IMG/VR virus record: IMGVR_UViG_3300048833_000714
Location: 1-38,444 of that record
Reading direction: 5' to 3' (one strand)
Source of the DNA: a virus
Length of the DNA stretch: 38,444 nt
In this document: one piece after another, positions 1 to 38,444 of the stretch
How the letters are laid out: each line of letters opens with the position of its first letter
How positions within the stretch are numbered: the first letter of the stretch is position 1
Translations under genes and position numbers: made by a program
Notes under the pieces: model-generated
The model's database searches: none
Seen by the model: only the letters and a program-made list of their open reading frames with translations
Told to the model about the DNA's origin: nothing

Positions 1-156
1 AAGAAGCACGCCACCGGCAAGGGCAATGCGGGCAAGGACGCGGTGATCGCTGCACTGCGCGCGGCGGGGCACGCGCCATCCGACGACAACGAGGCCGACG
101 CACTCGCGCTGCTGCGCTGGGCCATCGACCACCACTCGACGCTGCAGGAGGTCTGA
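1..156 (+). CDS. RuvC-like crossover junction endonuclease, C-terminal end (partial)
   Basis: Only the last 51 codons are in the window; the reading frame is open from base 1 and stops at 154-156. The visible part has a lysine- and glycine-rich stretch (ATGKGNAGKD) followed by DDNEADALALL. This is the typical C-terminal signature of phage RuvC-type Holliday junction resolvases, where the acidic DDNEADA residues are part of the metal-binding active site. The family resolves branched DNA during phage recombination or before packaging. The next gene starts two bases after the stop, so it is part of the same operon. The N-terminal half is outside the window, so the catalytic site cannot be checked in full. 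Confidence 0.75.
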   Translation, partial: KKHATGKGNAGKDAVIAALRAAGHAPSDDNEADALALLRWAIDHHSTLQEV

Positions 157-157
157 C

Positions 158-361
158 ATGAAGATCCCGACGCCGACCTATCGCTGCCCCTTGGGGCGCC
201 TGCAACCCGAGGTGGCCGACCTCGATGCGATGAAGCAACGCGGATGGCGCGACCAGCACATCCTGGTCGTCAACGTCGCGGACGAACGGCTGGACCTGAT
301 CGAGCGCGAGTTCGTGAAGGCCATCGGCGAACGCCTGTACGGAGGCGCGCGCCGTGGCTGA
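158..361 (+). CDS. small phage protein of unknown function (67 aa)
   Basis: The gene starts with ATG one base after the resolvase stop and its last codons overlap the next start by 8 bases, so translation is probably coupled. I do not recognise a domain. The product is a small soluble protein with an amphipathic C-terminal half (LDLIEREFVKAIGERLYG) and no membrane segment or cysteine pair. The position between a RuvC-like resolvase and a DUF6362-type protein is usual for small early/middle genes of temperate phages of beta- and gammaproteobacteria. A role in DNA binding or regulation is possible but not shown. Confidence 0.6.
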   Translation: MKIPTPTYRCPLGRLQPEVADLDAMKQRGWRDQHILVVNVADERLDLIEREFVKAIGERLYGGARRG

Positions 362-749
362 CCGGATCTGGACGATCGATGAAGTGGCTACACGCTTCGA
401 GGAAGCGGCCAGCACCAGCCGTCGCCTGCCGCCCGTGCGCGTGGCCGGCTACTTCAGCAGCTGGCCGGTGATCGCGCGCAACGCGTGGGAAGCGTTCTCG
501 GCCGACGAGAAGGTCTATCGCCCACTCCCACCATCGCCAGCCGCCATCGACCGTATGCTGGAGACGATGCACTGGGTGCAGTGGCTCGACGAGGAGCAGC
601 GCCACCTGGTGTGGATGCGCGCCAAGCGCTACGGCTGGCGCGATATCACGATCCGCTTCGCGTGCGATCGCAGTACGGCGTGGCGGCGTTGGCAGAGGGC
701 TCTGGAGATCGTGGTCGAGCGGCTCAATGCCAAGACTCTCGCGGCGTAG
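354..749 (+). CDS. DUF6362-type helix-turn-helix phage protein
   Basis: A 131-residue protein with two recognisable parts: an N-terminal piece with RLPPVRVAGYFSSWP, and a C-terminal piece with MLETMHWVQWL, then HLVWMRAKRYGWRDI and CDRSTAWRRWQRAL. The last segment reads as a helix-turn-helix in which STAWRRW would be the recognition helix. I recognise this as the DUF6362 family, found in many prophages of alpha-, beta- and gammaproteobacteria next to terminase or resolvase genes. Its function has not been established as far as I know; a regulator of late transcription or a packaging accessory is the natural guess. It overlaps the preceding gene by 8 bases and is the last gene of that operon. 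Confidence 0.7.
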   Translation: MADRIWTIDEVATRFEEAASTSRRLPPVRVAGYFSSWPVIARNAWEAFSADEKVYRPLPPSPAAIDRMLETMHWVQWLDEEQRHLVWMRAKRYGWRDITIRFACDRSTAWRRWQRALEIVVERLNAKTLAA

Positions 750-780
750 TCACCGAGTGGTAGCGTTTGGCGCAATTTTA

Positions 781-808
781 GCGACAGTGGGCGCATGCGT
801 GCGACAAT
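781..808 (+). promoter_or_regulatory. probable parDE promoter with internal palindrome
   Basis: A possible -35 (GCGACA, 781-786) and -10 (GACAAT, 803-808) are separated by 16 bases. The spacer contains the perfect 8-bp palindrome CGCATGCG at 792-799, a plausible operator for the dimeric ParD ribbon-helix-helix repressor, since such modules repress themselves. The start codon follows 30 bases downstream, with GAGG at 830-833 as its ribosome binding site. The -35 match is only 4 of 6, so the exact promoter is uncertain. Confidence 0.4.
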
Positions 809-838
809 AGGGCGTCAAAGCCAGCCAGCGAGGCTCAC

Positions 839-1108
839 ATGTCTGAACGCATCAACGCCCGCCTGTCCCAGCCCTTGGCCGAGTTCGTAGGTCGAATGGT
901 CGGCGAAGACGGCCTCTATGAAACGCCCAGCGAATACGTCCGCGATCTGATCCGCCGCGACATGGAACGGCGCGAGATCCCGTTCATGCAAGACGCCATC
1001 CTCTCCGGCTACCGCGATCTGTCCGCAGGGCGCGCGTTCGAGTCGAGCGGCGACTTCAAGACCGACATGGCCTTGCTCGACCAGAATGAAGCCAGCGGTT
1101 GGCGATGA
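839..1108 (+). CDS. parD: ParD-family antitoxin
   Basis: An 89-residue protein with the layout of ParD/CopG antitoxins. An N-terminal ribbon-helix-helix (INARLSQPLAEFVGRMV, then YETPSEYVRDLIRRDMERR) would bind the promoter as a dimer, and a charged C-terminal tail (GDFKTDMALLDQNEASGWR) would wrap the toxin. The SEYVRDLIRRD segment is the most diagnostic. Start: ATG at 839 with GAGG five bases upstream. The toxin start overlaps the stop as ATGA, the usual coupling in parDE operons. It neutralises the downstream ParE toxin and probably represses the operon through the palindrome at 792-799. In a prophage such modules stabilise the element or act in phage exclusion. Confidence 0.88.
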   Translation: MSERINARLSQPLAEFVGRMVGEDGLYETPSEYVRDLIRRDMERREIPFMQDAILSGYRDLSAGRAFESSGDFKTDMALLDQNEASGWR

Positions 1109-1461
1109 ATGTGCCAGCCGCGCGCTTCCTACTGACGCGACGGGCCGCTCTCGATTTGCGGTCGATTCATGAACGATCGAGCCGCCAATGGGGCGACGCC
1201 GTCGCAACACGCTACATCGCCGATCTCTACGCCGCGATGCAAGCGGCGGCAGCGAACCCCCAAACTGGTCGGTTGCGCCAGCCTCGTTCCGCGCCGTTCC
1301 TGATGGCTACGGCGCAGCGCCACTTCGTCATCTACGACATCATCCCGCAAGGTATCGCGGTGCTGACTATCCAGCATCAGGTGCGGGACATCGAAACCCT
1401 GATCGCCGAACTCACACCCGCATTCCTCGCCGAAGTCGAACGGTTGAAGCGAAAGCCCTGA
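1105..1461 (+). CDS. parE: ParE/RelE-family toxin
   Basis: A 118-residue protein of the RelE/ParE superfamily. The core contains AARFLLTRRAALDLRSIHERS at the N-terminus, RYIADLYAAMQ in the helical middle, and the strand HFVIYDIIPQGIAVLTIQHQVRD near the C-terminus, which matches the usual ParE ending with R-H-x-R/D positions. ParE toxins poison DNA gyrase; whether this one targets gyrase or mRNA cannot be read from the sequence. I chose the ATG at 1105 because it overlaps the antitoxin stop as ATGA; a TTG at 1099 in the same frame is possible but less likely. It forms one operon with parD. Confidence 0.85.
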   Translation: MNVPAARFLLTRRAALDLRSIHERSSRQWGDAVATRYIADLYAAMQAAAANPQTGRLRQPRSAPFLMATAQRHFVIYDIIPQGIAVLTIQHQVRDIETLIAELTPAFLAEVERLKRKP

Positions 1462-1503
1462 GAGCAGTTCAACGCGATTCCCGCCGACGCTTTCAGCCCG
1501 TAG

Positions 1504-1523
1504 TGTTTTAGCGTGTTTTAGCG
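1504..1523 (+). repeat. tandem 10-bp direct repeat
   Basis: TGTTTTAGCG occurs twice in a row (1504-1513 and 1514-1523). Its core TTTTAGCG also lies at 776-783, just upstream of the parDE promoter, in the same orientation, so the toxin-antitoxin operon is flanked by this octamer. It could be a binding site or a remnant of the junction where parDE was inserted; the match is short enough that chance is possible. Confidence 0.5.
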
Positions 1524-1625
1524 CGATGCTCGCCGCGATAGCGGTCATGGTGGGACATGCGCGGCGATGAGGCCACGCAACATTTTCGGCGATCAGGCGT
1601 AGGATTCAATCCATGCTCGGTGGCA

Positions 1626-1658
1626 GTGGCGATGAAGCCACAGTGGCTTCGAAGCCAC
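1626..1658. repeat. nested inverted repeats around a 16-bp perfect palindrome
   Basis: Bases 1643-1658 form a perfect 16-bp palindrome, GTGGCTTCGAAGCCAC. The half-site GAAGCCAC is also at 1634-1641, so 1634-1650 is a second inverted repeat (8-bp arms, 1-base centre), and GTGGC at 1626-1630 can pair with the same arm. Three alternating half-sites of this kind look more like a cooperative protein-binding site than a terminator, since no T tract follows. Confidence 0.6.
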
Positions 1659-1718
1659 GCTCTCCGGGGAAGAAATGGGTCCTTCCTGGGGAAAGGTCCA
1701 TACGGGGGGGAACAGCGC

Positions 1719-1735
1719 GACGCTTGCCTAGCGTC
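1719..1735. repeat. short perfect hairpin
   Basis: GACGCT and AGCGTC form a perfect 6-bp stem around the five-base loop TGCCT. No T tract follows, so it is not an obvious terminator. It lies directly before the GGTTCGCA repeat array and may belong to the same functional region. Confidence 0.45.
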
Positions 1736-1738
1736 AGG

Positions 1739-1785
1739 GTGCGAACTGAGGTTCGCAGGGTTCGCAGGTTCGCACCGGTTCGCAC
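1739..1785 (+). repeat. four direct copies of GGTTCGCA with one inverted partner
   Basis: GGTTCGCA is found at 1750-1757, 1759-1766, 1767-1774 and 1777-1784, that is, at steps of 9, 8 and 10 bases, close to one helical turn. The reverse complement GTGCGAAC at 1739-1746 pairs with GTTCGCAC at 1778-1785, so the array is bounded by an inverted repeat. Iteron-like spacing suggests binding of a protein to one face of the DNA, for instance a ParB-like protein, a repressor or terminase; none of these is proven. Confidence 0.6.
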
Positions 1786-1806
1786 TTCCCCATCGATTCC
1801 ACTCCG

Positions 1807-1835
1807 CCCGCCACGGCTTTCGTCGGCGGGTTTTT
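1807..1835 (+). terminator. intrinsic terminator before the methyltransferase operon
   Basis: CCCGCC (1807-1812) pairs with GGCGGG (1825-1830), the stem being extended by ACG/CGT around a GCTTT loop, and five T follow directly (1831-1835). It would end transcription arriving from parDE. An AGGA ribosome binding site and the GTG start of the methyltransferase come just after it. The same kind of arrangement recurs at 30422-30462. Confidence 0.7.
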
Positions 1836-1856
1836 CATTTTCAGGATCCGTCCCGC

Positions 1857-3260
1857 GTGAATCCGCTGCACGTCGAGTACCGCCAGGTCGAGACGCTGAT
1901 CCCCTATGCCCGCAATCCGCGCACGCACAACGATGCGCAGATTGCCAAGATTGCCGCCAGCATCGTCGAGTTTGGCTGGACCACGCCGATCCTGGTCGAT
2001 GCGGGCCACGGTCTCATCGCCGGTCACGGGCGCTTGGCGGCCGCGCGCAAGCTGGGGCTGGCCGATGTGCCGGTGATCGAGCTGACCCACCTGACGCCAG
2101 CGCAGAAGCGCGCGTACGTGATCGCCGATAACCGCCTGGCGCTCGACGCCGGCTGGGATGAGGAACTGCTGGCGCTGGAGTTGACCGACCTCACCGAGGC
2201 CGGATTCGATCTCGCGCTGACCGGCTTCGATGACGCCGAGTTGCAATCGCTGCTCAGCGACGCCGAGGCTGGCGACCCGGAGGATCGCGACGAACCGGCG
2301 CAGGAAGACGATGAAGCCGATCAGGTGCCCGAGGCGCCAACTGTCGCGGTTTCCCGCCCCGGCGATGTCTGGCTGCTCGGCGCGCATCGCCTGATCTGTG
2401 GCGACGCCGCGGACCGCGGCGTGATCGCCGCACTGATGCAGGACGACCGAGCGCAGTTGTGCTTCACCTCGCCGCCCTACGGCAACCAGCGCGACTACAC
2501 GTCCGGTGGCATCGCCGACTGGGATGCTCTGATGCGCGGTGTGTTCGCCGATCTGCCCATGGCCGACGACGGCCAGGTCCTCGTCAACCTCGGTCTGATC
2601 CACCGCGACAACGAGTTCATCGCCTACTGGGACGGCTGGCTCGGTTGGATGCGCACGCAGGGCTGGCGTCGCTTCGCGTGGTACGTCTGGGACCAGGGAC
2701 CCGGCATGCCGGGCGACTGGGCTGGTCGCCTCGCGCCGAGCTTCGAGTTTGTCTTCCACTTCAACCGCGACACCCGCAAGCCGAACAAGATCGTGCCCTG
2801 CAAATTCGCCGGGCAAGACACCCACCTGCGCCCCGATGGATCGTCCACCGCCATGCGCGGCAAGGACGGCGACGTCGGTGGCTGGACCCATGCAGGCCAG
2901 CCGACGCAGGACCATCGCATCCCGGATTCGGTCATCCGGGTCATGCGTCACAAAGGCAAGATCGGCGAAGGCATCGACCACCCCGCCGTGTTCCCGGTGG
3001 CGCTGCCGCAGTTCGTTATCGAGGCCTACTCGGCTGAGGGCGAGATCGTGTTCGAACCGTTCTGCGGCTCGGGCACGACGATCCTCGCAGCGCAGCGCAC
3101 CGGCCGCCTCGCGCGCGCCGTGGAGATCGCGCCGGAGTATGTGGACGTGGCCGTGCGTCGCTTCCAGCAACAGTTTCCAAACGAGCCGGTGCGCCTCCTG
3201 GCCACCGGCCAACCCTTTGCTGAGGTCGCCGCTGCGCGCGCCGCGCCGGAGGCGATGTGA
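1857..3260 (+). CDS. ParB-domain DNA methyltransferase 1 (SPPY type)
   Basis: A 467-residue fusion. Residues about 1-130 are a ParB/Srx-like nuclease-fold domain (LIPYARNPRTHNDAQI, GWTTPILVDAGHGLIAGHGR, VIADNRLAL). From about 165 on it is a class beta DNA methyltransferase with catalytic motif SPPY at 205-208 before the AdoMet-binding motif FCGSGTT at 402-408. An S-P-P-Y motif is most often found in N4-cytosine enzymes, although adenine methylation is not excluded. Start: GTG at 1857, after a terminator and with AGGA ten bases upstream; an upstream in-frame ATG at 1557 would read through the terminator and repeats. The gene overlaps the next one by 4 bases. ParB-methyltransferase fusions are common in phages and are thought to protect phage DNA from restriction; no matching nuclease gene is present. 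Confidence 0.85.
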   Translation: MNPLHVEYRQVETLIPYARNPRTHNDAQIAKIAASIVEFGWTTPILVDAGHGLIAGHGRLAAARKLGLADVPVIELTHLTPAQKRAYVIADNRLALDAGWDEELLALELTDLTEAGFDLALTGFDDAELQSLLSDAEAGDPEDRDEPAQEDDEADQVPEAPTVAVSRPGDVWLLGAHRLICGDAADRGVIAALMQDDRAQLCFTSPPYGNQRDYTSGGIADWDALMRGVFADLPMADDGQVLVNLGLIHRDNEFIAYWDGWLGWMRTQGWRRFAWYVWDQGPGMPGDWAGRLAPSFEFVFHFNRDTRKPNKIVPCKFAGQDTHLRPDGSSTAMRGKDGDVGGWTHAGQPTQDHRIPDSVIRVMRHKGKIGEGIDHPAVFPVALPQFVIEAYSAEGEIVFEPFCGSGTTILAAQRTGRLARAVEIAPEYVDVAVRRFQQQFPNEPVRLLATGQPFAEVAAARAAPEAM

Positions 3261-4498
3261 GCGTGTCCTGGCTGGCCGACAAGATCGCGCCCTGGCCCAC
3301 CGATAAACTGATCCCCTACGCACGCAACGCCCGCACCCATTCAGACGCGCAGATCGCACAGATCGCCGCGAGCATCGTTGAGTTCGGTTGGACCAATCCG
3401 ATTCTCGCCGGCAGCGATGGGGTCATCGTCGCCGGCCATGGACGACTGGCCGCGGCACAGAAGCTCGGGCTGCTGTCTGTACCCGTGGTCGTGCTCGACC
3501 ATCTCACGCCGACGCAGCGTCGCGCCCTGGTGATCGCGGACAACCGCATCGCCGAGAACGCCGAGTGGGACGAAGCCATGCTTCGCGTGGAGTTGGCCGA
3601 CCTGCAGGACGAAGGCTTCGATCTCGACCTGACCGGCTTCGACGCCGACGCACTGGCCGAGTTGATGGCGGGCGACGAGCAAGATTTCGACGGCCAGTGC
3701 GACGAGGATGCCGTGCCCGAGGTCGGCGAGACACCAATCTCGCGTCCGGGCGACATCTGGATCCTGGGCAAGCACCGGCTGCTCTGCGGCGACGCGACGG
3801 TGGCCGCGAGCTACGACACGCTGCTCGAGGGCGAGGCGGCAGACATGGTGTTCACCGACCCGCCCTACAACGTGAACTACGCCAACAGCGCCAAGGACAA
3901 GCTACGCGGCAAGGATCGCGCGATCCTCAACGACAACCTCGGCGAGGCCTTCTACGACTTCTTGCTGGCGGCGCTGACGCCGATCCTGGCTCACTGTCGC
4001 GGCGCCGTTTACGTCGCCATGTCCTCGAGCGAACTCGACGTGCTGCAGGCCGCATTCCGCGCGGCGGGCGGCAAGTGGTCGACCTTCATCATTTGGGCCA
4101 AGCATACGTTCACCCTAGGACGCGCCGACTACCAACGTCAGTACGAGCCGATCTTGTACGGTTGGCCCGAGGGCAGCGAGCGCCATTGGTGCGGCGACCG
4201 CGACCAGAGCGACGTGTGGAGCATCAAGAAGCCGCAGAAGAACGACTTGCATCCCACCATGAAGCCGGTCGAGCTGGTCGAGCGCGCGCTGCGCAACAGC
4301 TCGCGCCCCGGCGATGTGGTGCTCGATCCGTTCGGCGGTTCGGGCACCACGCTGATCGCCGCCGAAAAGTCCGGGCGGGTGGCGCGGTTAATGGAGCTTG
4401 ATCCCAAGTACGTCGACGTCATCGTGCGCCGGTGGGAGGAGTTCACCGGCAAGCAGGCTATCCGCGAGGCGGCAGCCCAGGAAGAGTGCGCCAGTTGA
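3257..4498 (+). CDS. ParB-domain DNA methyltransferase 2 (DPPY type)
   Basis: A 413-residue paralogue of the preceding gene. The N-terminal ParB-like domain is very similar (LIPYARNARTHSDAQIAQI, GWTNPIL, VIVAGHGRLAAAQKLGL, VIADNRIAENAEWDE), but the methyltransferase half has DPPY at 201-204 and GGSGTT at 360-365. D-P-P-Y is the usual motif of N6-adenine methyltransferases, so the two neighbours probably methylate different bases or sites. The GTG start overlaps the previous stop (GTGA), which shows co-translation; GTG at 3263 is an alternative. At its 3' end it overlaps a small minus-strand gene by 41 bases. Likely role: modification of phage DNA as an orphan methyltransferase. Confidence 0.88.
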   Translation: MSVSWLADKIAPWPTDKLIPYARNARTHSDAQIAQIAASIVEFGWTNPILAGSDGVIVAGHGRLAAAQKLGLLSVPVVVLDHLTPTQRRALVIADNRIAENAEWDEAMLRVELADLQDEGFDLDLTGFDADALAELMAGDEQDFDGQCDEDAVPEVGETPISRPGDIWILGKHRLLCGDATVAASYDTLLEGEAADMVFTDPPYNVNYANSAKDKLRGKDRAILNDNLGEAFYDFLLAALTPILAHCRGAVYVAMSSSELDVLQAAFRAAGGKWSTFIIWAKHTFTLGRADYQRQYEPILYGWPEGSERHWCGDRDQSDVWSIKKPQKNDLHPTMKPVELVERALRNSSRPGDVVLDPFGGSGTTLIAAEKSGRVARLMELDPKYVDVIVRRWEEFTGKQAIREAAAQEECAS

Positions 4499-4682
4499 AT
4501 CGGCGCGCAGGCGCTTTGGCGTCTTCCTCCTCCGCGATCCGCCGCAGCAGTTGCATGGTGGGGAGATCGCGGGGCAGCACCGTGCACATCAAGCGCACGG
4601 CCTGTTCGACGGAGACGTCGGGACGCCGGTTGGCCATCAGCCACCGCAGCGCCTGCTCCCGTTCGGTGGCAGGCGTGCCCAT
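4458..4682 (-). CDS. small cargo protein of unknown function (74 aa)
   Basis: A 74-residue reading frame translated from ATG at 4682, which overlaps the stop of the upstream 122-residue gene as TGATG, so the two are probably translated together. The protein is charged and helical in appearance (EREQALRWLMANRRPDVSVEQ, LPTMQLLRRIAEEEDAKAP). I do not recognise a family. Its 3' end lies within the last 41 bases of the convergent methyltransferase gene, a sign that the minus-strand block was placed tightly against it. No terminator is seen at its end. Confidence 0.55.
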   Translation of the reverse strand: MGTPATEREQALRWLMANRRPDVSVEQAVRLMCTVLPRDLPTMQLLRRIAEEEDAKAPARRFNWRTLPGLPPRG

Positions 4683-5050
4683 CAGGCGGCCATTTCGGCG
4701 CAGATTTCGCAGTGGATCACAAACCCGGCCAGGTAAGGCAGGCCCCGCGGGATCCCGTAGTCCAGGCTGGTCCTGCGGCCAATCGTCCAGGCCATCCACT
4801 TGCTTGTGGCGGCGTTGATAGCGTCCGACAGGCTGTGGCCATCGTCGAGAGCATCGAGGACGTCGTCCGCGAAGTGGCGACCAAATCGGCTGTCGAGGAA
4901 CACGCGCACGGTGTCGATGGACTCGCCGGTGGCGTCGGCGATTGCGATCAAGGCCAGGGGCCATGCGGCTTCGGCGTGCTCGTTCATCGTGCCGTAAAAG
5001 CCCCAACCCTCGTTGCGGGTGGTGGGGAGGTTCTGGGTGGTCTGGGTCAT
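4682..5050 (-). CDS. conserved cargo protein of unknown function (122 aa)
   Basis: The start is ATG at 5050, with AGGAG shortly upstream; an in-frame start further upstream would run through the conserved promoter-like element at 5084-5115. The protein begins MTQTTQNLPTTRNEGWGFYG, contains an acidic middle region with a DALDDGHSLSDAI segment and ends in a piece with two cysteines (FVIHCEICAEMAA). The style, with an N-terminal NEGWGFYGT box, recalls small proteins found on integrative elements and plasmids of Xanthomonadales and pseudomonads, but I cannot name a domain. It is the first gene of a two-gene unit with the 74-residue protein. Confidence 0.65.
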   Translation of the reverse strand: MTQTTQNLPTTRNEGWGFYGTMNEHAEAAWPLALIAIADATGESIDTVRVFLDSRFGRHFADDVLDALDDGHSLSDAINAATSKWMAWTIGRRTSLDYGIPRGLPYLAGFVIHCEICAEMAA

Positions 5051-5083
5051 GGCGGACTCCTTGGGGTGGGTGGCGACAAGCCC

Positions 5084-5115
5084 ATGAACGCGCTGTTCGA
5101 GAGAGAAGCCAAGCG
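5084..5115 (-). promoter_or_regulatory. conserved 32-bp promoter-like element, copy A
   Basis: Read on the minus strand the element is CGCTTGGCTTC, six variable bases, then GAACAGCGCGTTCAT. TTGGCT would be the -35 and GTTCAT the -10, with exactly 17 bases between them. The start codon of the 122-residue gene lies about 33 bases past the -10. GAAC and GTTC form an inverted repeat with a five-base centre, a possible operator. Copies B, C and D have the same length and spacing upstream of other minus-strand genes. A small palindrome (CGAAGA/TCTTCG, 5122-5134) lies between this element and the end of the previous gene. Confidence 0.65.
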
Positions 5116-5151
5116 TTCTGCCGAAGAATCTTCGAACAGATTGGCGCGCCT

Positions 5152-5364
5152 TCAATCAACGATCTCGAAGCTCCCCGGCGCGTTGCCCTCGGCATCGGAC
5201 AACAGAATCAGCGTCTGACGCCGCCCGTTGGGAAGCGTGATGACTAGACCGAAGTACTCCTGGTCGAAGGCATCTTCGACGGGGCCGGTCCGCGCCAGTG
5301 CAGTGATCGTGCCGCCCACCAACGGGTGCAGTTGCTGCAGGTGGAATTCGACGTTGCTCAGCAT
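5152..5364 (-). CDS. small cargo protein of unknown function (70 aa)
   Basis: A 70-residue protein starting MLSNVEFHLQQLHPLVGG from ATG at 5364, with GAGG about nine bases upstream. It contains DAFDQEYFGLVITLPNGRRQ and ends LLSDAEGNAPGSFEIVD. The pattern of short strands suggests a small beta-rich domain, but I do not recognise the family. It begins ten bases after the DUF6900 gene stops and has no promoter-like element of its own, so it should be the second gene of that transcript. Confidence 0.6.
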   Translation of the reverse strand: MLSNVEFHLQQLHPLVGGTITALARTGPVEDAFDQEYFGLVITLPNGRRQTLILLSDAEGNAPGSFEIVD

Positions 5365-5374
5365 GGTCTGGGCC

Positions 5375-5596
5375 TCAATTGGCGGTGTGGGGAACGTGGG
5401 TTTCGGGCTGGTGCTGCGCCGCCTCGGCCAGCCTGCGGCCTTCCGCGAGTCCGGCGTCAAACGCCGCCTGCAGCGCGTCATACAGGCACCCGACGCCGAC
5501 GTCGTGGAAGTCCAGGCTGTCGCGGTGGCGCGTCTCCAAGGTCTCGATGGAGAGGTGCGTCTGGGCGATGCGGGAGAAGAGTTCGTTGGTGTTCAT
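5375..5596 (-). CDS. DUF6900 domain protein
   Basis: A 73-residue protein starting MNTNELFSRIAQTHLSIETL followed by ETRHRDSLDFHDVGVGCLYDA. This is the DUF6900 signature, known from small proteins on plasmids, integrative elements and some phages; the biochemical role is unknown. Start: ATG at 5596 with GGAG upstream. The conserved 32-bp element (copy B, 5630-5661) lies about 34 bases before the start, and the 70-residue gene follows after ten bases. Confidence 0.8.
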   Translation of the reverse strand: MNTNELFSRIAQTHLSIETLETRHRDSLDFHDVGVGCLYDALQAAFDAGLAEGRRLAEAAQHQPETHVPHTAN

Positions 5597-5629
5597 GCCG
5601 GGGCTCCGGAGTAGTTGGGTGACAACCCC

Positions 5630-5661
5630 ATGAACGCGCTGTTCAATCGGGAAGCCAAGCG
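5630..5661 (-). promoter_or_regulatory. conserved 32-bp promoter-like element, copy B
   Basis: This copy has the same -35 (TTGGCT), 17-base spacer and -10 (GTTCAT) as copies A, C and D. It serves the DUF6900 gene. Its -35 part lies inside the long hairpin at 5646-5681, so terminator and promoter overlap here. Confidence 0.65.
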
Positions 5662-5681
5662 TTTTCGCTGGGCTTCCCGAT
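5646..5681 (-). terminator. long hairpin after the DUF3489 gene
   Basis: ATCGGGAAGCC (5646-5656) and GGCTTCCCGAT (5671-5681) form a perfect 11-bp stem, continued after one mismatch by AGC/GCT around the loop GTTTTC. It begins six bases past the stop codon of the DUF3489 gene, the right place for a terminator, but no T tract follows on the minus strand. It overlaps promoter-like element B, so a protein-binding or attenuation role is also possible. Confidence 0.55.
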
Positions 5682-5687
5682 CTTGTT

Positions 5688-6272
5688 TCAGGCGGCGCGG
5701 TAGATCCGCTCCGCGCCCGGGACTTTCTCGGACGTCAGCGTCATGCCGAGCTTCTTCTTGAAGGCGCCGGCAAAAGTGCCGCGCACGGTGTGCTGCTGCC
5801 ATCCGGTGGCATCGCAGATCTGGCGGATGGTCGCGCCCTCGGGACGCTGGAGCATGCGGATGACTTCCGCCTGCTTGCTGTTCTCGCGCGTGCGCGGCGT
5901 CGCCGGGGCCGTGAACGACGCCTCGGCGGTGGCCACGTCGCCTTCGATGCCCACATCAGGCGCGGGGTTGGCGTCCGGCGCGGTCGCGCCTTCGGCCGCG
6001 GCGATGACCGCGTCCAGCTTGGCGACAAAGGCGGAGATCCGAGGGTTGTTGATCTCGGGACGCGGCACGCGGAGTGCGTCGTAGCCCTCGGCGGCGACGC
6101 TCCAACCCTCGCCATTGGGCGTGATCAGTGCGCGGTTGAACAGGCCGTCCAGCACCTTGGCCCGCGCGCCGCCCTTGATGTTGTCGGGGAATCGTTCTAC
6201 GCGGCCTTGGGTGTGTTCGATGGCGGCGGCCAGGATGAAGTGCTGCGTCGGGGTCAGTGGATTGGTGCTCAT
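5688..6272 (-). CDS. DUF3489 domain protein
   Basis: A 194-residue protein. The N-terminal part (LTPTQHFILAAAIEHTQGRV, LDGLFNRALI) looks like a winged-helix-type segment. A low-complexity Ala/Pro/Thr linker follows at about 90-125, then the DUF3489 domain: RENSKQAEVIRMLQRPEGAT, IRQICDATGWQQHTVRGTFA, GAFKKKLGMTL. That domain is a small helix-turn-helix found in many proteobacterial mobile elements, so DNA binding is likely. Start: ATG at 6272 with GGAGA upstream; element C (6308-6339) provides a promoter about 36 bases before it. It could be the regulator that reads the conserved 32-bp elements, but this is only a guess from proximity. Confidence 0.85.
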   Translation of the reverse strand: MSTNPLTPTQHFILAAAIEHTQGRVERFPDNIKGGARAKVLDGLFNRALITPNGEGWSVAAEGYDALRVPRPEINNPRISAFVAKLDAVIAAAEGATAPDANPAPDVGIEGDVATAEASFTAPATPRTRENSKQAEVIRMLQRPEGATIRQICDATGWQQHTVRGTFAGAFKKKLGMTLTSEKVPGAERIYRAA

Positions 6273-6307
6273 GGTGGTTCTCCGGGTTCGGTTGGGTCTG
6301 GCGCTTG

Positions 6308-6339
6308 ATGAACGCGCTGTTCGTGGGTGAAGCCAAGCG
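6308..6339 (-). promoter_or_regulatory. conserved 32-bp promoter-like element, copy C
   Basis: This copy has the same sequence as the others except for the six variable bases (ACCCAC on the minus strand). It lies between the terminator of the 83-residue gene and the start of the DUF3489 gene. Confidence 0.65.
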
Positions 6340-6355
6340 CAATCGGATGACGCGA

Positions 6356-6378
6356 CCGGGCGGGAGGTCCCCGCCCGG
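6356..6378 (-). terminator. GC-rich hairpin after the 83-residue gene
   Basis: CCGGGCGGG (6356-6364) and CCCGCCCGG (6370-6378) form a perfect 9-bp stem with the five-base loop AGGTC. It lies ten bases beyond the stop codon of the minus-strand gene ending at 6388. There is no T tract, so termination efficiency is uncertain, although very GC-rich stems can act this way in GC-rich genomes. Confidence 0.6.
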
Positions 6379-6387
6379 CGCAGGGCG

Positions 6388-6639
6388 TCAGTCGTCGTTG
6401 TTCTCGATCTCCTCGATGGTGTCCTGCAGGCTCACCATCGATTTGCCGAGGTAGCCGTGGTTGTTGCTGATCGCGGTGATGACCTGCGCGATCCAGTAGG
6501 ACTCGGCGCGCATCAGCGCCCCTTGCAGTTCGTTGCGGCGCAGAAGCGCGCGGGCTTGCTCGACCAGGTCGAGGATCTGGGACTGGATCTCGCCGAGGTC
6601 GTCGACGATCTCCTGGCGGTCGCGGGTTGTCGTGCTCAT
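6388..6639 (-). CDS. small helical cargo protein of unknown function (83 aa)
   Basis: An 83-residue acidic protein that looks almost fully helical: DRQEIVDDLGEIQSQILDLV, then EQARALLRRNELQGALMRAE, then SYWIAQVITAISNNHGYLGK and an acidic tail. Two long amphipathic helices suggest a helical hairpin or dimer. I do not recognise a named family. Start: ATG at 6639 with GGAG seven bases upstream; element D lies about 42 bases before it. It is the first of the minus-strand cargo units and is divergent from the terminase operon. Confidence 0.65.
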   Translation of the reverse strand: MSTTTRDRQEIVDDLGEIQSQILDLVEQARALLRRNELQGALMRAESYWIAQVITAISNNHGYLGKSMVSLQDTIEEIENNDD

Positions 6640-6680
6640 GGGGTGCTCCGTGGTGGGGTGGATGGGCTTGCTGCGGACAC

Positions 6681-6712
6681 ATGAACACGCTGTTCGGGAG
6701 TGAAGCCAAGCG
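6681..6712 (-). promoter_or_regulatory. conserved 32-bp promoter-like element, copy D
   Basis: This is the outermost copy. It differs from the other three by one base in the conserved part (GCGTGTTC instead of GCGCGTTC on the minus strand). It lies in the 110-base divergent gap between the 83-residue gene and the terminase small subunit, where a plus-strand promoter and possibly the cos site would also be expected; neither could be identified. Confidence 0.65.
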
Positions 6713-6749
6713 CTTTTCGTCGAATGTTCGTCTGGATTGAAAAGGGCCG

Positions 6750-7286
6750 ATGGGACTGTCGATTCGCGCCTACGCGCGCCACCGGGGCGTGTCAGATGCC
6801 GCGGTTCGCAAGGCCATTGCCGCGGGACGCATCACGCCGGAGGCCGATGGCACGCTCGACGCCGCACAGGCCGATGCCCAGTGGTCGCGCAACACCGAGG
6901 CCCCTCGCGTCGGTACGCGCGCACAGGCCGCGCGTGCGCCCGTTCCGGCCGACAGCACGCCGACTGGCGATGCCGCTGCCACACTGCCGAACGGTGGCGC
7001 GTCGCTGCTGCAGGCGCGCACGGTCAATGAGGTGGTCAAGGCGCAGACCAACAAGGTGCGCCTCGCCCGGCTCAAGGGCGAGCTGGTCGACCGCAACCAA
7101 GCCATCGCACACGTCTTCAAGCTGGCCCGCACTGAGCGCGATGCCTGGTTGAACTGGCCAGCGCGCATCTCGGCGCAGATGGCCGCTCGGTTAGCGGTCG
7201 ACCCGCACACTTTGCATGTCGCCCTGGAGGCGGCCGTGCGCGAACACCTGCAGGAGTTGGGCGAACTGCGCCCGCGCGTCGAATGA
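6750..7286 (+). CDS. phage terminase small subunit
   Basis: A 178-residue protein. The N-terminus (IRAYARHRGVSDAAVRKAIA, AGRITPEADGTLDAAQAD) is the winged helix-turn-helix of the Nu1-type small terminase family, which recognises the packaging site. A Pro/Ala linker follows (about 50-85), then a helical oligomerisation part (ARLKGELVDRNQAIAHVFKL) and a region like the C-terminus that contacts the large subunit. AAGGG lies upstream of the ATG at 6750. The next gene overlaps as ATGA. It starts DNA packaging by binding cos or pac DNA and handing it to the ATPase subunit. Confidence 0.85.
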   Translation: MGLSIRAYARHRGVSDAAVRKAIAAGRITPEADGTLDAAQADAQWSRNTEAPRVGTRAQAARAPVPADSTPTGDAAATLPNGGASLLQARTVNEVVKAQTNKVRLARLKGELVDRNQAIAHVFKLARTERDAWLNWPARISAQMAARLAVDPHTLHVALEAAVREHLQELGELRPRVE

Positions 7287-9232
7287 TCGACTCCGTCTAC
7301 GAAGGCGCCGCGGAGATCGAACGTGCGTGGCGCGAGGGCTTGCTGCCCGATCCCTTGCTCACGGTATCGGAGTGGTCCGATCAACACCGGATGCTGTCGA
7401 GCAAGTCGGCTTCCGAGCCGGGGCGCTGGCGCACCAGTCGTACCCCGTACCTGCGCGAGATCATGGACTGCCTGTCGCCGACCAGCCCGGTCGAGCGCGT
7501 GGTGTTCATGAAGGGCAGTCAGGTCGGTGGCACCGAAGCGCTGATCAACCTGATCGGCTACGTGATCCACCTGACGCCCGGCCCGATGATGGCGGTGGCG
7601 CCAACCGTCGAGATGGCCAAGCGCTATTCGAAGCAGCGGATCGATCCGCTGATCGAGGAGAGCCCGGCGCTGCGCGCGTTGATCGCGCCGTCGCGATCAC
7701 GCGATGCCGGCAACACGATCCTGGCCAAGGAGTTTCGAGGCGGCGTGCTGGTGCTCACCGGCGCCAACTCGGCGGTGGGTCTGCGCTCGATGCCGGTGCG
7801 CTACCTGTTTCTCGACGAGGTCGACGGTTATCCGCGCGACGTCGAGGGCGAAGGCGATGCGATCCAACTGGCTGAGGCGCGCACGCGCACCTTCGCCCGA
7901 CGCAAGATCTTCATTGTCTCAACGCCAACCATCGCCGAAGCGTCGTCGATCGAACGCGAGTTCGAGGCATCCGATCAGCGGCGCTACTTTGTGCCGTGTC
8001 CACATTGCGGCCATGCGCAGCACCTGCGCTTCGAGCAACTGCGCTGGGATTGGGGACAACCGCAGTCGGTTCGTTACCACTGCGAGTCGTGCGCCGAGCC
8101 CATCGGCGAGCACCACAAGACCGCAATGCTTGGGGCCGGCTCCTGGCGGGCGACCGCCGAGGAACCCGCCAGCAAGACAGTCGGCTTCCATCTGTCGTCA
8201 CTGTATTCACCCCTCGGTTGGCGCAGTTGGGCGCAGATTGCCGCGGCCTGGGAAGCCGCACAGGGATCGGCGAATGCGCTGAAGACCTTCAAGAACACCG
8301 AACTCGGCGAGACCTGGGTGGAGGACGGCGACGCACCGGATTGGCAGCGTCTGCTGGAGCGACGCGAGGACTACCCGATGGGCCGCATCCCAGCAGGCGG
8401 ACTGCTGCTGGTGGGCGCCGCCGACATTCAGAAAGACCGCATCGAGGCGTCGATCTGGGCCTATGGACCCGGCAAGGAATGCTGGCTGATCGAGCACCGC
8501 GTGATGATGGGCGAGACCCATCACGATGCGGTGTGGAAAGAGCTCGCCGAGCTGATCGACGAGCGCTGGACGCATGAGAGCGGCGCCGAGATTCCGCTGG
8601 CGCGCTTCGCCATCGACTCCGGCTTTGCCACGCAACAGGTGTACGCCTTCGTCCGCGCCCGCAAGGATGCGCGGCTGATGGCGGTCAAGGGCGTGGCGCG
8701 TGGCGCCGCCTTGATCGGCACGCCGACTGCGGTCGACATCAGCATCGGCGGCAAGAAGCTCAAGCGCGGCATCAAGGTGTACGCGGTGGCCACCGGCATC
8801 GCCAAGCTCGAGATCACGACCTGTCTGAAGAAGACCGTCGAGACCGACGCGCAGGGCGACGTGGCCTATCCAGCTGGCTACATCCACCTGCCGAAAGTCG
8901 ACGCTGAGTTCGTGCAGCAACTCTGCGCCGAGCAGTTGGTTACGCGGCGTAATCGCAACGGTTTTCCTGTGCGCGAGTGGCAGAAGCTGCGCGAGCGCAA
9001 CGAGGCGCTGGACTGCCTGGTCTACGCGCGCGCCGCGGCTGCAGCTGCCGGACTCGATCGATTTGAAGAACGCCACTGGATCGAACTGCAGCGCCAACTC
9101 GGCGTCCCGGATCGCTCCGCTGAATCGCCATCCACCGAACTCCCGGTCGCCGATCTGGCCGACCGGGCCGCAGCAGCCACGAAGCGAACGGGCCGACGCC
9201 TGATTCGCAGTCGCTGGCTGGGCGGAAGCTGA
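7283..9232 (+). CDS. terminase large subunit, lambda GpA family
   Basis: A 649-residue protein of the size and order of lambda gpA. The ATPase has the variant Walker A KGSQVGGT (77-84), Walker B LFLDEVD (175-181) and the coupling motif STPT (213-216). A CxxC pair at 239/242 and another at 267/270 form a zinc ribbon. The nuclease half has AADIQKDRIEASIWAYG (Asp381) and RFAIDSGFATQQVY (Asp445), the usual metal-binding aspartates of this RNase H-fold domain. It cuts concatemers and pumps DNA into the procapsid with ATP. It is translationally coupled to the small subunit. GpA-type terminases belong to phages with cohesive ends, so a cos site should exist, but I could not find it. Confidence 0.95.
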   Translation: MIDSVYEGAAEIERAWREGLLPDPLLTVSEWSDQHRMLSSKSASEPGRWRTSRTPYLREIMDCLSPTSPVERVVFMKGSQVGGTEALINLIGYVIHLTPGPMMAVAPTVEMAKRYSKQRIDPLIEESPALRALIAPSRSRDAGNTILAKEFRGGVLVLTGANSAVGLRSMPVRYLFLDEVDGYPRDVEGEGDAIQLAEARTRTFARRKIFIVSTPTIAEASSIEREFEASDQRRYFVPCPHCGHAQHLRFEQLRWDWGQPQSVRYHCESCAEPIGEHHKTAMLGAGSWRATAEEPASKTVGFHLSSLYSPLGWRSWAQIAAAWEAAQGSANALKTFKNTELGETWVEDGDAPDWQRLLERREDYPMGRIPAGGLLLVGAADIQKDRIEASIWAYGPGKECWLIEHRVMMGETHHDAVWKELAELIDERWTHESGAEIPLARFAIDSGFATQQVYAFVRARKDARLMAVKGVARGAALIGTPTAVDISIGGKKLKRGIKVYAVATGIAKLEITTCLKKTVETDAQGDVAYPAGYIHLPKVDAEFVQQLCAEQLVTRRNRNGFPVREWQKLRERNEALDCLVYARAAAAAAGLDRFEERHWIELQRQLGVPDRSAESPSTELPVADLADRAAAATKRTGRRLIRSRWLGGS

Positions 9233-9272
9233 GCCAGATCGTCAATCCCACACCACAGGACCACCAACACCC

Positions 9273-9779
9273 ATGTCGCTCGTCTCCCGTATCGAATCCC
9301 TGATCCTCCGACTCGCCGCCGAGTTCAAGGCCATCCGCCGCGATCTCGGCAATCCCACCGAACTCACCACCCGCGACCAGTCGAACCTGGTCGCCGCAAT
9401 CAACGAAGTCCGCGCGCTAATCGATGTCACGCCGGGTCTCAACATCATCGATGACGAGAACCCGAACGCGGTCGGCACCACCTTCTCTGCGTCCGGCATC
9501 GTGCGCCGCCTCGACCAGCTCAAGGCCGACATCCTCGGTGGTGCCGACGGCGCCTTCGACACGCTGAAGGAACTCCAGGACGCGCTGGCCAGCGACGCCT
9601 CGGGGATCGCTGCGCTGACCCGTGCGTTGGAGTCGCGTGTGCGCCATGACGAGCCGCAGGACCTCACCGTCGACGCCCAGGCGCAGGCCCGCCAGAACAT
9701 CGGTGCGGTCTCCGCCGAGGCGGTCGGCGACACCGAGGTCGACCTGGTCGCCGTGTTCCGCGACGCGCTGGCGGCCTGA
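9273..9779 (+). CDS. tail-fibre-like protein (168 aa)
   Basis: A 168-residue protein that starts MSLVSRIESLILRLAAEFKA and continues with a segment often seen in phage tail fibres (NPTELTTRDQSNLVAAINEV), then GGADGAFDTLKELQDALASD, and LTVDAQAQARQNIGA near the end, the last being a well-known fibre motif. The helical middle may be a trimeric coiled coil. The N-terminal 26 residues resemble those of the next gene. Function is likely structural, a fibre or adaptor, but the position between terminase and gpW is unusual for a fibre. Start: ATG at 9273; the ribosome binding site is weak. Confidence 0.6.
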   Translation: MSLVSRIESLILRLAAEFKAIRRDLGNPTELTTRDQSNLVAAINEVRALIDVTPGLNIIDDENPNAVGTTFSASGIVRRLDQLKADILGGADGAFDTLKELQDALASDASGIAALTRALESRVRHDEPQDLTVDAQAQARQNIGAVSAEAVGDTEVDLVAVFRDALAA

Positions 9780-9783
9780 GCCG

Positions 9784-10227
9784 ATGAGCCTCGTTCGCAA
9801 CATCGCGAGTCTGGCCACGCGGATTGCGCTCGAGCTCAAGGCTGCTCGCCAGCGGATCGGCGCCCTCGAAGGGCGCCTTCCGCCCGGTGAGACCGTGGTC
9901 ACGCCGGGTCATCCCGGCGTGGCCAAGGCCTGGGCGTGCTTTGCCACGCAAGCGCAAGTCGCCGTGCTTCGGTCTCACTTCAACATTGCTCGGGTCGAGC
10001 GCCAGGGCGTGGGTCGCTATCGCCTGCATTTCCAGACGGCAATGCCGAACGCGGACTATTGCTGGCAGGCATTCGCGCGCAACAGCGGGCAGCAAGGTTC
10101 GATCAAGCTGGCCATCGCACGAGTCCGTGGCGATGCCAAGTCGGCGCAGTCGCTGGAACTGTCGGTCGTCACCACCAGCGGTACGCCGGTGGATTCGGCG
10201 GAAGTGAATGTCGTGGTGTACGCCTGA
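9784..10227 (+). CDS. tail-fibre-tip-like protein (147 aa)
   Basis: A 147-residue protein that begins MSLVRNIASLATRIALELKA, very like the preceding gene product. The C-terminal 95 residues (KAWACF, then FNIARVERQGVGRYRLHFQT, then AMPNADYCWQAFARN) match a beta-rich domain commonly found at the tip of tail fibres and tail spikes, which binds the receptor or caps the trimer. It starts four bases after the previous stop region, so the two genes probably act together, perhaps as anchor-plus-tip. The gpW start overlaps its stop by one base. Confidence 0.6.
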   Translation: MSLVRNIASLATRIALELKAARQRIGALEGRLPPGETVVTPGHPGVAKAWACFATQAQVAVLRSHFNIARVERQGVGRYRLHFQTAMPNADYCWQAFARNSGQQGSIKLAIARVRGDAKSAQSLELSVVTTSGTPVDSAEVNVVVYA

Positions 10228-10448
10228 TGGCCTACACCGAAGCTCAACTTGTCGCCTTGGAACAGGCGCTCGCCCAGGGCGAGAGCCGTGTCCGCTACGA
10301 GGACAAGATGGTCGAGTACCGCTCCGTCGAAGAGTTGAAGGCCGCCATCCGCGAGGTCAAGCGCGGGCTGTTTGAGCAGGCGCGCGATAGCGGACTCTGG
10401 CCGGGCGCGCCGCGGCAGATTCGCGTGACGACCAGCAAGGGGTTGTGA
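10227..10448 (+). CDS. gpW-family head-tail joining protein
   Basis: A 73-residue protein with the pattern of lambda gpW: MAYTEAQLVALEQALAQGES, then RVRYEDKMVEYRSVEELKAA and a basic C-terminus. gpW plugs the portal after packaging and forms the site for tail joining. Its place directly before the portal gene is the same as in lambda. The ATG at 10227 overlaps the stop of the preceding gene (TGATG) and the portal start overlaps its own stop in the same way. Confidence 0.9.
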   Translation: MAYTEAQLVALEQALAQGESRVRYEDKMVEYRSVEELKAAIREVKRGLFEQARDSGLWPGAPRQIRVTTSKGL

Positions 10449-11935
10449 TGCAGCGCCCCTCGCGCGGCTGGCTTTCCAGTGTCGCGCAAACCACCCGCAA
10501 GTGGCTCGGCTTTCCTGTGCACGATGCCGCAGGACGCGGTCGGCGGTCGTTGGCCTGGTCGCCCGGCAACCCGGGCGCGGTGGCCGCGATGCTGGCGACG
10601 CAGACCGAGCTGCGCGCCAAGAGTCGTGACATCGCGCGACGCAACGCCTGGGCCAATGCCGCGCTGGAAGCCTTTGTCTCGAACGCGATCGGCACCGGCA
10701 TCAAGCCGCAATCGATGGTGGCCGATCAGACGCTGCGCGAGGCCATCCATCGGTTGTGGTCGGCATGGGTTGCTGACGCCGACGCCGCAGGGCTGACCGA
10801 CTTCTACGGGCTGCAGGCACTGGCCTGCCGGGCGATGCTGGAGGGTGGCGAGTGCTTGATTCGCCTGCGCCCACGTCGACCAGAAGATGGCTTGGTTGTG
10901 GGCCTGCAACTGCAGTTGCTCGAACCGGAACACTTGCCGGTGACGTTGAATACAAGCACGTCGACCGGTAATGCCATTCGTGCGGGCATCGAGTTCGACT
11001 CGCTCGGGCGCCGGGTGGCCTATCACCTCTACCGCCAGCACCCCGAAGACGGCGCGCTAGCGCCGATGTCGAGCAGCAACGGTACCGAGACCGTGCGCGT
11101 GCCGGCGACCGAGATCGTGCATCTGTTTCGTCCGCTGCGTCCGGGGCAGATTCGCGGTGAGCCCTGGCTGGCTCGCGCGCTGGTCAAGCTGCACGAGTTG
11201 GATCAGTACGACGACGCTGAACTGGTGCGCAAGAAGACCGCGGCAATGTTCGCCGGATTCATCACGCGCGTTCAGCCCGAAGACCCACTGCTGGGCGAAG
11301 GCCTGCCCGATGCAAATGGCATCGCGCTCGCTGGGTTGGAACCCGGGACCATGCAGATCCTGGAGGCCGGCGAGGACATCAAGTTCAGCCAGCCTGCCGA
11401 TGTCGGCGCCAGCTACGCCGAGTTCCTGCGCATGCAGTTCCGCGCGGTCGCGGCGGCGATGGGCGTGACTTATGAGCAACTGACCGGGGATCTGACCCAG
11501 GTGAACTACAGCTCGATTCGGGCTGGATTGCTGGAGTTCAGGCGCCGGGTCGAGGCCATCCAGCATGGCGTGATCGTGCATCAGTTGTGCCGCCCGATCT
11601 GGAAGGCCTGGATGACTCAGGTGATGTTGGAAGGGTCCTTGCCGATCAGCGACTACGCTCGCCGCCCGCGCGAAGTGCAGGCGGTGAAGTGGATTCCCCA
11701 AGGATGGCAGTGGGTCGATCCGCTGAAGGAGTTCAACGCGGTGAAAACCGCAATTCGCGGCGGATTACTCAGCCGCTCCGAAGCGATCAGCGCTTTCGGC
11801 TACGACGCCGAAGACATCGACCGCGAAATCGCCGCCGACAACCAGCGCGCGGATCAACTCGGCCTGGTGCTCGACACCGACCCGCGCCGCGATCCCGAGC
11901 GTTTGTCCGACGCCGCAACCCCACCAGGCGCCTGA
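10448..11935 (+). CDS. portal protein, lambda gpB family
   Basis: A 495-residue portal protein, close to the usual length. Recognisable segments are AKSRDIARRNAWANAALEAF near residues 55-75, VSNAIGTGIKPQS, and EIVHLFRPLRPGQIRGEPWL, followed by the conserved QFRAVAAAMGVTYEQLTGDL and NYSSIRAGLLEFRRR. These are diagnostic of the lambda B family. Twelve copies form the ring at the capsid vertex through which DNA enters and leaves. I prefer the ATG at 10448, overlapping the gpW stop, over the GTG at 10445. Confidence 0.95.
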   Translation: MQRPSRGWLSSVAQTTRKWLGFPVHDAAGRGRRSLAWSPGNPGAVAAMLATQTELRAKSRDIARRNAWANAALEAFVSNAIGTGIKPQSMVADQTLREAIHRLWSAWVADADAAGLTDFYGLQALACRAMLEGGECLIRLRPRRPEDGLVVGLQLQLLEPEHLPVTLNTSTSTGNAIRAGIEFDSLGRRVAYHLYRQHPEDGALAPMSSSNGTETVRVPATEIVHLFRPLRPGQIRGEPWLARALVKLHELDQYDDAELVRKKTAAMFAGFITRVQPEDPLLGEGLPDANGIALAGLEPGTMQILEAGEDIKFSQPADVGASYAEFLRMQFRAVAAAMGVTYEQLTGDLTQVNYSSIRAGLLEFRRRVEAIQHGVIVHQLCRPIWKAWMTQVMLEGSLPISDYARRPREVQAVKWIPQGWQWVDPLKEFNAVKTAIRGGLLSRSEAISAFGYDAEDIDREIAADNQRADQLGLVLDTDPRRDPERLSDAATPPGA

Positions 11936-11938
11936 ACC

Positions 11939-13291
11939 ATGGTCCTTCCCCATCTGGCGGGCCGATTGATCGGCACGCCACTGCTGCTCGCGCGCGCCAA
12001 ACTCGATGTTCTGTTGGCCGTGCTCGGCGAGCGCATCGGCGCGCCGCAGGTCAGCGTCGCGGCCTTTGAGCCGGTGATCGCGCCGAGTGTGCGCACGCAA
12101 GCGTCGATCGCCGTGATCCCGGTTTTCGGCACGCTGGTGCGACGTACCCACGGTCTGGAAGCGGCCTCCGGCCTGACCAGCTACGCCGAGTTGAGCGCGC
12201 GACTGCAGGCCGCAACCGTTGATCCCGCGATCCGCGGCATCTTGCTCGAGATCGACTCGCCGGGTGGCGAGGCTGGCGGCGTCTTTGAACTGGCCGAACA
12301 GGTACGCGCATTGGCGCAGTTGAAGCCCGTCTGGGCCGTGGTCGTCGACTCGGCGCTGTCGGCAGCCTACGCAATCGCAGCGGCCGCCCATCGGGTCGTG
12401 GTCACGCGCACTGCGGGTGTTGGCTCGATCGGCGTCATTGCCATGCACGTCGATCAGTCCACCCGCGATGCGCAACAGGGCTACCGCTACACACCGGTCT
12501 TGGCCGGCGCCTACAAGGCCGATCTTTCGCCGCATGCCGCGCTGGCGCCTGAGGCACTGACTCGACTGCAGCGCGAGGTCGATCGGCTCCACGACCTGTT
12601 TGTCGACCACGTTGCCCTGATGCGCGGGCTCGACGCCAACGCGATCCGCGCCACTGAGGCCGGCTTGTACTTCGCCGACGACGCGGTGCGCGTCGGCTTG
12701 GCCGATGCGGTCGGCGGCTTCGACGACACGCTGGCCGAGTTCACGCAATTCCTGGCGCAAGCCAAGCCGGTTGGTCGGCTCGGACCTCACGCCGCACTGC
12801 TGACCCCCACCCCCACGATCAAGGACATCACCATGTCGACCGTACCGAGCGATATCCCGCTCCCGAGCAAATCCATCCAGCCCGCATCCGCGCCCGACGT
12901 AACGAAGCCGATCGACGTTCCTGACGAGGACATCGAGAAGGTCGAGGTAGCGCCGGCTACGGCCTCTGCACCGGCTACGCCCTCTGCGCCTGCCACACAG
13001 TCTGCGGCGGCCCAAGTCACCCGCAGCTTCGCCGACGCCCGCGTGATCGTCGAGATGTGCGCCCTCGCCGGTCGCGCTGACCGCGCGCTCGGTTTCCTCG
13101 ACGCCAACGCCGGAGTCGATCAGGTGCGCCGAACGCTCCTGTCGGAACTGGCCACCGGTCCCGAGATCGGCTCGCTGTTGCCGCCGATCGGCCATCGGAC
13201 GAGCGCCACGCCTTCAGATCCCGCAGCGGCAGCCGACTCGCCCACCCACAACCCCGTACTCGCCGCAGTCGCCAAACTGCGCAAAGGCTGA
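11939..13291 (+). CDS. S49-family capsid protease with C-terminal scaffold region (gpC-like)
   Basis: A 450-residue protein. Residues about 55-270 form an S49 (SppA/lambda C) protease: IPVFGTLVRRTHGL, ILLEIDSPGGEAGG, the nucleophile Ser141 in DSALSAAYAIA and the general base Lys193 in AYKADLSPH. Residues from 299 on form a Ser/Pro/Ala-rich part and a helical scaffold domain that is also made separately from an internal start. The enzyme directs procapsid assembly and then cleaves the scaffold and itself. It lies between portal and decoration protein, exactly as C lies between B and D in lambda. Confidence 0.93.
   Translation: MVLPHLAGRLIGTPLLLARAKLDVLLAVLGERIGAPQVSVAAFEPVIAPSVRTQASIAVIPVFGTLVRRTHGLEAASGLTSYAELSARLQAATVDPAIRGILLEIDSPGGEAGGVFELAEQVRALAQLKPVWAVVVDSALSAAYAIAAAAHRVVVTRTAGVGSIGVIAMHVDQSTRDAQQGYRYTPVLAGAYKADLSPHAALAPEALTRLQREVDRLHDLFVDHVALMRGLDANAIRATEAGLYFADDAVRVGLADAVGGFDDTLAEFTQFLAQAKPVGRLGPHAALLTPTPTIKDITMSTVPSDIPLPSKSIQPASAPDVTKPIDVPDEDIEKVEVAPATASAPATPSAPATQSAAAQVTRSFADARVIVEMCALAGRADRALGFLDANAGVDQVRRTLLSELATGPEIGSLLPPIGHRTSATPSDPAAAADSPTHNPVLAAVAKLRKG
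12833..13291 (+). CDS. nested capsid scaffold protein (Nu3-like)
   Basis: An in-frame ATG at codon 299 of the protease gene (MSTVPSDIPLPSKSIQP) has a good ribosome binding site, AAGGA at 12821-12825, seven bases before it. The 152-residue product would be the scaffold alone: a Pro/Ala/Thr-rich stretch, then VTRSFADARVIVEMCALAGR, a helical part, and a basic tail. Lambda makes Nu3 from the C gene in the same way. This second product is inferred from the internal start signal, not proven. Confidence 0.7.
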   Translation: MSTVPSDIPLPSKSIQPASAPDVTKPIDVPDEDIEKVEVAPATASAPATPSAPATQSAAAQVTRSFADARVIVEMCALAGRADRALGFLDANAGVDQVRRTLLSELATGPEIGSLLPPIGHRTSATPSDPAAAADSPTHNPVLAAVAKLRKG

Positions 13292-13294
13292 CCC

Positions 13295-13666
13295 ATGCCC
13301 GCCATCCTCGAAAACCAGAACCTCGGCGATCTGCTCAAGTTCGAAGCGCCGCAGTTGTACTCGCGTGACACGGTCACCGTCGCCGCCGCGTCCAACCTGC
13401 GCCTTGGCGCCGTGGTCGCGTTCACGCCGACCGGCACCGTCAAAGCCCTGGCCCCCGCTGCCAGCGACAGCACCAAGGTCGCGGTCGGCGTACTGATCGC
13501 CGACGCCGATGCCACCCTGGCCGAACGCAGCGCGCTGATGGTCTGTCGCCACGCGATCGTGTCCGACCGCGCGCTGCAGTGGCCGGCCGTCATCACCCCC
13601 GAACAGAAGGCCACCGCGATCTCGCAGTTGCGAGCGCTCGGCGTGCTGGTCCGCACTGGAGTCTGA
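13295..13666 (+). CDS. head decoration protein, lambda gpD family
   Basis: A 123-residue protein just before the major capsid gene. It starts MPAILENQNLGDLLKFEAPQ and has SRDTVTVAAASNLRLGAVVA, then TKVAVGVLIADADAT, then HAIVSDRALQWP. This small beta-rich protein corresponds to gpD, which trims the mature capsid at threefold sites as trimers and stabilises it against DNA pressure. Length and position fit. It starts three bases after the protease stop. Confidence 0.9.
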   Translation: MPAILENQNLGDLLKFEAPQLYSRDTVTVAAASNLRLGAVVAFTPTGTVKALAPAASDSTKVAVGVLIADADATLAERSALMVCRHAIVSDRALQWPAVITPEQKATAISQLRALGVLVRTGV

Positions 13667-13667
13667 G

Positions 13668-14669
13668 ATGCAGAACCCTTTCCACAATCCCGCGTTCTCG
13701 ATGGCCAACCTCACGGCGGCCATCAACCAGATCCCGAATCGCTACGGCAAGCTTGAAGCCTTGCGCCTGATGCCGGAGAAGTCGGTGCGCTTTCGCCAGG
13801 TGCTGGTCGAGGAGCGCAATGGCGTGCTGGCGCTGCTGCCGACCCTGCCGCCGGGTTCTCCGGGCACCGTCGGCGTGCGCGGCAAGCGCAAGATGCGCTC
13901 GTTCGTCGTGCCGCACATTCCGCACGATGACGTGGTGCTGCCCGAAGAGGTCAACGGCATCCGCGGCTTCGGATCGGAGACTGAACTGGAAACCGTCGCC
14001 AACGTGATCGCGCAGCATCTGGAGACCATGCGCAGCAAGCACGCGATCACGCTGGAGCATTTGCGCATGGGCGCACTGAAGGGCGTGATCCTGGACTCCG
14101 ATGGGTCCGAGCTTTACGACCTGTATGCCGAGTTCGACATCACGCCCAAGGTGATCAGCTTCGCACTGACGACGCCGACCACCAACCTCAAGGCCAAGTG
14201 CGCCGATGTGCTGCGCCACATCGAGGACAGCCTGCGCGGCGAGATCATGACCGGCGCCCATGTGCTCTGCAGCCCCGAGTTCTTCGATGCGTTCACCGGT
14301 CACGACAGGGTGCAGAAGGCATTCGAGAACTGGCAGCAGGGCGCTGGACTGGTGCAAGACCTGCGCTCGGGCTTCACCTTCGGTGGGCTGACCTTCGAGG
14401 AGTACCGCGGACAGGCCACCGACGTCGAGGGCCGTACCCGACGCTTCATCGCCGCCGGCGAAGCGCACTGCTTCCCGATGGGCACCGTCGACACCTTCGC
14501 CACCTACGTAGCGCCGGCCGACTTCAACGAGACCGTGAACACGCTCGGCCAGCCGCTCTACGCCAAGCAGGAGCCGCGCAAGTTTGAGCGCGGCACGGAT
14601 CTGCACACGCAGAGCAACCCGCTGCCGATGTGTCATCGCCCCGGCGTGCTGGTGAAGCTGACCGCATGA
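13668..14669 (+). CDS. major capsid protein, lambda gpE family
   Basis: A 333-residue protein of the size of lambda gpE. Conserved parts include NQIPNRYGKLEALRLMPEKS, VRFRQVLVEERNGVLALLPT, GKRKMRSFVVPHIPHDDVV and, near the C-terminus, EAHCFPMGTVDTFATYVAPA. These identify the phage major capsid E family with the HK97-type fold. It makes the shell of the head and is expressed in large amounts, which fits the tight packing with gpD (one base between them). The head-tail gene overlaps its stop as ATGA. Confidence 0.95.
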   Translation: MQNPFHNPAFSMANLTAAINQIPNRYGKLEALRLMPEKSVRFRQVLVEERNGVLALLPTLPPGSPGTVGVRGKRKMRSFVVPHIPHDDVVLPEEVNGIRGFGSETELETVANVIAQHLETMRSKHAITLEHLRMGALKGVILDSDGSELYDLYAEFDITPKVISFALTTPTTNLKAKCADVLRHIEDSLRGEIMTGAHVLCSPEFFDAFTGHDRVQKAFENWQQGAGLVQDLRSGFTFGGLTFEEYRGQATDVEGRTRRFIAAGEAHCFPMGTVDTFATYVAPADFNETVNTLGQPLYAKQEPRKFERGTDLHTQSNPLPMCHRPGVLVKLTA

Positions 14670-14989
14670 GCGCGCTCACGCCGCCACTCGATCTGGTCGG
14701 GCGCGTCTACGCGTCCGCTGCCACCGCGGGTCTGCTGAAGCGCTGCACCTGGCTGCGCAACCCGCCCGAGATGCCGCTGGTGCATCACGTGGGCTTGCGC
14801 GCGCCCGATGACTCGATCCTCGAGAACCTGAGTCGCAGCAAGGAGACGGTGATCAGCTATCCCAGCACGATCTTTCTCGGGCTCAAGGCGGGGGAGACCG
14901 TCGAACTGGAAGGCCAGCGGTATCAGGTGCGCGAGGTTCGAGCCGTTGGCGACGGCGCGGAACTCCGCGCCAAGCTGACGCGCCTGTGA
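14666..14989 (+). CDS. probable head-tail attachment protein (gpFII-like)
   Basis: A 107-residue protein with LRAPDDSILENLSRSKETVI near the middle, then FLGLKAGETVELEGQRYQVR and EVRAVGDGAELRAKLTRL at the end. The small beta-barrel pattern, the length and the position directly after the major capsid gene fit head-tail attachment proteins of the lambda FII type, which sit between gpW and the tail. The family assignment is from pattern and context, not from a clear motif. Start: ATG at 14666, overlapping the capsid stop. Confidence 0.6.
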   Translation: MSALTPPLDLVGRVYASAATAGLLKRCTWLRNPPEMPLVHHVGLRAPDDSILENLSRSKETVISYPSTIFLGLKAGETVELEGQRYQVREVRAVGDGAELRAKLTRL

Positions 14990-14992
14990 GCC

Positions 14993-15433
14993 GTGAATTC
15001 GATCCGCGAGCAGATCCTGCAGCGCCTGGCCGGCGTACTCGAAGTGGTCGCCGCCGCGCATGACGCCAGCGTTCATCGATCGCCCACGGTGGCCATCGAA
15101 CGCGAGCACTGTCCGGCGCTGGTGCTGTTCCCGGAGACCGATCAGATCACCGAGCGCGCCAATGACCGGGTGACGCGCGAACTCACGGTCCGCATCACCG
15201 CACTGGCCAGGGCGGTTCCACCTTTGGCGCCGGAGATGCAAGCCGACTCGCTGCTTACCGCTGCCCACGCTGCGGTCATGGCCGACGTGAACCTCGCCGG
15301 CTTGGCGCTCGGGATCCGGGAGATCGACGCCGAGTTCGACATCGAGGACGCCGACGCCACCGCGGCTGCCATTCCGCAGCGCTACCGCATCACCTACCGA
15401 ACGCTGAGCTGCGATCTCGCGCAGCTCGGCTGA
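14993..15433 (+). CDS. probable tail terminator / minor tail protein (gpU-like)
   Basis: A 146-residue protein: MNSIREQILQRLAGVLEVVA, then SPTVAIEREHCPALVLFPET, then DRVTRELTVRITALARAV. The alternation of N-terminal helix, strands and a central helix (MQADSLLTAAHAAVMADVN) is typical of the gpU/tail-terminator fold, and this position, between head-tail joining and tail tube genes, is where siphophages carry it. It would stop tube polymerisation and join head and tail. The start is GTG at 14993, three bases after the previous stop. Confidence 0.65.
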   Translation: MNSIREQILQRLAGVLEVVAAAHDASVHRSPTVAIEREHCPALVLFPETDQITERANDRVTRELTVRITALARAVPPLAPEMQADSLLTAAHAAVMADVNLAGLALGIREIDAEFDIEDADATAAAIPQRYRITYRTLSCDLAQLG

Positions 15434-15490
15434 GCCACCCACCTTGAACCCCAACGATCCATCGGCCTGGCGCCGATGGCAGGAGACCTC

Positions 15491-16264
15491 ATGTCCACTT
15501 ATGCCTCATTCCAGGGTCGCGTTTACCTTGGCCGGCGCGACGCGGCCGGCAATCCGATCGAAGTGCGCTCGCCCGGCAACGTGGCCGAACTCAAGCTGTC
15601 GCTGAAGACCGATGTGCTGGAGCACTTCGAGTCGCAGACCGGCCAGCGCACGCTCGATCACCGCATGGTCAAGCAGAAGTCGGCGACGATCATGCTGACC
15701 ATCGAAGAGTTCACCAAGGAGAACCTGTCGCTGGCGCTCTACGGCAACCACATCGACACGCAAAGCGGCACCGTGCAGGCGGAAGCGATCGGCGCGCCGC
15801 TGGCCGTCGGTCACCGGTACCTGCTGGCCCATCCCAAGGTGTCAACCCTGGTGCTGAAGGACAGCGCCACGCCGGCGAAGACGCTGGTGCTCGGCACTGA
15901 CTACACCGCCGATCTCGACTTCGGGGCGCTGCAACTGCTGCGACTGGACGATGGCGCCGCGACGCCGACCCCGTTCACGGCGCCGCTGAAGGCCAGCTAC
16001 GGGTACGGCGTCACCACCGAGATCGGCATCTTTACCCAGCCGCTGCCCGAGCGCTTCTTGCGCCTGGAAGGCCTCAACACCGCGCAGGGCAACGCCAAGG
16101 TGCTGGTCGAGCTCTATCGCGTCGCCTTCGATCCGTTGAAGGAACTGAACCTGATCTCCGACGAATACAACAAGTTCGAACTCGAAGGCTCGCTACTGGC
16201 GGACAACACCAAACCCGTCGATGCGGTGCTTGGTCAGTTCGGCAAAATCGTGCAGCTAACATGA
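15491..16264 (+). CDS. major tail tube protein
   Basis: A 257-residue protein. Key segments are MSTYASFQGRVYLGRRDAAG, NVAELKLSLKTDVLEHFESQ, TIMLTIEEFTKENLSLALYG, and EIGIFTQPLPERFLRLEGLN, with a C-terminal LISDEYNKFELEGSLLADNT. This strand-rich pattern is that of siphophage tube proteins, and the gene is followed by the G/GT chaperones and the tape measure, as expected. I chose ATG at 15491, which has AGGAG six bases upstream, over the ATG at 15476. The hexameric rings of this protein form the tail tube. Confidence 0.85.
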   Translation: MSTYASFQGRVYLGRRDAAGNPIEVRSPGNVAELKLSLKTDVLEHFESQTGQRTLDHRMVKQKSATIMLTIEEFTKENLSLALYGNHIDTQSGTVQAEAIGAPLAVGHRYLLAHPKVSTLVLKDSATPAKTLVLGTDYTADLDFGALQLLRLDDGAATPTPFTAPLKASYGYGVTTEIGIFTQPLPERFLRLEGLNTAQGNAKVLVELYRVAFDPLKELNLISDEYNKFELEGSLLADNTKPVDAVLGQFGKIVQLT

Positions 16265-16674
16265 GCATGCCTACCAGCGAAATCGAACGTCTGATCCCGC
16301 AGGGCACCCAGGTGCCGGTCGGTGATGACACGGTCATCCTGTACCCGCTCAAGGTAGGCCAGCTGCCGGCGATGCTGCGAGCCGTCGGCAGCCTGGCCGG
16401 TCACCTGCAGCGCGATCCGATCGACTGGCTACAACTGTTGGCCGAGCACGGCGATGCGCTATTGGACGCGGTCGCCATCGGCAGTGGCAAAGCGCGCGCC
16501 TGGGTCGACGGACTGGCACCCGACGATGCCTTGCTGCTGGCCGCAAAAGTGGTCGAGGTCAACGCGGATTTTTTCGCCCGACGGGTGATCCCGCGGATCG
16601 AGACGCTGTTCGCCAGCGCCAGGACCCTCGCGGCAGCGAGCGGAGCCACTGGTTCGACGCCGCCCAGCGGCTGA
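16261..16674 (+). CDS. tail assembly chaperone gpG-like
   Basis: A 137-residue protein read in the normal frame: a short start, VILYPLKVGQLPAMLRAVGS, a helical middle with AKVVEVNADFFARRVIPRIE, and a Ser/Ala/Gly-rich end. Position between tube and tape measure and the presence of an overlapping frame reached by a -1 shift identify it as the G product. G and GT coat the tape measure during tail assembly and are absent from the final virion. Its start overlaps the tube gene stop by 4 bases. Confidence 0.8.
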   Translation: MSMPTSEIERLIPQGTQVPVGDDTVILYPLKVGQLPAMLRAVGSLAGHLQRDPIDWLQLLAEHGDALLDAVAIGSGKARAWVDGLAPDDALLLAAKVVEVNADFFARRVIPRIETLFASARTLAAASGATGSTPPSG

Positions 16675-16871
16675 TCGCGCACGGGCATGGGTTTGATGCG
16701 GTGCTGCAGATGACGCTGAGTCAGGTGCGCGGGTTTCTGCATGCCATCGATCGGGCGGAGGCGACACGCGAACTGCGCCTGCTGAATCTGGTTCTCCTCG
16801 GCACCCGCGGCGAGGCCAAAGCCGTCGAACGGGCTGAGGACACGCTGCGCAAGCAAGCCGACCTGGGCTGA
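16261..16871 (+). CDS. frameshifted tail assembly chaperone gpGT-like (-1 shift near 16575)
   Basis: The -1 frame is open from before the slippery site to the TGA at 16869-16871. Ribosomes slipping at 16569-16575 would make a fusion of 105 G codons and 98 further codons, 203 residues in total. The T part contains GSERSHWFDAAQRLIAHGHG, QMTLSQVRGFLHAIDRAEAT and LVLLGTRGEAKAVERAEDTL. The W-F and the two helices are the usual content of T-like extensions, which bind tube protein while G binds the tape measure. The T part has no good start of its own, which supports frameshifting. Confidence 0.8.
16569..16575 (+). promoter_or_regulatory. -1 ribosomal frameshift site TTTTTTC
   Basis: In the G frame the codons are GAT TTT TTC, so the heptamer T TTT TTC has the X XXY YYZ form needed for simultaneous slippage of two tRNAs. 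A small stem (CGGG 16582-16585, CCCG 16590-16593) starts six bases downstream, the usual distance for a stimulatory structure, although it is short. Confidence 0.8.
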
Positions 16872-16874
16872 CCC

Positions 16875-17519
16875 ATGCGCATCAAGATCAAACTCGACAG
16901 CGCTGCGGCCAGCGCCAAGTTGCGGCAATGGGGCGGTGAGCTGCGCGAGAAGGTGCGCAAGGCGGTCGGTACCGCGTTGCGTAGCGAGGCTCCTGCGATC
17001 AAGGCCGACGTGCAGAGTCATGTCGCAACCAAGCTCAAGGTCGTGCGCCGCTCGTTCGCGCGCAGCTTCTCGGCTAAGGTCATTGATCGCGACACGCGTC
17101 GGTTACCCGCGCTGCACATCGGCTCACGCATCCCGTGGATTGGCATCCACGAGTCCGGCGGCACCATCCAGGGCAAGCTGCTGATCCCGCTGTACGGGCG
17201 CGTCGGACGCAAAGCCTTCAAAGCGCACGTCACCGCACTGATGCGCGGCGGCAACGCCTATTTCGTCCGCAACGCCCGCGGCAACCTGGTGCTGATGGCT
17301 GAGAACCAGCGCGAGTACGACCGCACGTTGGCGCCCTACAAACGCAAACACCGCCGCGCGACCGGCGGCGGACGACTCAAGCGCGGCGCCGATGTGCCGA
17401 TCGCGGTGCTGGTGCCGCGCGTGACGATCAGGAAGCGGCTGGATGTGTATCAGGTGATCGCGGGGCGAGTGCCGGCGATGACGGCGGCGATCGAGGGTGA
17501 ACTCAGTCGGCTGGGATAG
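16875..17519 (+). CDS. DUF6441-like tail protein (214 aa)
   Basis: A 214-residue basic protein: MRIKIKLDSAAASAKLRQWG, then KADVQSHVATKLKVVRRSFA, RIPWIGIHESGGTIQGKLLI, and near the end VPRVTIRKRLDVYQVIAGRV. I think it belongs to the DUF6441 group of phage minor tail proteins, which resemble tail-completion proteins of the gpZ kind. It lies between the chaperones and the tape measure. It starts three bases after the GT stop. The function is inferred from position and general style. Confidence 0.6.
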   Translation: MRIKIKLDSAAASAKLRQWGGELREKVRKAVGTALRSEAPAIKADVQSHVATKLKVVRRSFARSFSAKVIDRDTRRLPALHIGSRIPWIGIHESGGTIQGKLLIPLYGRVGRKAFKAHVTALMRGGNAYFVRNARGNLVLMAENQREYDRTLAPYKRKHRRATGGGRLKRGADVPIAVLVPRVTIRKRLDVYQVIAGRVPAMTAAIEGELSRLG

Positions 17520-17625
17520 ATCGACATCTTTAAACGACCCGATTCACTGGCGCCGCATCCAAAAGCACACCCATTCACACCCAATCGCGCCGATGTCCGG
17601 CGTTCGACTTTAAGCCGACAAACTC

Positions 17626-20600
17626 ATGGCCAACCGCATCTCCCTCCTCGTTGCCCTGGAGGGCGCGGATGAGGGTCTCAAACGCGCGATTTCTTCGGCC
17701 GAGCGCTCGTTCAACGAGATGTCGGCGACCGCGAAGACGGCGGGTGCGAAGGCAACGCAGGGGATGGCGGAGCTCAAGGCGGGAACGGCGGCGCTGGGTG
17801 ATCAGCTGGCACGTGCGCGCACCCAGTTGCTGGCGTTCGTTGGCGTTTCCTGGGCGACCCAGCAGGTCACGCAACTGGTGCAGGTGGCGGATCAGTGGAA
17901 CCTGATGGTGGCACGTCTCAAGCTCGCCACCGCCGGGCAGCGCGAGTTCGTGATCGCGCAGGGCGAACTCTTCGCCATCGCGCAGCGCATCGGTGTTCCG
18001 CTGGCGGAAGTGTCGACGCTGTACGGCAAGTTGCAGCAAGCCGTTCGGCAACTGGGCGGTGAGCAGAAGACGGCGCTGTCGCTGACCGAGTCGATCAGCC
18101 AGGCACTGCGGATCTCGGGCGCCTCGGCGTCAGAGGCGCAGTCATCGTTGCTGCAGTTTGGTCAGGCGCTGGCGTCGGGCGTGCTGCGTGGCGAGGAGTT
18201 CAACTCGGTCGTCGAGAACTCGCCGCGGCTGGCGCAGGCCCTGGCTGATGGCTTGAATGTGCCGATCGGTCGTTTGCGCAAGCTGGCCGAGCAAGGACAA
18301 CTGACGGCGGACGTCGTCGTCAATGCGCTGATGTCGCAGAAGGACAAGCTCTCTGCGGAATACGCGCAGCTACCGGTGACGGTCGGCACGGCATTCGAGC
18401 GACTGAAGAATGCGTTCGCCCAGTGGATCGCCAAGGTCGACGAGTCGACCGGCATTACGCAGAAGTTGGCGACCGCGCTCGACTGGCTGGCGCGCAACTT
18501 CGAGACGGTGATGGGTTGGCTTAAGCTCATTGCCGAGATCGGCCTGGCGGTGCTGATCTACCGACTGATCCCGGCACTGATCACCGCCTGGCAACTGGCC
18601 GGCACGGCGGCGGTGACGGCGGCTGCGTCCACGGCGGCGGCATGGAACACCGCCAACCTTTCAATGTCCGCTGCCGTGGCGTCCGCAGGCTTGCTGAAAA
18701 CCGGGTTTGCGGTGCTGGCCGCCGCGCTGATCGGCTGGGAGATCGGTACCTGGTTGTCGGAGAAGTTCGAGATTGTGCGCAAGGCCGGCATCGCCATGAT
18801 TCAGGTGCTGGAGAACGGTCTGGAGATGCTCAAATTCTCCTGGGAGCGCTTCGCCGCGATCTTCACCGGCGACACCATCGCGGCGGCCACGCAGCGCCAC
18901 GAGGAACGGCTGCGGCAGATGAACGCGATCTTCGCCGAGATGTACGTCGATGCATCCGAGGCGGGCCGGGCTGCGCAGCAGGCGGCGACGCTGGCTGTCG
19001 CCGGCGCCGAGGAAATGGCACGGCGGCTGGAAGCCGTGCGTCAGGGAACGCAAGAAGCGGTCGGTCGCGGCATCGAGGCCATCGATGCCACCCTCAACAA
19101 GCTCAAAAGTCAGATCACCGCCATCGAGCAGGTGGTGACTGCGGCGCAGCAAGGGGCAACGCAGGCGATCTCAGGCATCACCCAGGCTTATCAAGGCCTG
19201 ACCGGTATCGTCGATGCGACGCTGCAGCAGCAGTTGGCCAGCACGCAGGCGCATTACGCGCAGAAGCAGGTCCTGCTGGAGCAGTCGAACGCTTCCGAAG
19301 CGAAACTGATCAAGGAGACGACGCAACTGCTGGTGGAATCGGTGCAGCAGCAGTCGGATCTGCGCGCCCAAGCGCTCACCGAGACGCTGCGCCTGATCGA
19401 GCAGGAGGGCCAGGCGCGTCGGTTCGCTGCACAAGGCCAAGCCGAGACCGACGAAGCGCGCCGCGCGGCGACCCTGCGCGTCGACAACGAGATTCTGGCC
19501 GCCAAGCAGCAGGCGCTGGCCCAGGCTGCTGCCGACTATGTGCGCCATGTCGACGCCCTCAATGCCGAAGCCAACCGCCATCTGGCCGAGATTCGGCGCA
19601 TCGAGGACGAGAAGCGCGCGCTGTCGCAGACCACGGAAGACCGGATCCGCGAGCTGCAGCGCTCGACGATGGGCGAGTACCAGGCCTATCAGGACAAGTT
19701 GACCCAGGTCGCCGAACTGCAGCGCAAGGCGCGAGCGGCGATCTCCGAGGGCGAGTTCGAACAGGCGATTCAGTACGCCAAGCAGGCGCAGGATCTGGCC
19801 GCGCAGACCGCCAAGGCGGTCAAGGACGGCGACGCAACCATCGTCACGCAGAAGCAGGCGGTGAAGACCGCCATCGACGCGATGCGCGAGAGCGAGCAAC
19901 TGGCGATCCAGGCACTCGAAGGCGAAGGTCGGGCGCATCAGAAGGCCGCCAGCGAGGCAACGTCCGCGCGCAGCCAGATCGAGACCGCGCTGCGCGGCAC
20001 GCAATCGCAGATCGAACAGATCCAGGCGCAACTGGAGACGGGTCTGAAATTCGCCATCGACGTCGACAGCAGCAAGCTCGACGCCGCGTTGCGCCAACTC
20101 GAGGAGGCATTGCGCGAGAAGGCGTACCTGGTGCGCATCGACGCCGACCTCAAGGCCGCCCATGCGCAACTGCGGGACCTGGAAGCGCAACTCAAGGACG
20201 GCAAGACGCTGCTGGTCAACGCCGATATCAGCCGCGCCAAGTCGGCGCTGGAAACGCTGCAGACCTATGCCGATCGCACCGGGCAGATCGATCTGAAAGT
20301 CGCCACCGAGAAGGCACAGACCTCGTTGCGCCTGGTCGACAGCCAGATCCGCGCACTGGATCAGATTCGCACCGAGTCACAGCACGCGATCAGCACCAAT
20401 GCCAACCAAGCCCGGGGCGAGATCCAGTCGCTGAACGGCATGAACACGAGTTCGACGCACACGATCTACGTGAAACGGGTCGAACAGAATGCTGCGGGTG
20501 GTTTGGTTGGATCTGGGCTGGCCGGTGCGCGCGGCTATGCAAAAGGCGGCTCGGTATTGGCCTTCTCGCGGATGAAATCGGGTGTGGTTCCCGGCAGAGG

Positions 20601-21603
20601 CGATGGCGACACGGTGCCGCGCGCGCTGGATGCCGGCGCGTTCGTGATTCGCAAGGCCGCCGTGCGCAAATACGGCGCTGCGACGCTGCGCAAGCTCGCT
20701 GGCGTTGCGCGCTTTGCAGCCGGCGGGTTCGTGCCGGGTGGTTCGTCTGCTGGCTGGTCATCGAGTCCCGTCAGCGCGAGCCCCATGGGCTTGCCGGGCG
20801 CGCCGCCGCCGAAACCCAAACCGGTGGCTGCGGCGCACAAGGTCAATCGCGATGTGTCTGAGGCGCTCAAACTGATCGAACTTGGCCTGCAGGGCGCGAG
20901 GATCGGCCGGGCGCATATGGAGCGGGTGAACCGGATTGTTCCGATCGGCAACCAGCTAAGAACTCAGCCCATCGACATCCAGGCGTTCCAAGACCGCGAC
21001 TATCTTCAGCGCTTGCTGCGGGTTCGCCAACTGACGGGCATGGAATCCGGCTCGGTCGACACGATCAAGGGCCGCTGGCGTAACGCGATGGCGCAGGCAC
21101 AGATCGCCGGTGTGGATCTTGAGCGGCAACTGATGGAGTACATCGAGCGCGAGACCGAGCGGCAGATGTTTTTCGCGCGCGGTGGACTGGCCAAGTCAGA
21201 CACCGTGCCAGCCATGCTGACGCCCGGCGAGTACGTGGTCAGTCGAGAGGTGGTGAAGCGCTGGGGTGCAGGGTTCTTCGCCGCGATCAACGCCATGAAG
21301 GCACCGGCTCGCGAGATCGCCACCAAGGTCCAGGGCTTCGCACGCGGCGGGCTGGTCAGCCCGGATGCCTCTGCGCGGATGGCGACGGCCTTGCGCACGA
21401 TGCCCACCGACATCGACGAACTCGCTGGGCCGAACACGCGGTCGCGACGCACACCGCGGCTCGACTGGAACGATGCCGCGCCGCCCAGCAAGACGATTCG
21501 TGTCGAGCTCGCCAGCGGAGCACGCATCGTGACAGCGACGATCCCCGCGCGCGACGAATCGCGATTGTTGGATCTGCTGCGCGAAGCGCAAGCCCGAAGC
21601 TGA
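17626..21603 (+). CDS. tail tape measure protein
   Basis: A 1325-residue protein, the longest in the window. The N-terminal part has MANRISLLVALEGADEGLKR; residues about 75-270 form the tape measure domain (DQWNLMVARLKLATAGQREF, ISQALRISGASASEAQSSLL, GEEFNSVVENSPRLAQALAD). Hydrophobic segments follow at about 300-370, then a very long coiled-coil region (about 400-960) rich in Gln, Ala and Glu. The end has two Gly-rich segments (GGSVLAFSRMKSGVVPGRGD at about 970 and GGLAKSDTVPAMLTPGEYVV at about 1185), a repeat common in tape measures. It sets tail length and reaches the host membrane on infection. The 106-base gap before it has no clear ribosome binding site. Confidence 0.95.
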   Translation: MANRISLLVALEGADEGLKRAISSAERSFNEMSATAKTAGAKATQGMAELKAGTAALGDQLARARTQLLAFVGVSWATQQVTQLVQVADQWNLMVARLKLATAGQREFVIAQGELFAIAQRIGVPLAEVSTLYGKLQQAVRQLGGEQKTALSLTESISQALRISGASASEAQSSLLQFGQALASGVLRGEEFNSVVENSPRLAQALADGLNVPIGRLRKLAEQGQLTADVVVNALMSQKDKLSAEYAQLPVTVGTAFERLKNAFAQWIAKVDESTGITQKLATALDWLARNFETVMGWLKLIAEIGLAVLIYRLIPALITAWQLAGTAAVTAAASTAAAWNTANLSMSAAVASAGLLKTGFAVLAAALIGWEIGTWLSEKFEIVRKAGIAMIQVLENGLEMLKFSWERFAAIFTGDTIAAATQRHEERLRQMNAIFAEMYVDASEAGRAAQQAATLAVAGAEEMARRLEAVRQGTQEAVGRGIEAIDATLNKLKSQITAIEQVVTAAQQGATQAISGITQAYQGLTGIVDATLQQQLASTQAHYAQKQVLLEQSNASEAKLIKETTQLLVESVQQQSDLRAQALTETLRLIEQEGQARRFAAQGQAETDEARRAATLRVDNEILAAKQQALAQAAADYVRHVDALNAEANRHLAEIRRIEDEKRALSQTTEDRIRELQRSTMGEYQAYQDKLTQVAELQRKARAAISEGEFEQAIQYAKQAQDLAAQTAKAVKDGDATIVTQKQAVKTAIDAMRESEQLAIQALEGEGRAHQKAASEATSARSQIETALRGTQSQIEQIQAQLETGLKFAIDVDSSKLDAALRQLEEALREKAYLVRIDADLKAAHAQLRDLEAQLKDGKTLLVNADISRAKSALETLQTYADRTGQIDLKVATEKAQTSLRLVDSQIRALDQIRTESQHAISTNANQARGEIQSLNGMNTSSTHTIYVKRVEQNAAGGLVGSGLAGARGYAKGGSVLAFSRMKSGVVPGRGDGDTVPRALDAGAFVIRKAAVRKYGAATLRKLAGVARFAAGGFVPGGSSAGWSSSPVSASPMGLPGAPPPKPKPVAAAHKVNRDVSEALKLIELGLQGARIGRAHMERVNRIVPIGNQLRTQPIDIQAFQDRDYLQRLLRVRQLTGMESGSVDTIKGRWRNAMAQAQIAGVDLERQLMEYIERETERQMFFARGGLAKSDTVPAMLTPGEYVVSREVVKRWGAGFFAAINAMKAPAREIATKVQGFARGGLVSPDASARMATALRTMPTDIDELAGPNTRSRRTPRLDWNDAAPPSKTIRVELASGARIVTATIPARDESRLLDLLREAQARS

Positions 21604-21606
21604 CCC

Positions 21607-22014
21607 ATGGAACTGCGCCAACTCTCATCCGGCCAGACACTGACTCTGCCGGACGACCTGCTGTGGGCCGATGAGCACGCGTGGACGCCAGCGGTTGCGT
21701 CGACATCCTACCTGATCACCGGCGCGCTGCTGGTGCAGTCGGCAACGCGACAGGCCGGGCGGCCGATCACGCTGGTCGGTCCCAGCGACATGGCTTGGGT
21801 CACACGCGCCACCGTGGCCACGCTGCATGACTGGGCGGCGTTGCCCTTGACGCTCGACGACGGGCGATTCGAGTTGCGTTTGGCCGATGACCGCACCTTC
21901 GAGGTCGCGTTCCGCCATGCCGACGGGTGCATCGACGCCGAGCCCGTGCTTGGCTTCCCGGCGCGCGCCGACACCGACCGCTACCGATTGACGCTGCGCT
22001 TGCTGCAGCTCTAA
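21607..22014 (+). CDS. tail protein of unknown function (135 aa)
   Basis: A 135-residue protein starting MELRQLSSGQTLTLPDDLLW, with STSYLITGALLVQSATRQAG and RPITLVGPSDMAWVTRATVA, then a beta-rich end (DRTFEVAFRHADGCIDAEPV). It follows the tape measure after three bases, which is the position of the distal tail protein in many siphophages. I cannot identify a family. A role in joining the tube to the tail tip is likely from position alone. Confidence 0.6.
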   Translation: MELRQLSSGQTLTLPDDLLWADEHAWTPAVASTSYLITGALLVQSATRQAGRPITLVGPSDMAWVTRATVATLHDWAALPLTLDDGRFELRLADDRTFEVAFRHADGCIDAEPVLGFPARADTDRYRLTLRLLQL

Positions 22015-22030
22015 ACCTGATAGGACCGAT

Positions 22031-25000
22031 ATGCCGATTCTTGTAGGCGACGTGAAGCTCGTCGCCAGCCAGGTCATGGACGACGTTGCTGAAGGCGGCG
22101 GCGCGCCCACCTCGACCGTGATCGTCGACGGCGCCAGCAACTCGCTGTTCAACGACATCTCGGAGATGGACCGTGCCGGTGGCCGCGTCAACCTGCGCAA
22201 GGTGTTCGCCAGCATCCAGACCAACACCACCGACACGTATCTGGGCGGCAACGTCATCGTGGCCGAAGCGCCGAGCGATCCTCGCGTGGCGGTCACGATC
22301 TTCTCGACCGAAGAAGTGTTCGACCGGCGAACCCACGCGCGCGACCGCATCGAGGCTTATCTCAACAAGGGCTCGCTGTGGAACGGCTATCTGCTGGAGA
22401 ACCACATCACCGGCCAGCGCAGCATCCAGTTGTTCCAGCGTGTCGGCGCCGAACTGCCGGCCATCGGCAAGACCCTGTACCTGGTCGCTAACGAGGGCCT
22501 GGCGAACGAGTTCGCCCAGTACATCCGCGTTACCCGCGTCGCCTCGGAGACGCGCACCTTCAGTTATGGCTCGGGCAGCGGCATCGTCGACTACGAGGCC
22601 GTGGTCGTCACCTGCGATCTGTCGGATGCGCTGCGCGAGGACTTCCCCGGCTCGCCGCCGGATCGGCTGTTCACGATGGCGGCGGGCAAGACCAAGACGC
22701 GCGACACGGTGGTCGCCGATGCCGCCAAGTATTGCGGTGTGGTCAAAACCACCCAGCCAATTGCCATCGGCGATGTGGCAGCCAGCGTGACCAGCATCTT
22801 CACCCAGTTGGTTCCTTCCGCACAGACCGAAACGCCGCTGCTCGACCTGACCGCAGGCGGCACGTCCGAGGCCCTGGTCGAGTCAGCCAATGGCACGGTC
22901 AGCTACACGACATCGGTCGGGTTCAGCGCCGCCACGATCCTGTCGGTCGGCAATGCAATCCAGCCGGGCACGCTGTCGATCAGCGTCAGCGGCGCAACGC
23001 TGACCGACAACGGCGGCCAGTTGATGGCCGGCGCCACGGTGATTGGTACGGTGAACTACGCGCGCGGCCAGGTCGCGATGGCGACCAGCGCGCCGAACTA
23101 CAGCGGCACCAAGACCATCACCTTCCGCCCCGCGGCCGCGCCGATCCGTGTCGCCGACACCGCCGGCGTGCGCGTCGACATTGAGAATCGCGCCTACAAC
23201 TACGTGCTGACGATCCTGCCGAGTCCGGCGCCCGGCACGCTGCAGGTGAGCTATCGCGCGCAAGGCAAGTGGTACGACCTGCGCGACAACGCTGCGGGCG
23301 TGCTCAAGGGCAGCAGTCCGGAGTACGGCGTCGGCACGGTGAACTATGGCTCCGGCACCGTCGCCGTGACCGTGGGCGCGCTACCCGATGTCGGCAGCGA
23401 GATCGTCTATGCCTGGGGTGGCCAGGCTAACTACTTCAACCGCTCCGACCAGACCATTGCGCCGCCCGCCGTCACGCTGCAGCTGGCGCACGCCGGCATC
23501 ACGCCGCAGTCGGTGACGATCACCTGGAACGACGGCGCGCCGCGCACCGCCAACGACAACGGCGCAGGACGCATCACGGGTGCGGCGACCGGCACCATCC
23601 ACTACCAGTCGGGACTGATCCAGCTGACGCCGGCCGCGCTGCCGGCCGGCGGTCAGTCCTACAACGTCGCCTACACCTGGGGCCCGCCGACCGAGGAAGA
23701 GTTCCACGCGCCGATGCGCGATGGCACCGGGCGCGTCGACGTCGAGGTGGAGTTCGATGGCCTGATCCCGGGTACGGTCGAACTCGAGTGGAACCTGCTG
23801 ATCGAGACCTTCGACTACATCTCGACCACGCCGGCCGAACTGCAACTCGTGCGGCCGGTCGATCCGATCAAGATCGTCCGAGACGACCGCAACGGCAACC
23901 TCAAGGACACACAGGGCTTCACCTTCGGCACGGTCAACTACGCCACCGGCGTGCTGCGCTTCCTGCCCGATACCACCGTGCGCATTCCAGTGGCGCGCTA
24001 TCTGGTGACGCAGATCGGAATGACGCGCAACGCCGATGGCACGCTGGTACCGGTCTATCGCAATGTGTTCTCGCATTGGGAGTACATCACGGCGGGCGCG
24101 GCCATGCCCATCGACGATACCGCGTGGGCCAAGGTGCGCTACCGTGCGGCGGGAACGTCCAATGCGGTCACCGCGACCTTCACTGCCACGGGCCTGGCGC
24201 TGGATCTGACGCCGAGCTTCGCCGAACCCATCGTGCCCGGCAGTGTCAGCTTCACGCTGGGCGGCAAGACCTACTTCGACCGCCTCGGCAGCCTCTATTA
24301 CGACCTGAACCCCGTCACCGGCGCGGCGACCCTGGCCGGTGCCCTCAACTACGCCACCGGTGCGGTGACCCTCACCGCCTGGGTGCCGGCGCAGAGCCCT
24401 GCGGTGGCGCTGCGCTCGCTGCTCACCAGTCTCGACGGCACGCCAGTCGACGAGGTCACCTTCCGCATCCCCGCCTCGCCGGTGCGCCCGTCGAGCCTGC
24501 AACTGCTGGCCACACGCCTGACCGGCGGCACCCTCAATGTCAGCGCCGACAACCACGGCATCATCGCCGGCGCAGGCATTACTGGCGCCATCGACTACGA
24601 GACCGGCGTGGTGCGCGCGCGGTTTGGGTCGTGGGTGATTGCGGCGGGTAACGAGGACGAGATCTGGTTCGATCCTGATGGCGTCGTCGTGCTCGATGGC
24701 GTGCCCAAGGTGTTCAAGCCGGCGCCGGTGTTTGCCGACACCATCAAGTACAACGCAGTCGCCTACTCCTACCTCCCGCTCGATGCCGATCTGATCGGGC
24801 TCGATCCGGTGCGCTTGCCGCAGGACGGCCGCGTGCCGATCTTTCGGATGGGCGACTTCGCGGTGATCGGCCATACCGAGACCGTCGGCCCGTTTACCGC
24901 GACCGCCGGGCAGGTGATCGACTGCAACCGGGTTCGTCTGTCGCGGGTGCGCGTGCTCGATGCGAATGGCGTGGTCATCGCCGCCGGATACACCGTCGAT

Positions 25001-25636
25001 CTGGAAGCGGGGTTGGTGACGTTCACGAATGTCACGGGCCTCGCCCAGCCGGTCACGGTCGAGCACCGCATCGAAGACATGGCACAGGTATCCGACGTGC
25101 AGATCTCCGGGCGCCTGGCGTTCACCCGGCAGATCACGCACGACTATCCGACCGGTTCGCGCATTTCCTCCGCACTGGTCTCGGGCGATCTGCGCGCCTA
25201 CGTGTCGACGCTGTTCGACCAGGCGACGTGGAACGGCGCGTTCACCGACGCCCTGACGGGTAACGCCGCCACCGCGACGTTCAACGATGTGCTGGCGCCG
25301 ATCACGGTGACGAACGCCGGTGCCATCACCGAACGCTGGGCCGTCCAGTTCACCAACACCACCGCGTTTCAGATTATCGGCGAACACGTTGGCGTCATCG
25401 CCACCGGCACCACCGCGAACGATCTCGCGCCGATCAATCCAGCGACAGCGAAACCCTACTTCACGCTGCGCGCCCTCGGCTGGGGCTCGGGCTGGGCGGC
25501 CGGCAATGTGCTGCGCTTCAACACCATTGGCGCGCTGTTCCCGGTCTGGGTGGTGCGCACCATCCAGCAGGGTCCGGAAACCGTCACCCGCGATGCCTTC
25601 ACCTTGCTGGTGCGCGGCGACGTGGATCGACCGTGA
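22031..25636 (+). CDS. large tail-tip protein with repeated beta modules (1201 aa)
   Basis: A 1201-residue virion protein. The N-terminal 280 residues (FNDISEMDRAGGRVNLRKVF, LYLVANEGLANEFAQYIRVT) look like a conserved adaptor domain. From about 290 to 880 the motif G-x-(V/I/L)-(N/H/D)-Y-x-(T/S/R)-G-x-(V/L) recurs with G at residues 339, 435, 521, 633, 770 and 852, always after a PGT/PGS-like strand, so the protein seems built from repeated beta-sandwich domains. The C-terminus (YVSTLFDQATWNGAFTDALT) is again different. Proteins of this size and style occur in the tail tips of YuA-like and related phages. Start: ATG at 22031, with AGGA upstream. It is one of the probable receptor-contact or hub proteins. 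Confidence 0.75.
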   Translation: MPILVGDVKLVASQVMDDVAEGGGAPTSTVIVDGASNSLFNDISEMDRAGGRVNLRKVFASIQTNTTDTYLGGNVIVAEAPSDPRVAVTIFSTEEVFDRRTHARDRIEAYLNKGSLWNGYLLENHITGQRSIQLFQRVGAELPAIGKTLYLVANEGLANEFAQYIRVTRVASETRTFSYGSGSGIVDYEAVVVTCDLSDALREDFPGSPPDRLFTMAAGKTKTRDTVVADAAKYCGVVKTTQPIAIGDVAASVTSIFTQLVPSAQTETPLLDLTAGGTSEALVESANGTVSYTTSVGFSAATILSVGNAIQPGTLSISVSGATLTDNGGQLMAGATVIGTVNYARGQVAMATSAPNYSGTKTITFRPAAAPIRVADTAGVRVDIENRAYNYVLTILPSPAPGTLQVSYRAQGKWYDLRDNAAGVLKGSSPEYGVGTVNYGSGTVAVTVGALPDVGSEIVYAWGGQANYFNRSDQTIAPPAVTLQLAHAGITPQSVTITWNDGAPRTANDNGAGRITGAATGTIHYQSGLIQLTPAALPAGGQSYNVAYTWGPPTEEEFHAPMRDGTGRVDVEVEFDGLIPGTVELEWNLLIETFDYISTTPAELQLVRPVDPIKIVRDDRNGNLKDTQGFTFGTVNYATGVLRFLPDTTVRIPVARYLVTQIGMTRNADGTLVPVYRNVFSHWEYITAGAAMPIDDTAWAKVRYRAAGTSNAVTATFTATGLALDLTPSFAEPIVPGSVSFTLGGKTYFDRLGSLYYDLNPVTGAATLAGALNYATGAVTLTAWVPAQSPAVALRSLLTSLDGTPVDEVTFRIPASPVRPSSLQLLATRLTGGTLNVSADNHGIIAGAGITGAIDYETGVVRARFGSWVIAAGNEDEIWFDPDGVVVLDGVPKVFKPAPVFADTIKYNAVAYSYLPLDADLIGLDPVRLPQDGRVPIFRMGDFAVIGHTETVGPFTATAGQVIDCNRVRLSRVRVLDANGVVIAAGYTVDLEAGLVTFTNVTGLAQPVTVEHRIEDMAQVSDVQISGRLAFTRQITHDYPTGSRISSALVSGDLRAYVSTLFDQATWNGAFTDALTGNAATATFNDVLAPITVTNAGAITERWAVQFTNTTAFQIIGEHVGVIATGTTANDLAPINPATAKPYFTLRALGWGSGWAAGNVLRFNTIGALFPVWVVRTIQQGPETVTRDAFTLLVRGDVDRP

Positions 25637-25664
25637 CGCCAACTGATTCCCAGGAGTCCGATTC

Positions 25665-26930
25665 GTGAGCAACAAGGTCAAATGGATGCACAACAGCATG
25701 GCGGGCGCGCCGGTGCTCACCAACAACTGGGGCAGCCTGACGGCACTGCTCGACGCACTGCTCGTCAACGGCTTCAATCTGAAACCCGTGCTCGAACTGA
25801 CGCGCGACGACACCACCGCCACGGCGGCGATCAGTTCAGGCCACGGCTTTCGGGTCGATCAAGTGGTGCGCATCGAAGGCTGCGAGGAGCCGGAGTACAA
25901 CGGCGACTTTACGATCACCGCAGTCACGGCGAGCAGCATCAGTTTCAGCGTTTCGGGCGAGCCCGCATCGCCCGCGACGACGGTACTCGGGATGACCGCC
26001 AAGATCGCGCCGCTGGGATTGGAGATCGCCTTCACCGGCCAGAACAAGCGCGCCTATCGCAGCCTGAATCCGCTCTCGACCCGACCGTTCCTGCGTGTCG
26101 ACGACAGCTTGCCCGCGGGATACACCGCCACTTGGGCGAAGTTCGGACGAGTGACATTGGCCGAGGACATGGTCGACATCGATACCTTCGTCGGCGCGCG
26201 CGCACCGTTCGATCCGGCGCTCCCGAATGCCAACGAATTGCCCTCCGGCAGCGGCGCGTCGATGTACTCGGGTTGGTTCAAGTGGTACTTCGCGCGCAAC
26301 AACACCGCCGAAAACTACGGCGAACCCGGCGCGGGTGCGCGCAGTTGGGTGCTGGTCGGCGACGACCGCGGCTTCTTCCTCGCCTGCGCTTCCGGCTGGG
26401 GTGGTGATCTGCGGGTGCTCTACACATTCACCGACTTCGATAGCTACAAGTCGGGCGATAACTACGCGTCCTTCCTGACTGCCTCGGATCGCTACCAGAC
26501 CGTTGGTGCATGGCCGGTCAGCTATCCGAGTGAGGAGTGCTATTCAGCGTACTCGCTGAACACCACCGGCAAAATCTGCATGCGCGACTACACCCAGGTC
26601 GGCGGCAACGTGCGCCTTGGCCTGTTCTCGCTGAACGACGGCAACAACCAGAACATCTCAGGTCGCTCCGGCAGCATCCCGTTCCCGAATGGTCCCGACT
26701 ACGGCCTGATCCTGCATCCAATCTATTTGCGCGAAGGCAGCGGACACCTGCGCGGGTTTCTGCCCGGCATGTATTGGATCCACCAGAACCAGCCTTACCC
26801 GCATATGACGCTGATCGAACAGGTCCTGGGTTACCCCGGGCGCAAGTTCCTCATCGTGACGCTGAATTACGCCCACGAGGGCAACACCAGCGGGTTCGCA
26901 TTCGACATCACGGGGCCATGGAGACCCTGA
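25665..26930 (+). CDS. virion structural protein, tail tip (421 aa)
   Basis: A 421-residue protein rich in aromatic residues and glycine: MSNKVKWMHNSMAGAPVLTN, NNWGSLTALLDALLVNGFNL, then GHGFRVDQVVRIEGCEEPEY, and later SMYSGWFKWYFARNNTAENY and LTLNYAHEGNTSGFAFDITG-like end segments. The pattern of strands suggests a beta-structured tail-tip component, and the NNWGSLTALLDALLVNGFN box is one I associate with phage tail proteins of this type without being able to name the family. The start is GTG at 25665, with AGGAG eight bases upstream. It follows the 1201-residue protein and is followed by the next structural gene after three bases. Confidence 0.7.
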   Translation: MSNKVKWMHNSMAGAPVLTNNWGSLTALLDALLVNGFNLKPVLELTRDDTTATAAISSGHGFRVDQVVRIEGCEEPEYNGDFTITAVTASSISFSVSGEPASPATTVLGMTAKIAPLGLEIAFTGQNKRAYRSLNPLSTRPFLRVDDSLPAGYTATWAKFGRVTLAEDMVDIDTFVGARAPFDPALPNANELPSGSGASMYSGWFKWYFARNNTAENYGEPGAGARSWVLVGDDRGFFLACASGWGGDLRVLYTFTDFDSYKSGDNYASFLTASDRYQTVGAWPVSYPSEECYSAYSLNTTGKICMRDYTQVGGNVRLGLFSLNDGNNQNISGRSGSIPFPNGPDYGLILHPIYLREGSGHLRGFLPGMYWIHQNQPYPHMTLIEQVLGYPGRKFLIVTLNYAHEGNTSGFAFDITGPWRP

Positions 26931-26933
26931 TCC

Positions 26934-27902
26934 GTGGCTTATCCCCTGGATGAGAGCTTCGATGTTGGCATTCCTGCGGGCTTTGCCAGCAATGGCGGGG
27001 CGGGCGGCATCACGGCCACCTGGAACGAAGGCGCGCAAGCGGTCGATCTGGTGTTCACGCATGCACACAGTTTCTGGCGCATCGATGCGGCCGAGGTCGC
27101 GGAGGACTTCTGGTTCGAGATCGACGCCGAAGTCATGGCGGTCACCTACAGTTCGACCTGCTTTGGGTTCTGGCTATGGACCGGATCGGGCACGTACCAG
27201 GGCCACCGTCTGACCGTTTGGGCGCAGCAGTGGCACCACAGCTTCTGGGATGCCGACGGCAACCACTACGAACAGATGGCCCACGCGCCGGCGTCGTGGG
27301 CGGTGACCGGCGCACGCCGGACAATTCGCGTTGACGTGAAGCGCGGCGTCGACGGCGTCTGGCAGTACCGCCTCTGCGAAAACGGCGACGTGCTGTGGGA
27401 AGGCTATAAGCGGCACTACGCGAGCTTCCGGCCGAGCATCTACGGCTACGGCCTGACCTTACGCGTGCATCGCGTCGCCGGCGACATGCCGAGCGCATTG
27501 CCAGACGCTCCGCTGGCTCGATTTCGGGGATTGCCAGCCGTTCTCGGACGCACGCAGCCGGTTCCGGATCTCGCCGCCTTGCTGCGGTTCTCGCATCGCG
27601 CATTCCATCGTCTGGCCGGCACGCGCAATCACTATTACGCCGGCGCTCACCACATCACCGGCACGGTCAAAGAGAAGGACCTGCCGGAGGACCGTCCGGT
27701 CTCGCGCCGGGTCCTGCTGTTCGATGAGCGCACCTACGCCGTCGTCAGGGAAACCTGGAGTGATGCCATCACCGGGACTTACAGCTTCGAGAAAATCAGT
27801 CCAGTGCCGCGCTACGTCGTGATCGCCTACGACTACAAGCACAACTTCCGCGCGGTGATTGCCGACAACCTGCGCGCCGAGCCGATGCATGCCCCGCCGT
27901 GA
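26934..27902 (+). CDS. virion protein with C-terminal transthyretin-like domain (322 aa)
   Basis: A 322-residue protein. The first 180 residues (MAYPLDESFDVGIPAGFASN, FTHAHSFWRIDAAEVAEDFW, GHRLTVWAQQWHHSFWDADG) look like a jelly-roll domain of the concanavalin type, rich in Trp and Tyr, as in carbohydrate-binding modules. The C-terminal 85 residues (VKEKDLPEDRPVSRRVLLFD, TWSDAITGTYSFEKISPVPR, YVVIAYDYKHNFRAVIADNL) have the pattern of a transthyretin/carboxypeptidase-regulatory-like beta domain, which phages use as a surface or adhesion module. Start: GTG at 26934. It may take part in host recognition. Confidence 0.65.
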   Translation: MAYPLDESFDVGIPAGFASNGGAGGITATWNEGAQAVDLVFTHAHSFWRIDAAEVAEDFWFEIDAEVMAVTYSSTCFGFWLWTGSGTYQGHRLTVWAQQWHHSFWDADGNHYEQMAHAPASWAVTGARRTIRVDVKRGVDGVWQYRLCENGDVLWEGYKRHYASFRPSIYGYGLTLRVHRVAGDMPSALPDAPLARFRGLPAVLGRTQPVPDLAALLRFSHRAFHRLAGTRNHYYAGAHHITGTVKEKDLPEDRPVSRRVLLFDERTYAVVRETWSDAITGTYSFEKISPVPRYVVIAYDYKHNFRAVIADNLRAEPMHAPP

Positions 27903-28288
27903 TTGAGATCTCGAACGCGCTCAACGGCTATCGGCTGCAAGGCGTCATCCAGTTCCTTGCGATCGGCACCGAGCAAGCCCGCGCGCATCTGTATGCCGGG
28001 CCGCGGCCGAGTTTTGGCGCGCCGCCGCAAGGGACACTGCTGGCCTCCATCGTGCTGGCCGAGCCGTTGGGCGCGGTTGCCGATGGTGTTCTCGAAATCA
28101 CACCCACCAACGAAGCGCTGATCCTGGTCACAGGCGAGGTGACCTGGGCACGCATCGTCAATGGCCTGGGCGCACTGGCCTGGGATTGCGATGCGTCTAA
28201 TCTCGAAGGCACTGGCGAGTTGCGTCTGCCCACGACCACGCTGTACGCGGGCGGCTACACCCGCATCCTGACGGGTCTGCTGGGGTGA
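27899..28288 (+). CDS. small tail protein of unknown function (129 aa)
   Basis: A 129-residue protein that starts at a GTG overlapping the stop of the preceding gene (GTGA). It contains IEISNALNGYRLQGVIQFLA, HLYAGPRPSFGAPPQGTLLA, SIVLAEPLGAVADGVLEITP, and near the end LRLPTTTLYAGGYTRILTGL. The order of strands and the G/P-rich loops suggest a small beta-sandwich. It has no recognisable domain. From its place between two large tail-tip genes it is a structural or assembly factor of the tail tip. Confidence 0.6.
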   Translation: MIEISNALNGYRLQGVIQFLAIGTEQARAHLYAGPRPSFGAPPQGTLLASIVLAEPLGAVADGVLEITPTNEALILVTGEVTWARIVNGLGALAWDCDASNLEGTGELRLPTTTLYAGGYTRILTGLLG

Positions 28289-28294
28289 TCACCG

Positions 28295-30181
28295 ATGGCG
28301 CCTGTCGATCTGCGCTTCGCCCATCCACCGGGCAGCGCGCATCTGGTGCTGGGTGGCGATCCGGCCGGATCGCACCCGTCACTCGATGCCCAACTGGTCG
28401 GCACGTTGCCCGCGCTGCGGTTCGAAGCGCTGGCCATTCCGAATGCGTCGGCGACGCTGGTCGCGACCTTTCCGGCGTTGGAGATGATCGTCGAGGCGCG
28501 CTACGCGTCACGGGCCGCACGTCCGCTGGTGGGCAGCACCCGGTTGGCTTGGCAACGCGGGCGTGGGTTCGAGGACGGCGCCGAGCACCGCACCGCATCC
28601 CCGGCCAGCCACCCGTCGCAGGCGCGCGAGTCCTGGCGAACGGGGCAATCGCACGATGCCAACGTGACCACGCGGCGCGCGGCGACGTTGGTCCGCGCAC
28701 CGGTGTCGACGACAGCCCGGTTCTACGGCGCAGTCCAGCAATCGCCGGGCACGCTCCGGATTGTGCATAGCGAATCGCTGCACCTGCGAACGGCAGGCCC
28801 GGTCACTTATTCAAACGCGGCGCGCCTGGATGCGCTGCAACGACGAATCAGCCATCAAGACGGCCTGCGAGATCGTCGTCAGCCAATAAGAGTTTGCTTC
28901 GGCGAGGCGCAGGCGCTTCCAAGCCTGCGCTTCTTCGAAGCGATCCAGGTCGCCGCAGCCATGCGCCGCTGGATGGCCGCGTGCTGGCAGAACGCGATGC
29001 GGCCGCCGCCAGGGCGCCACGCGGTGGACCCGGACGACCCCGATCCACCGTTCGTTCCCTGCTACACGCCGAATCCCAACCTGCGCTTTGCCGCACTGAC
29101 GGCGACGCACGGCCATCTGGTGTTCGTCTGCGAAAACCACCTTGGACCCGGCCAAGACGGTCCGGTCATCGTTCCGATCCGAAGGGTCTATGTCGTGCTG
29201 AACCACGTGACGCTGCATCGCTGGCCGGATGGCGTGCCCGTCCCGGTGATCTCGCTGTCGCTGAGTCTGGACGTCGACTCCTGGGCCTGGGGCTTCGAGG
29301 CAACCCTCCCCGCTATTGCCGAAGCCTTGATTGCCCCCGCCGACGGCGCGCCACCGGTGGAGCTGTTGGCTCACGTCAACGGCACCGATTTCCGGGTGCT
29401 GGCCGAGAACCTGACGCGTGAACGCGGCTTCGGCGAGGCCAGCCTGCGTTTGTCCGGGCGCGGGCGCACGGCGGTGTTGGCCGCTCCGTACGCTCCGGTG
29501 ATGTCGTTCGCCAATGCACAACCGCGGACCGCGCGGCAGGTGATGGATGACGTACTCACGATCAACGGCGTGCCGCTCGGCTGGAGCATCGACTGGGGCC
29601 TGACGGACTGGAATGTGCCGGCGGGCGTGTTCGCCCACCAAGGCACCTGGATCGATGCACTGGCCGCCATCGCGGCGGCGCCCGGTGGCTATCTGTTGCC
29701 GCATCCGTCCGAGGCCATCCTGCGCGTGCGCCACCGATATCCCGTGGCACCCTGGGACTGGCAGGCCGTCACCCCGGATCTGATCCTGCCTATCGATGCG
29801 GTCTCGCGCGAGTCCATTCGCTGGCTGGAAAAACCCGCCTACAACCGGGTGTTCGTATCTGGCCAGAGCGCCGGCGTGCTCGGACAGGTCACGCGCACCG
29901 GTACGGCGGGCAATCGGATCGCGCCGATGGTCATCGATGCGCTGATCACCGAGGCGGTCGCCGCGCGCCAACGTGGCACGGCGATCCTGGCCGACACCGG
30001 TCAGCAGTTTGAAGTCGGCCTACGCCTACCCGTACTGCCGGAAACCGGCATCGTCGAACCCGGCACCTTCGTCGAGTACCAGGACGGCAGCGTGGCTCGA
30101 CTCGGTCTGGTGCGTTCCACGCAGATCGAGGCGGGCTTCCCGGAAGTCTGGCAAACGCTCGGAGTGGAATGCCGTGCATAA
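28295..30181 (+). CDS. tail-tip / baseplate hub protein (628 aa)
   Basis: A 628-residue protein. The N-terminal third is low in recognisable features (RFAHPPGSAHLVLGGDPAGS). A middle domain with AALTATHGHLVFVCENHLGP and the segments VISLSLSLDVDSWAWGFEAT and LIAPADGAPPVELLAHVNGT, FGEASLRLSGRGRTAVLAAP look like the beta-barrel domains of tail hub proteins, and a further part contains GVFAHQGTWIDALAAIAAAP. The arrangement is that of siphophage hub proteins that close the tail tube and start infection. The next gene's GTG overlaps its 3' end by 8 bases. Confidence 0.65.
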   Translation: MAPVDLRFAHPPGSAHLVLGGDPAGSHPSLDAQLVGTLPALRFEALAIPNASATLVATFPALEMIVEARYASRAARPLVGSTRLAWQRGRGFEDGAEHRTASPASHPSQARESWRTGQSHDANVTTRRAATLVRAPVSTTARFYGAVQQSPGTLRIVHSESLHLRTAGPVTYSNAARLDALQRRISHQDGLRDRRQPIRVCFGEAQALPSLRFFEAIQVAAAMRRWMAACWQNAMRPPPGRHAVDPDDPDPPFVPCYTPNPNLRFAALTATHGHLVFVCENHLGPGQDGPVIVPIRRVYVVLNHVTLHRWPDGVPVPVISLSLSLDVDSWAWGFEATLPAIAEALIAPADGAPPVELLAHVNGTDFRVLAENLTRERGFGEASLRLSGRGRTAVLAAPYAPVMSFANAQPRTARQVMDDVLTINGVPLGWSIDWGLTDWNVPAGVFAHQGTWIDALAAIAAAPGGYLLPHPSEAILRVRHRYPVAPWDWQAVTPDLILPIDAVSRESIRWLEKPAYNRVFVSGQSAGVLGQVTRTGTAGNRIAPMVIDALITEAVAARQRGTAILADTGQQFEVGLRLPVLPETGIVEPGTFVEYQDGSVARLGLVRSTQIEAGFPEVWQTLGVECRA

Positions 30182-30395
30182 CCTCTACCGACAGTTCCGA
30201 CAGTTGCTGCCGGATCCACCGTTGCAAGCCGGCATCGTGGTCGAGGTTGGCGCCAGCCGCGTCGTGATCACCTTGCCGGGCGGCGGGCTGGTCCACGGAC
30301 GTGGCGAAGCCAGCCTGGGCCAGACCGTATTCGTCCGTGATGGCGTCATCGAAGGCGAAGCGCCGTCTCTGCCGCTGGAAGTCATCGACATCTAA
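30174..30395 (+). CDS. small tail protein of unknown function (73 aa)
   Basis: A 73-residue protein read from GTG at 30174, with GGAGTGG ending six bases upstream. It begins VHNLYRQFRQLLPDPPLQAG and continues IVVEVGASRVVITLPGGGLV, then GEASLGQTVFVRDGVIEGEA. The pattern of five short strands around Gly residues resembles a small OB-fold or beta-barrel as in baseplate spike proteins. It is the last gene of the tail operon; a terminator follows. Confidence 0.6.
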   Translation: MHNLYRQFRQLLPDPPLQAGIVVEVGASRVVITLPGGGLVHGRGEASLGQTVFVRDGVIEGEAPSLPLEVIDI

Positions 30396-30421
30396 GCCGC
30401 ACCCCTTCCGATTCACCCCTG

Positions 30422-30462
30422 AAACCCGCTCCGGCTCCCGCTGGGCGGGTTTCGTCATTTTT
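30422..30462 (+). terminator. intrinsic terminator between tail and lysis modules
   Basis: AAACCCGC (30422-30429) and GCGGGTTT (30445-30452) form a perfect 8-bp stem with a 15-base loop; a run of five T follows a few bases later (30458-30462). The GGAG ribosome binding site of the lysis operon's first gene comes directly after. The layout (stem CCCGC/GCGGG, TCATTTT, GGA) is nearly the same as at 1807-1846. Confidence 0.7.
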
Positions 30463-30473
30463 GGAGACCGACG

Positions 30474-30776
30474 ATGACCGAAGAAACCGATGTGCCACTG
30501 ACTACCGAAGCGACGCTGCTGTTTCGCCACGAGGACTTCGACGAGTTGCTGAACCTCGCCGCGGAGCGCGGCGCCGATCGTTGCCTCGCCCATCTTGGGC
30601 TGGAAAACGGACACGCCGCGAAGGACATCCGCGAACTACGCGACCTCCTGGAAGCGTGGCGCGATGCCCGTCGCACAGCGTGGCAAACCGCGGTGAAGGT
30701 CATCACCACCGGCATTTTGGCCGCGCTGCTGGTCGGTGCCGCCATCAAGCTCAAGCTGTTGGGAGGCACCCAATGA
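30474..30776 (+). CDS. DUF6127-like membrane protein of the lysis cassette (100 aa)
   Basis: A 100-residue protein: a soluble part with LLFRHEDFDELLNLAAERGA, then DIRELRDLLEAWRDARRTAW, and a single C-terminal membrane segment (VITTGILAALLVGAAI, about residues 76-92) that ends KLKLLGGTQ. I think this belongs to the DUF6127 group found next to lysis genes of prophages. It may be a holin, an antiholin or an anchoring factor. Start: ATG at 30474 with GGAG nearby. The next gene overlaps its stop (ATGA). Confidence 0.65.
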   Translation: MTEETDVPLTTEATLLFRHEDFDELLNLAAERGADRCLAHLGLENGHAAKDIRELRDLLEAWRDARRTAWQTAVKVITTGILAALLVGAAIKLKLLGGTQ

Positions 30777-30994
30777 AAGCGAAGCTCTGCCTGCTCGACG
30801 ACTGGCGGCAGGTTCTGCGCCATGCCTGGAGCATCCGATTCTCGCTTATGGCGGCTGCCCTCACGGCGGCGGAAGTGGTGGTGCCACTGTTCGGCGACGT
30901 GCTGCCGCGCGGCGCGTTGGTGCTGCTGGCCTTTGCTTGCAGCATCGGCGCGACGGTTGCCCGCATCGTGGCGCAGCCGGGGATGTACCGATGA
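30773..30994 (+). CDS. small holin-like membrane protein (73 aa)
   Basis: A 73-residue protein that starts MKAKLCLLDDWRQVLRHAWS and has two hydrophobic segments: IRFSLMAAALTAAEVVVPLF (about 21-40) and RGALVLLAFACSIGATVARI (about 46-65). Two membrane segments and a place just before the lysozyme gene fit a class II-like holin. Families of this pattern with LDDWRQVLRHAWS at the start are common in prophages of beta- and gammaproteobacteria (DUF7940 may be the name). The start is ATG at 30773 with GGGAGG six bases upstream. Confidence 0.65.
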   Translation: MKAKLCLLDDWRQVLRHAWSIRFSLMAAALTAAEVVVPLFGDVLPRGALVLLAFACSIGATVARIVAQPGMYR

Positions 30995-31500
30995 TCCCGC
31001 CGCCAACTGCAACGGTGCGCAGGACGGTGGCCGGTCTTAGCCTGTCCGCCGCCGCCCTGGTCGGCATCTTGCTGCACGAGGGCTATACCGGCCGCGCGGT
31101 TATCCCGGTCAAAGGCGATGTGCCGACCATTGGCTTCGGCGCCACCACAGGGGTGAAACTTGGCGACACCACCACGCCGCCGAAGGCGCTGGCTCGGGCG
31201 CTCACCGATGTGCGGCAGTTCGAGGGTGCGCTCAAGCAATGCGTGACCGTGCCGCTAGCCCAGCACGAATACGACGCGCTGGTGAGCTTTTCATACAACG
31301 TCGGCAGCCATGCGTTCTGCCAGTCCACGCTGGTGAAGAAACTCAACGCCGAGGACTACGCCGGGGCGTGTGCCGAGTTGCTGCGCTGGCGATTTTTCCA
31401 AGGCAAGGATTGCGCGCTGCCCGCCAATGCGCGGCTGTGCGGCGGACTGGCCAAACGGCGTGATACCGAATATCGGAAGTGCATCGGGGAGGCATCGTGA
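30991..31500 (+). CDS. endolysin, lysozyme (GH24 type) with N-terminal hydrophobic segment
   Basis: A 169-residue muramidase. The N-terminus contains a weakly hydrophobic segment (VAGLSLSAAALVGILL, about residues 13-28) that fits a signal-anchor-release type, by which the enzyme reaches the periplasm with the Sec system and is freed later. The catalytic site is Glu30 in HEGYTG, then Asp43 in VKGDVPTIGFGATT; the family Thr is probably Thr52 or Thr53. Further conserved parts are LVSFSYNVGSHAFCQSTLVK and GGLAKRRDTEYRKC. Start: ATG at 30991, which overlaps the stop of the holin-like gene (ATGA). It cleaves peptidoglycan at the end of the lytic cycle. Confidence 0.93.
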   Translation: MIPPPTATVRRTVAGLSLSAAALVGILLHEGYTGRAVIPVKGDVPTIGFGATTGVKLGDTTTPPKALARALTDVRQFEGALKQCVTVPLAQHEYDALVSFSYNVGSHAFCQSTLVKKLNAEDYAGACAELLRWRFFQGKDCALPANARLCGGLAKRRDTEYRKCIGEAS

Positions 31501-31994
31501 GCGTGATTTCGTGGCCGTACCGGCTGCTGGTCGTGGCGGCGCTCGCCCTCGTCCTGGTCGGCTTCGGATGGGTCAAGGGCGCGGGCCACGTTCAAGCGCA
31601 GTGGGATGCCGCCGTCCAGCAACAAGCTATGCAGGCCACCGCTGTCCGCGAGGAGCAGGCACAAGCCACCGTCAAGGTCGTCACCCAGTACGTCGACCGC
31701 GTTCGTGTCGTCCGCGAGAAAGGCGACACCATCATCAAGGAGGTCCCTGTCTATGTGCCCCTACAAGCCGATGCTGCTTGCACTATCAATCGTGGCTTTG
31801 TGCGCCTGCACGACGCTGCCGCCGCAGGTGCACTGCCCGAGCCCGCCCGAGATACTGATGCGGCCGCCGGAGGCATTGCGCTCTCTGCCGTCGCCGGAAC
31901 TGTCGCCACCAACTACCAGACCTGCCACGAGACGGCGGAGCAACTGAGGGCGCTGCAAACGTGGGTCAGGGAGATGGCGTCCACCACCCACTAA
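31497..31994 (+). CDS. i-spanin Rz
   Basis: A 165-residue protein with a single N-terminal membrane segment (YRLLVVAALALVLVGFGW, about 7-24) followed by a long charged helical part (VQAQWDAAVQQQAMQATAVR, KVVTQYVDRVRVVREKGDTI). This is the layout of the inner-membrane spanin. A second gene is nested inside in another frame. The start is GTG at 31497 overlapping the lysozyme stop; a GTG at 31503 is an alternative. With Rz1 it spans the periplasm and fuses inner and outer membranes in the final lysis step. Confidence 0.85.
   Translation: MSVISWPYRLLVVAALALVLVGFGWVKGAGHVQAQWDAAVQQQAMQATAVREEQAQATVKVVTQYVDRVRVVREKGDTIIKEVPVYVPLQADAACTINRGFVRLHDAAAAGALPEPARDTDAAAGGIALSAVAGTVATNYQTCHETAEQLRALQTWVREMASTTH
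31753..31947 (+). CDS. o-spanin Rz1 (nested lipoprotein)
   Basis: A 64-residue protein fully inside the Rz gene in another frame. It starts MCPYKPMLLALSIVALCACT, a lipoprotein signal with LCAC as lipobox, followed by a proline-rich mature part (TTLPPQVHCPSPPEIL, then RPPEALRSLPSPELSPPTT), exactly the composition of Rz1 proteins. AAGGAGG at 31737-31743 is a near-perfect ribosome binding site nine bases before the ATG. The mature lipoprotein would sit in the outer membrane and bind Rz. Confidence 0.85.
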   Translation: MCPYKPMLLALSIVALCACTTLPPQVHCPSPPEILMRPPEALRSLPSPELSPPTTRPATRRRSN

Positions 31995-32008
31995 TCGACG
32001 CTTGTCGA
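31995..32008. terminator. small hairpin between convergent operons
   Basis: TCGAC (31995-31999) and GTCGA (32004-32008) form a 5-bp stem with loop GCTT directly after the Rz stop. The 32-base space to the end of the minus-strand helicase gene has no other feature. It may be a weak bidirectional terminator; no T tract is seen. Confidence 0.35.
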
Positions 32009-32026
32009 GCGCCAGTTTGTGGTGCA

Positions 32027-34129
32027 CTACGACTTCAAGTCCCCCAGGAACTCTGACGCTGGCGAGACGCCGGACACATGCAAAAACTCGCGTGCCCGCG
32101 TACAAGCCACATAGAGCAGATGCCGCTCCGTGGCGTACACCTCGTCGAGGTCGCTCTCGTCGCTGACGCTCTCGATGCGCGACTGCAACGGGATGACCTC
32201 GTCGTCGCAGGCCATCACTGCCACAGCGCGGAATTCCAGGCCCTTCGCGAAGTGCATGGTGGCGACAGATGCCTTGCCGTTCACCGATTGCAGTTTTTCG
32301 TCCAGCACGACGAAGGGCAACCCCGCGCGTTGCAGCGCCTGTTCGGCGCGATCCAGTTCAGCATCACTGCGGACGAACACGCCCATTTCATGCAAAGCCA
32401 GTCGGGCCGCGATTTGGGCCTTGAGCCAGTCGCCGACACTTTCAATCTCCAGCGACTGCGATTTGAACTCGCGCACACTGGGCGCGGGGCCGTTGAACAC
32501 TGACACCGTGCCCTTGCGTGACTCGGTGTTGCCATCCACATCGGCGAGCTCTTCACCGAGCAGCCGGTCCGCCTGCGCGCGAATCTGGTGTGACGTGCGG
32601 TAGTTGACGGTCAGGCTTCTGGATCGTCCGCGCACATCCACGCCGAGAGACTTCCACGAGAACGCGGTCTGAAATATGCGCTGGCCCAGGTCGCCTGCGA
32701 AGAACAGTGCGTTCGGGCGCGCGCCGCCCAGGGCGGCCAGAAACCTCAACTGAGCCACCGACACGTCTTGCGCCTCATCGAGCACCACATGCTCGAATGG
32801 CGGATGCTTGCGCTTGGGTATTTCGCCCGCCAGCCGCGTAAAGACACCTGCCACCGAAACCAGTCCTTCGGCCTTCAGTTCCTGACGGACTGCGTCGAAC
32901 ACTGACCACAACGTTGATCGCTGTGCGTCAGACAACCGGGTCTTGCGCCCCAGCCGCTTGACGTCTCGGTAGTCCTCCCACGTCTCCAACTGCCACGCAT
33001 CGACGACCTGCTGCCACTCGCCGAACAGAAAGGTCTCGCCGAAGCGCGAACTGGATGCCCCAGCGCCATGCTTCGCCAGTCGCGCCTTCACATCCGCTAC
33101 GGTTGCCATTCGGAACTTGCCGAAACTTGCCTCGTAGAGCCGAATACCCACGGCATCAAGAGAGGCGACTTCGATGCGCTCGCCCAGCCTGGGCTCCGAG
33201 CTGATCAGGTGTCGCAGCTTCGCGCGCAATGCGGTCGCCAGACCTTCCGAAAACGTCGTCAACAGCACCCGCGAATCGGCATTTGCGCGCGCCAGGTGGG
33301 CCGCGCGGTGCAGGGCGACAATGGTTTTTCCGGTGCCCGCCGAGCCGGAAACGCGCGCCGGGCCGTTGTAGTCCTGCTGCACGAACTGGCGCTGATCCGG
33401 GTGGAGGAAGATGGTCCACTTCTCCCACGGATACTCGAAGGCGCGCTCCAGCTCCTCAACGTTCGCAACGACGCGGAAACGACGCAGCGCATCAGGGTGC
33501 TCGAAAGGATCGGTATTCGGCGCCACCGCTACCGGCGGCACCTTGGGCGTGCCGCCGGTAGCCAGTTCCAGCAAGGCCTCTCCGGCCTCGGCAGGGAGAT
33601 AGTCGACCAGATCGAGCAGGGAATCCTCGTCAGCGCCACGCACTTCATCCAGCCATTCCGCCGGAACCCCGAAACGGAGCAGCAACTGCTCAGGGGTCTG
33701 GGCGAACAGCAGAGGCTTCGGCATGCGCTTGGCAGATGCCGCGTGCACCGTCGCTGGGGCATCCACTTCGACCACCCTTCGTACCCGAATTTCCTCCAAG
33801 CGCTCGCGCACCTGAACGAACTGTGCTGCGCCCGTGATCGGGTGCACTTCCAGCTTGCGCCGCTCGGCCCATGCATAGGCCTTGTCGTGATGGTCGACAT
33901 AGCACAGCAACAGGCTGCTCGCGGACTTGTGCACGATCAGCCGAAGGTCGGCACCAACCCGTACCGACCAGAAACGCAGGTCTCTGGCGCGGTCAAGCTT
34001 GTGGAAGCTCATGCCCGTGCTGGAGGAATTGAGTTGCAGGTCGAAGGCGGTGGTTTTGACGGATTTCTGCTCATCGCCGGTCAGCCGCGCGAGACTGTCG
34101 GTGAAGGTGTCGGCGATACGGAAGTCCAT
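32027..34129 (-). CDS. RelE-domain/UvrD-Rep-like superfamily 1 helicase fusion
   Basis: A 700-residue protein. Residues 1-95 have the RelE/ParE toxin fold (FTDSLARLTGDEQKSVKTTA, FHKLDRARDLRFWSVRVGAD, LRLIVHKSASSLLLCYVDHH). After a linker follows an SF1 helicase: Walker A GSAGTGKT (262-269), Walker B LDEAQD (450-455), motif III GDLGQRI (479-485), NYRTS (509-513), motif V region HFAKGLEF (626-633), and motif VI YVACTRAR (673-680). All key helicase motifs are intact, so it should be an active 3'-5' translocase. The start is ATG at 34129, three bases after the previous gene. It is the last gene of the operon. Helicases with an N-terminal RelE-like domain are known and often lie in defence islands; what the N-terminal domain does is not established. 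Confidence 0.85.
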   Translation of the reverse strand: MDFRIADTFTDSLARLTGDEQKSVKTTAFDLQLNSSSTGMSFHKLDRARDLRFWSVRVGADLRLIVHKSASSLLLCYVDHHDKAYAWAERRKLEVHPITGAAQFVQVRERLEEIRVRRVVEVDAPATVHAASAKRMPKPLLFAQTPEQLLLRFGVPAEWLDEVRGADEDSLLDLVDYLPAEAGEALLELATGGTPKVPPVAVAPNTDPFEHPDALRRFRVVANVEELERAFEYPWEKWTIFLHPDQRQFVQQDYNGPARVSGSAGTGKTIVALHRAAHLARANADSRVLLTTFSEGLATALRAKLRHLISSEPRLGERIEVASLDAVGIRLYEASFGKFRMATVADVKARLAKHGAGASSSRFGETFLFGEWQQVVDAWQLETWEDYRDVKRLGRKTRLSDAQRSTLWSVFDAVRQELKAEGLVSVAGVFTRLAGEIPKRKHPPFEHVVLDEAQDVSVAQLRFLAALGGARPNALFFAGDLGQRIFQTAFSWKSLGVDVRGRSRSLTVNYRTSHQIRAQADRLLGEELADVDGNTESRKGTVSVFNGPAPSVREFKSQSLEIESVGDWLKAQIAARLALHEMGVFVRSDAELDRAEQALQRAGLPFVVLDEKLQSVNGKASVATMHFAKGLEFRAVAVMACDDEVIPLQSRIESVSDESDLDEVYATERHLLYVACTRAREFLHVSGVSPASEFLGDLKS

Positions 34130-34132
34130 CGG

Positions 34133-34516
34133 TTACGCCGCGTCGACCGACGCATGCAGGCAACCACGCCGGACCGCGTGGTCGCGCAGTCGCTTGGCCA
34201 ACTTGCGACATTCCTTCTCTGGTCGCTGGCCAAAGTCAATTACGGCGTGCGCGGGCGATTCGGGCAGCGGATCAGGGGCATGGGTGAGACCAAGGCTGGC
34301 GCTTTCAGTGCCGGACACGGCCCAAACACCCTGGGACTGAAAGCGCAGAACGTCGGTGTAGTGGCGATATGACGCCTCTGGCGAGATCTGATCGCCGTCG
34401 TACACTGACAACCGCCCGTTGTCCTTCGGAAACGGAAAGAAGGCCTGACTGGTGAGCTGATCGTCCTTCATGAACTGCGGATGCACCTGGCGCAACAGCA
34501 AGGTCTCGTCGTTCAT
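34133..34516 (-). CDS. operon protein of unknown function (127 aa)
   Basis: A 127-residue protein starting MNDETLLLRQVHPQFMKDDQ, then LTSQAFFPFPKDNGRLSVYD, GDQISPEASYRHYTDVLRFQ, a Ser/Ala-rich middle and a basic end (CRKLAKRLRDHAVRRGCLHA). I recognise the overall look (a start with LLLRQVHP and a YDGDQISPEAS box) from small proteins in defence-related gene clusters, but no function is known to me. Its ATG overlaps the stop of the 366-residue gene and the helicase starts three bases after its stop, so all are translated together. Confidence 0.65.
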   Translation of the reverse strand: MNDETLLLRQVHPQFMKDDQLTSQAFFPFPKDNGRLSVYDGDQISPEASYRHYTDVLRFQSQGVWAVSGTESASLGLTHAPDPLPESPAHAVIDFGQRPEKECRKLAKRLRDHAVRRGCLHASVDAA

Positions 34517-35613
34517 GCCTGACGCTTCCTGATGCTGTCGCTTAAGAAAGCCTGAAGTTCGGTCCATCCCGCTTCGCCGTCCAAGCGGAAGTCGCGCTCG
34601 ATGTCTGCGCCGTCGTCATCGAAGGCGTGATAACTCGCCGAGAAGTCAGCCAGCCGAACATCCAGTGAAGGCTCGCCGACCGCACTCCACTCCAGCAGAA
34701 GGTTGCCCTCCTGCGTCGGGAAGATGGCAGGTAGCACCAGGCTGTCGGGATACGATGCGGTCAACTGCTCGGCAAACAGCGCCAGACGTTCCTTGTCCGG
34801 TGCCAAGCCCGTGCCCTCGAACCAGCCCGGCGCGAGCTGCGCCAGCTCATCCAGGCGATTGGCGATCTCGAGGTTTTTCACGACTTCCGACGATTCGGCG
34901 GACAGGATGCGCTTTAGACGATCCCATGCGTTGAAGGTTCCGACTCCCTTGACGATGACCCAATGACGCGAGCGTCCACCGTAAGCGCGCGCTTCATCAT
35001 GAAAGGAGGGCAGCAACGGAACGTCCATCGTGCTGTTGTCGGCAAGCCGAAGTCGAAACGTCGACCTCTCCCAATCCACCTCGCCGATATAACCCTGCAA
35101 TTCGACTTCGCGTTCGTATTCCTCGCTGGCGGCCAACACCAGTTTCTTGCGGCGCTCGGGGGTCAGCACGGCGTTGCCGGAGGTGGCTAACGGCAATTCC
35201 AGGGCTTCGCCATCGCGCAGAGATCGGCCAAACTGGTTGAAGTGGTTCAGCAGCTCCTTCGGGAAGAGCTCCGGCAAGCGGCCTTCCGTGGCTGCGACAC
35301 ATTCGGCGATCAGATCGCGTGCGCGCTCGAAATGGCTGGGCTCCGAATTGGACAACGCCAACATGCCCGACATCACCACGGCCAGCAGCGGCTTTGTGCT
35401 GCCGTCGCCGATCTCCTGAATATCCAGTCTGAAATTGGCCGCAAAGCCCTTGGGTGCCCGCTCGCGTTTGGGGTTTTCCAGCTTGTAGAGGTGCTTCGCC
35501 AGCTCGATGACCAAAGCTTCGTAGGCAGCAAGGTCACGCGCCACCTCCACCGGTAGCGTGTGCTCCTCGAACCGTTGCCCGGTAAAACGGGGCTGGCAAA
35601 AGGTCGTCTTCAT
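34513..35613 (-). CDS. operon protein of unknown function (366 aa)
   Basis: A 366-residue protein that starts MKTTFCQPRFTGQRFEEHTL. Segments are LAAYEALVIELAKHLYKLEN, GDGSTKPLLAVVMSGMLALS, RGRLPELFPKELLNHFNQFG-like text in a helical middle, then YIGEVDWERSTFRLRLADNS in the second half. I do not recognise a domain. No nuclease motif is obvious and no membrane segment is present. Start: ATG at 35613; the longer reading frame upstream would lie inside the methyltransferase gene. It is separated from the methyltransferase by 38 bases and overlaps the 127-residue gene (ATGA). Confidence 0.65.
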   Translation of the reverse strand: MKTTFCQPRFTGQRFEEHTLPVEVARDLAAYEALVIELAKHLYKLENPKRERAPKGFAANFRLDIQEIGDGSTKPLLAVVMSGMLALSNSEPSHFERARDLIAECVAATEGRLPELFPKELLNHFNQFGRSLRDGEALELPLATSGNAVLTPERRKKLVLAASEEYEREVELQGYIGEVDWERSTFRLRLADNSTMDVPLLPSFHDEARAYGGRSRHWVIVKGVGTFNAWDRLKRILSAESSEVVKNLEIANRLDELAQLAPGWFEGTGLAPDKERLALFAEQLTASYPDSLVLPAIFPTQEGNLLLEWSAVGEPSLDVRLADFSASYHAFDDDGADIERDFRLDGEAGWTELQAFLSDSIRKRQA

Positions 35614-35651
35614 GATGACTTGGGCATCGAACTGGCTCCTTGAATCACAGG

Positions 35652-38444
35652 CTACACCACCCGGAAAACCTTCATCACCTCGTCCCCGAGGTGATTGATG
35701 ACCTTCACTGCGATGCGTCCGGACGTGGGCTTGTCGAAGGGCCGCGAGGTGTCGCTGTTGAGGCTGGCCCAGGCGTCGGCGTCGATCTCCGCCTTCAACG
35801 TGGTCTTGAGCGACTTGTAGAGATCGTTGGCGCCGAGGAAGTAGGCGTGGCGGACGAAGAAGCTCTCCTCGTTGTAGTCGGTGTCGATGAACCAGCAGGC
35901 GATGCCGTCGGCGCCGTCGCTGCGGATTTCGCCGCTGTTGGGGTGGAACACGTCCACACCGTTCACCTTGACGCGTATCTGGCCGGGCTCGCCGCTGTCG
36001 CCGGCGTCGAGCAGGGTGATGTCGGGTTCGCCGAAGATCACGAACAGATTGCCCTTGCCGGTGTTCTTCAGGTCTTCGGCCATATGCAGGTCGGCGTTCA
36101 TGCGTGCTTGCAGCACGCGAATGCGGCCGAGCTTGGCCAGTTCGCTGGCGTGCGCGTCGAAACTGAAGGCGCAGGCGATGAGGACGTCGAAGTCGGCTTC
36201 GGCGGCTTCGCGCGCGCCGGCCGCGAGATCCACCCGGGTGACGGTGCCGAATTCCGGGCCGATGAAGATGGCGGCTCGGCGTTCGTCGGCGCCTTCGAGG
36301 TAGCGCCCCTCGGCGCAGATCAGTTCGCCCGGCCAGGGCGCAAGTGCGGTGAAGTCGATCTTGTCGGCCTTGCGCGCCTGCTGCACGCCGGCGGTGCGCA
36401 GGTTTTCCAGGATGATGGCGTTGAAGTCGCGGCCATACGCGGCCTGGGCTTCGGCGACGTGGTCGATCAGTTCGTCGTTCTCGTCGACGCCAAGCACGCG
36501 GTGCGGGCTCACGGACTCCACGGTAAACGGCCCGGCCACCCGCACCTTTTTCTTGTCCTCGTAGGGCTTGTCGTAGAGGAACTCGGAATCGGCCTTGGCG
36601 GCGATGGAAACGTCGATCTCGCGCTGGCGGGCGATGCGCTGCTGCCACCAATCGGCGTGTGCCTGCTTGGCAGCGCCCGACCACTTGGCATCCGGCTGGC
36701 GCGGGATTTCCCATTCCTCCCAACGCTTGCCGACGGCCTTGTTCAAAGCGGCGTACAGCGGTTCCAGCAGTGCCTGGTATTTGTCCCAGATGACGTCGAT
36801 CTCGGCGTTGTTGGCGATGGACTTGAGCGTGATGTGCGGCACCCGCTCGTAGACGAAACCTTGCCGAAGGTTTCCCTGGGTGGGCTTGGTGCTCGGCGCC
36901 GAACGGGTGAGTTCGGCTTCCTTCTGCTGGCCTTCGCGGCTGTCTGCCATCAGGTAGAACGGGTAGCGGGCGCCCATGATGCGGGCGCGCGCCAGCGCCA
37001 AAGCCACACGCGAGGTGTCGACGGTGATCCAGCGGCGGCCCCATTGCTCGGCGACATAGGCCGTGGTGCCGGAACCGCACGTTGGGTCTAGTACGAGGTC
37101 GCCGGGATCGGATGCCATCAGGAGGCAACGCTGAACAAGCTTGGTTCCGCTTTGAACGACGTAGATCTTTTCGTCCGTGAAGCTGCCAGTGCCTGTGTCG
37201 GTCCACACATTGCCTATCGCTTGAGCGCGAAAATCGTCGAGGAACCGAACGTACCTGAGGCTATTTGTGGCCTGCGCAACTCGATTCGCCTTGATTAAAC
37301 GACTCATCCCTAGCTCGCCAGTCTTCCAGTACCCCTTTCCCGGTCCAAACGCCTTTCCACAAAAGGTCACCGGGAAGCTACCGGGCGGACGTTGGGACGT
37401 GATGTTGTCTGTGGCGAAGACGAAATTAGTACAGCCGTTGGCGCGCTCTTCGACCGTTAGAGGGCGTTGCGATCCGTCTGGTTGGCGAACCCAGCGGTAC
37501 ACACCTGAGCGATCTGCCTCGAAACCTTTCGCAAGAAGCGGGTTGCGAAACTTGACGTTCGAGCGATCCCTCGCGTACCAAAGAACGTAGTCGGCCGTAC
37601 CGGCTATAAGCTCGGCAGATTGGCTCGCTGTCTTGACGATCGTGATCTCAGCACAAATGTTCCCATCCCCAAACACCTCATCCATCACCGCCCGCACGCG
37701 ATGCACGTTCTCATCCCCGATCTGCACAAAGATCGAGCCGGACTCGGTCAACAAATCACGCGCTACCGTCAGGCGGTCGCGCAAGTAGGTCAGATATGAG
37801 TGGATGCCGTCGCGCCAGGTATCGCGGAAGGCCTTCACCTGCTCCGGCTCGCGGGTGATGTGCTCGGCGTTGCCGTCCTTGACGTCGCGGCTGGTGGTGG
37901 ACCACTGAAAGTTGCTGTTGAACTTGATGCCGTAGGGCGGATCGAAATAGATGCACTGCACCTTGCCGCGCAGCCCTTCGCGCTCGGCCAGGGAAGCCAT
38001 CACCTGCAGCGAGTCGCCGAGAATGAAGCGGTTGGCCCAGTGCGCATCGTGCTGGTAGAACTCGGTGCGCGCAGCCTCGCTGGGCAGCCCATTGAAGTCG
38101 GCGAACAGATCTACCGTCGCGCCCATCTGCTGCTGGGCTTGCACTTCCTTGCGCCGCTCGCTCTGGCGGCGCAGGTCGTCCACCAGCACTTTCGGATGCA
38201 CCTTTTCCTGGATGTACAGCGGCGCGGCCTGCACCACCAGGCTTGCGAAATCTTGCGCATCCTTGCCGCGCCACACCAACTGCGGGTCGAGATCGCGATT
38301 GCGTCTTTCGTAAGCGACGCGTACCGGGCTCTGCTCGGACTTCGCCAGCACTGCCTGGTATTCCGCCGTGGGGATGTTCCTGCGCGTGGCTTCCTCGTGC
38401 TTGAGGGCTTCGACGCTGATCGGAGTCTTGTTCTTCGTGGCCAT
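35652..38444 (-). CDS. type III Mod-like DNA methyltransferase (930 aa)
   Basis: A 930-residue protein whose start codon is the last three bases of the window. It is a class beta N6-adenine methyltransferase: DPPY at 168-171 in YFDPPYGIKFNSNFQW and the AdoMet motif DPTCGSGTT at 453-461, with a target-recognition region between them. The segment DTSRVALALARARIMGARYP (477-496) is typical of the type III Mod/BREX-like methyltransferases. The C-terminal 400 residues are beyond the usual Mod length (about 600-700) and look like an added domain (DKPYEDKKKVRVAGPFTVES, GKGNLFVIFGEPDITLLDAG). It methylates its recognition site; a partner Res is not in the window, but genes beyond 38444 are unknown. 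Confidence 0.9.
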   Translation of the reverse strand: MATKNKTPISVEALKHEEATRRNIPTAEYQAVLAKSEQSPVRVAYERRNRDLDPQLVWRGKDAQDFASLVVQAAPLYIQEKVHPKVLVDDLRRQSERRKEVQAQQQMGATVDLFADFNGLPSEAARTEFYQHDAHWANRFILGDSLQVMASLAEREGLRGKVQCIYFDPPYGIKFNSNFQWSTTSRDVKDGNAEHITREPEQVKAFRDTWRDGIHSYLTYLRDRLTVARDLLTESGSIFVQIGDENVHRVRAVMDEVFGDGNICAEITIVKTASQSAELIAGTADYVLWYARDRSNVKFRNPLLAKGFEADRSGVYRWVRQPDGSQRPLTVEERANGCTNFVFATDNITSQRPPGSFPVTFCGKAFGPGKGYWKTGELGMSRLIKANRVAQATNSLRYVRFLDDFRAQAIGNVWTDTGTGSFTDEKIYVVQSGTKLVQRCLLMASDPGDLVLDPTCGSGTTAYVAEQWGRRWITVDTSRVALALARARIMGARYPFYLMADSREGQQKEAELTRSAPSTKPTQGNLRQGFVYERVPHITLKSIANNAEIDVIWDKYQALLEPLYAALNKAVGKRWEEWEIPRQPDAKWSGAAKQAHADWWQQRIARQREIDVSIAAKADSEFLYDKPYEDKKKVRVAGPFTVESVSPHRVLGVDENDELIDHVAEAQAAYGRDFNAIILENLRTAGVQQARKADKIDFTALAPWPGELICAEGRYLEGADERRAAIFIGPEFGTVTRVDLAAGAREAAEADFDVLIACAFSFDAHASELAKLGRIRVLQARMNADLHMAEDLKNTGKGNLFVIFGEPDITLLDAGDSGEPGQIRVKVNGVDVFHPNSGEIRSDGADGIACWFIDTDYNEESFFVRHAYFLGANDLYKSLKTTLKAEIDADAWASLNSDTSRPFDKPTSGRIAVKVINHLGDEVMKVFRVV

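Follow-up and report, generated by a model that had tools for sequence, protein, structure and literature searches.

Cos packaging specificity is known from a few studied cases (lambda, 21 and N15), and according to the accessible sections of PMC4669245 it is set, in lambda-type systems, by the recognition helix of the small terminase subunit (TerS) together with the cosB sites, residues 20 and 24 being the specificity residues of the lambda TerS. Six RcC phages have defined genome ends with 11-base 5' overhangs, seen as reads stopping at one base, as set out in the accessible part of PMC8601537, which does not discuss repeats there. Outside packaging, the available text of PMC5859096 describes head-to-tail binding of BldC to direct repeats of about 9 bp, with four per 36-mer. 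The open-access portions of the literature on TerS, cosB and cohesive ends yielded no paper on the family of repeat arrays described below. Here we report that a region of a 38,444-base virus record (the window, meaning this whole stretch of DNA) is very probably where a tailed phage with a terminase of the lambda gpA type has its cos site.

Taken as one unit, the predicted cos occupies 1677-1784 on the plus strand and comprises cosQ, cosN, a spacer and a repeat array. The cosQ word GGGTCCT (1677-1683, +; extended form GGGTCCTTCC, 1677-1686, +), found also in the conserved layout of relatives and matched in RcDormio by AGGTTCTTCC, begins 28 bases before the predicted nick, as against 30 in lambda. 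CosN is predicted to give the 11-nt 5' overhang GGGGGGAACAG (1705-1715, +) by homology to the ends of the RcDormio and RcHotPocket records, which would place the top-strand nick of the window after G1704; CGCG (1716-1719, +) stands directly after the predicted overhang. Between cosN and the array lies a conserved spacer block, GACGCTTGCCTAGCGTC (1719-1735, +), with 6-bp arms and a 5-nt loop, whose TAGCGTC end is kept in relatives. The array has at its left edge an inverted octamer copy on the minus strand (1739-1746; GTGCGAAC on the plus strand) and continues with four direct copies of GGTTCGCA (1750-1757, 1759-1766, 1767-1774 and 1777-1784, +), which form the predicted cosB and are predicted TerS sites. 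The octamer array is genuine and exceeds what chance would give: when the whole window was dinucleotide-shuffled 200 times, no shuffle placed four copies of a single 8-mer within 40 bp, the highest count being three in one shuffle and at most two in the other 199. A terminator-like hairpin, CCCGCC...GGCGGG followed by TTTTT (1807-1835, +; read by eye), lies between cosB and the methyltransferase gene and is kept in near relatives. An earlier note on this DNA had listed a tandem 10-mer, a palindrome in nested inverted repeats, a hairpin, the octamers and an intrinsic terminator, and all are present at or near the places it named; the most telling parts, namely the cosQ word, the G-run of cosN and the GACGCTTGCCTAGCGTC block, were absent from it. 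Its notion of a single coherent element holds for cos at 1677-1784, but the elements at 1503-1658 are separate.

To the left of the region lies a DUF6362 gene (354-749; PF19889, 4.8e-40). Between this gene and cos sits a ParD/ParE-like toxin-antitoxin pair (839-1461; ParE PF05016, 2.4e-10; ParD TIGR02606, 8.3e-8, under its cut-off), which looks like a recent insertion because near relatives (L006, L007) have different sequence there. The first gene to the right of cos encodes a ParB_N-like plus N6_N4 DNA methyltransferase with a GTG start (1857-3260, +; Pfam), and its relatives align from residue 1 of the GTG-start protein; the fused ParB_N domain, sub-threshold in Pfam, is the sole ParB-like candidate noted in the window. 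An open frame (1557-3260) runs through the region into this gene. We reject it as protein-coding across the region, since in 65 same-class relatives the methyltransferase start falls in any of the three frames relative to cosN (36/15/14), and in-frame stops occur in 5 of the 65; the extra residues, already suspected of being meaningless, thus belong to an untranslated stretch. TerS (6750-7286, +; PHROG 57), 5 kb from cos, carries the HTH recognition helix S15-D16-A17-A18-V19-R20-K21, and the large subunit TerL (7283-9232, +) belongs to the gpA family (PF05876, 8.9e-101; PF20454, 9.3e-94).

A BLASTN search of the region against phages returned a 27-bp exact match (1713-1739), which includes the spacer block, in Acidithiobacillus phage AcaML1, and no match beyond it; the search against plasmids gave nothing useful, and that with a relative's region gave chance matches only. 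In AcaML1 the match sits in the gap upstream of Gp23, ahead of two methyltransferases and, later, the terminase. A scan for the pattern brought in further loci, as did searching viral contigs with the methyltransferase (best 80 of 140 matches), and most of those aligned share one order of elements: GGGTCCTYCC comes first and is separated by about 20 bases from a G-run, after which come GCGC, a short block with CTAGCGTC as its end, and a cluster of short repeats. Across lineages the flanking words are nearly constant and the repeats differ. The nearest annotated TerLs, at 55% identity, are those of Rhodobacter capsulatus phages, and it is their records that place the site at a genome end. The linear RcDormio record starts with GGGGGCGGAAGCGCGTTAAGTCCCTAGCGTGA and ends with AGGTTCTTCCGGACCCCTACGCTATGCG, the ends of RcHotPocket are identical, and joining these ends gives the layout of the window with the junction before the G-run. 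Among the 11 Rhodobacter records with homologous sequence, 9 begin no more than 6 bases from the junction and 7 end exactly at it; those of RcKai and RcOceanus are opened elsewhere, and in both the two cos halves adjoin. Judged by homology, the decisive evidence for cos is this position of the sequencing-defined RcC genome ends. The lambda record itself holds GGGTCCT at its right end and GGGCGGCGACCT followed by CGCG at its left.

Repeat type and TerS recognition helix go together, in what is, from the sequences, an apparent TerS-cosB recognition rule. The TerS HTH was taken from each locus and compared with the array, and the set was enlarged by a TerS alignment search (best 80 of 250 matches in genomes and best 80 of at least 582 in viral contigs). 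The 261 loci examined divide into 172 with TerS and array, 62 with TerS and no site by regular expression, and 27 without TerS. Array type agrees with the helix in 172/172 loci holding both, without exception, in a comparison that includes near copies and contigs present twice (131 distinct arrays) and in which the word counted was restricted to GT[TG]NNCA or GGTGGTC. GTTCGCA accompanies helix SD[AS]AVR (65 loci), GTTTGCA accompanies [ST]DT[AS]V[HR] (69), GTTGCCA or GTTTCCA accompanies SHTAVA (17), GTTGCCA accompanies SHEAVR (3), GGTGGTC accompanies ALSAVQ (10) and GTTACCA accompanies SHVAVK (8). An unrestricted count of repeated 7-mers found the same words in most loci, other words on top in a few, and no repeated 7-mer in 3 SHTAVA loci; that the SHTAVA helix accompanies two octamer forms counts against a clean rule. 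A change in the repeats is thus accompanied by a change in the part of TerS that reads DNA, and either can largely be predicted from the other. In nearly all loci of five tabulated classes, the first octamer copy lies 15-16 nt from TAGCGT. The C-terminal halves of TerS differ greatly between RcDormio and AcaML1, yet the two phages share SHTAV[AG]K and GTTTCCA repeats.

Fifteen of the 62 loci without a site have at least 5 kb to the left of TerS, and when the search was relaxed, arrays came to light in 6 of these but not in the other 9. All six agree with the helix, provided that L248 is read by its cos-adjacent TerS: this locus, whose cos array starts at 3826, has two TerS genes (3954 and 9001) of different helix type, and the array fits the adjacent SHTAVA TerS, not the second, SDAAVR one. 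Two later scans added 31 loci from new contigs, 20 of them with an array and none breaking the rule. Ten matched a known helix, five being ALSAVQ with GGTGGTC (L283, L285, L289, L290, L296) and five SHTAVA with GTTGCCA or GTTTCCA (L293, L297, L299, L303, L304). Elsewhere a new helix, [ST]DMAVR, came with GGTTCGC (L275, L276, L278, L279, L280, L316), another, SHPAVI, with GGTTACC (L288), and SHTAVG with GGGTTTCC and GGTTGCCA (L272); two ESAVR lineages (L277, L311) both had GGTGCGC, a new pair not foretold by the rule. None of the 20 later arrays contradicts the association of D16 with.GC or of H16 with.CC. The other 11 of the 31 showed no array in the available DNA, which in L305, L308 and L310 is not plainly explained by the contig end.

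Octamer words also occur within some TerS genes. In the SHTAVA class (e.g. L002, 8130-8663) the gene holds many copies of its own octamer in a coding linker of VST/VAT protein repeats, as if cosB ran on into the TerS gene. Across the 17 SHTAVA TerS genes GTTTCCA occurs 41 times forward and 23 reverse and GTTGCCA 4 and 11 times, with zero copies of GTTCGCA, GTTTGCA, GTTACCA and GTGGTCA. GTGGTCA inside TerS genes is taken for a background word because TerS genes of the D-classes, too, contain about one copy each. The GGTTCGCA copy at 6803, inside the helix codons of the window's own TerS, was likewise rejected as functional, GTTCGCA occurring 10 times in 89 TerS genes of its class.

The array could instead be an operator or a parS-like site, serving the ParB_N-methyltransferase or another regulator and not TerS. 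A ParB_N-like methyltransferase gene does stand directly right of the array in the window, and ParB-like genes adjoin the Rhodobacter phage ends. The array, however, lies at a fixed offset from cosN and follows the TerS helix in all 172 loci, even where TerS is several kilobases off: the distance from TerS to cos is 66-214 nt in the SHTAVA, SHEAVR and ALSAVQ classes and 1.5-6.2 kb in the D-classes and SHVAVK, and the agreement of helix and array holds across the latter range too. Closely related methyltransferases, moreover, carry different arrays, most clearly in L080 and L081 (support 100, short branches). We therefore consider it very unlikely that the array serves such a regulator, and the repressor- or ParB-binding region offered as an option in the earlier note is not supported, as the repeats change with the TerS helix.

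Further switches of array type are clear in L034, inside the GTTTGCA group (support 97), and in L032/L033, inside the GTTCGCA group (99). A methyltransferase tree was built from 166 of 170 loci (142 distinct rows, a few of which may be the second methyltransferase of a pair), and on it array type requires at least 18 changes where 5 would suffice. On well-supported branches, base 6 and residue 16 agree in 5/5 independent pairs, and base 5 and residue 17 in the single such pair (1/1); regardless of support the best tree gives 7 and 6 pairs, respectively. As the sign test reaches at best p = 0.0625, independent co-switching is supported, not proven. A tree of TerS C-terminal regions (91 rows) was too short and poorly resolved. 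Repeated joint switching of array and helix would mean that these phages change packaging specificity in coordinated steps.

Left of cosQ, and outside cos, lie two elements kept in several near relatives, not in all, and with little covariation: a tandem 10-mer (GTGTTTTAGC twice, 1503-1522, +), which near relatives have as GGGTTTTGGCGTGTTTTGGCG or GTGATTTGGCGTGATTTGGCG and whose perfect form arose in 5/50 shuffles, and a dyad, GAAGCCAC-A-GTGGCTTC (1634-1650, +). The same interval in the window and near relatives (1503-1650 in the window) also shows a TGCAACA...GTAG.ATT...CCATGCT stretch between the DUF6362 gene and cosQ. These conserved elements are possibly promoter and operator, and our guess is that they may serve a promoter or the DUF6362 gene product. 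The perfect 16-bp palindrome within nested inverted repeats (GTGGCTTCGAAGCCAC, 1643-1658) was rejected as a conserved element, being at chance level (4 such palindromes in the window against 0-5, mostly 1-3, in 50 shuffles) and not kept in relatives. Conservation in relatives, on which the earlier note had staked its reading as a regulatory or nucleoprotein site, thus extends to the cos layout and, in near relatives, to the tandem 10-mer and dyad, but not to the palindrome.

An attenuator, or a structured RNA with a regulatory role, placed before the methyltransferase operon would account for the terminator-like hairpin (1807-1835) and for the dyad kept in near relatives, and 4 of the 17 predicted upstream pairs show compensatory change. 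The covariation term of the upstream consensus fold is nevertheless +0.52, giving no net support, an Rfam search of 1300-2000 returned sub-threshold matches only, and the conserved core coincides with genome ends. Such an RNA in place of cos is thus highly improbable, and among the options first listed a small RNA is not supported and the packaging signal is the right one; in addition to cos, for its flanks, an RNA may apply. A pac site of a headful packager, for which nothing specific speaks (the circular records of AcaML1 and LPPA36 are by themselves uninformative on ends), is hardly credible, given the defined cohesive ends of the RcC relatives at the homologous place and words and spacing that resemble lambda cosQ and cosN.

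For the cos site so identified, we propose a recognition code in which TerS residues 16, 17 and 20, perhaps joined by 24, would set the variable bases of an octamer starting with GGT. D16 with A, S or M17 and R20 would select GGTTCGCA; D16 with T17, GGTTTGCA; H16 with V17/K20 or P17/I20, GGTTACC; H16 with T17 and A20 or G20, GGTTTCCA or GGTTGCCA; H16 with E17/R20, GGTTGCCA; L16 with S17/Q20, GGTGGTC; and E-S-A-V-R, GGTGCGC. Taken jointly with repeated co-switching of array and helix, a head-to-tail arrangement of TerS on the array like that of BldC, and the same cosQ and TAGCGTC words marking the cos of Wolbachia phage WO, this proposal seems to us on balance probable. Residue 20 of the window TerS is one of the positions variable in this set, and residue 24 differs from class to class (mostly A, R, K, A and D). 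The numbering of the window TerS may correspond to that of gpNu1 on a comparison by eye, to which hhalign gives no support.

In the packaging scheme that we envisage, the TerS HTH would bind the inverted and direct cosB octamers in replicating (concatemeric or circular) DNA, and bound TerS would position TerL over cosN. TerL would then nick the two strands 11 bp apart, the top strand after 1704, and packaging would run rightward, with the methyltransferase genes first, until TerL, on reaching the following genome copy, met its cosQ and cosN and made the second cut. TerS would contact the octamers directly, and several TerS domains may sit in a row along the repeats, in the manner of BldC on direct repeats; across loci the copies are mostly 7-9 bp apart, some 10-18, so that a head-to-tail TerS row is a reasonable but unproven picture. 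A structure model of TerS is of moderate quality (mean pLDDT 72.8, pTM 0.29, first 40 residues 82-87). Its PDB neighbours by Foldseek include Xis (4j2n, prob 0.98), BldC (6ama, prob 0.75), MerR-like regulators and RacA, none with an E-value under 0.3, and the gpNu1 domain (1j9i) ranks 27 (E 3.2, prob 0.60). A search of TerS against solved structures found only lambda Cro (E 0.024), and hhalign of TerS against gpNu1 found no relationship.

In these data seven kinds of octamer are matched to their TerS helices, some close relatives differ in just that pair, and a single genome holds two TerS genes; the resulting TerS-cosB rule is directly testable by small swaps in laboratory phages. It is of help in predicting where the genomes of many uncultivated phages physically end, and it is relevant to the question of which phages and satellites are able to package one another's DNA. 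The cos words also give, by homology, a candidate end for Wolbachia phage WO. In 5/5 aligned WO loci (L265, AB036666.1, from 11150; L266, 931; L267, 928; L268, 911; L269, 312), GGGTCCTT[TC]C is followed about 45 bases on by [CT][TC]AG[CT]GT[CT]AGA, a DNA methylase gene coming next in the three loci annotated there; no octamer array was seen in these five, and the accessible literature on WO ends yielded no description of a packaging site. Pseudomonas phage ZRG1 (L102) has, at about 7266, CATGCGGG...CTAGTCTCAGG and then scattered GTAGCC words before a ParB_N gene, a possible diverged cos.

Among known systems, the winged-helix proteins BldC, Xis and the MerR-like regulators act outside packaging, and their likeness to TerS is one of mode only. 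RcDormio and RcHotPocket share the layout and end position of the window and have an SHTAVG helix with GTTTCCA and GTTGCCA repeats; the RcC phages differ in their octamer and in having a ParB-like gene without a methyltransferase beside the end. In N15 the TerS gene itself contains an additional site, comparable to the SHTAVA class here, and N15 too is without the complex form of cosB, according to the accessible sections of PMC4669245. The lambda cos (cosQ-cosN-cosB, with gpNu1/gpA; also phages 21 and N15) likewise has GGGTCCT at the right end, a G-rich overhang and then CGCG, TerS sites to the right of cosN (predicted here) and a gpA-type TerL. It differs in an overhang of 12 instead of 11 (here by homology), in a cosB built as R3-IHF-R2-R1 as against octamers clustered tightly, most of them at spacings of 7-9 bp, and in that the window TerS gene lies 5 kb from cos and its product is not similar to gpNu1 by sequence. 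On these comparisons the site reads as a lambda-type cos, a known kind of site, in a new form of cosB made of short, closely packed repeats.
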